NCBI RefSeq assembly: GCF_900111765.1
Contig: NZ_FOIB01000005.1
Span: forward strand, 310,001-374,000
Direction of reading: 5' to 3'
Origin: Myxococcus fulvus
Lineage (GTDB): Bacteria > Myxococcota > Myxococcia > Myxococcales > Myxococcaceae
DNA: 64,000 nucleotides
Shown: piece by piece, positions 1 to 64,000 of the stretch
Position numbering within the stretch: the first letter of the stretch is position 1
Layout: each line of letters opens with the position of its first letter
Position numbers and translations under genes: made by a program
Notes under the pieces: generated by a model
What the model saw: the letters and a program-made list of their open reading frames with translations, nothing else
Told to the model about the DNA's origin: nothing
Database searches by the model: none

Positions 1-169
1 GTTCGCGGGGACGGAGCTCGAGACGCGCGTGTACCTGCACGCCGAGCCCGGGGCGCTCTCGACGGATGCACGAGGCGAAAGGCAGCTCGCGGGAAGCCCG
101 ATGGCCCGGCTGGAGGGATGGACCACCGGTGGCGTGCCCGGCCAGGTGACCGAGCACGCGGCGCGCTAG
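1..169 (+). CDS. C-terminal end of an unidentified protein (5' end outside window)
   Basis: An open frame enters at the left edge in frame 2 and ends with TAG just before the convergent sigma-54 regulator gene, giving 55 residues. The codons show the strong G/C third-position bias of neighbouring genes, so it looks coding. The visible tail is polar with no recognisable motif, and I cannot assign a function. It converges on the next gene with no spacer. Confidence 0.5.
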   Translation, partial: FAGTELETRVYLHAEPGALSTDARGERQLAGSPMARLEGWTTGGVPGQVTEHAAR

Positions 170-1549
<1,380 letters not shown>

Positions 1550-1583
1550 GAGCATCCCACGCTAGCACGGTAGACTCGGTGCC

Positions 1584-2975
1584 ATGGCCTCCCTCCATTT
1601 CCTCGGCGCCGCCGGAACCGTGACGGGTTCCAAGTTCCTCCTCGAGCATGACGGGCAGCAGGTGCTCGTGGACTGTGGGCTCTTCCAGGGACAAAAGGAG
1701 CTGCGACAGCGCAACTGGCAACCGCTCCCGCTGCCCGCGCGCGAGCTGGACGCCATCGTGCTCACGCATGCGCATATCGACCACACGGGTGGGCTGCCGC
1801 GCGTGATTCGCGAGGGCTACGACGGCCCCATCTACAGCACGCCCGGCACCCGGGATTTGACGGCCCTGCTGCTGCCGGACTCGGCGTACCTGCACGAGGA
1901 GGAGGCGCGCTACGCCAACAAGGAGGGCTACTCCAAGCACCACCCCGCCCTGCCCCTCTACACGGTGCCGGACGCCGAGCGCTCGGTGGGGATGATCGAG
2001 ACCTTCGGCTACGAGCGGCCGAAGGAGATCCTCCCCGGCATCACCCTGACCTTCTATCGTGCGGGCCACATCCTCGGCTCGGCCGTCTGTGTGTTCGATT
2101 TGAAGAGCACGCGTCAGCGCGTGGTCTTCAGTGGAGACCTGGGTCGCTATCAGGCGCCCATCTTGAGGGACCCGCAGAGCGTGGACTCGGCGACGACGCT
2201 GGTGGTCGAGAGCACATATGGGGACCGGCAGCACCGCGAGCAGAAGCCGATGGAGGCGCTGCGAGACGCGGTGAAGGGTGCGTTCGACCGTGGGGGCGTG
2301 GTGGTGATTCCCGCATTCGCGGTGGGGCGTACGCAGGAGCTGCTCTTCCACCTGCGCAACCTGGAGGAGGCGAAGCAGATCCCGGTGGTGGACGTGTTCG
2401 TGGACTCGCCGATGGCGTGTGACGCGACGCCCGTGTACCTGGCGCACCCGGAGGAGCACGACCTGGTGATGAAGTCGCTGGTGGAGCGTGGGGCATCACC
2501 GCTGGCGACGCAGAAGACGCGCTTCGTCACGTCGGCGCAGGAGAGCAAGCGGCTGAACATGCACGAAGGGCCGGCCATCATCATCTCCGCGTCCGGCATG
2601 GCGACAGGAGGCCGCGTGCTGCACCACCTGAAGCACCGGTTGCCGGACCCGCGCAACACGGTGTTGTTCGTGGGCTACCAGTCCGTGGGCTCGCGTGGGC
2701 GCAAGTTGCTGGATGGGGAGAAGGAGTGCCGCATCCACGGGCAGGTGGTGCCGGTGGGCGCGGAGATTCGGACGGTGAGCGGGTTCTCCGCGCACGCGGA
2801 CTGGACGGAGACGATGCGCTGGATGGAGGGCTTCGATTCGCCGCCGCGACAGACGCTGCTGGTGCACGGCGAGCCGGACGCGCTGGAGGGGCTCCGGCGG
2901 CGGGTGCAGTCGAAGGGATGGAAGGCGTACGTGCCGGGCTACCTGGAGAAGGTCGAGCTGGAGCTGGCGGCCTGA
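1584..2975 (+). CDS. Beta-CASP metallo-beta-lactamase-fold RNase
   Basis: A 463-residue cytoplasmic zinc-dependent RNA-processing nuclease of the CPSF73/YSH1-like group. The metal site HAHIDH sits at residues 62-67 and further ligands follow in HILGS and FSGDLG. The beta-CASP cap is marked by VVESTYGDR, then PAFAVGRTQE, SASGMATGGR and the C-terminal SGFSAHAD. Length and motif order match the family over its whole length. The substrate is not predictable; family members act on mRNA or tRNA. It is a single gene divergent from the FHA activator and convergent with the next gene only 3 bases away. Confidence 0.9.
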   Translation: MASLHFLGAAGTVTGSKFLLEHDGQQVLVDCGLFQGQKELRQRNWQPLPLPARELDAIVLTHAHIDHTGGLPRVIREGYDGPIYSTPGTRDLTALLLPDSAYLHEEEARYANKEGYSKHHPALPLYTVPDAERSVGMIETFGYERPKEILPGITLTFYRAGHILGSAVCVFDLKSTRQRVVFSGDLGRYQAPILRDPQSVDSATTLVVESTYGDRQHREQKPMEALRDAVKGAFDRGGVVVIPAFAVGRTQELLFHLRNLEEAKQIPVVDVFVDSPMACDATPVYLAHPEEHDLVMKSLVERGASPLATQKTRFVTSAQESKRLNMHEGPAIIISASGMATGGRVLHHLKHRLPDPRNTVLFVGYQSVGSRGRKLLDGEKECRIHGQVVPVGAEIRTVSGFSAHADWTETMRWMEGFDSPPRQTLLVHGEPDALEGLRRRVQSKGWKAYVPGYLEKVELELAA

Positions 2976-2978
2976 CGG

Positions 2979-5900
2979 TCAGGGCTTCGGCGTGCGGGTC
3001 CCCGAATGGAAGGAGCACTGGACGACGAAGTCCGGTGCGTTCGGGGACTCGGGAGAGACGTGTTCGAGGAACGCGGTCCGCTCGTCTCCGGTCCACAGGT
3101 TCACGAAGTCGCCCATCCACCACTGGGAGAGGGAGCGCGCGGCGCGCGCCACGGAGTCTCGTGACACGGTGGTGAGGGAGCGCTGGGCGTCCATCAGGTC
3201 ACGCACCAGTCGGGCTGGGAGCAGCCAGCACTCGGCGCGAGGGATGGGCGGGACGAGGAAGAGGCAGTAGGCCGAGTCGGTGCGTGACAGCAGACCATCG
3301 ACCATTTCACGGCCGAGCTTGAAGTGCGGCAGCCACTGGCCTTCGCCACGTTGCTCCAGCTTCACGACCTGGACGAGCACCGCGCGCTCCGTGTCCACGA
3401 AGCCGTCGACCTCGGCGCTCATGATGAACGCGATTTCGGTCCCCGCGGTGCGTGAGTCCGGCACCCGGTCCGACGAGCCTCGCTTGGCTCGGCCACGCCG
3501 CGAGCGTGCAGTGGGTTCTTCGTCGGGGAGACGCACTTCGGAGGCGGAGGTCTCCGTGGGCGCGACCAGCGGAGGCAGCGGCTCCGTGACAGCCGCGTCG
3601 TTGGAAGACGAGGGCGCAGAAGGCGAGGCTTCGTTGCGTGAGCCACCGTCAACAAGGCTGGCGGCCGCCGGCGCGGGGATGACACCGGAGGGTTCGCTCT
3701 CGACGGCGAGGTCAGCCACCTGGATGGGCGCGTCGACACGAGAAGCGTTGTCGCTCGCGGCATCCGCAGCCGGTGCGAAGGAGCCGAGGAGTGAGGCGCC
3801 GTCTGCCTCCTGCGGATGGGCGTCAACGTGAGAGGGGTCCTCGGACGCCACACGATGCGCATCCGGTTCGCCCACCGCCTCTGCGTCCGCGCGAGTCACA
3901 CTCGGCACGGACAGGTCCCCGTCTATCGGCCCGGTCGATTCATCGGATTCGGCAACCGCCGCCGTCGCATCCAGCCCTTCGACAGCCAATCCGTCAGTGG
4001 GCGCCTCGCTCACCTCCGCGAGCGCCGTTTCATCGGAAGCATCCACCCGCGACAGTGCCTCCGCATCCAACAAGCGCGAGACCTCGTCCTCCATCGGCAG
4101 CGAGTCGTCCCCGATTCCCTCGCCTTCATCCTCGGCAATCACGGACTCGACCACGGGGGCCATGGAGGTCGACATGTCCAGCACGCCCACCTCGGTGGAC
4201 ACGGGCACTGCCACCGCCCTCCCCCGCCCTCGCCTCGATGGCTTCGGCGCCTCGACCACCCGCTCCGCCACGCGCCGCACCGTCAGCTCGAAATCGAGCG
4301 GCGGCGGCTGGCCCTGGGCCAGCAACGAGAACAGGTCCGCCTTCACGCGGCCCAGCTCTCCACTCAGCGCCTCCAGCAGCGAGTCCACCAACTCCACCGT
4401 GTCCTCGCGGAACCGCTCCGGATAGCGCGCCGAGAAGTCCGCCTCCACGCGAGACACCGCGCCGAACAGCAGCTCCTCCAGGTCACGATCCCTCAGCCAC
4501 GTCCGCCCACTCAACGGCACCGCACGCGTCACATGCAGATGCCTCAACGCATCCGTGAGCGACGCCGGCCCCACCGCACCCGTGGGCGGCGGAGCCTTCG
4601 CCCCATCCTTCCCCGTGGCTCCCTGAAACCAGCGCTGCAATGTCCGAACGCGCAGCCGCACCCGCGACGACGGATGGTCCTTGAGCCGCCGCACCTGTCG
4701 CCGGTCCGTCTCCGTCCGCGTCAGCGACAGCACCACGAGCTCCGCCTCGGATGACGCCGCGTCCGGCGCGCACCACAGGAAGAACTCGATGGCCGCCTTC
4801 CGAGGCATGGGCTTGCGAGCAATCCGCTCCGCCACCTCGTCCCGCCACGCCGCCAGCTCATCCAACCCGGGCCGATTCTCCGAGCCCAGCTTCGGCCACA
4901 AATCCGCGCACTCCTCCGCCAGCCAGCACAGGTGCGCGAAGCCCGTGGCCATCGGCTCCAGCTTCGCCCGCATCCGCTTGCGTCGCTCGAACGCGTCCGA
5001 CAAGCCCTTGCGCACCGACGCGCGGAACAGCCGCTCCTCCAGCCACACCTGCGTCAGCACCAGCCCCGGCTCGCCCTTTCGCAGGTTCGCCTGACAGTGG
5101 TCCAACACGAAACGCACGGGCCCCAGGTCCGTCAGCGTGTCGAAGTCACTGCCCACCAACGCGCCCAGCGCCCCGCGCAGCCCGTCCACCGGCGGCGCAT
5201 CGAAGCGCGCCAGCAGCTCGCACAGGTTCTCCACCACCGCCGGAGACCCGCCCACCTCCAACGTGCGCGCCAGCAACACGCCCGCGCGAGCACACCACTC
5301 CGGCTCCTTGCGTCCGTTCGGGTAGCACGCCAGGAAGCCCCGCATCGCCCCGCGTCCATCCGGAGATGTCGCCAGCGCGAACAGCCGCTCGGCCAGCACC
5401 TCCGAGGCCTCCTGCCACGGAATCCGCGAGGCCCGCGTGCGGATGTACTCCGCCAGCTTGTCGCGCCCGGCCTCCGCCGTCGCCGGCAGCAGCAGGCGCA
5501 GCTGCTCCAGCATCCCGATGGCCTTGTTGCCCGAGGCCATCACCCGCTTGACGTCCACCTCCACCGAGTCGAGGAAGCGCAGGGCCCGTCCGTCATACGT
5601 ACACGGCACGTTCCCCACCAGCGACAGCAGCGAGTCCGGGTGACGCTTCAGATACCGCGTCAGCACCGTCGACAGCGCGGCCTCGCTCTCACGAAGCACC
5701 CGCGCCGCGACCTCCGGCTCACCCGTGCCCCGGAGGAGCTCCAGCATCGCGCCCTGCCGCGACAACAACCGCTCCAACAAGCCCGCCGGCGGCGCCTCAT
5801 AGGGCCACAGAAGCTCACTGCACGAGCCCACCAGGAACAACAGCTCCCCGAGCCCTCGCTCCCCACGGGCCAGCCGCTCCCAGGCGGCGAGCTGCGCCAG

Positions 5901-6056
5901 CGTCCGCTCCTCCAGCGACGCCCCGCGCACCCAATCGGCGAAGGACGTGTTCCAGCGCGCGGACGCCTCCACCGCCTCCGTGGTGGGAGTGCTCGCGACT
6001 TCCTCATAGAGCGGCCGGAGCGACTCCGGCCACGCGGCTTCACCGGACGGGTGCAT
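2979..6056 (-). CDS. Large three-part protein of unknown function with a possible PD-(D/E)XK-like C-terminal domain
   Basis: 1025 residues that I do not recognise as a named family. Residues 1-605 are helix-rich and resemble a repeat or scaffold region. Residues about 605-868 are a disordered acidic, Ala/Asp/Glu/Ser/Pro-rich linker starting with an SRRGRGR patch. Residues about 868-1025 form a compact domain: an acidic strand around GTEIAF (E874), then VLVQVVK with Q896 and K899, then a YCLFL strand and LLPARLV. That order resembles the D/E...QxK core of restriction-endonuclease-like folds, which is inference only. No signal peptide or membrane segment is visible. It starts 15 bases after the FdhF-like gene on the same strand, so the two may be cotranscribed. 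Confidence 0.75.
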   Translation of the reverse strand: MHPSGEAAWPESLRPLYEEVASTPTTEAVEASARWNTSFADWVRGASLEERTLAQLAAWERLARGERGLGELLFLVGSCSELLWPYEAPPAGLLERLLSRQGAMLELLRGTGEPEVAARVLRESEAALSTVLTRYLKRHPDSLLSLVGNVPCTYDGRALRFLDSVEVDVKRVMASGNKAIGMLEQLRLLLPATAEAGRDKLAEYIRTRASRIPWQEASEVLAERLFALATSPDGRGAMRGFLACYPNGRKEPEWCARAGVLLARTLEVGGSPAVVENLCELLARFDAPPVDGLRGALGALVGSDFDTLTDLGPVRFVLDHCQANLRKGEPGLVLTQVWLEERLFRASVRKGLSDAFERRKRMRAKLEPMATGFAHLCWLAEECADLWPKLGSENRPGLDELAAWRDEVAERIARKPMPRKAAIEFFLWCAPDAASSEAELVVLSLTRTETDRRQVRRLKDHPSSRVRLRVRTLQRWFQGATGKDGAKAPPPTGAVGPASLTDALRHLHVTRAVPLSGRTWLRDRDLEELLFGAVSRVEADFSARYPERFREDTVELVDSLLEALSGELGRVKADLFSLLAQGQPPPLDFELTVRRVAERVVEAPKPSRRGRGRAVAVPVSTEVGVLDMSTSMAPVVESVIAEDEGEGIGDDSLPMEDEVSRLLDAEALSRVDASDETALAEVSEAPTDGLAVEGLDATAAVAESDESTGPIDGDLSVPSVTRADAEAVGEPDAHRVASEDPSHVDAHPQEADGASLLGSFAPAADAASDNASRVDAPIQVADLAVESEPSGVIPAPAAASLVDGGSRNEASPSAPSSSNDAAVTEPLPPLVAPTETSASEVRLPDEEPTARSRRGRAKRGSSDRVPDSRTAGTEIAFIMSAEVDGFVDTERAVLVQVVKLEQRGEGQWLPHFKLGREMVDGLLSRTDSAYCLFLVPPIPRAECWLLPARLVRDLMDAQRSLTTVSRDSVARAARSLSQWWMGDFVNLWTGDERTAFLEHVSPESPNAPDFVVQCSFHSGTRTPKP

Positions 6057-6071
6057 GCGCGCTCACGGTTC

Positions 6072-8450
<2,379 letters not shown>

Positions 8451-8683
8451 GCCCGCCCTCTCCTGGTGCCATCCGGACGACCGTCCGCTCGTGGCGCGCG
8501 CGAGTCTACCGCTCCCGGGCCTCGCGGTAACGCCTGCTCGAAGCCCGTCGGGCCCTCGCTCCCCGCCCGGCCCACGCCCGGACGACCGACGAGGCGAAGC
8601 GGCGTTGCCGGGAACGCTCGCGGTCAAAACCCTCTGGAGGACAGGACCCCACGCGCGAGCCGGAATCCAAGGAGGCGGATGAC

Positions 8684-9841
8684 ATGAGTGGAAGGCGCCA
8701 TGATGACCCCGACCGACGGGGCAAGGAGCGACACGGTCGCGGAGAGCACGAAGGCAGACGCCACCCGCGAAGCGAGCACGAGGGCCCCCCTGCCTGGCGC
8801 GCCGGGGACCCGGGCCACCACCTGGGCCCGCCCCGTCACGAGCACCATGAGCACCACGCTCGGCCGGGCCGCGACTCCCACCGCTCGGACTGGGACGCCC
8901 GGCGCGACTTCGAGCACCCCTCCCGGGACCTCGACCGCGACCGCGACTACCGCACGCTCCGAGGCGACCGGGACTCGCTCGACTATGAAATCGACCGGGA
9001 CTTCGGCGACGCGGCCAGGGCGCTGGACCGGGCCCACGAGTACGGCCGGGACTTCGACCGCGACCGGGAGCTGGACCGCCGCGCCCGGCACTTCGACCCG
9101 GAGCGGATTGCCCGACGACCGGGCTACAGCCCGAGCGGCACCTTCCGCGCGCTCGACGAGGACGCGCCCCGACGACACGGCCCGCCCGACGACCGAGGCG
9201 GCGCGCACCGGGGCCCCTGGAGAGACGCTCCGTCGGACTCGCTCCGTCGCGGGGACGTGGGCCCGGGCCACTCACGCCACGGTCGACGCGGCGCGGACGC
9301 CTGGGATGAGCCCGAGGCGTGGATGGACGAACTCAGGGAGCTGCGCCCTCGCGAGCGGCCCGCGGAGGCGGATGTGCGACTGGGCGGCACGCAGCCCTCG
9401 GGCCACGGACCGGGCGTGGAGAACATGGCGCCGCCCCAGGTGGGGTTCTCCACCAGCGCGACGCGCGCGGATGACCACGACCTGGGCCATGGTGGCTACG
9501 CCGGAGGCCCCAGCCGCACCCGCGCGCCCCGAGGACGCGGGCCTCGTGGCTACCAACGGGGCGACGACCGCATCCGCGCGGACATCTGCGACCGGCTGAT
9601 GCAGGAGTGGATGGACGCCTCGGACGTGGGGGTGCAGGTGCTGGACGGCGTGGTGACGCTCGCCGGGAGCGTGCGCAGCCGCGACGAGAAGCGCGCCATC
9701 GAGGACGTCACCGAGTCGGTGCTCGGCGTGAAGGAGGTCCTCAACCACCTGCGCCTCCACCGCAGCGGCGGCGTGGCGCACCCACCCTCCTCCCAGGCCC
9801 CGCTCCAGGTCCCGGACGACGACGGTTCGCTGCACTCCTGA
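8684..9841 (+). CDS. BON-domain protein with long Arg/Asp/His-rich low-complexity N-terminus
   Basis: 385 residues. The first about 290 are low-complexity and highly charged, dominated by Arg, Asp, His and Gly with repeated RD pairs, and are probably disordered. A single BON domain follows (about residues 300-370, with GVVTLAGSVRSRDEKR and VLGVKEVLNHL). BON domains bind phospholipids or membranes and occur in OsmY-like stress proteins. There is no signal peptide, which is odd for a BON protein. The ATG follows GGAGG with 8-base spacing. It is divergent from the FdhF-like gene across 233 bases in which I see no further gene. Confidence 0.75.
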   Translation: MSGRRHDDPDRRGKERHGRGEHEGRRHPRSEHEGPPAWRAGDPGHHLGPPRHEHHEHHARPGRDSHRSDWDARRDFEHPSRDLDRDRDYRTLRGDRDSLDYEIDRDFGDAARALDRAHEYGRDFDRDRELDRRARHFDPERIARRPGYSPSGTFRALDEDAPRRHGPPDDRGGAHRGPWRDAPSDSLRRGDVGPGHSRHGRRGADAWDEPEAWMDELRELRPRERPAEADVRLGGTQPSGHGPGVENMAPPQVGFSTSATRADDHDLGHGGYAGGPSRTRAPRGRGPRGYQRGDDRIRADICDRLMQEWMDASDVGVQVLDGVVTLAGSVRSRDEKRAIEDVTESVLGVKEVLNHLRLHRSGGVAHPPSSQAPLQVPDDDGSLHS

Positions 9842-9900
9842 GGGGGCTTCGGCCCCGCGCGTCATGGACGGAGCGTGCCCGTCCCCACCTCGGGGACGGG
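9842..9900 (+). terminator. Two hairpins after the BON-domain gene
   Basis: Directly after the stop codon is a GGGGC stem closed by a TTCG tetraloop (9843-9856). It is followed by a 9-bp perfect stem, CCCGTCCCC with GGGGACGGG (9878-9900). Neither has a clear T-run, so this is a probable transcript end or 3'-stabilising structure rather than a textbook intrinsic terminator. Confidence 0.4.
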
Positions 9901-10018
9901 GCGCCCGACGCCTCCAGCGGACACTGCGCGCGAAGGCCCTCACGGTGCTCCCCCCGCGCTCCACGGGTTCGGGTAGTGTGCCGGGCCTTTCCGTCAGCCA
10001 TTCCTCAGGAGCCCGTTC

Positions 10019-11674
<1,656 letters not shown>

Positions 11675-11688
11675 CCTTGTGCCTCGCC

Positions 11689-12429
11689 ATGGCCCCCCCC
11701 GCGCGCCCGAGCCTCACGCTGTTCTTGGCCCTTGCTCTCGGAGCGCTCGCGGGGTGTGCGCCCTCCGCCGTCGGCCCCATGGTGATGCGCCTGGGGCCCG
11801 GCTCGGCCCAGCAGCGCATGCTCCAGGCGGGCATCCGCACCGGCCCCCGGCTCAGCGCGCCCATCGCGGGGACGGTGCCCTCCGTCGGCACCGATGACCG
11901 CTTCCGCGGCGACGACGCGAGCTTCTCCACCCAGCAGTGGGGGCTCGCCTTCGACGCCGCGATGACGTGGCCGCTCACCGAGCGGCTGCACCTGCACACG
12001 GGCCTGCAGGGCGAGATGTTCCTGCCGCTGCCCGTGCCCGGCTACGGCGTCTACGCGGGCATGTCCTATTACATCGGCTCGGAGAGCCTGGGGTTCGCGC
12101 CCTCGCTCGCGGTGCGCGGGGCGTCCGACTTCGGCATCTCCTCGAGCAAGGGCGGACCGGGCAGCATGGCGGGCGCGGAGGCGACGTGTGCCCTGACCTT
12201 CTCTCCGGAGTCCGGGGTGTCGGTGGGCCTGGTCCCCTTCGTCGCGGTGCACACGCTGTCGTCGCACGGCGTGAGCAACGGCTCGCTGTACTACGGCGGG
12301 GTCGTCGCCGCGCGCTTCACGTGGGGATGGCTGGACACCCTGGAGCTGTCGGGTGGCTTCGGCCGGGCGAAGGTCGGAGACAGCACGAGCTGGAACGTTC
12401 CCATCGTGGGTGTGCGTGGAGGTCGTTGA
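11689..12429 (+). CDS. Putative lipoprotein or outer-membrane-type protein between hutU and hutI
   Basis: 246 residues with a lipoprotein-like N-terminus: a hydrophobic LFLALALGALAGC segment with lipobox LAGC at about residues 22-25. The rest is rich in Gly, Ser and aromatic residues with alternating patterns (YGVYAGMSYYIGS, GSLYYGGVVAARFTWG), compatible with a small beta-barrel or beta-sandwich. I do not recognise a family. It starts 14 bases after hutU and ends just before hutI, so it is probably in the hut operon. A TTG at 11677 in the same frame is a less likely start. Confidence 0.7.
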   Translation: MAPPARPSLTLFLALALGALAGCAPSAVGPMVMRLGPGSAQQRMLQAGIRTGPRLSAPIAGTVPSVGTDDRFRGDDASFSTQQWGLAFDAAMTWPLTERLHLHTGLQGEMFLPLPVPGYGVYAGMSYYIGSESLGFAPSLAVRGASDFGISSSKGGPGSMAGAEATCALTFSPESGVSVGLVPFVAVHTLSSHGVSNGSLYYGGVVAARFTWGWLDTLELSGGFGRAKVGDSTSWNVPIVGVRGGR

Positions 12430-12433
12430 CGTC

Positions 12434-13699
12434 ATGGAAGCGCTCGACTTGCTGGTCCGAAACACGTCCGAGGTCCTCACCCTGGAGGGCACGCACCGCG
12501 AGCCCGCGGAGGCCGCGCTCACCTCGCGTCCCCACGCCTGCGTGGGCATCCGCGCCGGTCGCATCGCCTATGTGGGCGCGGAGGCGGAGCTGCCACAGGG
12601 CAGCGTGGGCGCAAGCACGGAGGTGCTCGACGCGAAGGGCGGCTTCGTGGGCCCCGCCTTCGTGGACCCGCACACGCACCTGGTCTTCGCCGGCGAGCGC
12701 TCCGCCGAGTTCGACCTGCGCAACCAGGGCGCGACGTACCTGGAAATCGCCAAGGCCGGCGGCGGCATCGTCAGCACCGTGCGCGCCACGCGCGCGGCCA
12801 GCGAGGAGGAGCTGGTGCGGCTGGCACTGCCCCGCGTGCAGCGGCTGCTCGCGCAGGGCGTGACGGTGGCGGAGGTGAAGAGCGGCTACGGGCTCGACGT
12901 GGAGACGGAGCTGAAGATGCTGCGCGTGGTGCGCAGGCTCAACACGATGACGCCCGTGGAGCTGGTGCCCACGCTCCTGTGCGCGCACGCCATCCCCGCG
13001 GAGTACCGCGAGCGCCGCGAGGACTACGTCCGCCTCTGCATCGACGAAATCCTCCCCGCCGTCGCCAACGAGAGCCTGGCGCGCTTCTGCGACGTCTTCG
13101 TCGAGGACAGCGCCTTCACCGTCGACGAGGCCCGCCGCATCCTCACCGCCGGCCGCGAGCTGGGAATGCAGCCGCGCCTCCACGCCGACCAGCTCACCGC
13201 CTTCGGCGCCGCCGAGCTCGCCGCCGAGCTGGGCGCCGCCACCGCCGACCACCTGGAGCAAGTCACCGACGCCGGCCTGCGCGCGCTCGCCGCCGCCAAC
13301 GTCACCGCGGTGCTCGTGCCCACCTCCACCCTCTTCCTGCGCATGCGCCCATACGCGCCGGGACGTCGCATCCGTGACGCGGGCCTCAATGTCGCTTTGG
13401 GCACCAACGTCAACCCGGGCTCCGCCATGAGTGAAAACACGGCGTTGGCGCTGGGGCTCGCGTGTCTGGAGAACGGACTCAGCGCCGCGGAGGCGTATTG
13501 GGCTGCGACACGTGGTGCCGCGTTGTCATTGGGACTGCAACGACAGGGGCGGTTGGCCGTGGGTGATGCAGGCGACCTGGTGTTGTTCAGTTGTGCGTCT
13601 TTCCGTCATCTGCCCTACCATTTAGGAATAGGGCACGCGCGCACGGTGGTGAAGGCCGGGCGTGTCGTCGTCCAGCAGGAGCTGAATTCCTGCGGGTGA
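12434..13699 (+). CDS. hutI: Imidazolonepropionase
   Basis: 421 residues, normal for HutI. This amidohydrolase opens the imidazolone ring to N-formimino-glutamate, step three of histidine degradation. Metal ligands are seen in FVDPHTHLVFAG (HxH). Other family blocks are AGGGIVSTVRATR, EVKSGYGLD, RLHADQLTAFG and the LGTNVNPGSA loop. The start is the ATG four bases after the lipoprotein stop, so translation is probably coupled. A GTG just upstream in frame is possible. Confidence 0.96.
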   Translation: MEALDLLVRNTSEVLTLEGTHREPAEAALTSRPHACVGIRAGRIAYVGAEAELPQGSVGASTEVLDAKGGFVGPAFVDPHTHLVFAGERSAEFDLRNQGATYLEIAKAGGGIVSTVRATRAASEEELVRLALPRVQRLLAQGVTVAEVKSGYGLDVETELKMLRVVRRLNTMTPVELVPTLLCAHAIPAEYRERREDYVRLCIDEILPAVANESLARFCDVFVEDSAFTVDEARRILTAGRELGMQPRLHADQLTAFGAAELAAELGAATADHLEQVTDAGLRALAAANVTAVLVPTSTLFLRMRPYAPGRRIRDAGLNVALGTNVNPGSAMSENTALALGLACLENGLSAAEAYWAATRGAALSLGLQRQGRLAVGDAGDLVLFSCASFRHLPYHLGIGHARTVVKAGRVVVQQELNSCG

Positions 13700-13787
13700 A
13701 GCGACGTCGACTGGTGACACGTGCGTCGCACGGGAGTGCAGGAGAACTTCCCGTCGGGGCCGGCCGTTATAAGTACCAACTGCAGCC

Positions 13788-14648
13788 ATGTGCCGACTTT
13801 TTGGATTCAGATCGTCAGTCCCTTCCGCGGTCCACCCCTCGCTGGTGACGCAGAAGAACTCGCTCCTCATCCAGTCACGCGAGCACAAGGATGGATGGGG
13901 AATCGCCGCCTACGGCGCCGAAGCGGCTCCTGTCGTGGCCCACGGTGTGGGACCCGCGCACAGTGACCCCGACTTCGAGCGTGTCAGCAGCCGTGTGTCC
14001 TCACACACGGTGGTGGCGCACATCCGTCTGGCGTCGGTGGGCGCGGTGGAGCTGCGCAACTCCCACCCCTTCCACCACGGCCGCTGGACGTTCGTCCACA
14101 ACGGGACGTTGAGGGAATTCGCCCGGCACCGGGCCGCGGTGGAGGAGCTCATCTGCCCGACGCTGCGCGTGGGCATCCAGGGCACCACGGACAGCGAGCG
14201 GTGCTTCTACCTCTTCCTCACCCGCCTGGCGGCCAGGCATCCCATCGTCGGCTCGGTCCCTGTCGAGGGCGTCGCGCGGGCGCTCGCGGAGACGATGGGA
14301 CTGGTGGCGGCCATCACGGATGACTCGCAGGCGCAGCAGCGCTCCGCGATGAACTTCCTCGTCACCAATGGCGAGGTGATGGTGGCCTCGCGGCGCAACC
14401 GGACGCTCTTCGTTTCCGTGGGCGGAGCGCGGTGCGAGCTGGGCGGCCTGCCCGTCGCGGGCACGCGACTGGAGCAGCTCATCGTCTCCAGCGAGGCGCT
14501 GTGCGGCGGGCCGAACTGGGCGCCCGTCCAGGAGGAGGACGTCATCGGCGTGGACGCCGGGCTCGTCTTCCACCGCTGGCGTGTGCCGGAGCTCGCGGGC
14601 GACGTCGTCCCGCCGCCCACGCCCGGCCCCAGCCAGCACGCCGCCTGA
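13788..14648 (+). CDS. Class II glutamine amidotransferase domain protein
   Basis: 286 residues beginning MCRLFGF, with Cys2 as the expected N-terminal nucleophile after Met removal. SREHKDGWGIA, the VVAHIRLASVG strand and HPFHHGRWTFVHNG complete the Ntn-hydrolase glutaminase site of the YafJ/EgtC-like group. It has no second synthase domain, so it hydrolyses a gamma-glutamyl or glutamine-like substrate that cannot be named here. No ergothioneine genes are nearby. A TATAAG box lies about 20 bases upstream with a weak -35. It converges on tsaE with a 2-base gap. Confidence 0.9.
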   Translation: MCRLFGFRSSVPSAVHPSLVTQKNSLLIQSREHKDGWGIAAYGAEAAPVVAHGVGPAHSDPDFERVSSRVSSHTVVAHIRLASVGAVELRNSHPFHHGRWTFVHNGTLREFARHRAAVEELICPTLRVGIQGTTDSERCFYLFLTRLAARHPIVGSVPVEGVARALAETMGLVAAITDDSQAQQRSAMNFLVTNGEVMVASRRNRTLFVSVGGARCELGGLPVAGTRLEQLIVSSEALCGGPNWAPVQEEDVIGVDAGLVFHRWRVPELAGDVVPPPTPGPSQHAA

Positions 14649-14650
14649 CA

Positions 14651-15130
14651 TCAGGGCAGCCAGGCTGTCAGCAGCGTTGAGGCCCGGGCTCCGAAGGCCT
14701 GGGCCTCCAGGGTGCGCGAGTCCTCTCCCGCGTGGGCCAGCGTGAGTCGCAGGTGCTCGCGAGGCGCGGCCTCCGGCACCCGGTCCAACCACTCCACCAG
14801 CACCGCGCCCTCGCCGCCCACCAGGTCCATGAAGCCGGTGGCGTAGAGGTCGTCGTAGCCCGTCAGGCGGTACAGGTCCGCGTGGTACAGCGGGATGCGG
14901 CCGGAGTACGGGTAGACAATCGCGAAGGTGGGGCTGGCCACCTCGGAGCGGGGCACGCGCGCGCCCTCGGCCACGCCGCGCACCAGGTGCGTCTTGCCCG
15001 CGCCCAAATCGCCAATCAGCCCCACGAAGTCCCCCGGCTCGAGCAGCTCGCCCAGCCGCACTCCGAGCCGATGGGTCTCCTCGGGCGAGGCCAGCGTCAC
15101 GCGCCGCTCCACCGTGTTGGACTCGCTCAT
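14651..15130 (-). CDS. tsaE: tRNA threonylcarbamoyladenosine biosynthesis ATPase TsaE
   Basis: 159-residue P-loop ATPase needed with TsaB, TsaC and TsaD for the t6A37 modification of ANN-decoding tRNAs. Walker A is GDLGAGKT, followed by VASPTFAIVYPY, the YHADLYRL motif and the VEWLDRVPE motif, all typical of TsaE. The ATG at 15130 overlaps the stop of a 12-codon frame that itself overlaps the end of nnrD, suggesting translational coupling. It is the last gene of the leftward acpS-nnrD-tsaE group. Confidence 0.95.
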   Translation of the reverse strand: MSESNTVERRVTLASPEETHRLGVRLGELLEPGDFVGLIGDLGAGKTHLVRGVAEGARVPRSEVASPTFAIVYPYSGRIPLYHADLYRLTGYDDLYATGFMDLVGGEGAVLVEWLDRVPEAAPREHLRLTLAHAGEDSRTLEAQAFGARASTLLTAWLP

Positions 15131-15165
15131 CGCGTTACCTCGTTCGACAGCACCGTGTCGCTCAT
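15127..15165 (-). other. 12-codon open frame linking nnrD to tsaE by two ATGA overlaps
   Basis: A minimal frame encoding MSDTVLSNEVTR fills the gap between nnrD and tsaE exactly. Its ATG overlaps the nnrD TGA, and its TGA overlaps the tsaE ATG, each as ATGA. The peptide resembles the start of TsaE (MSESNTVERRVT). It is therefore either a coupling mini-cistron or the relic of a small duplication of the start region. Confidence 0.3.
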
Positions 15166-16697
15166 CGCTCCCACCGCAGCCACACCTCGCAGAGCCCCTG
15201 CTCGATGAGGTCCCCCGCCACCAGGCCCAGCTGCCCGCGTCGCGCCGCCGCCAGGTCTCCGGCGAGGCCATGCGTGTACACCGCGGTCCAGATGGCGTCG
15301 GGAAGCGGGAAGGCCTGCGCCAGCAGCGCGCCGCACACGCCGGACAACACGTCCCCCGAGCCGCCCGTGGCCATGCCCGGGTTGCCCGTGGTGTTGATGA
15401 ACACGCGGCCATCCGCGTGCGCGGTGAGCGTACGGTCGCCCTTGAGCACCACCGTCACGTTGAGTCCGGCTGCGAGTCGACCCACCATGTCCAGTCGCTT
15501 GGACTGGACCTCCTTGGTCGGTCGGCCTGTGAGTCGCGCCATCTCGCCCGGGTGAGGTGTGAGCACGACGGGCCCCTTGGCGCGGCGGAGCACGGAGGGG
15601 TCCTCCGCCACCGCGTTGAGCGCGTCCGCGTCCAGCACCGCAGGCAGCTCCACGCGCGAGAGCAGCTCGCCGATGAGCCGGCCCGTCTCGGGGCCCCGGG
15701 GGATGCCCGGGCCCATCACGAGCGCGTCCTTGCCCTCGGCCGCCGCGAGCAGCGCGTCCAGGTCCCCCAGGCCCAGCGGACCCGAGCCCTCCAGGGGGAT
15801 GCCCATGATTTCAGCGGAGTGCGACTGCACGGACTCCAGCGCGTCGCTTCGCGTGGCCACCGTGACGAGGCCCGCGCCGGAGCGCAGCGCCGCCTTCGCG
15901 ACCAGCGCCGCGGCGCCCGTCTTCCCCCGGCTGCCGGCGACCACCAGCACGTGCCCGTAGGTGCCCTTGTGTGTGTCCGCCTTGCGCGCGGGCAGCGTGC
16001 GGCGCGCGTCGGACTCCTCCACCACGAAGAGCTCGGCGCCAGGGATGTCTCGGGACGACGCGCCCCCCATGCCGATGTCCACGCGGTGCACGCGCCCACA
16101 CAGCGAGGCCCCGGGCTCCAGGACCTGACCCGGCTTGAGGAAGCCGAAGGCCACCGTCGCGTCCGCCTCCACGCACGGAGAGAAAGGCTCGCCCGTGTCA
16201 CTCTGCAGCCCGGACGGCACATCCGCGGCCACCACCTTCGCGCCCGCGCGGCGCCACCGATGGATGGCGGAGATGGCCTCCGCGAACGCACCGGCCGGAG
16301 CCCGGCTCAGCCCCGTGCCGAACAGCGCGTCCACCACCACGTCACCTGTCGCGGGAGGCTCCACGGACTCCAGCGCGAGCGCCGCGCCACCAAAGCCCCG
16401 CAGCGCCTCCAGGTTGCGCTTCGACTCGGTCGTCAGCTTCGCGGTGTCGCCCACGAGCGTCACCGAGACTCGCGCGCCCCCCTCGAGGAGGAAGCGCGCC
16501 GCGACCAGCCCGTCGCCACCATTGTTGCCCGGGCCGCACACCACCACGAAGCGCCCATGGGGCCCCGCGAGCGCGCGCGCCACGTCCGCGAGCCCCCGCC
16601 CCGCGTTCTCCATCAGCAGCGCGGAGGGCATGCCGTGGCGCTGCTCGGCGGCCTGTTCGGCCTGACGCATCTGGGCGGCGGTGAGGACGCGCAGCAT
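15162..16697 (-). CDS. nnrD: Bifunctional NAD(P)H-hydrate epimerase / ADP-dependent dehydratase
   Basis: 511 residues joining two repair enzymes for hydrated NAD(P)H. The N-terminal epimerase (about 1-215) has the CGPGNNGGDGLVAAR signature and VVDALFGTGLSR. The C-terminal dehydratase (about 225-511) has KGTYGHVLVVAGSRGKTGAA, VLDADALNA, TPHPGEMARL and the NTTGNPGMATGGSGDVLSG ATP-binding end. This is the standard fused YjeF arrangement. It lies 4 bases downstream of acpS, continuing the operon. Confidence 0.96.
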   Translation of the reverse strand: MLRVLTAAQMRQAEQAAEQRHGMPSALLMENAGRGLADVARALAGPHGRFVVVCGPGNNGGDGLVAARFLLEGGARVSVTLVGDTAKLTTESKRNLEALRGFGGAALALESVEPPATGDVVVDALFGTGLSRAPAGAFAEAISAIHRWRRAGAKVVAADVPSGLQSDTGEPFSPCVEADATVAFGFLKPGQVLEPGASLCGRVHRVDIGMGGASSRDIPGAELFVVEESDARRTLPARKADTHKGTYGHVLVVAGSRGKTGAAALVAKAALRSGAGLVTVATRSDALESVQSHSAEIMGIPLEGSGPLGLGDLDALLAAAEGKDALVMGPGIPRGPETGRLIGELLSRVELPAVLDADALNAVAEDPSVLRRAKGPVVLTPHPGEMARLTGRPTKEVQSKRLDMVGRLAAGLNVTVVLKGDRTLTAHADGRVFINTTGNPGMATGGSGDVLSGVCGALLAQAFPLPDAIWTAVYTHGLAGDLAAARRGQLGLVAGDLIEQGLCEVWLRWER

Positions 16698-16701
16698 GGC
16701 T

Positions 16702-17082
16702 TCACTCCCCTTTCGACTGCAGCACCACCGTGGCGGCGGCCACGTCGGCGTCGTGGGTCAACGCGAGGAAGGCCTCCAGCCCCCGGGCCTCCATCACCTC
16801 GAGCGCCACGCCGGACAGGCCGAAGTACGGCGCGCCGCCGTCGCGACGCACCTCCATGTCCTTCCAGCGGATGCCCGGCGGCGCGCCCAGGGCCTTCACC
16901 AGCGCCTCCTTGGCCGCGAAGCGCGCGGCGTAGGCGCTGGCCGCGTCGTGACGCTGGCCGCACAGGGCGCGCTCGTGTTCCGTGTAGACGCGGTTCAGGA
17001 ACGGCTCCGCGCGAGGCCCGTCCAGGATGCGCTGGATGCGGGAGATGGAGCAGATGTCCAGACCCAGGCCCCGGATACCCAT
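16702..17082 (-). CDS. acpS: Holo-[acyl-carrier-protein] synthase
   Basis: 126 residues, the expected size. It transfers 4'-phosphopantetheine from CoA to the serine of acyl carrier protein. The Mg-binding GLGLDICSI near the N-terminus and FAAKEALVKALG in the middle are the two AcpS signatures, and LTHDADVAAATVVLQ closes the fold. It lies between pdxJ and nnrD with tiny gaps. A pdxJ-acpS-nnr order is common in bacteria and supports a single operon. Confidence 0.96.
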   Translation of the reverse strand: MGIRGLGLDICSISRIQRILDGPRAEPFLNRVYTEHERALCGQRHDAASAYAARFAAKEALVKALGAPPGIRWKDMEVRRDGGAPYFGLSGVALEVMEARGLEAFLALTHDADVAAATVVLQSKGE

Positions 17083-17088
17083 GGCGCG

Positions 17089-17814
17089 CTATCCCGGGTT
17101 GCGCATCAGGTCGAGCATCTCCCGGACCGCCCGGTCGAAGCCCACCAGCACCGCGCGCGCGACGATGGCGTGTCCGATGTTCAGCTCGTCGATCTCCGCG
17201 ATGCGCGCGATGGCGTGCACGTTGTCGTAGTTGAGCCCGTGGCCCGCGGCCACGCCCAGGCCCAGCTTGGTGCCCGCCTTCGCCGCGTCGACGATGCGCG
17301 CCAGCTCCCGCGCGCGCTCCTTCTCGTTGCGCGCCTCGCAGTAGCGGCCCGTGTGCAATTCAATCCGGTCCGCGTTCACCTTGTGCGACGCGCGCACCTG
17401 GTCCAGGTCCGGGTCGATGAACAGCGAGACGGTGATTTCGCCGTCCTTGAGGTTCTTGATGATTTTCGCGACGTGCTCGCGCTGGCCGGCGACCTCGAGC
17501 CCACCCTCGGTGGTGAGCTCCTCGCGGCGCTCGGGCACCAGCGTCACCACGTCCGGCTTGTGCTCGTAGGCGATCTTCACCATCTCCGTGGTGGCCGCCA
17601 TCTCCAGATTCAGCAGCGTCTGCGTCGTCTCACGCAGGATGCGCAGGTCGCGGTCCTGGATGTGGCGGCGGTCCTCGCGCAGGTGGATGGTGATCTGCTG
17701 CGCGCCGGCCAGCTCCGCCAGCGCGGCCGCCGTCACCGGATCCGGATACGTGGTGCGCCGCGCCTGCCGCAGCGTCGCCACATGGTCCACGTTGACACCC
17801 AGTCGCTGTCCCAT
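17089..17814 (-). CDS. pdxJ: Pyridoxine 5'-phosphate synthase
   Basis: 241 residues. Condenses 1-deoxy-D-xylulose 5-phosphate with 3-amino-2-oxopropyl phosphate to make vitamin B6. Hallmarks are [14 protein letters not shown] at the N-terminus, [32 protein letters not shown], and the C-terminal [15 protein letters not shown] phosphate-binding loop. The ATG at 17814 has GAGG 8 bases upstream; an in-frame GTG 9 bases earlier is too close to that site to be used. Confidence 0.96.
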
Positions 17815-17833
17815 CGACCGCACCTCGCTTGAC

Positions 17834-17870
17834 GCGCGGTGCCGGGATTGTCGGGGGCCCCGGCACGCGC
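17834..17870 (-). terminator. Hairpin between glmM and pdxJ
   Basis: An 8-bp GTGCCGGG/CCCGGCAC stem (17839-17846 with 17859-17866) is extended by GCGC arms around a one-base bulge. It sits in the gap just upstream of pdxJ. There is no T-run, so it may be an attenuator or partial terminator rather than a full stop. Confidence 0.35.
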
Positions 17871-17922
17871 TGGCCCCTCTAATCGCGGCCAGCGTCCGGA
17901 AGTCAACCGCCGTGAGCGGCGA

Positions 17923-19317
17923 CTAGCGGTTGAGCGCCTTCGCCAGGGCGTCCGCGATGTCCTTCGCGTAGGCCTCGTTGCGAGCGGCGTCCTCGCCCTC
18001 CACCAGCACGCGCGCCTTGGGCTCGGTGCCGGAGAAGCGCACCAGCACGCGGCCGGAGTTGCCGAGCTTCTGCTCCACCGACTTGATGATCTTCATCACC
18101 TCCGGCAGCTCGCCCAGCTCCTTCTTCTGCTTCACCACCACGTTGACAAGCGTCTGGGGCACCGGCTCGAAGATGGAGGCCAGCTCGCTCAGGGGCTTGC
18201 CCGCGCGGCACATCACCGCGAGCAGTTGGAGCGCCGCCAGCGTGCCGTCACCCGTCGTGGTGTGGTCGAGGAAGATGAGGTGGCCGCTCTGCTCGCCGCC
18301 CAGGTTGTAGCCGTTCTTGCGCATCTCCTCGACGACGTACCTGTCGCCGACGCGCGTACGAGCCACCTTCACGCCCCAGCGCGCCACCGCGCGCTCCAGG
18401 CCGACGTTGCTCATCACCGTGGAGACCAGCACCTTCTTCTTGAGCTGCTTGCGCGCCACCAGCTCGCCGGTGCAGATGGCCATGATGGCGTCGCCATCCA
18501 CGACCTTGCCCTTCTCGTCCACGACGATGAGCCGGTCGGCGTCACCGTCCAGCGCGATGCCCAGGTGGGCGCCGTGCTTGAGCACCGTGCGCGCCAGGTT
18601 CTCCGGGTACAGCGCGCCGCACTTGTGGTTGATGTTCTTGCCGTCCGGAGAGACGCCCAGCGTGATGACCTTCGCGCCCAGCTCCTCCAGCACCGCGGGC
18701 GCCGTCTTGTAGGCCGCGCCGTTGGCGCAGTCGACGACGATGGTCAGCCCCTCGAGCGTCAGCTCGCGCGGGAAGGTCGCCTTGAGGAACACGATGTAGC
18801 GGCCCCGCGCGTCCTCCATGCGGAACGCGCGGCCAATCTTCGTCGCCGTGGGACGGATGGAGTCGATGGCGCCCGTGGACAGCAGCTCTTCGATCTTGCC
18901 TTCCGTCTCATCCGGCAGCTTGAAGCCGTCGCGCCAGAAGAACTTGATGCCGTTGTCCTCGTACGGATTGTGGGACGCGGAGATGACCGCGCCCGCGTCC
19001 GCGCGCATGGACGTGGTGATGTTGGAGATGCCCGGCGTCGGCAGCGGCCCGACGAGCTCCACGTCGACGCCCATGGACGTCAGGCCCGCGGCCAGCGCCT
19101 GCTCGAGCATGTAGCCCGACAGTCGCGTGTCCTTGCCCACGATGACGCGGTGGCGGTGCGGTCCATTGCGGATGAGGTACGCGAGCGCCCGCCCGAGCTG
19201 CATCGCGACTTCCGCTGTCATCGGGTAGACGTTCGCCTTTCCGCGAACCCCGTCCGTGCCGAACAGCTTCTGCGATGCGCGCTCCTCCTTGGGAGGCATG
19301 TTCATCCTGTACGCCAT
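17923..19317 (-). CDS. glmM: Phosphoglucosamine mutase
   Basis: 464 residues. Interconverts glucosamine 6-phosphate and glucosamine 1-phosphate for UDP-GlcNAc, feeding peptidoglycan and LPS. The active-site phosphoserine loop is [16 protein letters not shown], metal-binding ALDGDADRL lies in the middle, and the C-terminal [15 protein letters not shown] phosphate-binding loop is intact. The start MAYRMN has GGTGGAG upstream; the frame stays open further upstream but without a ribosome site. It follows folP on the same strand, the classical ftsH-folP-glmM order. Confidence 0.96.
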
Positions 19318-19546
19318 GGTTTCCGCTCCACCTTTCCCACGCCGGGCCTTCGCCGGTCGCTCGACGTCGGGGCTTATACCCCGCCCACCGCCGGGGCTCG
19401 AAGGTAGGGCCCCGATGCTCCCCCGGCAACGGCCCGGGCTTGCAGGCTGTATCACCGTTGAAGGTCAGTGCGAAAACGATACCAGTCTCATCCCCACGCC
19501 TACACGCGGCCCCACCGCCACCGTGTGGCGCACGGGCCACGCCGGC

Positions 19547-20785
19547 TCAGCGTCCGAGCAGGGCGCCTCCGTCGCGCGCCATGCGAATCGCATCCGCCAC
19601 CACGAGCGCGTCGCGAGCCTCCGCCACGTCGTGGACCCGGACGACGTCCGCGCCCCCCAGCACCGCCATCGCCGCCACGGAACCCAGCGTCGCCGACAGA
19701 CGCTCGCCCGCCGGCTTGCCACCCGTCAGGGCGCCGAGGAATCCCTTGCGGCTGGTGCCCACCAGCAGGGGCAGCCCGAGTACGCGCAGCTCCTCCAGCC
19801 GTCGCAGCAGGTAGAGGTTGTGGTCGAACGTCTTGCCGAAGCCGATGCCCGGGTCCAGCAGGATGCGCTCGCGCGGCACCCCCGCGGCCGCCGCCATGGC
19901 CGAGGAGTCCTCCAGGAACGTCAGCACCTCGTCCATCAGGTCCTCGTAGGCAGGCGCCTGCTGCATGGTGCTGGGGGTCCCCTGGATGTGCATCAGACAA
20001 CAGGCGGCGCCGAACTCCGCCACCACGCGGGGCAGCTCCAGGTCCGTGCGGAAGCCAGTGACGTCGTTGATGAGGTGCGCGCCCGCCTGGAGCGCCTCGC
20101 GCGCCACGGCCGACTTGGTGGTGTCCACCGAGAGGGGCACGGCGGTGCGGGCTCGCAGGCCCTCGATGACCGGCAGCACCCGGGCGACCTCTTCCTCGGC
20201 GGAGACGGCCCGTGAGCCGGGACGCGTGGACTCGCCGCCGACGTCCAACAGGTCCGCGCCCGCCTCCGCCAGCGCGAGCCCGTGGGCGATGGCCGCGTCG
20301 ACGTCCTGGTAGCGCCCCCCATCGGAGAAGCTGTCCGGCGTCACGTTGACCACGCCCATGACGTAGGTGCGCGAGCCCCACTCGAAGGTGCGCTCGCCGA
20401 GCACCAGCGGCGTCGGCGCCACGTGTGTCCCCAGGGCGCGCTCCAGCGCGCCCGCCAGCGCGATGAGCTCGCCCCCCTCGGCGCGGGCGAGCGCGATGAG
20501 CCGCTCCAGTTGCTCACGTCGTCCAGACAACAGGCCCGCCCCGGCGCGGGTGCGCACGTCGCCCGAGACCCAGGAAGGAAACTCCTCCCGACCCGGCGCG
20601 TTCGAGCGCTCTGGCAGGCCGTGGAGGAACTGGCCGACCTCCTTCGAGACGCCGGTGAGGAGCCACTGCCCATGCGGCAGCTTCTCCAGGAGGTACTCGC
20701 GCGCGGGCGTGGGCAACCCCATGCGACGGAAGGCCAACGTCAGGTCCTCCGGATGGTCGACGCTGATGGGGCGGGCGCGAATCAT
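19547..20785 (-). CDS. folP: Dihydropteroate synthase with N-terminal extension
   Basis: 412 residues, against about 280 for usual FolP. Joins p-aminobenzoate to 6-hydroxymethyl-dihydropterin pyrophosphate in folate synthesis and is the sulfonamide target. The C-terminal 275 residues have MGVVNVTPDSFSDGG, LLDVGGESTRPGS, the RILLDPGIGFGKT loop and VRVHDVAEARDA. Residues 1 to about 135 form an extra domain I do not recognise. The ATG at 20785 has AGGAG nine bases upstream; that site overlaps an upstream GTG, which rules the GTG out. Confidence 0.94.
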   Translation of the reverse strand: MIRARPISVDHPEDLTLAFRRMGLPTPAREYLLEKLPHGQWLLTGVSKEVGQFLHGLPERSNAPGREEFPSWVSGDVRTRAGAGLLSGRREQLERLIALARAEGGELIALAGALERALGTHVAPTPLVLGERTFEWGSRTYVMGVVNVTPDSFSDGGRYQDVDAAIAHGLALAEAGADLLDVGGESTRPGSRAVSAEEEVARVLPVIEGLRARTAVPLSVDTTKSAVAREALQAGAHLINDVTGFRTDLELPRVVAEFGAACCLMHIQGTPSTMQQAPAYEDLMDEVLTFLEDSSAMAAAAGVPRERILLDPGIGFGKTFDHNLYLLRRLEELRVLGLPLLVGTSRKGFLGALTGGKPAGERLSATLGSVAAMAVLGGADVVRVHDVAEARDALVVADAIRMARDGGALLGR

Positions 20786-20956
20786 GGGCGAGGGCTCCTG
20801 CACGAAGCGGAACGGGCCTGCGCATGGCGACGAAGGCCCCTGGTCACCCTACCCTCTCCGCGCACACGCGAGCGGCACCGAATGCGCGGCACGAGCCTCG
20901 ACGCCCCAAGGCCCCGCGCCGCCCGCGAGGGCGCGGGCGCCAACATCCCCGCAAAC

Positions 20957-20991
20957 GAAAAGGCCCTCCCCGGGGTGGGAAGGGCCTTTGT
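20957..20991 (-). terminator. Intrinsic terminator of ftsH
   Basis: A perfect 9-bp AAAGGCCCT/AGGGCCTTT stem (20959-20967 with 20981-20989) with a 13-base loop is followed on the minus strand by TTTTCG. It lies 28 bases past the ftsH stop, so most ftsH transcripts should end before folP. Confidence 0.75.
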
Positions 20992-21017
20992 TCAGCGCCG
21001 CGTGGCGGCGGCCGGAA

Positions 21018-22934
<1,917 letters not shown>

Positions 22935-23038
22935 GTGTCAGCTGCCCTTTCGGTACTCGGCGGGTGAGGGCCGTGCCGGGAGAAACCCAGCCTTTTCAAT
23001 CATTTGCCCGACACCAGGCGAGCTCCCAGTCGTCGGAC

Positions 23039-23066
23039 CGTATCAGCAACAGCAAAAAGCCCTCAA
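23039..23066 (-). promoter_or_regulatory. Candidate sigma-70-type promoter of ftsH
   Basis: On the minus strand TTGAGG (23061-23066) is separated by 16 bases from GATACG (23039-23044), about 105 bases upstream of the ftsH start. The match is moderate. Its place between a tilS-side hairpin and ftsH fits an independent ftsH promoter. Confidence 0.35.
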
Positions 23067-23073
23067 CTATTTA

Positions 23074-23092
23074 GGGGGCACGGCCAACCCCC
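23074..23092 (-). terminator. Short G/C hairpin after tilS
   Basis: A GGGGG/CCCCC stem with a 9-base loop lies 19 bases beyond the tilS stop and is followed on the minus strand by TAAATAG. It is a weak candidate terminator; the stem is only 5 bp. Confidence 0.3.
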
Positions 23093-23110
23093 GACAACAC
23101 TCATTCCACT

Positions 23111-24427
23111 CTATAACGAAGGGTCCTGGTGATTGCTCGGACCCACGGGTGCGGCCCACAGGTAGTGTCCGGAAACCTCCGCCCGTGACGGAGGTGTCCA
23201 CAGCCCTGGGAGCCACACCACGGTGCCCTCGGCGTCCAGCACCACCGGCCGCGAATCCCTCGACTCCGCGGGCACCCGAAGATCCACCAACACATCCTGC
23301 AACCGGCGTTGTTTCTCGCCCGCGCGCACCCGGTCTCCGGGCCTGCGTGTCCGCACGGTCAGCGGCCAGAGGACATCCCGCGCCAGCGCCAGCCCGTGCA
23401 TGCCCGGAGGCGGCTCGCGCGACTCCACGCTGAAGCGCCACCCCGTGCCCTCCAGCACGCCGCAAGCCCCCTCCCCCGTCAGCACCATGGCCCGCACCGG
23501 AGGCGCCTCCACCTCCGACGACGCCACGCAGCGCACCCGGCCACCTGTCGCCCGGAGCCGCAACGCGCGCCCCACCGTCGCCGAGCCGCCCTGCGCCACC
23601 GCCCGCAGCGCGCGCTCCACCATCGCCGCGTCCGCCACCACGTCGTGCGCGGCCAGCAGCCTGGCGAGCACCCTGCGCCGCAAGGGCACCTCCAGCGCGC
23701 GCACCGCCACCGCGTCCAGCGCGCCATCGGGAAGCCGCACCCGCTCCCACGCCGCGTCCGCCAGGTCGCTCAGCAGCGCGTCGTCCTCGGCCGCCAGCCG
23801 CGCGTACGACGCGAGCCTCGCGTCCACCTGGAAGCCCGCCGCGCTCGACAGGGCCGGCAGCACGTCGTGGCGCACCCGGACCCGCAGGAAGGCGGGGTCG
23901 TCGTTCATCTCATCTGTCACATAGCCGACGCCCTGCTCCTTCAAGGAGGCCACCAGCTCCGCCCGCGTCAGCGACAGCACCGGCCGCACCAGCGCGCCCC
24001 GCGCCTCGTGGATGCCCACCGCGCCCCGCGTCGACGTGCCCCGCGCCAGCCGCATCAGCAGCGTCTCCGCCTGGTCGCTCGCCGAGTGGGCCGTCGCCAC
24101 CGCGGACAGGCCCCGCTCTCGCCGCACCGCCTCCAGGGCCTCGTAGCGCGCCTGCCGTGCGCGGGCCTCGAGTCCGGGGCCGCGAGCCAGGGTCAGCGTC
24201 CGCACGTGACAGGGCACGCCCAGCTGCTCGCAGAGCGAGCCCACGGCGCGGGCCTCCGCTCGGGATTCGGGACGCACGCCATGGTCCACCGTGCAGACCT
24301 CCACTCGCAGCCGCAGCCGCTCTCGCACGCTCGCCGTGCCGACGAGCAGGGCCACCGAATCCGCGCCTCCGGACACGGCGCACAACACGGACCGGCCCTC
24401 CAGTCCGAGGCGCGCATACGTGTCCAT
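23111..24427 (-). CDS. tilS: tRNA(Ile)-lysidine synthase
   Basis: 438 residues. Attaches lysine to C34 of the CAU-anticodon tRNA(Ile), switching it from Met to Ile decoding; essential in most bacteria. The PP-loop AVSGGADSVALL lies near the N-terminus, followed by HGVRPES, TAHSASDQAETLLMRLARG and the C-terminal TilS domain (TRRPGDRVR...KRLQDVLVD-type, here QRRLQDVLVD). I choose the ATG at 24427, which has GAGG six bases upstream and places the PP-loop at the usual distance. An ATG at 24472 in frame lacks a ribosome site. Confidence 0.95.
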   Translation of the reverse strand: MDTYARLGLEGRSVLCAVSGGADSVALLVGTASVRERLRLRVEVCTVDHGVRPESRAEARAVGSLCEQLGVPCHVRTLTLARGPGLEARARQARYEALEAVRRERGLSAVATAHSASDQAETLLMRLARGTSTRGAVGIHEARGALVRPVLSLTRAELVASLKEQGVGYVTDEMNDDPAFLRVRVRHDVLPALSSAAGFQVDARLASYARLAAEDDALLSDLADAAWERVRLPDGALDAVAVRALEVPLRRRVLARLLAAHDVVADAAMVERALRAVAQGGSATVGRALRLRATGGRVRCVASSEVEAPPVRAMVLTGEGACGVLEGTGWRFSVESREPPPGMHGLALARDVLWPLTVRTRRPGDRVRAGEKQRRLQDVLVDLRVPAESRDSRPVVLDAEGTVVWLPGLWTPPSRAEVSGHYLWAAPVGPSNHQDPSL

Positions 24428-24522
24428 CAGTGTCCTCTTCAGCAACTGCGTCGCGGGTCCAGTGGGAGACATCTGCGGGGGCGGAATGGATTGTCGGGTA
24501 ACAGGGTTACAGAGGCGCGCGG

Positions 24523-24551
24523 TTGAAGGCAGGGGGGTCGGTTCTTATGAT
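24523..24551 (+). promoter_or_regulatory. Sigma-70-type promoter of a candidate small RNA
   Basis: TTGAAG (24523-24528), a 17-base spacer, then TATGAT (24546-24551): near-consensus and rare in such GC-rich DNA. A start near A24558 is predicted. No gene lies between it and the terminators about 125 bases downstream. Confidence 0.6.
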
Positions 24552-24557
24552 CGTCAC

Positions 24558-24714
24558 ACCGGATGGGCGCGGTCGCGGAAGCAGAAATATGCGCGACACC
24601 GGGCGTTGTTGAGGGGACGGTCGACTTTTCAAGGTGTTGGACCTAGGGGTCCCCCCCCTCCCCCTCTGGGTCCACGGGACCGCTGGGAGATCCACTCCCG
24701 GCGGTCTCTCTTTC
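24558..24714 (+). ncRNA. Candidate small RNA with its own promoter and tandem terminators
   Basis: Predicted transcript of about 155 bases (or about 205 to the second terminator) between divergent tilS and the CopG-like genes. It has a well-formed promoter at its 5' end and intrinsic terminators at its 3' end, and carries no plausible coding frame with a ribosome site. Inside, GGACC-TAGG-GGTCC (about 24640-24653) makes a short hairpin. It is followed by an 8-C run, a T and a 5-C run: an unusual unpaired C-rich stretch that could be a seed for targets with G-rich ribosome sites. I cannot match it to a named family from sequence alone. A relation to the myxobacterial developmental sRNA Pxr, which I recall as having a C-run loop, is only a guess. 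Confidence 0.45.
24679..24714 (+). terminator. First intrinsic terminator of the candidate small RNA
   Basis: A 12-base arm GACCGCTGGGAG (24679-24690) pairs with CTCCCGGCGGTC (24696-24707), with one T-G wobble and a 5-base loop. It is followed by TCTCTTTCC. Confidence 0.65.
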
Positions 24715-24718
24715 CGAA

Positions 24719-24765
24719 ACGCCCCGGTCCTCCCATCGTGAGGCCCGGGGCGTTTCCTTTTTCGC
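24719..24765 (+). terminator. Second intrinsic terminator of the candidate small RNA
   Basis: AACGCCCCGG (24719-24728) pairs perfectly with CCGGGGCGTT (24746-24755). The stem is followed by TCCTTTTTC on the plus strand. The T-run is on the plus side only, so it terminates rightward transcription, which means something upstream is transcribed rightward. Confidence 0.7.
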
Positions 24766-24844
24766 GCCCGGCTGGATACGTCAGGCGGCACTGAACATGT
24801 CCGAGCAGGGAGCCGACGGGCGCGGAATGAGTCGTCCTAAACCG

Positions 24845-24873
24845 TTGACCCTCTTGGGCGTCTGTCGGATAAC
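24845..24873 (+). promoter_or_regulatory. Sigma-70-type promoter for the CopG-like gene pair
   Basis: TTGACC (24845-24850), a 17-base spacer, then GATAAC (24868-24873). It is placed 52 bases upstream of the first CopG-like ATG and downstream of the tandem terminators, so the pair has its own promoter. Confidence 0.65.
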
Positions 24874-24924
24874 GGCACCGGTGTGTTCAGGTCGTCACCT
24901 CGAATCCGCCCCGGAGACTCAAGT

Positions 24925-25128
24925 ATGGCAGGCACCGACAAGCGCAAGCAGTCGCTGTACTTCCCCGAGGAGATGCTGAAGGAGATTCAGGAAGAAGCGA
25001 ACCGACAGGACCGCTCTCTTTCCTGGGTTGTCCAGCAGGCGTGGAAGATCGCCCGCGAGCGCATCAAGTCGTTCCCCGCCGTCAACGACGTGACTGGCGA
25101 CGAGCGCCAGGACCCGCGCGAGGAGTAG
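24925..25128 (+). CDS. Small CopG-like (ribbon-helix-helix) protein, first copy
   Basis: 67 residues. The core KRKQSLYFPEEMLKEIQ, then RQDRSLSWVVQQAWKIAR, fits a ribbon-helix-helix fold: a short beta strand then two helices, with the LSWVVQQAW helix typical of CopG/Arc dimers. This is the small myxobacterial family I know as TIGR04563, probably DNA-binding. GGAG lies eight bases before the ATG. Its near-identical neighbour follows after 7 bases, which suggests tandem duplication and possible heterodimers. It has no toxin partner, so it is unlikely to be a plain antitoxin. Confidence 0.85.
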   Translation: MAGTDKRKQSLYFPEEMLKEIQEEANRQDRSLSWVVQQAWKIARERIKSFPAVNDVTGDERQDPREE

Positions 25129-25135
25129 CGCAGGC

Positions 25136-25414
25136 ATGGCCACCACCGACCATCGCAAGCAAAGCCTCTACTTCCCCGAGGACATGCTGGAGGAGATCCA
25201 GCGTGAGGCCACGCGGCAGGACCGCTCCCTGTCGTGGATCGTCCAGCAGGCGTGGAAGGTGGCGCGTGCCGAGATTCGGAGGATGCCGTCGGTCAACGAC
25301 GTGCTGAGCGCGCCTGCCCGTCCCGCCGCCGTCGCGGCGAGCCCGGCGGCGACACCCGCGGCCACCGCCACGCTGACGGCGGCCGCTCCGAACCCGGACG
25401 AGCCGAAGTCCTGA
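25136..25414 (+). CDS. Small CopG-like (ribbon-helix-helix) protein, second copy
   Basis: 92 residues. The first about 60 match the upstream copy closely (HRKQSLYFPEDMLEEIQ, RQDRSLSWIVQQAWK), while the last 30 are an Ala/Pro/Thr-rich tail absent from copy one. It probably acts as a dimeric DNA-binding protein. Cotranscribed with the first copy from the promoter at 24845. The divergent C-terminal tails suggest the two copies have specialised after duplication. Confidence 0.85.
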   Translation: MATTDHRKQSLYFPEDMLEEIQREATRQDRSLSWIVQQAWKVARAEIRRMPSVNDVLSAPARPAAVAASPAATPAATATLTAAAPNPDEPKS

Positions 25415-25440
25415 AGGTCCCCGCGAACGGCCCCCGGCAC

Positions 25441-26280
25441 TCAACCTCCGGCGGGCCGCGCGGGTCGTGCGCAGTTCGAGAACGTGATTCGCGGCTTCTC
25501 GGTGAGCGACTGCTCGGGTGAGGGGTGCATCTCCCGCAGGTACGCCGAGGTGATGTTCGCGTCCGTTCCTCCCAGCTTCCGCGCCTGCACCGGGAAGCGG
25601 TCCGGGTTCTGCCCCGCGTTGCCGAACGCCTCCCCGTAGCCGTCACCGCCGCCGAGCAGGAAGCTGGGCATGGCCACGCGGTAGCGGATGCTCGCGTCGT
25701 CGCGCGGCGGCAGGGGCACGCTTTGCCCGTTCACCGTCAGCGCCTCCACGCGCTGGCCCCGCGGGTTCGCGCAGTTGACGTGCATGGTGGTGCCCTCGGA
25801 CAGGTGCAGGAACGCGCCGGAGGGTGACGCGATGAGCTCCCCTTCCCGATAGAGGCTGCCCACGCTGTTCTCCATCATCTTCACGAGCTCCGTCTCGGTG
25901 AGGTCCACGGACACCACGAGGTTCTCGAAGAGGATGACCTCGTGCAGCACGCCGTCGGTGAGCGGGCCCTTGCGCAGCGCCTGGCGCGTGAAGCACAGGC
26001 CCTCCGCGCGCAGGGAGCCGCCGTTGATGACGCCCAGCACCGCGGGCCGGGCCGAGCCGTCCTCCGCGTGACGGAACGCGTCCGCCGCGGCCTGCGCCAG
26101 CGCGTTGTTGTCGTGCCAGACGAAGGGCTTGTCGAGCAGCACGTCCTGGCCCAGGTAGCCGACGACGGCGTCGGGGTCCGCGACGAGCGGCTGGCAGGAG
26201 TCGTTGTAGGAGATGCACCCGGCCAGGGGCGAGGCCAGGGCGCACGCGAGCGCTGCGACGAGGGACTTGGGCAGTGGCAT
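25441..26280 (-). CDS. Lipoprotein carrying only a 5'-nucleotidase C-terminal domain
   Basis: 279 residues with a clear lipoprotein signal (hydrophobic run ending LAGC). The body is the substrate-binding C-terminal domain of the UshA/5'-nucleotidase family: HDNNALAQAAADAF, GVINGGSLRAEG, LFENLVVSVDLTETELVKMMENSV and FLLGGGDGY. The metallophosphatase domain that carries out catalysis is absent, so it is unlikely to be an active nucleotidase and may be a binding or surface protein. Its ATG overlaps the stop of the TonB receptor gene (ATGA), so the two are translationally coupled. Confidence 0.85.
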   Translation of the reverse strand: MPLPKSLVAALACALASPLAGCISYNDSCQPLVADPDAVVGYLGQDVLLDKPFVWHDNNALAQAAADAFRHAEDGSARPAVLGVINGGSLRAEGLCFTRQALRKGPLTDGVLHEVILFENLVVSVDLTETELVKMMENSVGSLYREGELIASPSGAFLHLSEGTTMHVNCANPRGQRVEALTVNGQSVPLPPRDDASIRYRVAMPSFLLGGGDGYGEAFGNAGQNPDRFPVQARKLGGTDANITSAYLREMHPSPEQSLTEKPRITFSNCARPARPAGG

Positions 26281-29200
26281 CAGAAGTGAGCCCTCACGGT
26301 GAGGTAGCCGGACATGCCCTCGCGCGGGAGGTTCCCGGTGACGCGGTCGGGCCGCGGCACGTCGTCGCGAAGGTCGTGGTCGAAGACGTTGTGCGCCACC
26401 AGCGACACCTCCCAGATGTCCAGGATGGGCTCGGTGCGAATCTGCGCGGTGACCAGGCTGTAGGCGGGAATCTTGTAGCGGCGCACCAGCTCCAGCACGG
26501 AGCGACTGTTGTTGCGGCGCTCGGCGCCGGTGCGCACCACCACGTCGAAGTTCACCCACGCGCCGATGGGCATGGACACGCCCGCGTTGAAGCGCGCCTG
26601 CGGCGTGTCGGTGAGCAGCCGCGACTGCGACGGCAGCTCCATGTCCTGCGCGCGGGAGATGCTCGCGTTGAACCAGGCGTTGGCGCGCTTGGAGGCCTCC
26701 AGGCGGGCCTCGCCCTCGATGCCGTACACGCGCACGCCCAGCTCGCGGTTGCGCAGCGGGACGATGTTGCCGGACGTGTCCACCGGGACGATGGGCGACG
26801 AGAAGAGCTCCAGGTACGCGTTGGCGCGCAGCCGCACGCGGGCCTCGCCCGCGGACTGGATGAGGTCCGCGCCCAGCTCGAAGGTGTCCACGATGGCGGG
26901 CTGCAGGCTCGGGTTGCCCTCGAAGCGGCCCTGGTTGTAGTCGGTGTCGGGGATGCGCTCGACCAGCTCCTGCAGCGTGGGCGCGCGGAAGGCGCGGCCG
27001 TACAGGGCCTTGAGCACCAACGCGTCCGTGGCGGAGAACACCAGGCCCACGCGCGGGTTGACGCGCGCCACGAAGCTGGTGCCGGTGATGTCGCCGCTCG
27101 TCCCCACGGTGGGCAGCTGCGTGGCGTCCACGCGCACGCCGAAGGTGAGCGTCAGGGGCGCGACGACGGTCCACTGGTCCTGCGCGAAGACGCCCACCGT
27201 CAACCGGCGGGACGCCGCGCCACCGGCCAGCTCCAGCAGGTCCGCCAGGCCCTCGGGCGTGGTGAAGCCACCCGGGCGCACGCGCGCGTCCAGCGTGTAG
27301 TTCGTCTCGTAGGTGTAGTCGCCCAGCGACTGCTGCTCCACCACCGCGCCCACGGACAGGCGGTTGTTGGACGACAGGACGATGTCCGCGTCCACGCCGC
27401 CGGTGAGCGAGCGCACCGAAATCTGCGTCTGCTCCCTCAGGCCGTTGTCGAAGAGCTGGTTCGAGTCCGGACCGGTGCGGAAGTTGCGAGGCGTGATCTG
27501 GAAGAGGCGGTCCGTGGTCTGTTGGTCGAAGCCGGCGCGGGCGCGCAGCAGGACCGAGGAGCCGATGTTCTTCTCCCAGTGGACGTCCGCCATGAGCACG
27601 TTCCACTTCAGCTCGGAGTCCTCGGCCACGACGTCGAACAGGCCCAAGAGCGCGGTGCGGTTCTCGGAAAGGTAGCGCACGGAGGCGGCCAGCCGCCCGG
27701 CGTCGCCCATGGAGTACGTCGCGCCGCCTCCCACGTTGAGCAGGAAGCGGTCATCGCTCGTCCTGCCGGCCGGGTCCTCCACCGAGCGCAGCCCCTGGGA
27801 GGTGGACTCGTCGTCCAGGCCGTCGTGCTCGATGATGTTCGCATCACCGGACTGGTTCCACACGTCCACGTCCGCGAACAGGCGAAGGTCTCCGAAGGTG
27901 TGCCCCGCGGAGGCGTGCCCGTTGACGGTGACGGCCAGCCGGTCGTCCTTCTCCGGGAAGCCGCCGGCTGACACGGCCGTGCGGACTCCGTCCGAGGTGT
28001 CCGTGACGATGTTGACCACGCCCAGGAACGCGCCCGCGCCGTACAGCGCGGAGCCCGGGCCACGGATGACCTCGATGCGCTCCAGGTTCTCCACCGGCAG
28101 GTTCATCAGCGCCTTGCCGTCGAAGAAGTTGTTGAGCCGGTGGCCGTTGAGCAGGAACAGCACCTCCGCGTCGTTGCGCAGGCCGCGCACCGCAGTGCGG
28201 TGGAAGCCCTGCACGTCGCGGCTCACGGTGAGGCCGGGCACCACGTCCAAAACGTCCGCGACCGTGCGCGCGCCGAGCACGCTAATCTGCTCGCGGTTGA
28301 AGGATGCGCCGATGGCCGGCACCTTGCGGACCTTCTCCTCGTGACGCGTGGCCAGCGCCAGCGTGTCCTCGGCGCTGTAGAGGGCCAGGTCGTCCTCCAG
28401 CTCCGTGCGCTGCGGGGCCGCGGGCTCGCCCCGCGAGGAGCCCGTGTCACGGGACGTGTCGCGCGTGGGCGACTCCCGGGTGACGCTCGGCTCGCGCGAG
28501 GTCACCGCATCCCGAGAGGGCGACTCGCGCGACGGCTGCGATTCGCGCGAGGACACCGCATCGCGAGAGGGCGACTCGCGCGACGGCTGCGATTCGCGCG
28601 TGGGCGCGTCTCGCGACGTCGACGCGGTGTCGCGAGACGCACGCGAGGAGTCACGCGACGTCGCGGAGGTCCCCTTCGGCGGCGGCGTGGACGACCCGCG
28701 CGAGTCCCGGGAGCTCTTGGGCGTGGGCGGTGGAACCCCCTCATTCAGGTCCGCGGTGAGCGCGGCCATCGAGTCGTCATCTTCGGACGAGGAGGACGGA
28801 CGCGGACGCTCGCTGGTGGACGGAGGCTTGGAGGTCGGGCGCTCGTCGACGGCGGCCAGCGGCGGCGGCTCGGACGCGCCGGGCTTGCGCGCGGACGCGG
28901 GCGCCTCTCCAGCCACGAGCACGCGGGCGGGCCGCGAGGCCGACTGGAAGATGGCGATGCGCTCTCCGTCGGCGGTGAGGCCCTCGACGTAGTACTCGAT
29001 GCCCGGAGGCACCATGTGCTCGGGAGGAATGACGGCGCGATACAGGTCGCCGTACTGGCGCTCCATCGGCACGCGGGCGAACGGCTCTCCCGGGCCCCGG
29101 TAGCGCACCTGCATCTCCAGGATGCGTGCGCCCTCCACGAGGGTGCCGTCGAGCCGCAGCGGCACGTTGGCCTCCGCGCGTGCCGGAGCGGAGTGGAGAA

Positions 29201-29282
29201 GAGAAGGCTCCTCGGCACGGACAGGCACCGCCAGGAAGAGCACGAGGCTGAGGAGGGTCGCGCGAGCGAGTGTGTTCTTCAA
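26280..29282 (-). CDS. TonB-dependent outer-membrane receptor with N-terminal domain and Ser/Arg repeat linker
   Basis: About 1000 residues from a TTG start. KNTLARATLLSLVLFLAVPVRA makes a typical signal peptide (cut after about residue 23). A small beta-sandwich-like domain follows (about 30-115), then a 190-residue linker rich in Ser, Arg, Asp and Pro with two copies of a 17-residue repeat. After that come the plug (VADVLDVVPGLTVSRDVQG, ALYGAGAFLGVVNIVT) and a 22-strand-type barrel ending in aromatic Phe. It imports a ligand, perhaps siderophore, haem or a nucleotide-like compound, with TonB energy. No in-frame ATG exists upstream; the ATG at 29301 with an excellent GGAGGG site is one base out of frame. 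Confidence 0.88.
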   Translation of the reverse strand: MKNTLARATLLSLVLFLAVPVRAEEPSLLHSAPARAEANVPLRLDGTLVEGARILEMQVRYRGPGEPFARVPMERQYGDLYRAVIPPEHMVPPGIEYYVEGLTADGERIAIFQSASRPARVLVAGEAPASARKPGASEPPPLAAVDERPTSKPPSTSERPRPSSSSEDDDSMAALTADLNEGVPPPTPKSSRDSRGSSTPPPKGTSATSRDSSRASRDTASTSRDAPTRESQPSRESPSRDAVSSRESQPSRESPSRDAVTSREPSVTRESPTRDTSRDTGSSRGEPAAPQRTELEDDLALYSAEDTLALATRHEEKVRKVPAIGASFNREQISVLGARTVADVLDVVPGLTVSRDVQGFHRTAVRGLRNDAEVLFLLNGHRLNNFFDGKALMNLPVENLERIEVIRGPGSALYGAGAFLGVVNIVTDTSDGVRTAVSAGGFPEKDDRLAVTVNGHASAGHTFGDLRLFADVDVWNQSGDANIIEHDGLDDESTSQGLRSVEDPAGRTSDDRFLLNVGGGATYSMGDAGRLAASVRYLSENRTALLGLFDVVAEDSELKWNVLMADVHWEKNIGSSVLLRARAGFDQQTTDRLFQITPRNFRTGPDSNQLFDNGLREQTQISVRSLTGGVDADIVLSSNNRLSVGAVVEQQSLGDYTYETNYTLDARVRPGGFTTPEGLADLLELAGGAASRRLTVGVFAQDQWTVVAPLTLTFGVRVDATQLPTVGTSGDITGTSFVARVNPRVGLVFSATDALVLKALYGRAFRAPTLQELVERIPDTDYNQGRFEGNPSLQPAIVDTFELGADLIQSAGEARVRLRANAYLELFSSPIVPVDTSGNIVPLRNRELGVRVYGIEGEARLEASKRANAWFNASISRAQDMELPSQSRLLTDTPQARFNAGVSMPIGAWVNFDVVVRTGAERRNNSRSVLELVRRYKIPAYSLVTAQIRTEPILDIWEVSLVAHNVFDHDLRDDVPRPDRVTGNLPREGMSGYLTVRAHF
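28503..28604 (-). repeat. Two tandem 51-base repeats in the TonB receptor linker
   Basis: Two nearly identical 51-base units (28503-28553 and 28554-28604) encode the 17-residue Ser/Arg/Glu-rich repeat of the linker. The period is a multiple of three, so copy number can change without frameshift. Confidence 0.75.
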
Positions 29283-29399
29283 GCTGACGCTGATGGTCCA
29301 TTGAGGCCCTCCCCGAGTCAAGGAAGGGGGGCCTGAGGATGAGAGCGCAGCCGATTTTTTGCCGGGTCTCCGAGGCCGTGCGAGGGATCGCCGCACTCC

Positions 29400-30956
29400 A
29401 TGCGCGACTCGCTCGCCCTGCACCTTGCCCTCTTCCGTCGACAGCGGGCACAAATCGCCCGCGTGGTGGACGGGCAGACAGATGCCTTCCGCTCCTACGA
29501 GGCCCGCTATCGGCGGCGCACCGCCAGCTATCGGCGCGTCCTGCCGCTGAGCGACGTCCATCAGCGCGTGCGCGCCTCGGACGTGGTGTACGTGGGCGAC
29601 TACCACACGCTCCCCCTGGCCCAGCAGACGTACCTGGAGCTCGCGGAGCGCGCCCTGTCCTCCGGCCGCCGCGTCGTGCTCGCTCTCGAGTGCATCGAGG
29701 GTCGTCACCAGGCCTCCATCGATGCGTGGGGCTCGGGGCGCCTGTCGGAGCGCTCCCTCTTCGCACGCCTGGGTACTGGCACGGAGGGTGCGGGCTTCGG
29801 CCCGGGAAGCGCGCCGCGAGGCCTGCTCGCCTTCGCCCGGAAGCACCACCTGGAGGTCCTCGGAATCGACCGGCGGGCCCAGGGTGAGCGCTCGCTCGCG
29901 CTGCGGGATGCCTACGCCGCCGAGCGCATCGCCCGCGCCGCCCGCGCCGAGGACCGTCCGTTGATCCTCGTCCTGGTGGGCCAGTACCACATCGCGCCGT
30001 GCCACCTGCCCGCGCAGGTGGAGCGGGCCCTGGGTGAGACCCAGCGTCGGGGCCTGGTCGTCTACCAGAACGCGGAAGGCGTCTGGTGGAAGCTGGCCCG
30101 CGACGGACAGATGGGCTCGGCCGAGGCCGTGGAGCTGGCCGACGACACCCTGTGCCTGCTCAACGCCTCCCCTGTCGTCTGTCAGCAGAGCTTCCTGGAT
30201 TACCTGGAAGCCGAGGCGGGAGATGCGCCGTTGATGGACCGGGGCGCGTCGGAGCGCTTCCGGGAGATGGCGGCGCTCATCGGTCGACTGGCGGGTGTGC
30301 CGGTGGGGCGCGCGCTGGAGTCGGTGGAAGTCACCACGGTGGCGGACGGCGACGTGCTGGCGCGCATCCAGCGTCGGGGGCGCTTCACTCAGACGGAGCT
30401 GTCGCAGCTTCGTCGGCACATCCTGTCGCGGGAGAGCAGCTACATCCCGCGCGCGCGCACGGCGTACCTGGCTTCGTTGTCGCTGAACCACGCGGCGGAG
30501 GAGGCCGCGCACTTCGTGCGGCACTGCGCGGTGGGCAGCGCGATGGAGGAGCCTCGCACGGCGTCGGAGGCGTTCTACGCGCGGTGCATGGAGGAGGCGC
30601 TGGGCTTCTTCGGCTCGCGGCTCGTCAATCCCCGGCGCACGTGCCTGAACCTGGCGGACTGGGTGCGGCGCTTCGGCGAGACACGAGGCGTGGACCGACA
30701 GGTCTCCGCGTTCGTGCTCGCCCATGCGGCCGCCGAGCTGGAGGCGCCCGAGGAGGCGGTGAAGCTGCTGCCCCTGCGCAAGGACCGGCTGTTCCATGGC
30801 GTCAGCCACGGACTGGGGTACCTGCTCGGCGACAAGCTCTACCGCGCCTTCGACGCGGGAGAGGTGGACAAGACCGAGGTCCGCGCCCTCTTCCGCGACC
30901 CGTTCGTGGACGCGCGCGCCGCATACTTCACGTGGGCGGAGCGCCTGCGAGACTGA
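29400..30956 (+). CDS. ChaN-like (haem-binding uptake) domain protein
   Basis: 518 residues. The N-terminal half resembles the ChaN / haem-binding uptake domain: VVYVGDYHTLPLAQQTYLEL, VVLALECIEGRHQASIDAW, LLAFARKHHLEVLGIDRR and VGQYHIAPCHLP. ChaN of Campylobacter binds stacked haems at an outer-membrane site. The C-terminal half (about 300-518) is helical, with no family I recognise. No signal peptide is visible from this start, unlike ChaN lipoproteins. It is divergent from the TonB receptor gene across 117 bases, which supports a shared role in iron or haem acquisition. Confidence 0.8.
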   Translation: MRDSLALHLALFRRQRAQIARVVDGQTDAFRSYEARYRRRTASYRRVLPLSDVHQRVRASDVVYVGDYHTLPLAQQTYLELAERALSSGRRVVLALECIEGRHQASIDAWGSGRLSERSLFARLGTGTEGAGFGPGSAPRGLLAFARKHHLEVLGIDRRAQGERSLALRDAYAAERIARAARAEDRPLILVLVGQYHIAPCHLPAQVERALGETQRRGLVVYQNAEGVWWKLARDGQMGSAEAVELADDTLCLLNASPVVCQQSFLDYLEAEAGDAPLMDRGASERFREMAALIGRLAGVPVGRALESVEVTTVADGDVLARIQRRGRFTQTELSQLRRHILSRESSYIPRARTAYLASLSLNHAAEEAAHFVRHCAVGSAMEEPRTASEAFYARCMEEALGFFGSRLVNPRRTCLNLADWVRRFGETRGVDRQVSAFVLAHAAAELEAPEEAVKLLPLRKDRLFHGVSHGLGYLLGDKLYRAFDAGEVDKTEVRALFRDPFVDARAAYFTWAERLRD

Positions 30957-30990
30957 GGCGCACGGCGCCGCACCACTCCGGACGCACCGC

Positions 30991-31389
30991 TCAAATCTTC
31001 GCGGGCGTGGAGGCCTTCATCGCGGCCTTCACCTTCTCGTGGAACGCGCGGAAGCGCTCGCGGCCCTGCTGCCGCTGCTCCTCGGTGATCTTGCCACCGG
31101 AGGCCTCGCGCAGCGCCTTGCGCTCCTCCTGGAGCTGCTTCGCCTCGGCCTTGAACTGGTCCGCCTGCGCCTGGGTGAGCCGCCCATCCACCACCGCGCG
31201 GTCCAACCGGTGCTCCATCCGGGCCAGCTTCCGCTCGCCGTTCATGCCCCGCTTGCCATGACGGCCGTGCCGCTCTTCGCACGGCGCCGCCTTGTCCTCC
31301 GCCGCGGGCGCCACGCTCTGCGCGAACACCGGGGTGGCCAGCAACAGCGACGCCGTGACGAAGGACCGCATGAAGAAATTCTGACGCAT
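30991..31389 (-). CDS. Small exported Spy/CpxP-like helical protein
   Basis: 132 residues with a signal peptide (RSFVTASLLLATPVFAQ). The mature part is charged and helical, with LTQAQADQF and ITEEQRQQG segments spaced like the LTxxQ repeats of periplasmic Spy/CpxP chaperones. A His/Arg/Lys-rich stretch (EERHGRHGKRG) follows the signal region and might bind metal. The ATG at 31389 has GGAG nine bases upstream. The family call rests on motif spacing and composition, so it is tentative. Confidence 0.7.
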   Translation of the reverse strand: MRQNFFMRSFVTASLLLATPVFAQSVAPAAEDKAAPCEERHGRHGKRGMNGERKLARMEHRLDRAVVDGRLTQAQADQFKAEAKQLQEERKALREASGGKITEEQRQQGRERFRAFHEKVKAAMKASTPAKI

Positions 31390-31525
31390 GGTGAGACGCT
31401 CCATTGGTTCGAGGAGCACGAGTCCAGCCCTGCTCGCGCCCTGTTGCCTTGGAGAACCCCACGCGAAAGCGAAGGTTAAATCCCGCCCCGGCGCCACACC
31501 GGAGCGGGCCTGCCCGCCTGGTGGG

Positions 31526-32059
31526 CTACTGCTCCGCCACGCAGTCGTTGAGGGGGAACGACAGGTCGTGCCGAGGCGTCTGCCCCGGGTCCTGGTTCAC
31601 GACGGTGACCTCCAACAACTGGTCCGACGTCTCGATGGGATTGGCGAACACCAGCGACTGCCGCGTGATCTTCGCCGAAGCCATGAACGCCTTCGTCGTC
31701 GAGCCGTTGGCGTCACGACGCCAGCAATTCGCGATGCGCGGGTCCGACGCCGCGAAGTTGCACGACGTGTACTGCCCCACCACCTCGCGCTTCAGCCGGA
31801 TGCAGCGGCAGTCCCACGGGTCGTACTCGAGCGTCGCCACCACGCCCTCGAACCCCGTCGCCGTCTCCTTCAACTCGAAGTAGCTCCCGTCCTGCGTCGT
31901 CTCGCAGTACAGCCGCACGTCGCCCACCGCTCGGTCCTTCTTCTCTTCCAGCACCGCGCCCTCCCGCGACGTCACCGGCGAGGCCGACGGCTCACACCCC
32001 ACGCCCAGCAGCGCGAGGCTCACGACACAGAACGAGGAGAGATACCTGGGGGTACGCAT
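31526..32059 (-). CDS. Hypothetical lipoprotein
   Basis: 177 residues beginning MRTPRYLSSFCVVSLALLGVGCEPS, a lipoprotein signal with Cys at about residue 22. The mature part has several cysteines (LYCETTQDG, WDCRCIRLK, SCNFAAS, NCWRRD, NDCVAEQ) that could form disulphides. No family is recognised. GGAG lies five bases before the ATG. It probably faces the periplasm or cell surface. Confidence 0.75.
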   Translation of the reverse strand: MRTPRYLSSFCVVSLALLGVGCEPSASPVTSREGAVLEEKKDRAVGDVRLYCETTQDGSYFELKETATGFEGVVATLEYDPWDCRCIRLKREVVGQYTSCNFAASDPRIANCWRRDANGSTTKAFMASAKITRQSLVFANPIETSDQLLEVTVVNQDPGQTPRHDLSFPLNDCVAEQ

Positions 32060-32162
32060 ATGCGCTCCTTGCGGGACGTCCTGGGGCATCCAGGACAGCC
32101 CGCATGGGAGTCCCCTCGGACTCCACGACGCAATGCGCTTCCCCCGTTCCTGGGACGAACGG

Positions 32163-32957
32163 TTACGGGGGCGGAGGCTTCACGGCGCGCGTGGCGATGA
32201 AGCCATCGATGTACTCGGAGAGCTTGTCGCCCGGGCCGAAGCCGTCCTCGAAGAAGCCGGTGAGGACGAAGCCCGCGCGGAGCTGCCCCCCAATCTGGTC
32301 CTCCAGGGAGTGACCCACGCTGAGCGGCTCGTGCTTGTCGGTGTACCGACGCCGCTCGGCGTCCGTGAGGCTGGTGAAGTCCGAGTACGGCATCTTGTAC
32401 TTGAGCTGCATCACGCCCTGGTCTTGGAGGTCCGGGTCGAGCAGGAAGATGAGCGGGTTGCAGAAGCCCGTCAGCAGCGTGCCGCCGGGCCGCAGCACGC
32501 GGAACGCCTCGCGCCAGACCGGCTGGATGTCGTCCACGAAGCCGTTGGAGCACGGGTGGAAGATGAGGTCGAAGCTGCCGTCCTCGAAGACGGACAAGTC
32601 CCGCATGTCCCCCTCCTCCAGGCGCAGCGTCAGCCCCTCGCGCTCGGCCACCAGCCGGTCCTGCCCCAGCTGCGCCGGGGAGTTGTCGAGCACCGACACC
32701 TTCGCGCCCGCCGCCGCGAGGATGGGCGCCTGCTGTCCACCGGAGCCCGCCAGACACAACACGCGCTGGCCGGCGACCTCGCCGAACCACTCGCGAGGGA
32801 CAATCTTCGTCGGAGTGAGCAGGATGCCCCACTCCCCCTTGCGCGCCGCCGCGATGACCTCCGGCCCCACCGGCACCGTCCACCGGTTGCCCAGGGACAC
32901 CTGGCGATTCCAGGCGTCGCGGTTGTGCTTCCGTACGTCGATGGCCTCAGTCGTCAT
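32163..32957 (-). CDS. Class I SAM-dependent methyltransferase
   Basis: 264 residues. The SAM-binding motif [21 protein letters not shown], acidic [11 protein letters not shown] and post-motif [15 protein letters not shown] with [12 protein letters not shown] mark a Rossmann methyltransferase of the UbiE/small-molecule type. The substrate is unknown. Its start overlaps the end of the SDR gene by 11 bases, so the two are probably cotranscribed. Confidence 0.88.
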
Positions 32958-33723
32958 GTAGCACCCGTCCTTCCATGCCTCCGGCGATGGTGACGACCTC
33001 ACCCGTCACGTGGCCGGAGACGAAATCCGACGCGAGCATCACCACCGCGCGCGCCACGTCCTCGGGCTGGCCCACCTTGCGCAACGGCATGGTGCGTGTC
33101 ACCCGCTTCACGAACCCCTCGGCCTTCAGCTTGTCGCGGTTGCGGTCCACTTCCGTCCAACCAGGGCACACCACGTTGACGCGGGCACCCGGGGCGATGC
33201 GGCCCAGCTCGTTCTTCAGGCTGCGAAGGAAGCCGCTCGCCAGCGCGCCCTTGGCCGCCCCGTAGTCGGCGTGTCCCGCCTCGCCGAACAGGCCCGCGGT
33301 GGAGCTGACGATGACGATGTTGCCCACGCCCGTCGTCTTCACGTGGCGCAGGAAGGCGCGGCAGCACAGGAAGACACTGTCCAGATTCTCCGCCAGCGTG
33401 CGGCGCCAGCGCTCCAACGACATCTCCCACACCGGCACGTCCGGCGCCGGATACACGCCCGCGTTGCACACGAGCACGTCCAGTCGTCCCAGGGCCGCCA
33501 CCGACGCGGGCACCAGCGCGTCCACCTGGGCCTCCACCGTCAGGTCCGCGCCCACCGCCGCGCCGCCCACCTGCCCCGCAAGCTCGCGCGCCTTGGCCTC
33601 GCGGGAGTGGTAGTGCACCACCACCTTCGCGCCCTCGGCGGCGAAGGCCTGGACGATGGCCGTGCCGATACCACCCGCGCCGCCCGTCACCAGGACGCCC
33701 TGCCCCTTCAGCTCCGTGTCCAT
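32947..33723 (-). CDS. Short-chain dehydrogenase/reductase
   Basis: 258 residues. The cofactor loop [13 protein letters not shown] (TGxxxGIG), the LVCNAGVY (NAG) motif, catalytic Ser in [16 protein letters not shown] for YxxxK, and a C-terminal end resembling FabG-like ketoacyl reductases. NADPH preference is suggested by basic residues after the second strand (HYHSREAK). The substrate is unknown. It is transcribed just downstream of the kce terminator, so it is probably separate from the lysine operon, and is paired with the methyltransferase gene. Confidence 0.9.
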
Positions 33724-33829
33724 GCGTATGACTCCTCGGAAGTGAGTGGGCCCCTCACGCGCCGGAGTCCGGGCGGACGAGCGGCGTCCGGCGAACGCCG
33801 ACGCGAAGGGGCCCAGGTTGCTGACATGT

Positions 33830-33870
33830 TCTGGAAAGAAAACCGCCGACACACTTGAGTGCGTCGGCGG
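33830..33870 (-). terminator. Intrinsic terminator of the kam-kal-kce operon
   Basis: CCGCCGAC (33843-33850) pairs with GTCGGCGG (33863-33870) and CACT with AGTG inside, around a short loop. On the minus strand it is followed by TTTTCTTTCC. It lies directly after the kce stop. Confidence 0.8.
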
Positions 33871-33876
33871 CGGGGT

Positions 33877-34704
33877 TCAGCTCAATCGCAGCAGCTTGCG
33901 AGCCTGCTCGGGAGTCGCGGGCTCCCGGCCGTGGGCCCGGGCCCTTCTGGCGGCCTCGGCCACCAACTCCCAGTTGCCCTTCGCGAGCACGCCCTTGGAC
34001 ACGTAGATGTTGTCCTCCAGGCCCACGCGCGCGTTGCCGCCCCGCTTCGCGGCCTCGTCCACGAACGCGAGCTGGAAGCGGCCCACGCCCGCCACCGTCC
34101 AGGTGCTGCCCTCCGGCAGCGAGGCGATCATGAAGTCCAGCACCTCCGGCCGCGCCTGCAGCGTGCCCGGCACCCCGAGCACGAAGTCGAAGTGCGCGGG
34201 CAGGTCCACCAGGCCTTCCTTGGCCAGGTAGCGGGCCTCGTCAATCATGCCCACGTCGAAGCACTCCAGCTCCGGCCGCAGCCCGAGCGCGCGGATGCGC
34301 CTGGCGATGTCGCGCACCAACGGGCGGGGATTCCAGAAGACCTCCTCGCCGAAGTTGACGGTGCCCGTGGTGAGCGTGGCCATGTCCGGCCGGTCCTCGC
34401 CCGTCAGCGTCAGCGGCCCGCAGCGCTGGTCCACCGTCATGCCCACCGCGCCACCGGTGGACGTCTGGATGAGCACGTCGGTGCGCTTGCGGATGGCGCG
34501 GATGGCGGCCCGGAACAGCTCCGCGTCCTGGGACGGCTTGCCGTCGGGCGTGCGCACGTGCAGGTGCACCATGGCGGCGCCGGCCTCGCGGCAGCGCACG
34601 GCGTCTTCGGCAATCTCCTCGGCGGTGATGGGCAGGTGCGGCGTCTGCTCGCGCGTCGTCTCCGCGCCCACCATCGCCGCGGTGATGACCATGGGAGTGC
34701 TCAT
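33877..34704 (-). CDS. kce: 3-keto-5-aminohexanoate cleavage enzyme
   Basis: 275 residues, BKACE family. Cleaves 3-keto-5-aminohexanoate with acetyl-CoA to acetoacetate and 3-aminobutyryl-CoA in lysine fermentation. The N-terminal [14 protein letters not shown], metal-binding [10 protein letters not shown] (HxH) with TPDGKPSQD, and [10 protein letters not shown]-type end (here [14 protein letters not shown]) are characteristic. The ATG overlaps the kal stop (ATGA). Location in the kam-kal operon makes the specific substrate credible. Confidence 0.93.
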
Positions 34705-35099
34705 CGCTGACCTCGCTGCTTGTCCTTGGGAACCACGCAGGTGCCCGAAGCACGGCACACGACGATGGGCTCCGGCAACAGGTCCGCCGCCGAGTCATTC
34801 ACATCCGGACGCGGGCGGATGACCTTGCGCGCCTCGAAGCGCATCTTGCGCGACGTGTTGCCCGCGCTGACGATCTCGCCCTCCGCCTCGATGAAGTCCC
34901 CCGCGTACACCGGCGCCAGGAACTCCACCGCGTCGTACGCGCGGAACAGGCCCTCGTCGCCGTCAGCCCGGATGCACAGCTCCGTGGCCACGTCGCCGAA
35001 CAGCCCGAGCATCCGCGCGCCGTCCACCAGGTTGCCGCCGTAGTGCGCGTCATGGCTGCTCATGCGCAGGCGGATGATGGCCTTGGTTCCCGTGCTCAC
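34701..35099 (-). CDS. kal: 3-aminobutyryl-CoA ammonia-lyase
   Basis: 132 residues, hot-dog fold. Removes ammonia from 3-aminobutyryl-CoA to give crotonyl-CoA, which can enter fatty-acid-type oxidation. [18 protein letters not shown], the [21 protein letters not shown] segment and [12 protein letters not shown] are typical of Kal. The start is a GTG at 35099 that overlaps the end of kamE by a few bases, so translation is coupled; a longer open frame upstream is antisense-like and overlaps kamE. Confidence 0.9.
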
Positions 35100-35881
35100 G
35101 TGGGCTCTCCCTGGTAGTGCATGTCCTGGGGCTCCTTGCCCATCTTCTTCAGGAGCGCGTGGACGATGTAGTTGGCCACGTCGGAGGGCTTGGTGCCCGG
35201 ACCGAAGCCCGCGTCGAAGCCCAGCTCCAGCGCCAGCTTGTGGTCCACGCGCGGACCGCCCAGGAGCAACTGCACCTTGCCGTGGATGCCCGCCGCCTTG
35301 GCCGCGTCGATGAACTGGCGCGAGTTGTCCTTGTGCACGTCGCGCTGGGTGACGACCTGGCTCACCAGGATGGCGTCGGCGTTCTTCGCCATGGCCCGCT
35401 TGATGAGGTCCTCGTTGGGCACCTGGCTGCCCAGGTTGAACGCCTCGAACCCGGGGTAGCGCTCCAGGCCGTAGTCGCCCGCGTAGCCCTTCATGTTCAG
35501 GATGGCGTCGATGCCCACCGTGTGCGTGTCCGTGCCGGTGCACGCGCCGAACACAACGATGCGCCGGGCGACCTTCTCCTTGATGAAGGCGTTGAGGTCG
35601 TCGAAGGACATCTTCTTCACGATGACTTCGGGCACGTCGATTTCGGCGTAGTCCAGCGTGACGCCCGAGCGGGCGTACACGATGAAGAACGTGTAGCTGT
35701 CCGCGGCGCGCTCGGCGGCGGCCACCTTCACGTCGGTGAACCCCATCTTGCGCGTGAAGACGGCGGCGGCCTCCTTGGCCTTCTCCGACAGGGGCACCGG
35801 CAGCGTGAACGACAGCTGCACCACGCCGTCGTCCCGCCGGTCTCCGTAAGGGCGGATGATCTGCTTGCTCGGCTTCACCAT
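35096..35881 (-). CDS. kamE: Lysine 5,6-aminomutase beta subunit
   Basis: 261 residues. This adenosylcobalamin subunit moves the terminal amino group of D-lysine or beta-lysine with KamD. The B12-binding DTHTVG motif places the lower-axial His at residue 120. Lys131 lies exactly 11 residues later ([12 protein letters not shown]), the spacing of the PLP-binding lysine in characterised Kam[11 protein letters not shown] strand and [10 protein letters not shown] complete the cobalamin fold. In many anaerobes kamE directly follows kamD; here a small gene intervenes. Confidence 0.95.
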
Positions 35882-35885
35882 CGCG

Positions 35886-36362
35886 TCATTTCCCCCGCGC
35901 CCGCTGGAACTTCACGCTCCCGGCCACCTTCTCCGCCAGGGGCGCGAAGCGCTCCTTCTTGCCCTGCTCCAGGTGGAAGACCACGGACCACGTCGTGCGG
36001 CCGTCACAGCCCACGTACGTCCAGGTGTCCACCAGGGCCCCGTTCGTCGACGCGTCCGTGTCCAGTCGCCGCGCCGCCGGCTGCCCGCCGACCTTGAGCT
36101 TCTCCCAGCCCGTGCCGCCGCTGCCGGTGACGATCTTGTCCACGCAGACCTGGGCCTTCATGCCCGCCGTCTGCACCGCGCCCACGTCCACCAGGAAGTA
36201 CGCGTCCCCGCTGGGCGCCGTGAACTTCGCCGTCCCGTCCTCGTTCGAGCGCGTCCACGCGGCCGGCACCTGCACGGCCACGTTCTTCACCTGGAACTGC
36301 GTCAGCGCGTCCGCCGAGCCACCAGCCGCCATCACCACCGTCAGGATGGTACCGACAATCAT
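35886..36362 (-). CDS. Small exported protein inserted between kamD and kamE
   Basis: 158 residues starting MIVGTILTVVMAAGGSADA, a short signal-peptide-like segment. The mature part has VPAAWTRSNEDGTAKFTAPSG-like strands, cysteines in AQVCVDKI and YVGCDGR, and an WSVVFHLEQGKKERF segment; it resembles small periplasmic beta proteins, but no family is recognised. Its ATG overlaps the kamD TGA (ATGA) and kamE begins 5 bases after its stop, so it is fully embedded in the operon. Its function in lysine metabolism is not evident. Confidence 0.75.
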   Translation of the reverse strand: MIVGTILTVVMAAGGSADALTQFQVKNVAVQVPAAWTRSNEDGTAKFTAPSGDAYFLVDVGAVQTAGMKAQVCVDKIVTGSGGTGWEKLKVGGQPAARRLDTDASTNGALVDTWTYVGCDGRTTWSVVFHLEQGKKERFAPLAEKVAGSVKFQRARGK

Positions 36363-37909
36363 TGTGCCTCCAGGATTTCCAGGAACGGGTTGAAGTAATC
36401 GGGGGCCTTCTCCAGCACGCCGTCCAGACCCTTGCCGCCGGTCTCCTCGCGCTTGACGTCGCCGAAGTGCCCCTTGCCGATGGCGGCCACCATGCCCTCG
36501 TCCCGGCACTCCTGGAGCAGCTTCATCGCCTGGGCGAACACCTCGCGCGCCCGGTTGGCGATCTTCCCGTCCTCGCGGACGGTGAACTCCTCGTCGATGC
36601 CCCGCGCCGCGCGGTGGATGTAGTTGGCGGACTTGAGCGCCACGTAGCGGTCCGCGAGCAGCGGCGTGTGCATGGCCTCGGTCATCATGCCGAGCAGCTG
36701 GATGCCCTGCCGCGTCCAGATGGCCACCAGGTTCGCCATCACGTCGTACGCGTGGCTGAAGAAGATGTCCGTCTCCTTGTGCTTGGTGGGCGGCATGTAC
36801 TTGAGCGGCGCGTCCGGGAAGCAGCGGCGCACCAGCATCGCCTGGGACAGCTCCAAGAGGAGCGTGTCGTCGCGGTACGGGTCGATCTCGTACGAGTGGC
36901 CGATGCCCAGCTGCCAGTCCTTGAGGCCCGCGCGCTTGGCGAAGCACTCGTTGATGAACTGGCTGGCGATGACGGTGTGGGCCGCGTCGTACGCGTCCGC
37001 CGTGGTGATGTAGTTGTCCTCGCCGGTGTTGATGATGATGCCGGCCAGGGCGCAGATGCGGCGGCTGAAGTACTGGTCGATGAACGTGCGCCGCATGTTG
37101 ATGTCACGGAAGAGGATTCCGTACATCGCGTCGTTGAGCAGCATGTCCAGCTTCTCGTAGGCCGCGCAGAAGGCGATCTCCGACATGCACAGGCCGGACG
37201 AGTAGTTGGTGAGCTGGATGTAGCGCTTGAGCTTGCGGCTCTCGTCGTCCAGGGCCTCGCGCATGATGCGGAAGTTCTCCTGGGTGGCGTAGGTGCCGCC
37301 GTAGCCCTCCGTCGTCGCGCCGTGAGGCACGTAGTCGAGCAGCGACTGCGCGGTGGAGCGGATGACGGCGATGACGTCCGCGCCCGCCTGGGCCGCGGCC
37401 CGGGCCTGGTCCACGTCGTCGTAGATGTTGCCCGTGGCGACGATGACGTACTTGTGCGGCGCCGGCGACATGGGGAACTGCTTGCGCAGGTCCTCGCGCG
37501 CGGTGATTCGCGCCTTCATGTCCTCGAAGGCGGAGCGGGCCTCCGAGCGGACCTCGTCGCGCAGGTTCTGCTCGACGTCGGGCGACAGGGGGCCCAGCTT
37601 GTCGGTGGGCAGCGCCGTCAGCCGCTCCACGGCCTCCAGCGGGCTCTTGGCGCCCAGGTGGAGCGCGCGGCCATACCAATAGGCGGCGCCCCGGTTGAGC
37701 ACCCCCGCGGCCTTGAGCTTGTCGACCATCAGGTTGGCGAGCGGCACCCCTCGCGCGCCTGCTCCGGAGATTCCGAAGAAGCGCAACACGGTGCGCTCGA
37801 TGGATACAGTGGTGTTACGGCGGATGAGGTCGAAGATCGGATTGACGATCTCCTCCGCCAGAGTGCGCGCATGCGCAATCTGCGCGTCGTCGATGAACGG
37901 GCCTGGCAT
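36359..37909 (-). CDS. kamD: Lysine 5,6-aminomutase alpha subunit
   Basis: 516 residues, full length for KamD. With KamE it performs the B12- and PLP-dependent 1,2-amino shift giving 3,5-diaminohexanoate or 2,5-diaminohexanoate. Characteristic blocks are RNTTVSIERTVLRFFGI, IAVIRSTAQSLLDYVPHGATTEGYGG, RYIQLTNYSSGLCMSEIA and LKYMPPTKHKETDIFFSH. It is the first gene of the leftward kam operon. The 260-base gap to the divergent catalase gene must hold both promoters; I see no clear consensus boxes there. Confidence 0.96.
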   Translation of the reverse strand: MPGPFIDDAQIAHARTLAEEIVNPIFDLIRRNTTVSIERTVLRFFGISGAGARGVPLANLMVDKLKAAGVLNRGAAYWYGRALHLGAKSPLEAVERLTALPTDKLGPLSPDVEQNLRDEVRSEARSAFEDMKARITAREDLRKQFPMSPAPHKYVIVATGNIYDDVDQARAAAQAGADVIAVIRSTAQSLLDYVPHGATTEGYGGTYATQENFRIMREALDDESRKLKRYIQLTNYSSGLCMSEIAFCAAYEKLDMLLNDAMYGILFRDINMRRTFIDQYFSRRICALAGIIINTGEDNYITTADAYDAAHTVIASQFINECFAKRAGLKDWQLGIGHSYEIDPYRDDTLLLELSQAMLVRRCFPDAPLKYMPPTKHKETDIFFSHAYDVMANLVAIWTRQGIQLLGMMTEAMHTPLLADRYVALKSANYIHRAARGIDEEFTVREDGKIANRAREVFAQAMKLLQECRDEGMVAAIGKGHFGDVKREETGGKGLDGVLEKAPDYFNPFLEILEAQ

Positions 37910-38169
37910 GGGCGCACCTTACCCGCCCGAACGCCTACAGGAAGCGCCGAAGCATACCGGAATGGCGCTGCCGCACCGCATTATCGGTTGGACAACCCCG
38001 ACACCGAAAAAGCAGGGTCCACCCCACCGAAGGGACGGTGTCACCACCGAAATGCCGGTGAATTTGGCCTTCCAACGAACTTCAAGCGCTCGAAATTATT
38101 GGATTCCAAGAGACGGCACGGCGCGTGCTCTGGAGCGGCTCCGCCTCATCCCCCGAGAGGAGTTTTCGC

Positions 38170-39702
38170 ATGAAGACGCGTTCGCTGCTGCTGTCCGCCG
38201 TACTGCTGAGTGGTCCCGCGCTCGCGGCCAACCCGCCGCCGCTCACCACGGACACGGGTGCCACCGTGGGCACCAACCAGAGCTCCAAGACGGCGGGTCC
38301 GCGCGGCGGAATCCTGCTGGAGGACTTCCACCTCATCGAGAAGCTGGCGCGGTTCGACCGCGAGCGCATCCCCGAGCGCGTGGTGCATGCGCGTGGCGCG
38401 GGCGCGTACGGCGTCTTCGAGAGCTACGGCAACTTCTCCCACCTGACGCGTGCGTCGCTCTTCGCCAACAAGGGGAAGAAGACGCCGATGTTCGTGCGCT
38501 TCTCCACCGTCATCCATCCGTCCGGCTCGCCGGAGACGCTGAGGGACCCGCGCGGCTTCGCGCTCAAGTTCTACACGGATGACGGCAACTGGGACCTGGT
38601 GGGCAACAACCTGCCGGTCTTCTTCATCCGCGACGCCATCAAGTTCCCGGACATGGTGCACTCGCTCAAGCCGTCGCCCGTCACCAACAAGCAGGACCCG
38701 AACCGCTTCTTCGACTTCTTCTCCCACCTCCCCGAGTCCACGCACATGCTGACGCAGGTGTACTCGGACATCGGAATCCCGGCGAACTACCGGCAGATGA
38801 ACGGGCACGGCGTGCACGCGTTCAAGTTCGTCAACGCCAAGGGCGAGTTCAAGTACGTGAAGTTCAACTGGGCCTCGCAGCAGGGCGTCAAGAGCCTCAC
38901 CAACGAGGAGGCCGCCAGGGTCGCCGGTGAGGACCACCAGAACGCCACCACGGACCTGTACACCTCCATCGGCGCGGGTAAGTTCCCCTCGTGGGAGCTG
39001 TCCGCGCAGGTGCTGGACCCGAAGGACCTGGACAGCTTCGCGTTCAACCCGTTGGACCCGACGAAGGTCTGGCCCGAGGACAGGGCGCCCTCCGTCAAGC
39101 TGGGCAAGTTCACGCTCAACAAGCTGCCGGACAACTTCTTCGAGGAGACCGAGCAGGCGGCGTTCTCCCCCGGCGTGCAGCCCTCCGGCATCGAGCCGTC
39201 CGAGGACCGCCTGCTGCAGGGCCGGCTCTTCTCCTACGCGGACACGCAGCGCTACCGCGTGGGCGCCAACTACCAGTCGCTGCCCGTCAACCGCGCGCGC
39301 GCCTCGGTGAACAACAACAACCAGGCCGGCGCCATGAACGTGGCGAACACGAAGTCGGACGTGAACTACGAGCCGAGCATCGCCCGCGAGTCGCAGGAGG
39401 CCCCCCAGCACCTGTTCTCGCGGCTGCCCCTGTCCGGCACCTCGCAGCAGCAGCCCATCGAGAAGACGGACAACTTCTCGCAGGCGGGCGCGTTCTACGC
39501 GGCGTTGGATCCGGCGGCCCGTGAGCGCCTGGTGAAGAACCTGGCCGCGGACCTGGGCCAGGTGCGTGATGCCCGCGTGAAGGCGCGCATGGTGGGCCAC
39601 TTCTTCGTCGCCAACGAGGAGTACGGCACCAAGCTCGCCAAGGCGGTGAACGTGAAGGTGGATGACGCTCGCGCCGCCGTGGCGCCGCTGGCCACCCGCT
39701 GA
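38170..39702 (+). CDS. katB: Periplasmic monofunctional haem catalase
   Basis: 510 residues with a signal peptide (LLLSAVLLSGPALA). Decomposes hydrogen peroxide. The catalytic His is at about residue 73 in RVVHARGAGAYG, the catalytic Asn in LVGNNLPVFFIRD (about 146), and the haem-ligand Tyr in RLFSYADTQRYR. The size fits small-subunit clade-3 catalases such as Pseudomonas KatB. The ATG has AGGAG eight bases upstream. It is followed by an ankyrin-repeat gene as in the Pseudomonas katB-ankB operon. Confidence 0.94.
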   Translation: MKTRSLLLSAVLLSGPALAANPPPLTTDTGATVGTNQSSKTAGPRGGILLEDFHLIEKLARFDRERIPERVVHARGAGAYGVFESYGNFSHLTRASLFANKGKKTPMFVRFSTVIHPSGSPETLRDPRGFALKFYTDDGNWDLVGNNLPVFFIRDAIKFPDMVHSLKPSPVTNKQDPNRFFDFFSHLPESTHMLTQVYSDIGIPANYRQMNGHGVHAFKFVNAKGEFKYVKFNWASQQGVKSLTNEEAARVAGEDHQNATTDLYTSIGAGKFPSWELSAQVLDPKDLDSFAFNPLDPTKVWPEDRAPSVKLGKFTLNKLPDNFFEETEQAAFSPGVQPSGIEPSEDRLLQGRLFSYADTQRYRVGANYQSLPVNRARASVNNNNQAGAMNVANTKSDVNYEPSIARESQEAPQHLFSRLPLSGTSQQQPIEKTDNFSQAGAFYAALDPAARERLVKNLAADLGQVRDARVKARMVGHFFVANEEYGTKLAKAVNVKVDDARAAVAPLATR

Positions 39703-39726
39703 AGCGCTCCTGCTGAGTGAAGCCTC

Positions 39727-39758
39727 GGGGCCCGTGCATGAGCACCGGCGCGGGCCCC
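39727..39758 (+). terminator. Hairpin between katB and the ankyrin gene
   Basis: GGGGCCCGTGC (39727-39737) pairs with GCGCGGGCCCC (39748-39758) over 11 positions with one G-U, with a 10-base loop, followed by TCCCCTCTC. It could reduce read-through into the ankyrin gene or protect the katB message end. Confidence 0.5.
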
Positions 39759-39786
39759 TCCCCTCTCGTCCGCATGGAGGATGAAC

Positions 39787-40410
39787 ATGTTCCGCAAGTT
39801 GCTCCTCGGAGCCCTCGGCCTGCTGGTGCTGGTGTGCGTGGTGGTGATGGGCGCGTGGTACTCGCTGAAGGCGGCGCCCATGCCCCAGGGACGTCTGCTC
39901 GCCGCGAGCGAGGCGGAGCGCTACCTGCTCGCCGCCGCGCGTGTCGGTGACACGGAGGTCGTCTCCGGGCTGGTGAAGGCGGGCGCGTCCGCCGAGGCGC
40001 GAGACGAGCGAGGCTTCACGCCGCTCATCCTCGCCGCGTACCACGGCCATCTGGACACCGTGCGCGTGTTGCTCGCGGCCGGTGTGGATGCGTGCGCAGG
40101 AGACAAGCGCGGCAACACCGCGCTGATGGGTGCGGCCTTCAAGGGCCACGCGGACATCGTCGCGCTGCTCAACGCGCAGCCGTGCGCCGTGGACCAGGCG
40201 AACAGCCTCGGCCAGACGGCGCTGATGTTCGCCTCGCTCTTCGGTCGGCAGGAGGTGGTGGACGCGCTCCGACAGAAGGGCGCATCCGAGGAGGTCAAGG
40301 ATGCCAGCGGACGCAGCGCCGCCGACTGGGCCCGGACGCAGAGCGCGCCCCAGGCCCCCGTGGCGCCCGCCCCTCCTGCGGCAGAGGAGGACACCTCCGC
40401 CGCGAGATAG
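39787..40410 (+). CDS. Membrane-anchored ankyrin-repeat protein (AnkB-like)
   Basis: 207 residues. One N-terminal membrane segment (LLLGALGLLVLVCVVVMGAWY) is followed by four ankyrin repeats (AARVGDTEVVSGLVKAGAS, GFTPLILAAYHGHLDTVRVLLAAG, GNTALMGAAFKGHADIVALL, GQTALMFASLFGRQEVVDAL) and a Pro/Ala tail. AnkB of Pseudomonas is periplasmic and needed for full KatB activity; the same partner role is likely. GGAGG is six bases before the ATG at 39787 and abuts the one at 39781, so the former is chosen. Confidence 0.88.
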   Translation: MFRKLLLGALGLLVLVCVVVMGAWYSLKAAPMPQGRLLAASEAERYLLAAARVGDTEVVSGLVKAGASAEARDERGFTPLILAAYHGHLDTVRVLLAAGVDACAGDKRGNTALMGAAFKGHADIVALLNAQPCAVDQANSLGQTALMFASLFGRQEVVDALRQKGASEEVKDASGRSAADWARTQSAPQAPVAPAPPAAEEDTSAAR

Positions 40411-40515
40411 CTCCGCGCGCCGCCCCTCGTCGGGCCGAAGCGACGCTGGCTGGAGGCCCCCTGTGGTGCGCGGGGAGCCGCTCGGTCCGCGAGGGCCCGA
40501 GGCGCCGCGCGCCGC

Positions 40516-41547
40516 TCAGACGTAGCGCGTGGCGAAGAGCTGGAGCAGCGCGGGCTCGGTGCGCAGCAGGGCCAGGGTGAGCGAGGCGTGGCCGGGCACG
40601 TAGCCGTTGCCCACCAGCATGGTGACGTCCTTGCCCACGCCCTCCGCGCCGAGCGCGGCCGTGGTGAAGCTGGTGGCCATGGAGAAGAAGATGGCCGTGC
40701 CGCCGTCCTTCACCGAGAGGATGGTGGCCATCTCCGTGTTGCCCACGCTGGCGCAGTTCACCACCAGGTCACAGAGCTGACCGCCGGTGGCCTGGCTCAC
40801 CGCCTCCATCACGTCCACGCCCTGCGTCGCGTCCACCTTCAGCGCGACGTCACACAGGCCGATGGCCGTCAGCGCGTCCAGCGCCGGCTGCGACACGTCC
40901 ATCGCGATGAGCTTGCCCCGGCTCTCCAGGTTGCGCCGCGCCTGCGCCAGACACAGCGCGCCGCTCTTGCCCGCGCCCAGCACCGCCACCGTCATGCCCG
41001 GCCGCACGTAGCGCGCCACCAGCGCGGGCGCGCCACACACGTCGAGCGCCGCCAGCGCCAGCGTATCCGGGAGGTCCGACGGCAGCTTCGCGAAGATGCC
41101 CGTGGCGAAGAGCAGCGCGTGGCCTCGGATGTCCAGGCGGTCGATGTCCACGTGGACCGCCTTCACCTCCTCGATGACCAGCGGCGTCAGCGTCAGGCTC
41201 ACCAGCGTGGCGATGCGGTCGCCCACCTGGAGCTGCCCTCGCGCGGGGTGCTTCGCGCCAATCTCCTTCACCCGGCCAATCAACATGCCGCCCGAGCCCG
41301 TCACCGGGTTCTGCATCTTCCCGCGCTCCAGGACGATCTCCTGGATGCGTGCGCCGATGCGCGCCGGGTCTCCGCCCACCTCGCCCTTGATCTGCTTGAA
41401 GGACGCCGCGTCGATGTTGAGGCTCTCCACGTCGATGAGCACCTCCGAATCACGGCACGGCAGCGAGGGGTCCAGCTTGCGCGCGCGTTGGGGCAGCACG
41501 CCCTTCTCGCCGACGACGCGGGACAGCCCGTAGAGGTCGTTGCTCAT
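40516..41547 (-). CDS. kdd: L-erythro-3,5-diaminohexanoate dehydrogenase
   Basis: 343 residues. NAD+-dependent oxidative deamination of 3,5-diaminohexanoate to 3-keto-5-aminohexanoate, the step between KamDE and Kce. RVVGEKGVLPQRARKLD at the N-terminus, ESLNIDAASFKQI and the MTVAVLGAGKSGALCLAQ Rossmann loop are distinctive for Kdd. GGAG lies eight bases before the ATG. It is separated from the kam operon by the oppositely oriented katB-ank pair, about 2.6 kb, yet completes the pathway. It converges with the ankyrin gene. Confidence 0.92.
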   Translation of the reverse strand: MSNDLYGLSRVVGEKGVLPQRARKLDPSLPCRDSEVLIDVESLNIDAASFKQIKGEVGGDPARIGARIQEIVLERGKMQNPVTGSGGMLIGRVKEIGAKHPARGQLQVGDRIATLVSLTLTPLVIEEVKAVHVDIDRLDIRGHALLFATGIFAKLPSDLPDTLALAALDVCGAPALVARYVRPGMTVAVLGAGKSGALCLAQARRNLESRGKLIAMDVSQPALDALTAIGLCDVALKVDATQGVDVMEAVSQATGGQLCDLVVNCASVGNTEMATILSVKDGGTAIFFSMATSFTTAALGAEGVGKDVTMLVGNGYVPGHASLTLALLRTEPALLQLFATRYV

Positions 41548-41734
41548 GTTCCCATCTCCCTGAAGGTCCATCCGCGCCCGCAGCCGAGCGGCCTGTCGCG
41601 CGGGAGTCCTGCGTCTATCCGCTCCGCCGGGGGGATGGCCAGCGTCACGTCGCGCGGCGTTCACTCCCGAAAGCCCCCCGTGTCACCGGGAAGGCCTTGC
41701 TGGAACGATGCGCCGCGCGAGCCCGGGTCGAGGG

Positions 41735-42742
41735 CTACTCCTGGGAGAGCCGGGGCAACAACACCGAGAGCGAGCGCTCGAAGCGATAGGACACGCCGGA
41801 GTGGCCGTCCTCGAACTCCTCGTGCACCAGGTCCACGCCCGCGTTCTTGAGGTCGTCCGCCAGCATGCGCGTGCCCCAGCGCAGGTTGAACTCGTCGCGC
41901 GTTCCGCAGTCGATGAAGATGCCCTTCAGCTTGCGGAAGGCATCCAGGAACTTGGGCACGAAGCGCACCGGGTCGTGCACCAGCCACCGGTTCCACACGT
42001 CCAGCTTCAGCCGGCCCGTCTGCGCGTCGAAGGGCAGCTCCAGGTTGAGCGGCTCGCCCTTCTTCGGCGAGTACGCCGCCGCCATCGCCAGCGTGTTCAC
42101 CACCGGGAAGTCGTCACCGCGCATCTTCGTCTCGCGCACGCGCTGACGGAACTCGCCCTGCCAGGACTCGATGCCGCCCGACTTCAGGAGCGAGCTGGCC
42201 GCCTTCGGGAGGTCCGGCAGGTAGCAGTACTCGAAATAGGCGTCCGCCGAGTGCGCGCCCAGGAGCGAGAAGAGCTCCGGGTGGTAGCGCCCCATCACCA
42301 GCGCGCCGTAGCCGCCCGAGCTGTGCCCCAGCACCGCGCGCGACGCCGCCTTGGGCAGCGTGCGGAAGGTGCGGTCCACGAAGCCGACGATGTCCTTGGC
42401 CAGGTAGTCGCGGTACCGGCCGATGGCGTCGCTGTTGATCCACTGGCTGCCGCCGAGCGACGTCCAGGCGTCGGGGAACACGCCCACCACGGGAGGCACC
42501 GCGCCGGACTCGATGAGCGCGTCCAGCCGCTCGGGCACGGACGGCGCGAAGCCCGAGGCGTTGGTCCACGTGCCCCCGCTGTTGCCGAACGCGTGCAGGA
42601 AGTACACGGCCGGGTAGCGCCGGTCCGACTCGGCGTACCCCGGAGGCAGGTACACGGTGAGCTTGCGCCGGGCCGGGTCGCCCAGCGGGTTGGACTCCAG
42701 CGCGGGCGACTGCACCTCGCGCGTCTCCAGCAATCCCTTCAT
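41735..42742 (-). CDS. Alpha/beta-hydrolase esterase (esterase D-like)
   Basis: 335 residues. Nucleophile elbow GHSSGGYGA, an N-terminal LTVYLPPGY and YPAVYFLHAFGNSGG oxyanion region, acid in CGTRDEF and His in EDGHSGVSY complete a catalytic triad. It resembles the putative esterase family (EstA/Fes-like), which includes carboxylesterases and acyltransferases. No signal peptide is visible. It starts 25 bases after the uracil-DNA glycosylase gene on the same strand. Confidence 0.88.
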   Translation of the reverse strand: MKGLLETREVQSPALESNPLGDPARRKLTVYLPPGYAESDRRYPAVYFLHAFGNSGGTWTNASGFAPSVPERLDALIESGAVPPVVGVFPDAWTSLGGSQWINSDAIGRYRDYLAKDIVGFVDRTFRTLPKAASRAVLGHSSGGYGALVMGRYHPELFSLLGAHSADAYFEYCYLPDLPKAASSLLKSGGIESWQGEFRQRVRETKMRGDDFPVVNTLAMAAAYSPKKGEPLNLELPFDAQTGRLKLDVWNRWLVHDPVRFVPKFLDAFRKLKGIFIDCGTRDEFNLRWGTRMLADDLKNAGVDLVHEEFEDGHSGVSYRFERSLSVLLPRLSQE

Positions 42743-42767
42743 CCGAGTCTCCCCCTTCGCGGCCGCG

Positions 42768-43850
42768 CTACGCGCGCGAGCCCGGGTTCTTGCCGAATAT
42801 CTTCATCACGGCTTGCAGGTCCTCCCACGCCTTGCGCTTCTCCGCGGGATTGCGGAGCAGGTACGCGGGGTGGAAGGTGGGCATGAGCTGAACGCCCTCG
42901 TAGACGCGCCAGGCCCCGCGCATGCGGGTGATGGGCGTTGAATCTCGAAGCAGCGTCTGCGCCGCGAACTTGCCCAGCGCCACCACCACCTTCGGCTGGA
43001 GGGCCGCGAGCTGCGCGCGCAGGAAGGGCTCGCACGCGGCGATTTCGTCCGGCTCCGGGTTCCGGTTGCCCGGGGGCCGGCACTTCACCACGTTGCAGAT
43101 GTAGACGTCGTCGCGACGGAAGCCCATCGCCTCGATCATCTTCGTGAGCAGGTCACCCGCGGCGCCCACGAACGGGAAGCCCTGCAGGTCCTCGTTCTCG
43201 CCCGGGCCCTCGCCCACGAAGACGAGCTCCGCGCGGGGGTTGCCCGAGCCGAAGACGATGTTCTTGCGCCCCGTGCACAGCTTGCAGCGCTGGCAGTCGC
43301 CCAGCTCCCGGCGCACCTGGTCCAGCGTCGGCCGCTCGCCGTCGACCACGCCGGGCAGCGCTCCGCTGCCCGTGGGGGACGACCTCGGCACGTCCAGGAG
43401 CATCCCGTTCGAGGCGGGCGCGGCCGCTCGCGCCGGCGCAGGCGTCGTGGGGGTCGGGCCCGGCGCGCGGGGCGCGGACTCCGGAGCAGAGGCCAGTGGA
43501 CGGCTGGGCAGCGAAGGAGTCGCGTGGATAGGAGCGCTCGTGGGAGCGGTGCCCACGGGCCGCTCGAAGCGCGAGGTGCCCGGGGCGCTCGGGCCTGGCG
43601 CCGCATCCATCGGACGCGAGGGCGGCGCGGAGGGGGCGGGCCTGCGCTCGGCCGGTGCGGGCTCGGTCGCTGGCCCCGGACGGGCGAACCGGGAGCGCAA
43701 GGAGGGCGTCAGGCGCTGGAGCTCGGCCGCCGCCTTGGCGTCGATCATCAGCAGGCGCCCGCCACCGTCCTCCTGCCAGAGCAGGTGACGGCGCACATCC
43801 TCCAGCACGGCGCTCAGTTCCTGCGTGGCTTCGGGCGAATCGTCGTTCAC
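42768..43850 (-). CDS. Family 4 uracil-DNA glycosylase with Pro/Ala-rich N-terminus
   Basis: 360 residues. Excises uracil from DNA. The C-terminal 195 residues are a family-4 Fe-S glycosylase: [10 protein letters not shown] with [10 protein letters not shown] and AACEPFL supplying the four cysteines, [17 protein letters not shown] water-activating loop, and [11 protein letters not shown]. Residues 1 to about 165 are a variable Pro/Ala/Ser-rich linker with a helical first 60 residues; usual family-4 enzymes are about 200 residues. A GTG is the only start near the N-terminus, with a weak ribosome site. A 10-bp palindrome ACCGATCGGT lies 5 bases upstream. Confidence 0.92.
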
Positions 43851-44108
43851 GATGACCGATCGGTATCGGAGGGCAGGCCCGGGCGCAAGGAAGCGGACGA
43901 CTCTCGCTCGGGAGCACTCCTTGACGGGGTTGACCGGACCTCCCTCACAGCGTCAAGTTCCCCACCACACCGCGTCACGGCCGGCTTGTCGCACCTGCGC
44001 CGTTGGCCTCCGGAGCCAAAGGCCCACCGTTCGATTCATCGCACACCCGGGTCGACTCACGCGCCGGCCCCGGGTGGGTCCACGCGAGGGAGGACTACCT
44101 TCCTCCCC

Positions 44109-44327
44109 ATGAATCCATGGAACCCGGACTACCGGCAGGACACGGAGGCCCTCTTCCGCGCGGCCCCCTTCGTCGCCGACCTTGGAATCGAGCCCGTCTC
44201 CATCCTCCCGGGCGAGGTGGAGGCATGCCTGTTGGTGCAGCGGCTTCACACCATCGCCGGAGGCCAGGAGAAGCGCGTCTCCAAGGCCACCGTCACGCTC
44301 GCCGTCGTCGAGCCCCGGACGCCCTGA
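44109..44327 (+). pseudogene. Internally deleted PaaI-type thioesterase
   Basis: 72 residues. Residues 1-47 (NPWNPDYRQDTEALFRAAPFV, PGEVEACLLVQ) match the start of a PaaI-like hot-dog thioesterase. Residues 48-72 (EKRVSKATVTLAVVEP) match its very C-terminus. The middle 60-80 residues, including the HaGv active-site helix, are missing, so the product cannot form the normal fold. A clean in-frame internal deletion is the simplest reading. It ends 3 bases from convergent coaBC. Confidence 0.6.
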
Positions 44328-44330
44328 GGC

Positions 44331-45563
44331 TCACACGCTGGAAGCAGCGCGCTGCACCAACAGGAGCTCGAGGATGCTCCGGGCCACGGCGTCCTTGGTG
44401 CCCTGGAGCTCCCGCGGCGCGCCGGTCCGGGTCAACACCGTCACCCGGTTCGTGTCCGTGCCGAAGCCCGCGCCGGGCGCCGTCACGTCGTTGGCGACGA
44501 TGGCGTCCAGTGCCTTGCGCTCCAGCTTCTCACGCGCGTGCTCCACCACCCGCTCCGTCTCCGCCGCGAACCCCACCAGCACCGGCCGCCGCGCCTGCCC
44601 CGCCACCTTCCGCGAGGCCTCGGCCAGCACGTCCGGCGTGCGCACCAGCTTCAGCGTCTCCGGCCCCGCAATCGAGCCCTTCTTCACCTTCTGCGGTGCG
44701 CGCGTCTCCGGCCGCCAGTCACTCACGGCCGCCGTGGCGATGAATGCGTCGGACTCGGCGACGCGGCTCAACACCTCGCGCGCCATCTCCTCCGCGGAGA
44801 CGACGTCCACCACCTCCAGCCCCGTGCGGTCCACCGCGCCCACCGGCCCCAGCACCACCGTCACCGAGGCCCCCAGCGCACGTGCCGCATGCGCCAGCGC
44901 CAGCCCCATCTTCCCCGTGGAGGGATTGGAGATGAACCGCACCGGGTCCAGGAACTCACGCGTGGGCCCCGCCGTCAGCAGCACCCGCTTGCCCGCGAGC
45001 GGCCCCGGCGCGAAGCGCGCGGCGACTCCCGCCACGATGGCCGGCACGTCCGCCAGTCGCCCCTCGCCCACGTCACCACAGGCCAGGAGCCCCGCCCCCG
45101 GCCCCACGAAGCTGAAGCGCGCGTGCGCCGCCAGCGCCGCCACGTTCTCCTGCGTCTGGGCGTTGTCCCACATGGCGACGTTCATCGCCGGAGCGAGCAC
45201 CACGGGCCCTCGGAAGGCCAGGAGCGAGGTCGTCACGGCGTCGTTCGCCATGCCCGCGCGCACCCGCGCCAGCAGGTCCGCCGTGGCCGGCGCCACCACG
45301 AACGCCTCCGCCCACCGCGCCAGGTCCAGGTGGCCGAAGTTCCCCTCCTGCGAGGGGTCGAAGTAGTCGGTGAGCACGGGATGCCCGCTGAGCGCCTGGA
45401 AGGTCAGCGGGGTGACGAACTGCCGAGCGGCCTCCGTCATGGCCACGCGCACCTCGGCGCCCGCGCGCCCCAATTCGCGCACGAGCTCACAGGCCTTGTA
45501 CGCGGCGATACCACCGGCCACACCCACCACGATGCGACGGCCCTTCAACGCGGTCACGTCCAT
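44331..45563 (-). CDS. coaBC: Bifunctional phosphopantothenoylcysteine decarboxylase / phosphopantothenate-cysteine ligase
   Basis: 410 residues. Two steps of coenzyme A synthesis. The N-terminal CoaC flavoprotein half (about 1-185) has [31 protein letters not shown] and the [12 protein letters not shown] motif with catalytic-site residues. The CoaB ligase half (about 190-410) has [26 protein letters not shown] and the KVKKGS loop. Length and order match fused Dfp proteins. It stands alone on the minus strand. Confidence 0.96.
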
Positions 45564-45626
45564 GCGGCTTCCTAATGCGCCCGCATGCCGGCTCGCAACC
45601 CGAGCCGCACGAGCAGGCCCGGCGCC

Positions 45627-48605
45627 TCAACGTCCCAGCGTCACCTCGCCCCTGGAGGGCACGTCCACCACCCGCACCTCGGGGCCTCCCGGCGTCTCCA
45701 CATGGAACGCCCCCCACACCAGCGTGTAGCGCCCGGGCGGCAGGCCGGTGATGACGACCTGCTCGGAGCGTGGCTGGTAGATGAGGTGCGCCCAGCGTGA
45801 GCGCATCAACTCCTGCGCGGGCGGGTTGCTCGTCACCGGGACGTCCCCCGCCACCACCCACAGCGCCTTGCCGCGCTCGGGCTTGAGCTGCACGGTGAGC
45901 GACGCACTGCCCGGCGCGGGCCCCAGGTCGAGGTGCATCTGCGCGCCTCCCACCTGGACCACCAGGGCGGGCTCGCCCGCGAAGTCGCGTCCCGTGCCCA
46001 GCATGAACCGGTAGCTGCCGGGCGCCACATCGACCGAGTAGGCCCCATCCGGTCCGGTGACGATGTTGAGCGGCTCGCCCCGGTCTCCATTCACCGCCTC
46101 GATGCCGATGCCCGCGGCGGGCTGGCCTCCCGGCAGGAACACGCGACCACTCAACCGCGTCGCCTGCTTCAGCGTCAGCTCCAGCGCGGCGCGACTCCCA
46201 CGCTCCACCGCCTGCGTTCCGGTCAACCGGCCCTTGCGCGCGGACACGGTGTAGCGGGCCACGTACGGCGGACTCGCCAGGGTGAAGGTGCCGTCCGGGC
46301 CCGACATCACGGACTCGTCGCATACCTCACAGGACACCACGGCGTCCGCCACGGGCCCGCCGCTCGCGTCCCGCACCCTCCCGCTGATGCTCGGCAGCTT
46401 CTCCAGCACCAGGTCTCCCAGCTCGGGAGACACGGGACGGTCCACCATCAGCGGCTCGTAGCCGGAGGCATCCACCGCGACGATGACGCGGTCTCCCGCC
46501 GTGGGCAGGGGCAGCTCGAAGCGACCATCGGGGCTGTCCACCTGATGCTCATCCATGCGGAAGCGGCGCACCGGCGCGCCGTCATTGCCCACCACGCGGC
46601 CGCGGAACACATCGCGCTTCTTGAGCACCACCTTCACGGGAGGCCCACCCGCCTTGCCCTCGGCGCGCTCCGTCTGGTCGTAACCGGAGTGCTTCACCTC
46701 CAGGCGATAGCCCCGGTCGGGCCGCAGCGAGCGGAACTCGAAGTGGCCGCGCGCGTCGCTCACCACGGGCTCCGCGCCGCGAGGCACCACCGACAACGCG
46801 GCCCCCGCCACCGGCGCCCCTTGCGTGTCCACCACGTCGCCCGTGAGCGGCGCGCCGGGCTTCAGCTCGGCCTCCAGCTTCAGCGTCTGCCCCTCCGTCA
46901 CCGTCACCTGCTTGCGCTCGGAGGGCTGGAAGTCCGGATGCGAGGCCACCATCGAGTACGTCCCCTCCGGCATCCCGCGCATCGGCACGACACCGTCGGG
47001 CCCCGAGGAGCGGTCGCTGCGGAAGATGCCCTCCTGGTCCACCCAGAGCACCACGTCCGCGCCCTCCACGCGTCGGCCTCCGGAGGACACCGTCACCTCC
47101 ACGGAGGCATGCGGCTCCAGCGGCAGCTCGACGTCCTTCGCGGGCGCCGTCACCTTCACCTGTCCACCACCCCACTCGGAGTGGTGCGCGTGCAGTTCAT
47201 ACAGGCCCGGCGTGGGCACCGACGCGGAGAAGTACCCGTCCCCATCTGCCAGCACCGTCTCGCCCGTGGGCTGCACCAGCACGGACACGCGCGGCGCGGG
47301 ACGGCCGTACACGTCCATCACCCGTCCGGTGATGAGCGTCGCGCGCTCCAGCTCCAGCTCCAGCGACGTCTCGCCCTTGCCCACGCGCGCGGGGAGCTGC
47401 GCCTCGCGGAAGCCCTCCGCCTTGCCCTCCAGCACGTATTCGCCGACGGCGAGCGGCCCCAGCTCCACCAGCGCGCCCGTGCTCGCGCGCTCCCGACGGA
47501 CGATGTCTCCGCGAGCGGTGCGCAAGAGCAACTCCGGCGACGGCACGGGCTCGCCCGCCTCGTCCACCACCGTGACGAGCAGCTTGCCGGCCTCCTCGAG
47601 CTCCAGCGTCACCTGCGTGACGCGCGCCTCGAGCGTCAGCGTGCGCGGAATCGAGCCCAGTCCCGGCGCCTCCGCCGTCACCACCAGCTCATCCGGATAC
47701 AGGCCGGTGAAGCGGACGACCTCGCCCTCCGTGCGCAGGTCGCGCGACAGGTGGTCGCCGCGCACTCGCACCGTCGCGGCGGCGGGCTGGCCATCGCGTG
47801 TCACGCGGACCTCCAGCGTCCTCGACGGCGTCAGCTGCAGCCGCACGGGCTGGGAGCCCGCCTCCACCTGGGACTCCACGGCGGGCAGATAGCCCTCCGC
47901 CATGGCCAGCACGTAGAACGGGCCCTCGCCCAGACCTTCCAGCGAGAAGGCGCCATCCGCCCCGGACCGCGCCTCGAAGGGCAGCGGCACCCGTCGCGAC
48001 ACGGCGTACACGCGCGCCTCGCGCAAGGGCTGCCCGGACTCGTCCACCACCTGGCCGAGGATGGAGCGCAGCGGCGGCAGGAACAGCTCCACCGGGTCAC
48101 CCGGCGCGGCGCGGTCCCTCAGCGCGACACCCAAGCCTGGAGCGCGGGCCCACACGGAGAAGGACACGCCGACCAGGTGCTCGAAACGGAAGCGTCCCTC
48201 GGCGTCCGTCCGCGCCGTGGCCCGGGGACTGAGGAAGCCGCGCTGTTGTTCGAAGAAGGCCAGCGTGTGCAGCGTCGACTCGCGCGCCGGACAGGACAGG
48301 AGCGCCTGGTCGCACTCGTCACAGCGCACGTCCACCAGGGTGCGCTCCGCGCTGGCCGAGAGGAACACCTCCGCGTCCGGCACGGGCCGTCCCGACGAAT
48401 CCAGGACACGGCCGGTGAGCGCCAGGCCCTCCTGGCTCCCGGAGGTGACCTCCACGGCGGAGAACTCGGGGAGGGACTTGGACGTCGAGCCCAGGGACGC
48501 GGACGCGCGGGAGTCGCGAGGCGCTCGGTCCGAGCGAGACCAGAGCCAGGCGGCCCCAGCCACCACGAGGGCGGACAGAATCCCTATGAGAATCCAGTTG
48601 CGCAT
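45627..48605 (-). CDS. Large membrane-anchored protein with repeated carboxypeptidase-regulatory-like domains
   Basis: 992 residues. One N-terminal membrane anchor ([18 protein letters not shown]) is followed by about ten 80-90-residue beta-sandwich repeats. Each opens with a GxVxDxxGxPVxxAxV pattern: [105 protein letters not shown]. These are carboxypeptidase-regulatory-like/Ig-like modules with no enzymatic part, common in myxobacterial envelope proteins. It is probably periplasmic or surface-exposed and structural or adhesive. Confidence 0.88.
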
Positions 48606-48768
48606 GCGCTCGTGACGAGGACCTTAGCCCGCGGCGGGGCCGGCAACGGCCGATTCCCACCGGAAATTCCGGACCCAGTCCTCTCCCCGACGCTCCCTAC
48701 CCCACGTCGTCCCCATCGCAGTGGGGCAACACCGTCACGCAGCCATCACTGCTTCGTGTCGTCCACTG

Positions 48769-49086
48769 CTAGCAATCACCCGACGTGACACGAAGCTCGG
48801 CGGCAGCGGAGTCCAGGCTCGCCTGCATTGCGTTCATGCCCGCCTGCATTGCGTTCATGCCCATCTGCGTCGCGTTCAAGCCCACCTGCGTCGCATTCAT
48901 GCAGGCCTGCGTCGCGTCCAGGTTCGCCCGGACCGCACGCATGTGCGTCAGCACGGCCTCCGAACCCGAGAGCACGACACGCGTGTGTCGCCGCGTGGAC
49001 CGGAGTTCTCCACGCAGCGCCTTCACCTCGCCCATCAACCGCGCCGCCACATCGTTGTATGCAGACCTCGCCACGTGTGTCCTCAC
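48769..49086 (-). CDS. Small coiled-coil protein with seven-residue repeats
   Basis: 105 residues. Residues 1-55 are helical and basic. Residues about 55-90 are five copies of a seven-residue unit (MNAMQAG, MNATQVG and variants) with hydrophobic positions spaced as in a coiled coil. The GTG start overlaps the TGA of the phosphatase gene (GTGA), so translation is probably coupled. No family is recognised. The repeat is encoded by 21-base tandem DNA units, and length variation between strains is likely. Confidence 0.6.
   Translation of the reverse strand: MRTHVARSAYNDVAARLMGEVKALRGELRSTRRHTRVVLSGSEAVLTHMRAVRANLDATQACMNATQVGLNATQMGMNAMQAGMNAMQASLDSAAAELRVTSGDC
48821..48925 (-). repeat. Five 21-base tandem repeats
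   Basis: Units start at 48821, 48842, 48863, 48884 and 48905. The first two are identical over 21 bases; the others differ by a few bases. They encode the heptad unit of the small coiled-coil protein. Confidence 0.85.
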
Positions 49087-50360
49087 TCCTCGGCGAAGGG
49101 CTGGATGGCCTGCGCCACCGCGAGCTCCTGGCGAGCCTCGCTCAGCTCGGAGTTCGTCGCGCGCAGCCGATCGCTCAGCACCTGCACGAAGCTCCAGAGC
49201 ATCTTCACCGCGAGGATGGACTCGCGCTTCATCAGCCCCATCAAATCAGGCCGGGAGATGACCATGGTGCGCGTGGGCTCCGTCGCCCTCACCGTCGCCG
49301 AGCGCGGCGCGTTGTCGATGAGCCCCATCTCCCCGAAGTGGCCGCCCGAGCGCAGCTCGGCGATCTCCACCCCGTTCTTCTCGATGGCCACCCGGCCCCG
49401 GATGACCACGAACAGCTCCTCGCCCGGCTGCCCCTCCACCACGATTTCACGCCCCGCCGGATACGTGCGCGTCGTCGCGATGGACAGCACCGCCGTCTGC
49501 TCCTTGTACGTGAGGTGACGGAACAGCGGAATCTTGCGCAGCGCCTCCATGCGCGACTGCGCCTCGGTCGACTCCTCGCTCGCCAGCGCCGCGCTGTCCC
49601 CGGCGATCTTCACCACCACCGCGGTGATGTTGTCCTTGCCGCCCCGCTCGTTCGCGATGTCGATGAGCCGCTTGGGCAGATCCCCCGGCGCCAGCCCCGA
49701 CACCAGCGGCAACAGCTCCTCATCCTCGACGTAGCCATGCAGACCGTCCGAGCACAGGACGAACATGTCCCCGGGCACCAGGTCCACGATGAGCGTGTCG
49801 ACCTGGACGGACTCCTGGATGCCCACCGCGCGCGTAATCACGTTGCGGTACTGCGAGGTGGCCGCCTGCTCCTTGGTGATGGTGCCGGCCTTCAGCTGCG
49901 CGGCGACCAGCGTGTGGTCCTCCGTCAGCCGGTGACACTGGCCGTGCCTCACCAGGTAGACGCGGCTGTCACCCACATGACCGATGACGGCCTTGTTGCC
50001 CCCCACCGCGAGGCACACGAACGTCGTCCCCATGCCCCGCTTCGTCGAGTCCGACATCGCCGTGCGGTAGATGTCCGCGCACGCGCGCTGCACCGCCACC
50101 TCCACCAGCGCCGCCGCCGCCGAGCGGCTGTCCGCCGTGGGGTTGTTGCCCAGGTCCTTGAGCAGGTGCCGGTTCGCGGTGATGTGCTGCTTGACGACCT
50201 CGGTGGCTCGATTGCTGGCGACCTCACCGGCCGCGTGCCCGCCCATGCCATCGGCGACGACGTACAGTCCGAGCGACACGTCCACCAGCATCGCGTCTTC
50301 GTTGTGCTGCCGCTTGCGGCCGACGTCGGTCAGTCCGAAGGCTTCTGTGGTCAAGGCCAC
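49083..50360 (-). CDS. PP2C-type protein phosphatase fused to a cyclic-nucleotide-binding domain
   Basis: 425 residues. The N-terminal PP2C domain (about 1-250) has NEDAMLVD, VVADGMGGHAAGEVAS, AVIGHVGDSRVYLVR, FVLCSDGLHGYV and ANERGGKDNITAVVV, giving the two-metal site for dephosphorylating Ser/Thr. The C-terminal cNMP-binding domain (about 275-400) has EGQPGEELFVVIRGRVAI and GGHFGEMGLIDNAPRSATV. The fusion suggests cAMP- or cGMP-controlled phosphatase activity. The GTG at 50360 has GGGAG eight bases upstream. It follows an FHA gene, consistent with phosphorylation signalling. Confidence 0.9.
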   Translation of the reverse strand: MALTTEAFGLTDVGRKRQHNEDAMLVDVSLGLYVVADGMGGHAAGEVASNRATEVVKQHITANRHLLKDLGNNPTADSRSAAAALVEVAVQRACADIYRTAMSDSTKRGMGTTFVCLAVGGNKAVIGHVGDSRVYLVRHGQCHRLTEDHTLVAAQLKAGTITKEQAATSQYRNVITRAVGIQESVQVDTLIVDLVPGDMFVLCSDGLHGYVEDEELLPLVSGLAPGDLPKRLIDIANERGGKDNITAVVVKIAGDSAALASEESTEAQSRMEALRKIPLFRHLTYKEQTAVLSIATTRTYPAGREIVVEGQPGEELFVVIRGRVAIEKNGVEIAELRSGGHFGEMGLIDNAPRSATVRATEPTRTMVISRPDLMGLMKRESILAVKMLWSFVQVLSDRLRATNSELSEARQELAVAQAIQPFAEE

Positions 50361-50430
50361 CGCGAACACTCCCGTGTGTGACTGTAGGCGACTTCGTACG
50401 TTACGCAGGCCGCTTGAGACGTGGCAAGGC

Positions 50431-50943
50431 TCAGGGAGCCATCCGTACGGAGAGCATCCGGACAAAACCGCTTGCCGTGTAGAACGCGAGTTCCACCTGT
50501 CCAAAGCGCAACCGCGCGCCATCTTCCAGCAGAACGGGCTTGCGCGGGGTGAGCCGGACGCCCCCCATCCACGAGCCGTTCTTGGAGCCGGCGTCCGTCA
50601 GCAGGAAGCCCGCCTGGGCCTCGTCCCGGGCGAACCAGGCGTGGAAGCGCGACACGCTGCCGTCATCCAGCACCACGTCATTGTTGCCCGTGCGCCCCAC
50701 CGTGATTCCCCGGCCGAAGGCGTTGCTGCGGGCCTTCACCACCGGGAAGACCACCGACTCGCTCGCCCCCAGCGTCGGCGGCCCCGCGTTCGTCACCGTC
50801 TTGAGGCGGTACTCCTCCTGGTCCACCGGGCTCTCGTCGGCGGGCGAGGGGGAGAAGAGGAGCAGCCCGGGCGGCAATTGCCGCTCGAGGTCGCCCCGGT
50901 TGCGCAGGTACCGCGAGACATGGGCGCTCAGAAGCTCGGGCAT
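50431..50943 (-). CDS. FHA-domain protein
   Basis: 170 residues. A C-terminal forkhead-associated domain (about 75-160) has GITVGRTGNNDVVLDDGSVSRFHAWF and SKNGSWMGGVRL, the Gly-Arg, Ser-xx-His and Asn-Gly phosphopeptide-binding residues. The N-terminal about 60 residues are a helical region of unknown function. Transcribed just before the PP2C gene, so kinase/phosphatase partners are plausible. The ATG at 50943 is preferred over an upstream in-frame start. Confidence 0.88.
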   Translation of the reverse strand: MPELLSAHVSRYLRNRGDLERQLPPGLLLFSPSPADESPVDQEEYRLKTVTNAGPPTLGASESVVFPVVKARSNAFGRGITVGRTGNNDVVLDDGSVSRFHAWFARDEAQAGFLLTDAGSKNGSWMGGVRLTPRKPVLLEDGARLRFGQVELAFYTASGFVRMLSVRMAP

Positions 50944-50996
50944 AAGGGCGGCGCGGGAAGGGGGGAGGTTCCCGCGCACCCCACTCTACGCGGACT

Positions 50997-51617
50997 TCAG
51001 CGCCAATCCATGAACAACCCGACCATCGGGCCACCCACGAAACCCCGGCCCAAGTAGCGACGCTTGAGGCCGAAGGGCTCGCCGTAGCCCACCGCGACGC
51101 CGGCGGCCACCTTGTCGAACTGGTAGCCAATCTGGATGCGGCCCTCGACGATGCCGGCCACGTTCTTGTCCGGGAGCGGGCCGCCGTCGAACTTGGCGCC
51201 ATAGAAGACCGGGCCGCCCGTCACCTGGAACCCCCAGTGCGCGGCGTTGGGCAGCTGGTTACGGTAGCCGAAGCCCACCTGCGCGGTGTGCTCGTAGTAG
51301 GCGCCCAGGTTCGTCTCGGGCTTGCCCGCCTTGGGCGTGGGCATGCGCGCCCCCCACCCCAGGCCACCCTCCACCAGGAAGACGAAGGCGTCCTTGCGGT
51401 CCTGAAAGAAGGTCAGCTCCCACTGCACCTTCAGCCGGGGCGTCAGCAGCGCATCGTTGTACGAGGTCCCCAGGACGACGCCCCGCGGGAGCCAGAAGGG
51501 CGTGGGCGAGGTGTGCACGCGACGAGGAGCACTCGTCGTCGTCTGCGCCTGCGCCGTGGAGACCAGACCCAGCGTGAAAACCAGCAAAAAGAGGAGCTTG
51601 CGGTGCATAGAATCCAT
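50997..51617 (-). CDS. Outer-membrane-type beta protein with signal peptide
   Basis: 206 residues. A signal peptide (KLLFLLVFTLGLVSTAQA) is followed by strands rich in Gly and aromatics (FVFLVEGGLGWGAR, YYEHTAQVGFGYRNQL, GFQVTGGPVFYGAKF, GRIQIGYQFDKVAAGVAVGYG) ending in MVGLFMDWR. That pattern fits a small outer-membrane beta-barrel. No family is recognised. The start may also be the ATG at 51608; ribosome sites are weak for both. Confidence 0.8.
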   Translation of the reverse strand: MDSMHRKLLFLLVFTLGLVSTAQAQTTTSAPRRVHTSPTPFWLPRGVVLGTSYNDALLTPRLKVQWELTFFQDRKDAFVFLVEGGLGWGARMPTPKAGKPETNLGAYYEHTAQVGFGYRNQLPNAAHWGFQVTGGPVFYGAKFDGGPLPDKNVAGIVEGRIQIGYQFDKVAAGVAVGYGEPFGLKRRYLGRGFVGGPMVGLFMDWR

Positions 51618-51640
51618 CTTTGCGCCACGGAGCGGAGCGC

Positions 51641-51670
51641 TTGTCAACGAAGTGTTCGTTTGGCTATGAC
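51641..51670 (+). promoter_or_regulatory. Candidate sigma-70-type promoter
   Basis: TTGTCA (51641-51646) with 17-18 bases to CTATGA/TATGAC (51664-51670), upstream of the small protein at 51752. The match is moderate and it lies in the divergent gap. Confidence 0.35.
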
Positions 51671-51751
51671 GCGTTCGTTACCTGCGGACGGGCCCGGAGC
51701 CAGGTCGTACCTGGAGCCACCTGCCGTGGGGCACAAGGAGCGGGACACCGC

Positions 51752-51949
51752 ATGCCAGTCGTGACAGTCCGGGCCAGCAGCAAGCAGAGCTCGGGTAGGT
51801 TCGACACCCTCGTCCGCAAGGCCACGGAGAAGGCTTCCGACCTGCTCGAGCAGAGTGATCGCGTCCTCGTCGTCTACGAGAAGGGTTGCGCGAGCATCTA
51901 CTACGAGGGCGACGGCGTGCGTCCCCTCCCCTCGCCCCGGGCGTCCTGA
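51752..51949 (+). CDS. Small hypothetical protein
   Basis: 65 residues, charged and helical then beta-like (RFDTLVRKATEKASDLLEQSDRV, then VLVVYEKGCASIYYEG). No family is recognised and there is no signal peptide. AGGAG lies twelve bases before the ATG, a rather long spacing. It is preceded by a candidate promoter, and the codon bias supports coding. It might be a short conserved myxobacterial protein. Confidence 0.5.
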   Translation: MPVVTVRASSKQSSGRFDTLVRKATEKASDLLEQSDRVLVVYEKGCASIYYEGDGVRPLPSPRAS

Positions 51950-52063
51950 GGGATGTCCAGGCTCCGGCCCGGATAACGGGCCGTCGAGCTGGAACGTCGA
52001 GCCCGCCGGGTGTGTCCTGAGAGGACCGGTTCAACGGACCTCTCCCCTTTACAAGGAACCCGC

Positions 52064-52714
52064 GTGCGCTCGCTCCTGGTCGTCCTCGCCCTGACCCTCA
52101 CCGCCTGTTCCACCCACCGAGCCCACGAGCGCGTCTTGTTCGCTGATGGCCTGACGGCGGGTGGCGCGCCGGGGGCCGCCGTGCCGCTGGAGCGTCGCTC
52201 CATCATCCATCGGGCCTCCCTGACGCTGGAGCGGGACGAGCCCGAGACGGGGCCGGCGCAGGCCGTCCAGCTCGCGAAGACGCACGGGGGTTACCCCGAG
52301 CAGGTGACGACCCACTCCGCGGTGGTGCGCATCCCCGCCGAGCGGCTGGACGCCTTCCTGGCCGCGGTGCCCGCGCTGGGTGAGGTGGAGCACAAGAACG
52401 TCTCCGCCAGCGACGTGACGGACGTGCACCGGGACATGAAGGTGCGCATGGAGAACCTGACGCGCATCCGGGAGCGCTATCTGGAGCTGCTCCAGCGCGC
52501 CGTCAGCGTCGAGGACACCCTCAAGGTGGAGAAGGAGCTGGAGCGAATCACGGTGGAGTACGAGACGCTCAAGGCGCGCCTGGAGGGGCTCGAGGGCGAG
52601 GTCGCCCTGTCCACCGTGAACCTCGACTTCAAGCGCCCCGTGCGCCCCGGCCCCGTGGGCTGGGTGTTCTATGGGTTGGGCAAGGGCTTGAAGTGGCTGT
52701 TCGTCTGGGACTGA
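52064..52714 (+). CDS. DUF4349-type lipoprotein
   Basis: 216 residues from a GTG with AAGGA six bases upstream. The signal VRSLLVVLALTLTACS has a lipobox Cys. The body matches DUF4349: RRSIIHRASLTLERDEP, ... VTTHSAVVRIPAERLDAFLAAVPALGEVEHKNVSASDVTD-like strands, a helical coiled coil (LTRIRERYLELLQRAVSVEDTLKVEKELERI), then STVNLDF and a C-terminal hydrophobic segment. Family members are envelope lipoproteins of unknown function. It converges with the NtrC-type gene. Confidence 0.85.
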   Translation: MRSLLVVLALTLTACSTHRAHERVLFADGLTAGGAPGAAVPLERRSIIHRASLTLERDEPETGPAQAVQLAKTHGGYPEQVTTHSAVVRIPAERLDAFLAAVPALGEVEHKNVSASDVTDVHRDMKVRMENLTRIRERYLELLQRAVSVEDTLKVEKELERITVEYETLKARLEGLEGEVALSTVNLDFKRPVRPGPVGWVFYGLGKGLKWLFVWD

Positions 52715-52721
52715 GGGCGCG

Positions 52722-54071
52722 TCACTCCTCGCCCAGCTTCCGGTAAAGCGTGCGGCGGTTGATGCCGAGGATGCGCGCGGCGGCGGCCTTGTTGCCGTTC
52801 TGCGCATCCACGATTCGCCGCACGTAGGCCCGCTCGACGTCCTCCAGGGGCAGCTCCTCGCCACGGGCCCGGGTGAACAGCGCCTGCATTCCGCCGCTGT
52901 CGCCCGGCAGGTCGAAGTCCTCGGGCACGAGCGTGTCGTGGTCCGCCAGCGCCACCGCGCGCTCCAGCAGGTTCGCCAGCTCCCGCACGTTGCCCGGCCA
53001 CGCGTGCGCCACCAGCCTGCGCATCGCCGCCGCGGACACCCCGAGCACCTCGCGAGCCTGCGCGCCCCCGAGCCTCCCCAGGAAGAAGTCCACCAGCGGG
53101 ACGATGTCCTCGCGCCGCTCGCGCAGCGGGGGCACCTCCAGGCGGATGACGTTGAGCCGATAGTAGAGGTCGGGCCGGAACCGCCCATCGCGCAGCAGCT
53201 CCTCCAGCGGCCGGTTCGTCGCGGCCACCACCCGCGCGCGCACCGTCACCTCCGCGCTGGCCCCCAGCGGCCGCACCTTCCCCGTCTCCAACGCCTGGAG
53301 GAGCTTGGCCTGCACCTCCAGCGACAGCTCCCCCACCTCGTCCAGGAACAGCGTCCCCGCGCCCACGGCCACGAAGACGCCCGCCCGGTCCTCGCGCGCG
53401 TCCGTGAACGCCCCACGCCTGGCGCCGAACAGCTCGCTCTCCGCGAGCCCCGGTGGCAGCGCCGCGCAGTTGAGCTGGAGGAAGGGCTCCGCGCGCCGGG
53501 CACTCGACTCGTGCACCAGCCGCGCGAGCGCGCTCTTGCCCGTGCCCGTCTCCCCCGTGAGCAACACCGTCGAGTCCGTGCGCGCCGCCCTCCGCGCCAT
53601 CTCCAGCACCTTGCGCATCGCGGGGCTGCGCGCCACCAGTCCCCCCGGCGCGTCCGTGGGCACCGCCGCGCGCAGTCGCACAATCTCCCTGCGAAGCTGT
53701 CGCTCGCGGAACGCACGGTCGATGGAGAGCACCAGCGCGTCGATGTTGAAGGGCTTCGTCACGAAGTCACAGGCCCCCGCCTTCACCGCCGCCACCGCGA
53801 GCTCGATGCTGCCGAACGCCGTGATGAGCAACACGAGCTGCCCCGGCCTTCGCGCGAGCACCGCCTCCAGGAACTCCGTCCCCCGCATCCGAGGCATCTC
53901 CACGTCGGAGATGACCAGGTCGAACGCCTCCTCCACGCAGCGGGCCAGCGCCTCCTCGGGAGACGTCATCCCCACCGTCACGTAGCCGCGCTCCGTGAGG
54001 CTCTCGCAGAGGAAGTCCACCACCGCCGCGTCGTCATCCAGGACGAGAATCCGCTGTCCGCGCGCGCTCAT
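52722..54071 (-). CDS. NtrC-type response regulator with variant GAFTDA loop
   Basis: 449 residues. Receiver domain (phosphoacceptor Asp56 in LVISDVEMPRMRG; T84 and K106 conserved), AAA+ domain (Walker A GETGTGKS, Walker [12 protein letters not shown]) and a Fis-type helix-turn-helix (AAARILGINRRTLYRKL). The sigma-54 contact loop reads GAFTDA instead of GAFTGA, a Gly-to-Asp change at a position that strongly affects activity in studied activators. The ATG overlaps the kinase stop (ATGA). It probably controls the divergent metal efflux operon. Confidence 0.93.
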   Translation of the reverse strand: MSARGQRILVLDDDAAVVDFLCESLTERGYVTVGMTSPEEALARCVEEAFDLVISDVEMPRMRGTEFLEAVLARRPGQLVLLITAFGSIELAVAAVKAGACDFVTKPFNIDALVLSIDRAFRERQLRREIVRLRAAVPTDAPGGLVARSPAMRKVLEMARRAARTDSTVLLTGETGTGKSALARLVHESSARRAEPFLQLNCAALPPGLAESELFGARRGAFTDAREDRAGVFVAVGAGTLFLDEVGELSLEVQAKLLQALETGKVRPLGASAEVTVRARVVAATNRPLEELLRDGRFRPDLYYRLNVIRLEVPPLRERREDIVPLVDFFLGRLGGAQAREVLGVSAAAMRRLVAHAWPGNVRELANLLERAVALADHDTLVPEDFDLPGDSGGMQALFTRARGEELPLEDVERAYVRRIVDAQNGNKAAAARILGINRRTLYRKLGEE

Positions 54072-55603
54072 ACCGCCTCCTCCTTCGTGTCCTCGTCCTC
54101 GACCGCTGGGAGCTGGACGATGAACCGACTGCCCTCGCCCGCGCGGGACGTCACCGAGACGGCGCCTCCGTGGTCCGCGACGATGGACTTCACCACCACG
54201 AGCCCCAACCCCGTGCCGCCCAGCTCCGTCCAGGTGCTGAAGAAGGGCTCGAAGATTCGCGCCTGCTGCGCCTCGTCGATGCCCACGCCCGTGTCCTCGA
54301 CGCACAGGCAGACACCTCGGCGCTCGGACAGCCCCGGTGCGCTCCGGAAGACGGACGGCGCCAGCGTCACCCGCACGCGACCTCCACGAGGCGTGGCGCG
54401 CAGCGCGTTGGTGAGCAGGTTGAGCGCCACCTGCTGCACGCCGTCCCCATCCGCGAGGACGCGGGGCAGCGGGGCCTCCACCTGGAACTCCAGCGTCACG
54501 TCCCGCTTGCGAGCGTCGTGCTCGAGCAGCTCCACCACCGCGCGCACGGGCAGGTGGACATCGAGCACCTCCCGACGCGGCGGCTTGCGGCGCGTGAGGT
54601 CCAGCAACTGGCGCACCGTGCGGGTGATGCGCTCGCACTGCTCCACGAGGATGCCCGCGTTGCGACGGACGTCGTCGGGCAGCTCCGTCCTCGACGCGAG
54701 CGCCTGCGCCCGTCCCCCGAGGATGAGCAGCGGCGAGCCAATCTCATGCGCCAGTCCCGCCGACAGCTGTCCGAGCGTGACGAGCTTGTCCACGCGGCGC
54801 AGCCCCGCCTCCATCGAGATGCGCGCCTCCGTCTCGACATTGAGCCGACCCCGCGCCTCGCCCAGCTCCTTCACCATCGCGTTGAAGGCATGCACCATCT
54901 CGCCCACCTCGTCCTCGCGCTCCACCACCACCGTGGCCGAGAAGTCACCGCCGCGCACCGCGCGCATCGCCCGCACCACGCGCTCCAACGGACGCTGGAG
55001 GTGGAGCCACAAGAGCAGCCACCCCACCAACGAGATGCCCGCGATGAGCGTGAGCACGGACAGCACCGTGGACCGACGCGTCCTCTCCAAATCCATGCGC
55101 AGCCCATCCAGCGGATTGACCACCGCGAGCGCGCCCACCGTCCCACCCTCGTCGCTGCGCAGCGGCACCACCACGGACAGGTGGGACAGGCCCTCCGGCC
55201 CCTCGAAGCGCGACGTCACCCCGTGCGCCTCCATCACCCGGAGCGCCTCCGCCTCGACGAGCGGCAACGTGCGCGAGCTCCCCAACGAGCGGGCGACCAG
55301 CCCCTTCTTCGCATCGAACACGAAGACGTCGACGGTGGGGTCCTTCACCTCCAGCGACTCGAGCATCTCCCGCACGTCCGCGCCCTGCCCGTCCCTCAGC
55401 GCGTTCTCCATGGCCACCTGGAGCGCCGTGGCCAACAGGCGCGAGGACTCCTCCGTGGCCGTGCGCAGCTCGTGCTCCTCCCGCTGGAGCTGCCGGTAGC
55501 CGTAGGAACCCAGGATGAGGGCGCTGGTCAGCGTCAACCAGAGCCCCAGTTTGGTGGCGATGCGCACGCCGCCCACTGTGGCGAAAGTGCACAGGTGATT
55601 CAA
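54068..55603 (-). CDS. Membrane sensor histidine kinase
   Basis: 511 residues. Two membrane segments (about 17-35 and 182-202) flank a periplasmic sensor region of about 145 residues. A HAMP linker follows, then HisKA with H-box QLSAGLAHEIGSPL, and an HATPase domain with NLLTNALRATP, VEDTGVGIDE, EPFFSTWTELGGTGLGL. The periplasmic domain suggests an extracytoplasmic signal, perhaps metal. The start is TTG at 55603 with AGGAG and GAGG upstream. Cotranscribed and translationally coupled with the regulator. Confidence 0.92.
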   Translation of the reverse strand: MNHLCTFATVGGVRIATKLGLWLTLTSALILGSYGYRQLQREEHELRTATEESSRLLATALQVAMENALRDGQGADVREMLESLEVKDPTVDVFVFDAKKGLVARSLGSSRTLPLVEAEALRVMEAHGVTSRFEGPEGLSHLSVVVPLRSDEGGTVGALAVVNPLDGLRMDLERTRRSTVLSVLTLIAGISLVGWLLLWLHLQRPLERVVRAMRAVRGGDFSATVVVEREDEVGEMVHAFNAMVKELGEARGRLNVETEARISMEAGLRRVDKLVTLGQLSAGLAHEIGSPLLILGGRAQALASRTELPDDVRRNAGILVEQCERITRTVRQLLDLTRRKPPRREVLDVHLPVRAVVELLEHDARKRDVTLEFQVEAPLPRVLADGDGVQQVALNLLTNALRATPRGGRVRVTLAPSVFRSAPGLSERRGVCLCVEDTGVGIDEAQQARIFEPFFSTWTELGGTGLGLVVVKSIVADHGGAVSVTSRAGEGSRFIVQLPAVEDEDTKEEAV

Positions 55604-55676
55604 TTCGCCTCGCTCCTACCTGCTCGCTGGCCGAGTTCACTCCCTGTGATTTCAATGAGTTGAGTCCGCGACAAAG

Positions 55677-55691
55677 TGGACCGGGACTTGC
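55677..55691 (+). promoter_or_regulatory. Candidate sigma-54 (-24/-12) promoter of the efflux operon
   Basis: TGGACCGGGACTTGC has the invariant GG and GC ten bases apart and the TTGC of the -12 element. It lies 15 bases upstream of the adaptor ATG and is divergent from an NtrC-type system. The predicted leader is only a few bases, which is a caution. Confidence 0.45.
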
Positions 55692-55705
55692 CTGGGTGCC
55701 CGGCC

Positions 55706-56809
55706 ATGAAAAGGACCGTGCTCCTGGGCCTGCTGGCCCTCTCCTCCGCCTGCTCCAGCGCCGCCGCGACCACCGCCCCCCCGGAGCGGCCTCCTCCCAA
55801 GACGCTGAAGGAGGGGGTGGTGCAGCTCGCCGAGGCTTCCCAGGCCTTCGTCACCGTCACCCCCGTCCAGCCCGATGCCGGCGGGGCGAGGCTCCAGGCT
55901 CCCGCGCGCGTGGCGTTCCGGGACGGGGCCGTGTCCCGGCTCGGCGCGCCGCTGGCCGGCCGCGTGGTGGGCGTGCACGTGCGCACCGGCGACGTGGTGA
56001 AGCCCGGGGACCCGCTGGTGACGCTCGACTGCCCGGAGGCCGCGGCGGCGCGCACGGCGGTGGCCACCGCGACGGCGGCGCTGCGCGAGGCGGAGTCCAG
56101 CTTCGAGCGCGAGCGGCGCATGTTCGACCAGGGCGTGAGCACGGAGCGCGAGCGGCTGTCCGCCGAGACGCGCCTGGCCGAGGCCCGCGCGGAGCTGGCC
56201 CGCGCCCAGGCCTCCGTGGGCTTCGTGGGCACCGGAGGCGGCACCACCGTCGTGCTGCGCGCGCCGCTGGCAGGCACGGTGCTCGCGCGCACCGCGACGG
56301 AGGGAGTCTCCGTGCAGCCCGGAGGCGAACCGCTGGTGGAGGTGGGCGACGCCTCCGCGCTCTGGGTGGTGGCGGAGGTGTTCGAGCGGGATTTGCCGCA
56401 GGTGCGCGAGGGGACGCGGGCGCACGTCACCCTGCCCTCGCTGCACGAGCCGCTCACGGGCCAGGTCGTCTCGGTGGGCGCGGTCGTCACGAGCGGCTCG
56501 CGCACGGCGCCGGTGCGCATCGCGCTGGACAGCCCGTCCAAGGGGCTGCGCCCGGGGATGTTCGGCCGCGCGCGCATCGACGCGGCCGAGGCCAGCCTGA
56601 CGCTCCCGGTGGAGGCGGTGCTGCTGCGCAACGGGAAGGACTCGGTGGTGTACGTGCGGCAGGACGCTCGCACGTTCGTGCGCAGGCCCGTCGTCGTCGC
56701 CACGCCCGTGGATGGGCGCGTGCAGGTCGTCTCGGGACTGTCCGCGGGTGAGCCTGTCGTCACCCGGGGCGCGCTGCTGCTCGACGGCGCCGCGGACCAG
56801 CTGCTCTAG
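55706..56809 (+). CDS. RND efflux periplasmic adaptor lipoprotein (CzcB-like)
   Basis: 367 residues with a lipoprotein signal (KRTVLLGLLALSSACS). It bridges the inner-membrane RND pump and outer-membrane channel. A biotinyl-lipoyl-like half (LAGRVVGVHVRTGDVVKPGDPL), a long helical hairpin (about 120-190) and the second lipoyl half (VVLRAPLAGTVLART) precede the beta-barrel and membrane-proximal domains. It lacks the His-rich metal extension of CzcB. It is the first gene of a three-gene operon, with the pump 15 bases downstream. Confidence 0.92.
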   Translation: MKRTVLLGLLALSSACSSAAATTAPPERPPPKTLKEGVVQLAEASQAFVTVTPVQPDAGGARLQAPARVAFRDGAVSRLGAPLAGRVVGVHVRTGDVVKPGDPLVTLDCPEAAAARTAVATATAALREAESSFERERRMFDQGVSTERERLSAETRLAEARAELARAQASVGFVGTGGGTTVVLRAPLAGTVLARTATEGVSVQPGGEPLVEVGDASALWVVAEVFERDLPQVREGTRAHVTLPSLHEPLTGQVVSVGAVVTSGSRTAPVRIALDSPSKGLRPGMFGRARIDAAEASLTLPVEAVLLRNGKDSVVYVRQDARTFVRRPVVVATPVDGRVQVVSGLSAGEPVVTRGALLLDGAADQLL

Positions 56810-56824
56810 CGGAGACCTCACCCC

Positions 56825-59800
56825 ATGTTGCGACGACTCATCGAATTCTGCGTCCGCAGCCGCCTGCCGGTGTTGCTGCTGACCTTGGGCATCGGCCTGT
56901 TCGGCGTGAAGGCCTATCTGGACACGCCCGTCGAGGCGTTCCCCGACGTCACCAACCTCCAGGTCAACGTCATCGCGCAGATGCCCGGCCTCGCGCCCGA
57001 GGAGATCGAGCGCCAGGTGACGGTGCCGCTGGAGCGCGTGCTCAACGGCACCCCGGGCATGCTCCAGATGCGCAGCGAGAGCCTCTTCGGGCTGTCGCTC
57101 ATCTTCCTCACCTTCGACGACGGCGTGGACCCATTCAAGGCGCGCACCATCGTCGGCGAGCGGCTGTCCAACGCGGACCTCTCCGACGAGGCCGACGTGC
57201 GGCTCGCGCCGGAGGCCACGCCCCTGGGCAAGGTGTACCAGTTCCGCGTGCTGAGCGACCGGCACACCCTCACCGAGACGCGCTCGGAGATGGAGTGGAG
57301 CATCGCGCGCCACCTGCGCCAGGTGCCCGGTGTCGCGGACGTGCTCAGCCTGGGCGGCTTCCTCAAGGAGTTCCACGTCCAGGTGGACCCGTCACGACTG
57401 CTCGCGCACGAGCTGACGCTGGCGGACGTCACCGAGGCGCTGGAGCGCTCCAACCGCAACGTGGGAGGAGGCTTCCTCCGACAGGGCGACCAGGAGCTGC
57501 TCATCCGGGGCGTGGGCTACCTCAAGGGCGCCAAGGACGTGCAGGACATCGTCCTCAAGAGCGAGGACGGCACGCCGGTGACGGTGGGTGACGTCGCGCG
57601 CGTGGTGGCCTCCCACACGCCGCGCCGGGGCACGGTGAGCCACGACCTGGACATGGACGTCACCGAGGGCGTCGTCCTGCTGCGCCGGGGAGAGAACCCC
57701 AGCACGGTGTTGGAGGGCGTGCACGCCAAGGTGAAGGAGCTCAACGAGCAGGTGCTGCCCAAGGGCATGCGCATCGAGCCGTTCTATGACCGCAACGTGC
57801 TCGTGGGCCAGACGCTGTCCACGGTGCACCACAACCTGCTGCACGGCGCGCTCCTGGTGGTCGCCGTGGCGTGGCTGTTCCTGCGCAGCATGCGCTGCTC
57901 GCTCATCGTCGCGTCCGTCATCCCGCTGGCACTGCTCACGGCCTTCATCGGCCTGCGCATGGTGGGGCTGCCCGCGAACCTCATCTCCATGGGCGCCATC
58001 GACTTCGGCATCCTCGTGGACGGCGCGGTGGTGCTGGTGGAGAACGTGCTGCACGAAGCGGGCGTGAAGCGGCCCCGGAAGCGGCGCGAGATGCTGGGGC
58101 TCATCCTGCACTCGGCGCTCGACGTGGCCCGGCCCACCTTCTTCGCCATGGCCATCATCATCGCCGCGCTCATCCCCGTCTTCACGCTGGAGCGCGTGGA
58201 GGGTCGCATCTTCCGCCCGCTGTCCCTGACCTACAGCTTCGCGCTCGTGGGGGCGCTCGTCTTCGCGCTCACGGTGGTGCCCGCGCTGTGCGCCCTGCTC
58301 TTGAGGCCCAAGGACGCCGAGGTGAAGGAGCCCAGGCTGCTCGTCACCCTGCGCGAGGCCTATGCGCGCGCGGTGATCTGGCTGATGCCGCGCCGCGCCC
58401 TGGTGTTCGGTTCCATGGCGGCGCTGGTGGTGCTCACCGGCGTGGTGGGCTCGCGCGTGGGCAGCGAGTTCCTGCCCGAGCTGGACGAGGGCGACATCAA
58501 CGTCTTCGTGGAGATGCCCGCGAGCATCTCCCTGGCCAGGGGCGCGGACATCCTCCTGGAGGTGCGCAAGCGCCTCCTGGACTTCCCCGAGGTGAAGGAG
58601 GTGCTCGTCGAGCAGGGGCGCCCGGAGGACGGCACCGACAACGAGTCCGTCAACATGGGGAAGACCTTCGTGCGCTTCACGCCGACGGAGACGTGGCGGG
58701 ACGGCTGGGACAAGGAGCGGCTGGTGCGCGAGATGCGCGCGTCGCTGCTGGAGATTCCCGGCGTGAGCTTCAACTTCTCGCAGCCCATCAAGGACAGCGT
58801 GGAGGAGGCCATCAGCGGCGTGCGCGGGAAGGTGGTGCTCAAGGTCTTCGGCACGGACCTGGAGGCCATGCGCGGCACGCTGGAGAAGGCCGTCACCGCG
58901 CTGCAGGACGTGGAGGGCGTGGTCGACCTGGGGCTGTATCGCGACTCGAGCGTGCCGCAGCTCCAGGTGGTGCTGGACCGGCAGGCGCTCGCCCGGGTGG
59001 GCGTGGACGTGTCCACGGCGCAGGACCTGGTCGAGACGGCGCTGGGCGGCAAGGTGGTGACGGAGCTGTGGGAGCAGGAGCGCCCCGTGCCCGTGCGCGT
59101 GCTGCTGCCCGGCACCGAGAAGGAGGACGAGTCGCGCATCGGCGACATCCTCGTGCCCACCTCGGGCGGTGGACACGTGCCGCTGCGCGAGGTGGCGCGG
59201 CTGGAGAAGGCGCTGGGCCGCGCGAGCATCAACCGCGAGGCGAACAGCCGCACGCTGGCGCTGAAGTTCAACGTCGAGGGACGGGACATGGGCTCGACGA
59301 TTCAGGAGGCCATGGCCACGGTGGAGCGTGAGGTGACGATTCCCGAGGGCATGTTCTTCAAGTGGGGCGGCGAGTTCGAGAACCAGGAGCGCGCGCTCGG
59401 ACGGCTGGCGGTCATCGTGCCGCTGTCCTTCCTGGTGGTGTTCGCGCTCCTGTACGCGGCGCTGGGCTCCATGCGCAGCGCGGGCGCGGTGCTCGCGGGC
59501 GCACCCTTCGCCATGTGCGGCGGCGTGCTGGCGCTGGCGCTCACGGGAATTCCGCTGTCCGTCAGCGCGGCGGTGGGGTTCATCACCCTGCTGGGCCAGG
59601 TGTGCCTCGCGTCGCTGCTGGTGGTGAGCGCGGTGGATGACCGGCGGAAGCTGGGCGAAGCGCTGGAGACGGCGCTCCCGCGCGGCGCGGCGAGCCGGTT
59701 CCGCGCGGTGTTGATGACGGCGCTGCTCGCGATGCTGGGGTTGATGCCGGCGGCGCTCTCCAGCGGCGCGGGGAGCGAGACGCAGCGCCCGTTCGCCATC

Positions 59801-59998
59801 GTCATCATCGGCGGACTGGTGACGGCGGTGCTGGTGTCGCTGTTCGCGCTGCCCGCGTTCTACTCGGTCATCGTGGGGAACCGGAGCCCCACCGCCGCCT
59901 CGGAGGAAGAGGAGGAGGACGCGGGGGCCTCGGGCTTGACGCACGTGGTGCCGGCCGCCAGCCATGAAGCGGGCAAGGCCGAGGGGGTGGCGGCATGA
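56825..59998 (+). CDS. Heavy-metal RND efflux pump (CzcA-like, HME family)
   Basis: 1057 residues, full-length RND proton/metal antiporter with 12 membrane segments and two large periplasmic loops. The TM4 motif DFGILVDGAVVLVENV matches the DFGxxVDGAVxxxEN pattern of divalent-cation exporters (Co/Zn/Cd/Ni) rather than the copper/silver CusA pattern. Other landmarks: DTPVEAFPDVTNLQV near the start, PGLAPEEIERQVTVPLE, and WGGEFENQERA in the second loop. The C-terminus has an acidic EEEEEDAG tail. Its stop overlaps the channel gene start. Confidence 0.95.
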   Translation: MLRRLIEFCVRSRLPVLLLTLGIGLFGVKAYLDTPVEAFPDVTNLQVNVIAQMPGLAPEEIERQVTVPLERVLNGTPGMLQMRSESLFGLSLIFLTFDDGVDPFKARTIVGERLSNADLSDEADVRLAPEATPLGKVYQFRVLSDRHTLTETRSEMEWSIARHLRQVPGVADVLSLGGFLKEFHVQVDPSRLLAHELTLADVTEALERSNRNVGGGFLRQGDQELLIRGVGYLKGAKDVQDIVLKSEDGTPVTVGDVARVVASHTPRRGTVSHDLDMDVTEGVVLLRRGENPSTVLEGVHAKVKELNEQVLPKGMRIEPFYDRNVLVGQTLSTVHHNLLHGALLVVAVAWLFLRSMRCSLIVASVIPLALLTAFIGLRMVGLPANLISMGAIDFGILVDGAVVLVENVLHEAGVKRPRKRREMLGLILHSALDVARPTFFAMAIIIAALIPVFTLERVEGRIFRPLSLTYSFALVGALVFALTVVPALCALLLRPKDAEVKEPRLLVTLREAYARAVIWLMPRRALVFGSMAALVVLTGVVGSRVGSEFLPELDEGDINVFVEMPASISLARGADILLEVRKRLLDFPEVKEVLVEQGRPEDGTDNESVNMGKTFVRFTPTETWRDGWDKERLVREMRASLLEIPGVSFNFSQPIKDSVEEAISGVRGKVVLKVFGTDLEAMRGTLEKAVTALQDVEGVVDLGLYRDSSVPQLQVVLDRQALARVGVDVSTAQDLVETALGGKVVTELWEQERPVPVRVLLPGTEKEDESRIGDILVPTSGGGHVPLREVARLEKALGRASINREANSRTLALKFNVEGRDMGSTIQEAMATVEREVTIPEGMFFKWGGEFENQERALGRLAVIVPLSFLVVFALLYAALGSMRSAGAVLAGAPFAMCGGVLALALTGIPLSVSAAVGFITLLGQVCLASLLVVSAVDDRRKLGEALETALPRGAASRFRAVLMTALLAMLGLMPAALSSGAGSETQRPFAIVIIGGLVTAVLVSLFALPAFYSVIVGNRSPTAASEEEEEDAGASGLTHVVPAASHEAGKAEGVAA

Positions 59999-61260
59999 GG
60001 CGCCTCGTGTCGATGTGGGGTTTGTGCTGGGCGCTGACGTCGGTGGGGGCCCGCGCGGAGGAGCCCGCCGCCGTCGTGCCACCCGAGGTCATCACCCTGC
60101 CCCAGGCCCTGGAGCTGTTGTCCAAGGACAGCCCGTGGATGGCGGCGGAGAAGGCCCGCGTGGACGTGGCGCGGACGGAGCGCATCGCGGCGGGCATCCT
60201 GCCCAACCCGTCGTTCAACTACGGCGGGCAGCGGCTGCTGCACGGGGCCAACACGGGCTCGTCGATGTCGCATCAGTTCACGGTGGAGCAGCCGCTGTTG
60301 CTCTTCGGGCAGCGCGGCGTTCGACGGGAGCTCGCCGAGCGGAGCGTGGCGGCGGAGAAGGCCCGGGTGACGGCGTCGCTCGCGGAGCGGGAGCTCTCCG
60401 TTCGCGAGGCCTTCGCGTCCCTGCTCTCCAGCCAGGAGGCGCTGCGGTTGCTCGAGGAGACCTCCGTGGACCTGGGGCGCGTGGAGAAGGTGGTGAAGGG
60501 TCGCGCCGCCGCGGGTGACTCCAGCCGGTACGACGTGGAGCGCATCGAGGTGGAGGGACGCACGTTGGAGGTCGAGGTCCTCAACGCGAAGGCCAGCGTC
60601 GACGACGCCGCGGGCCGGCTGGCGGCGCTCCTCGGTCGACCAGGCTGGAGCCCACGGGCCGCGGGGACGCTGGGAGCCACGGGGGCTCTTCCGGAGCTGG
60701 GCCGGCTGTGGGAGGCGAGCGTGCAACATCGGCCGTCGCTCGTGGCGGCGCGGCAGCGGCAATCCGTGGCTCGGGGTGGGCTCGCGGTGGCGAAGCGGGA
60801 GCGGATGCCGGTGCCCTCGCTCGAGGCGGGCGCGGTGGTGACGCGGCGGGAGGACAGCACGATGGGGTATCTCGGGCTGTCGCTGCCGATGCCGCTGTTC
60901 GACCGGAACCAGGGCGCCATCGCTCGTGCCTCGGCGGAGGTGGACGCGGAGACCCGGACGCTGGACGCGGAGGTCGCCGAAGCCCGGGCGGAGCTTTCCC
61001 GCGCGCACGCGGTGCTGGCGGGCAGGCATCGCGCCCTGGCCACGCTGGAGCGGGACGTGGTGGAGCGCCTGCCCACGTTGCGGCGCATGGCCGAGGACGC
61101 GTACCGCGAAGGACGCGGGAGCATCCTGGAGTTGCTCGACGCGTTCCGCTCGCTGAAGGACCTGCGGCTGCAGCACCTGGAGCAACGTGAGGCGGTGCAG
61201 CAAGCGGAGGCGGCCGTGCTCTTCGCCTCGGGGCTGGAGACGCTGACCCAGGCGCCTTGA
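59995..61260 (+). CDS. TolC-family outer-membrane efflux channel (CzcC-like)
   Basis: 421 residues with a signal peptide at the N-terminus (MWGLCWALTSVGARA). Two OEP repeats of long helices (VDVARTERIAAGILPNPSFNYGGQ, then ATSLAERELSVREAFASLLSSQEALRLLEE-type helices, repeated in the second half) form the periplasmic tunnel. The ATG overlaps the pump TGA (ATGA). It completes the tripartite metal exporter. Confidence 0.93.
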   Translation: MRRLVSMWGLCWALTSVGARAEEPAAVVPPEVITLPQALELLSKDSPWMAAEKARVDVARTERIAAGILPNPSFNYGGQRLLHGANTGSSMSHQFTVEQPLLLFGQRGVRRELAERSVAAEKARVTASLAERELSVREAFASLLSSQEALRLLEETSVDLGRVEKVVKGRAAAGDSSRYDVERIEVEGRTLEVEVLNAKASVDDAAGRLAALLGRPGWSPRAAGTLGATGALPELGRLWEASVQHRPSLVAARQRQSVARGGLAVAKRERMPVPSLEAGAVVTRREDSTMGYLGLSLPMPLFDRNQGAIARASAEVDAETRTLDAEVAEARAELSRAHAVLAGRHRALATLERDVVERLPTLRRMAEDAYREGRGSILELLDAFRSLKDLRLQHLEQREAVQQAEAAVLFASGLETLTQAP

Positions 61261-61266
61261 GAGGAA

Positions 61267-61300
61267 CCGTGCCCGCGAGCGCTCCGTCTCGCGGGCACGG
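61267..61300 (+). terminator. Hairpin at the end of the RND operon
   Basis: A perfect 13-bp stem CCGTGCCCGCGAG/CTCGCGGGCACGG (61267-61279 with 61288-61300) with an 8-base loop begins 7 bases after the channel stop. No T-run follows; it is likely the 3' end of the operon transcript. Confidence 0.55.
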
Positions 61301-61391
61301 GTGACTCAATCCCTGTCGGAGCGTGGAAGCTCCCGCTGGGACGCTCCAGCCGTGGCGGAACCAGGGTCGGCGAAGTACCGTGGTCCTCGAC

Positions 61392-63164
61392 ATGGACTGC
61401 AAACACGCCTCACTTCGACCCACGCCGGAGCAGGACGCCTCTTTCGCCGCGGAGGCGCTCTTCGCGGGCGAGCTCCCCCACGCGGCCTACCATGTGGGCT
61501 GCGCGCTGAGCTCGGACGTCACCCGCCCCGAATGGTTGGAGCTGCTGCGGCGCATCAAGCAGGACGCGGGCCCCGACCCGTTGCGAATCGTCCCCCTGCA
61601 GGGCCGGGTGTCCTTCGCCACCGTTGCGGTGCGCGCGTGGATGCTCCACGAGGAAGGTCAGGCCGCCCAGGCCGTCGATTTGCTCTCGCAGGGGGTCCAC
61701 GCGAAGCGCGACACGGACTTCGTGCGCTGGGGCCTCCCCTGGCTGGAGGCCCAGGGTGTCGCCGAGCAGGCCCCCATCGAGCCCACCCTGAGCCTGCTGA
61801 GCGTCACCCTCACGAGGCTGGCGCCCACCGACCCGAGCGTCCCCCCTCGGGTGCTTCAGGTGCTGGAACGCCTCGCGACCCGGCATCCCACCCACTCGGC
61901 CGTGGCGTGGCTGCGCGGCACCCTGCTCCATCGTCTCGGTCGGCTGGATGAGGCGCTCGGCGTGGCCACCGAGGCCCATGCCACCATTCCGAACTGGCTC
62001 ACGGCCATGCTCCTGGCCACCATCCACCGCGCACGAGGTGACGTGACGCTCGCGCTCGAGGCCTATCAGGCGGCGCTGCGCCACGACGCCACCCAGAACG
62101 CCACGCGGCTGGACATCGCGGACATGCTGCGTGAAGAGGAACGCTTCGACGAAGCGCTCAACTGGTATCAGGCGGCGCTGAGCCATGACCCGGCCAGCAC
62201 CTGGGCGCAGGCCGCCATGGCCGCCCTCCAGTTCCGCGAGCACCCGCAGCGCGACGCCCTGGAGCGCCTGCTGTCGGTGGCGGACACGATGCCGGGCCCC
62301 TCGCGCGAGAGCCGGCTCGTGGCCTCCAGCACGCGTGAGCTCACGCCGTGGGTGGACTACCTGCCCCAGCGAATCGACGCGGGCATCCACGCCCTGCGGC
62401 AGATGAGCCTCCAGCCTCCCGCGGCGTCAGGGAACACACCGCCGAAGGTGAAGCTCTCCACCCAGTGGCTCGAAGCGCCCAGCGTCCAGTTGGCGTGGGA
62501 GCTCCATCGCGAGTGGCGCGGCTTTCCCTGCGTCGTCGACGTCGTCGTCCAGCAGGTGCAGCGGCCCGACCCGCGCCAGCCCATCGAGCCGGTGGAGTTC
62601 ACGCTGTGGAGCTACACGGACACACGGCCGAGCCGCGCGGTCACGCCACCTCCCGAGGAGGTGGGCACGGCGCTCGCGGAGCTGGCCAGCGTGCCCTTCC
62701 AGCGCGAGGACTGGTGGCGTGAGGCGGCACGGACGTCCCGCGCGTTGAGCGCCCACGAGCCCGAGGCCATCGCCCGGGCCATGGTGCATCCACCGCCGCC
62801 GCGAGGAAGCCACTCCACCTGGGCGTGGCTGCAGCGCATCCAGCTGGCCAGTGCCTTCGTCATCGCGACCCGCGAGGAAGCCTGGCTCGACTCACGGCGA
62901 CGCACGCTCCTGCTCGCCCTGGCGAAGGGCCCCATGGACTGGACGGTGGAGGCCGCGCTCGTGACGCTGGCCCACGTGGCACGCACGACGCCCGAGGCCC
63001 GCGCCGAGGTCCGCGCCCTCTTCCAGTCCCTGGACCAGCACACCCAGGACTACGCCAGCTACGAGTACGCCCTGCTCTGCGCCTGGCTCCAGTTGCCCGA
63101 GCTGTCCGACGTCGAGCGCGCGGGCCTGGAGGAGCGCCGCAGGCACATCGAGTCCCAGGTCTGA
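61392..63164 (+). CDS. TPR-repeat protein of unknown function
   Basis: 590 residues. Tetratricopeptide-like repeats in the central third (AVAWLRGTLLHRLGRLDEALGVATEA, AMLLATIHRARGDVTLALEAYQAAL, MLREEERFDEALNWYQAALSHDP) suggest a protein-interaction scaffold. The C-terminal half, with WWREAARTSRAL and VEAALVTLAHVARTTPEARAEV, is helical without a known family. No signal peptide. The ATG at 61392 is chosen; a GTG 12 bases earlier in frame is possible, and ribosome sites are weak. Confidence 0.8.
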   Translation: MDCKHASLRPTPEQDASFAAEALFAGELPHAAYHVGCALSSDVTRPEWLELLRRIKQDAGPDPLRIVPLQGRVSFATVAVRAWMLHEEGQAAQAVDLLSQGVHAKRDTDFVRWGLPWLEAQGVAEQAPIEPTLSLLSVTLTRLAPTDPSVPPRVLQVLERLATRHPTHSAVAWLRGTLLHRLGRLDEALGVATEAHATIPNWLTAMLLATIHRARGDVTLALEAYQAALRHDATQNATRLDIADMLREEERFDEALNWYQAALSHDPASTWAQAAMAALQFREHPQRDALERLLSVADTMPGPSRESRLVASSTRELTPWVDYLPQRIDAGIHALRQMSLQPPAASGNTPPKVKLSTQWLEAPSVQLAWELHREWRGFPCVVDVVVQQVQRPDPRQPIEPVEFTLWSYTDTRPSRAVTPPPEEVGTALAELASVPFQREDWWREAARTSRALSAHEPEAIARAMVHPPPPRGSHSTWAWLQRIQLASAFVIATREEAWLDSRRRTLLLALAKGPMDWTVEAALVTLAHVARTTPEARAEVRALFQSLDQHTQDYASYEYALLCAWLQLPELSDVERAGLEERRRHIESQV

Positions 63165-63204
63165 CCCCTGCGTGCCAGACTGGCTCGCGGAGACAACCCG
63201 CGGG

Positions 63205-63960
63205 TCAGGTGGCGAAGCCCAAGGCGGTGTCGATGACCCATCGACACGTGTCCACATCGGCCGCGGTCGCCACCAGGGTATCGGCCTCACTCCCCCACTG
63301 CACCTTCAGCTTCTGCTGCCGCGCGGCCGCCTTCAGCGCGTCCTCGAGGTCCCCATTGTCATCGAAGTCCAGCTCGCATTCCCCCACCACGTCGTACTCC
63401 ACGCGGTACTTGGGCGTGCCCCGCTTGGGCCGGGTGACGAGGATGGGAACGTCCCGGTGCATCTCCGCCAACGAGGGAGCCCCCTCACGGATGAACGTCA
63501 CGGGAGGGTCGAACAGACAGCTCACTTCCCGATGGCCGACGGCCCAATCGATCCACCGTTGCCGGAACTCCGGGTACGCCCCGATGCGCAGTCGCTTCAG
63601 CTTCTGAAGCCCAGCCACCACCTCCGGCCCGAAGGGCACATGTGCCCCGATGGTCAGCTCGCTCAGCGTTCGCGCAGAGCCCGCCAGCCCTTCCTTGAGG
63701 TCACCGGCATCCGCGACACAGGTGACATAGGCCGTCTCGAAGCGCTGGGCCTTCAAATTCGCGAGTCCCATCAGCACGGGGACGTCCACCTGGAGATGTG
63801 AAATCTCCATGTGCTTCAGCGCCCGAGCGTTCCATGGCTGTTCCTCGTCCCAATCAAACCAGAGCTTCTCCGCTGAGACACTCCCCAGAAGAGCAGGGAT
63901 CCACTCCGGATCGATCCAGCGGGCCTCCAGCTCCTCGAGGACCAGGGCGGGTTGCAACAC
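63205..63960 (-). CDS. Hypothetical protein with weak leucine-rich-repeat-like pattern
   Basis: 251 residues from a GTG with AAGGA six bases upstream. Spaced leucines and hydrophobics (ALKHMEISHLQVDVPVLMGLANLKAQ, LSELTIGAHVPFGPEVVAGLQKLKRLRIGAY) resemble a degenerate leucine-rich repeat arc. The C-terminus has an acidic stretch (ECELDFDDNGDLEDALKAA). The frame stays open to the window edge, so an upstream start beyond 64000 cannot be excluded. Function unknown. Confidence 0.7.
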   Translation of the reverse strand: MLQPALVLEELEARWIDPEWIPALLGSVSAEKLWFDWDEEQPWNARALKHMEISHLQVDVPVLMGLANLKAQRFETAYVTCVADAGDLKEGLAGSARTLSELTIGAHVPFGPEVVAGLQKLKRLRIGAYPEFRQRWIDWAVGHREVSCLFDPPVTFIREGAPSLAEMHRDVPILVTRPKRGTPKYRVEYDVVGECELDFDDNGDLEDALKAAARQQKLKVQWGSEADTLVATAADVDTCRWVIDTALGFAT

Positions 63961-64000
63961 TTTGCGTCCTTCAGAGCCGCATTTGTTGAACGCAAGCCTC

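Follow-up and report, generated by a model that had tools for sequence, protein, structure and literature searches.

A conserved C-rich-loop RNA between tilS and cdbA in Myxococcus fulvus and most of its class: a candidate anti-Shine-Dalgarno small RNA

The intergenic region at positions 24523-24765 (plus strand) of the 64,000-nucleotide stretch of Myxococcus fulvus DNA analysed here (the window) lies between tilS and cdbA, and raised the question of whether it encodes a small RNA of its own and, if so, how such an RNA would act. The tilS gene (23111..24472, minus strand) is the divergent neighbour with its start codon at 24472. The downstream genes, given in a preliminary description of this DNA as a CopG-like pair, were identified as cdbA-cdbB: cdbA (24925..25128, plus strand) is a separate gene with an ATG at 24925 and agrees in 66 of 67 residues with the CdbA of PDB 6sbw, and it is followed by a cdbB-like paralogue (25136..25414, plus strand, TIGR04563). 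CdbA is reported as an essential c-di-GMP-binding nucleoid protein, and CdbB is likewise described in the same paper (PMC7156744).

A conserved core of 77 bases was delimited at 24637..24713 on the plus strand, where covariance model R1, built from 29 sequences, scored 89.5 bits (G000:C5:334637-334713). The core includes hairpin 1 (24639..24673, plus strand), an 11 base pair stem seen in the fold and by covariation, which encloses the loop UCCCCCCCCUCCC (24650..24662, plus strand) containing CCUCC and proposed as an anti-Shine-Dalgarno seed. The exposed run of eight C, T and five C in the preliminary description was located at 24651-24664, and the loop proper is predicted to be unpaired, with 11 of its 13 bases at a probability of at least 0.96 for RNA from the proximal of the two candidate start sites described below and with values of 0.54-0.91 for RNA from the distal one. 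Hairpin 2 and a weak T-run occupy 24676..24713 (hairpin 24676-24708, plus strand), and a second terminator hairpin with its T-run lies at 24716..24762 (hairpin 24716-24756, then CTTTTT, plus strand). Both were plain in the plus-strand fold, which had a minimum free energy of -107.7 kcal/mol and a z score of -3.5 relative to dinucleotide shuffles. The strict terminator scan listed no terminator here (0.4 expected), since neither T-run is continuous (TCTCTTTCC and TTTCCTTTTT). Terminator architecture differed among families: loci of the window's own family have the second terminator hairpin and a short T-run behind the first (TCTCTTTCC, window 24676-24762), and in loci of other families hairpin 2 was the sole terminator hairpin seen, the T-run behind it often being longer (3-9). 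No credible open reading frame was found in the sRNA region, as had been proposed. Each of the listed frames either overlaps tilS or is antisense. The length of the C-run differs by 1, 2 or 3 bases among relatives, which argues against a conserved reading frame, and a coding gene was rejected on these grounds.

Compensatory changes were found in both hairpins. In alignment A1, made with MAFFT from 29 of 37 distinct cores, all cells of hairpin 1 were paired over its 11 pairs in the 29 sequences, with one pair changing on both sides, five on one side and five invariant, and the terminator helix of hairpin 2 had compensatory changes in 12 of 14 pairs. Alignment A2, which is model-fitted and so leans towards its own structure, held 71 distinct sequences drawn from 90 loci of our choosing and had 100% and 99.8% of cells paired in the two segments of hairpin 1; both partners had changed together in one sequence or more for 8 of the 11 pairs of hairpin 1 and for 13 of 13 pairs of hairpin 2, and the summed covariation score of the whole structure was reached by none of 500 shuffles. 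Pairing of hairpin 1 extended to 99.9% of cells as read and to 82.7% on the opposite strand, where it is lower because G-U pairs are used. The loop was near-invariant in both alignments with a first C-run of 4-8 bases, and CCCCUCC, which includes CCUCC, was kept in 70 of the 71 distinct rows and absent in the doubtful locus L089. It is close to certain that a structured RNA is encoded here, and by its pattern of substitutions the element is a plus-strand RNA.

The RNA is widespread in the class that holds Myxococcus and Anaeromyxobacter. When 24480-24900 was compared by blastn with 61 genomes, 45 gave a match, a number that counts the window's own genome and takes in the whole genus (27 genomes). 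Beyond the genus the match was mostly to the core, and the terminator changed in sequence while its shape was kept. R1 matched 127 of the 147 class genomes, in family f1 as well as in f2-f7, f9 and f10, and none of 48 from elsewhere in the phylum, so that the label of an orphan does not fit a gene that is class-wide and syntenic with tilS. No match was found in the other 20 genomes of the class, ten of which were searched again with a best E of 0.09, and the RNA is thus dispensable or too diverged in some lineages. A scan for exact matches to the sequence pattern, by which diverged members are missed, found 49 stretches among 84,980 named species genomes, from Myxococcus, Corallococcus, Pyxidicoccus, Archangium, Hyalangium, Citreicoccus and Anaeromyxobacter and from MAGs titled Myxococcaceae, Myxococcales, Archangiaceae, Deltaproteobacteria or Proteobacteria. 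One record titled Comamonas sp. KCTC 72670 carries the locus together with myxobacterial neighbours (L106 5703-5728) and is probably mislabelled.

A single R1 match was present in 125 of the 127 genomes. Further copies were sought in the M. fulvus genome and rejected, with one match to GGGGTCCCCCC-N0-3-TCCCCCTCT and one to R1. Elsewhere, one genome has the sRNA in two tandem copies with different terminators (L045 1994-2162), and another has a second weak match of 35 bits, a terminator-like hairpin plus terminator in which the C-rich loop is shortened (L097 2020-2088).

Two candidate promoters precede the core on the plus strand. The distal sigma-70-type promoter TTGAAG-17-TATGAT (24523..24551, inferred start near 24558), which had been recognised previously, was the only such site listed by a scan of 24000-25300, with 9 of 12 positions and 0.1 expected in shuffles. 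It is kept across the genus, TATGAT being present in 27 of 27 same-genus loci and TTGAAG in 25, with TTGATG in the other 2, and the spacer was 17 bases and once 18. A TATGAT/TATAAT-type box was found in 17 of 53 diverse loci that were hand-picked from 109 oriented loci for lineage spread, several of them from one genus. The separate promoter suggested earlier for the next genes was not listed by the scan; a TTGACC lies near 24845 and was also seen by eye in the M. xanthus locus.

The proximal candidate is a degenerate copy of an ECF-type promoter element, AGAAATA-N18-GTT (24583..24610, inferred start near 24618), and a strict GGAAT box was thus not found in the focal window. The M. xanthus AM003 copy reads GGAAATA-N18-GTT. 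Among the 53 loci, GGAATG-N16-18-GTT preceded the hairpin in 21 relative to 0.15 expected (200 shuffles, maximum 2), and its background was 34 of 6596 windows, which may include windows overlapping a true element. The relaxed form GGAA(T/A)-N17-19-GTT was found in 32 of the loci relative to 0.9 in shuffles (maximum 4) and was absent in the other 21, and the GTT of the element mostly lay 25-39 bases ahead of the hairpin. Boxes of the GGAATG-N17-GTT type are described as SigH promoters of Corynebacterium glutamicum, with a SigH/SigR-type ECF consensus (PMC10012870). Control of the sRNA by an ECF sigma factor is plausible from these boxes. No GGAA(T/A/C)-N16-20-GTT site was found close upstream of 45 inspected ECF genes, comprising 15 of 57 matches in the M. 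fulvus genome and all 30 in a genome from another family of the order (G046), and no sigma factor can therefore be named. Four GGAAC-type sites 515-777 bases upstream of ECF genes were disregarded.

Features general to intergenic sRNA genes are found in the sequence, namely an own promoter, a terminator hairpin (none being listed by the strict scan), the lack of an open reading frame and a conserved structure, and the exposed CCUCC-containing loop, predicted to be unpaired in the window's RNA, is that expected of an anti-Shine-Dalgarno sRNA. The earlier proposal of an independent sRNA gene with a C-run able to pair with G-rich ribosome sites is well supported by conservation and covariation. 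We favour, at a probability of about 0.6 on the evidence of sequence, a trans-acting sRNA that would use its loop to mask Shine-Dalgarno sequences and is perhaps under stress control. Such an RNA would be about 95-205 nt long. Some lineages would transcribe it from a housekeeping promoter, and many lineages throughout the class would use a GGAATG-N17-GTT-type ECF-sigma promoter with a start shortly before the hairpin. The stem of hairpin 1 would present CCCCUCCC as a single-stranded seed for pairing with Shine-Dalgarno regions of the GGGGAGG type; many mRNAs would be bound in this way, mostly with a block of their translation, and the RNA would act as a stress-controlled post-transcriptional regulator. 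The anti-Shine-Dalgarno mechanism is probable.

The complement of the loop core was examined before start codons. In the M. fulvus genome GGGGGAGG-N2-14-ATG occurred 128 times relative to 41 for the reversed pattern, and in G046 the counts were 36 and 10. This excess is not specific to the sRNA because it is expected wherever ribosomes use GGAGG, and all that it shows is that these sites probably serve for ribosome binding. The long loop complement AGGGGGAGGGG was not enriched in the M. fulvus genome, with 16 occurrences, one of which is the sRNA gene itself, relative to 21 for the control. No homologous target shared by M. fulvus and G046 behind GGGGGAGG-N-ATG was found at E 0.001 among the matches listed, in a comparison of 68 and 30 ORF entries of at least 40 residues (a few ORFs double) from 95 and 35 loci among the 128 and 36 sites.

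A conserved target not having been found in that comparison of two genomes, the frozen loop could alternatively be a protein-binding site, with the RNA acting as a sponge or scaffold rather than as an antisense RNA. This reading is unlikely, yet it has the further merit that conservation of the loop and inner stem spans more bases than the usual 7-10 base seed. Sponges of the CsrB type are multi-site, unlike this RNA with its one copy of the motif. The loop also contains CCUCC and is of the seed type studied in NfeR1 and GsrN (PMC10746234, PMC5869019), and the first C-run varies in length while CCCCUCC stays almost constant.

Gene neighbourhood was compared over 109 locus rows, which include some genomes twice and represent 85 distinct 150-base segments. 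Five loci that failed the orientation pattern (L080, L086, L088, L089 and L097) were left out of the locus-row and promoter counts, and all of these but L097 were kept in A2. The gap beside tilS that had been singled out for comparison with other myxobacteria is conserved: tilS was upstream of and divergent from the sRNA in 105 rows, and each of the other four has less than 470 bases of upstream sequence. One conserved locus beside tilS points to vertical inheritance. A TIGR04563 gene, the cdbA homologue, was downstream in 92 rows, on the same strand at a distance of 170-653 bases in 83 and at 2.0-2.5 kb in nine, and tilS is thus the steadier neighbour.

The position of the element on the same strand shortly before cdbA in most rows, together with the reported down-regulation of cdbA and cdbB in development (PMC8844925), would also suit a cis-acting leader or attenuator that ends or passes transcription into the essential nucleoid gene. 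We consider this improbable, since a terminator hairpin stands right behind the core, tilS is the steadier neighbour, and at one of the nine long-gap loci that was inspected a 696-residue reverse-strand ORF separates the sRNA from the cdbA homologue, so that the sRNA there is not a cdbA leader. In addition, no cdbA homologue was found in the available sequence of 17 rows, only four of which span at least 3 kb downstream and two less than 200 bases. The sRNA is tied to cdbA by position in most lineages, yet a role as cdbA leader is unlikely.

A match to the MrpC consensus TGTYN8RAC, TGTCACATAGCCGAC, was noted inside tilS at window 23915-23929, about 730 bases before hairpin 1, and a site of this type recurs in similar form in two further loci (L103 and L019). 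A site reported to bind MrpC2 and FruA cooperatively is placed "within MXAN_4360" (PMC4320627), whose locus tag immediately precedes that of cdbA (MXAN_4361), and we infer that MXAN_4360 is tilS.

A likeness to the C-run loop of Pxr had been suggested, and the RNA might accordingly be a diverged relative of that sRNA. Both have a C-run loop in the first hairpin and a terminator hairpin, and the Pxr model (RF01812) aligned in the window at 22.3 bits relative to a gathering score of 80. This match, far below the cut-off, starts at 24672 in hairpin 2 and is thus in a different register. The true Pxr of the same genome is at another locus (G000:C1:1275013, 120 bits), where in the reciprocal comparison, made at this one Pxr locus, R1 gave at most 13.5 bits and 9.2 bits at the Pxr position. 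Pxr-model matches were obtained in 95 of the 147 genomes of the class, 61 of them over the cut-off, and all 95 are in family f1, whereas the sRNA described here is also in f2-f7, f9 and f10. The likeness is therefore only the general one of a multi-hairpin RNA with a C-run in the first loop and further hairpins behind, and descent from a common ancestor with Pxr is very improbable. The loci differ as well, Pxr having a predicted sigma-54 promoter described beside or downstream of pxrR (PMC5684412) and the present RNA having tilS and cdbA as neighbours. In Pxr the loop of hairpin 1 is reported to be essential, and one C-to-A change inactivates the RNA (PMC5684412).

Eight genomes of two genera had 4-6 Pxr-model matches each, mostly in tandem arrays, and below the threshold the matches extended to many further genera of f1. 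Judged by these multiple copies and sub-threshold matches, the Rfam model of Pxr seems to be drawn too narrowly.

C-runs can form unusual DNA structures and the element lies upstream of divergent tilS, but a DNA-level or minus-strand element such as a tilS leader is scarcely credible given the compensatory changes and G-U use that point to a plus-strand RNA and the promoter and terminator hairpins on that strand, and a chance hairpin is excluded by class-wide conservation.

The sRNA family, which is present in most of a class, is apparently undescribed and belongs to a known kind, that of sRNAs with a C-rich loop. The Rfam 15 search that had been called for returned no family at gathering score in the window, and a literature search of open-licence papers, a scope that leaves aside subscription papers and supplements, found no description of this RNA. 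For myxobacteria, that search found a functionally studied sRNA only in Pxr, whose binding targets are described as unknown in PMC11928866. A second sRNA, single copy in most of the class and with a nearly frozen loop and a candidate stress promoter, would offer a genetic handle on post-transcriptional control in multicellular predators, since it is one locus and is present in M. xanthus too. It may also inform how anti-Shine-Dalgarno loops are used in GC-rich bacteria, and may matter for constructs with a native cdbA promoter, if these reach far enough upstream. More tentatively, a class-wide, ECF-sigma-driven anti-Shine-Dalgarno sRNA might slow translation generally under stress and, together with tilS and mostly also cdbA, make up a fixed module; it would probably be older than Pxr because it is wider in range.

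The best sub-threshold Rfam match in the window was alpha-r14/NfeR1 (RF02344, ar14), which was rejected at 41.1 bits relative to a gathering score of 58.8. Among 17 loci searched with the ar14 model, the window and one other locus (L029, 44.8 bits) had matches and the other 15 had none at E of 0.5 or below, and a filtered search elsewhere in the M. fulvus genome gave nothing above E 0.58. The likeness is that the hairpin loops of NfeR1 carry the anti-Shine-Dalgarno motif CCUCCUCCC and are reported to silence mRNAs with it (PMC10746234), and silencing by the present sRNA would follow from this analogy. NfeR1 differs in having several hairpins each with CCUCCUCCC, with three identical loops, relative to the one conserved C-rich loop UCCCCCCCCUCCC here.

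Another comparison, by description rather than by sequence homology, is with GsrN of Caulobacter crescentus, an sRNA linked to general stress control by EcfG/SigT, with BLASTn homologues given as limited to Caulobacteraceae (PMC5869019). Conservation in GsrN is described as highest in the C-rich loop of the 5' hairpin, and this loop base-pairs with G-rich sites of mRNAs, as proposed here. The best-studied pairing of GsrN, with katG, is activating and raises KatG (PMC5869019), so that the direction of effect may be activating and activation of some targets is possible for the myxobacterial RNA, for which ECF control is a reading of the promoter boxes. These boxes, GGAATG-N16-18-GTT at the sRNA loci, are identical in form to the GGAATG-N17-GTT of C. 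glutamicum and resemble SigR/SigH-type ECF promoters (GGAAT-N18-19-GTT), differing in that the M. fulvus copy is degenerate and a cognate sigma factor was not found, while the loop that they precede is shared in kind with both NfeR1 and GsrN.
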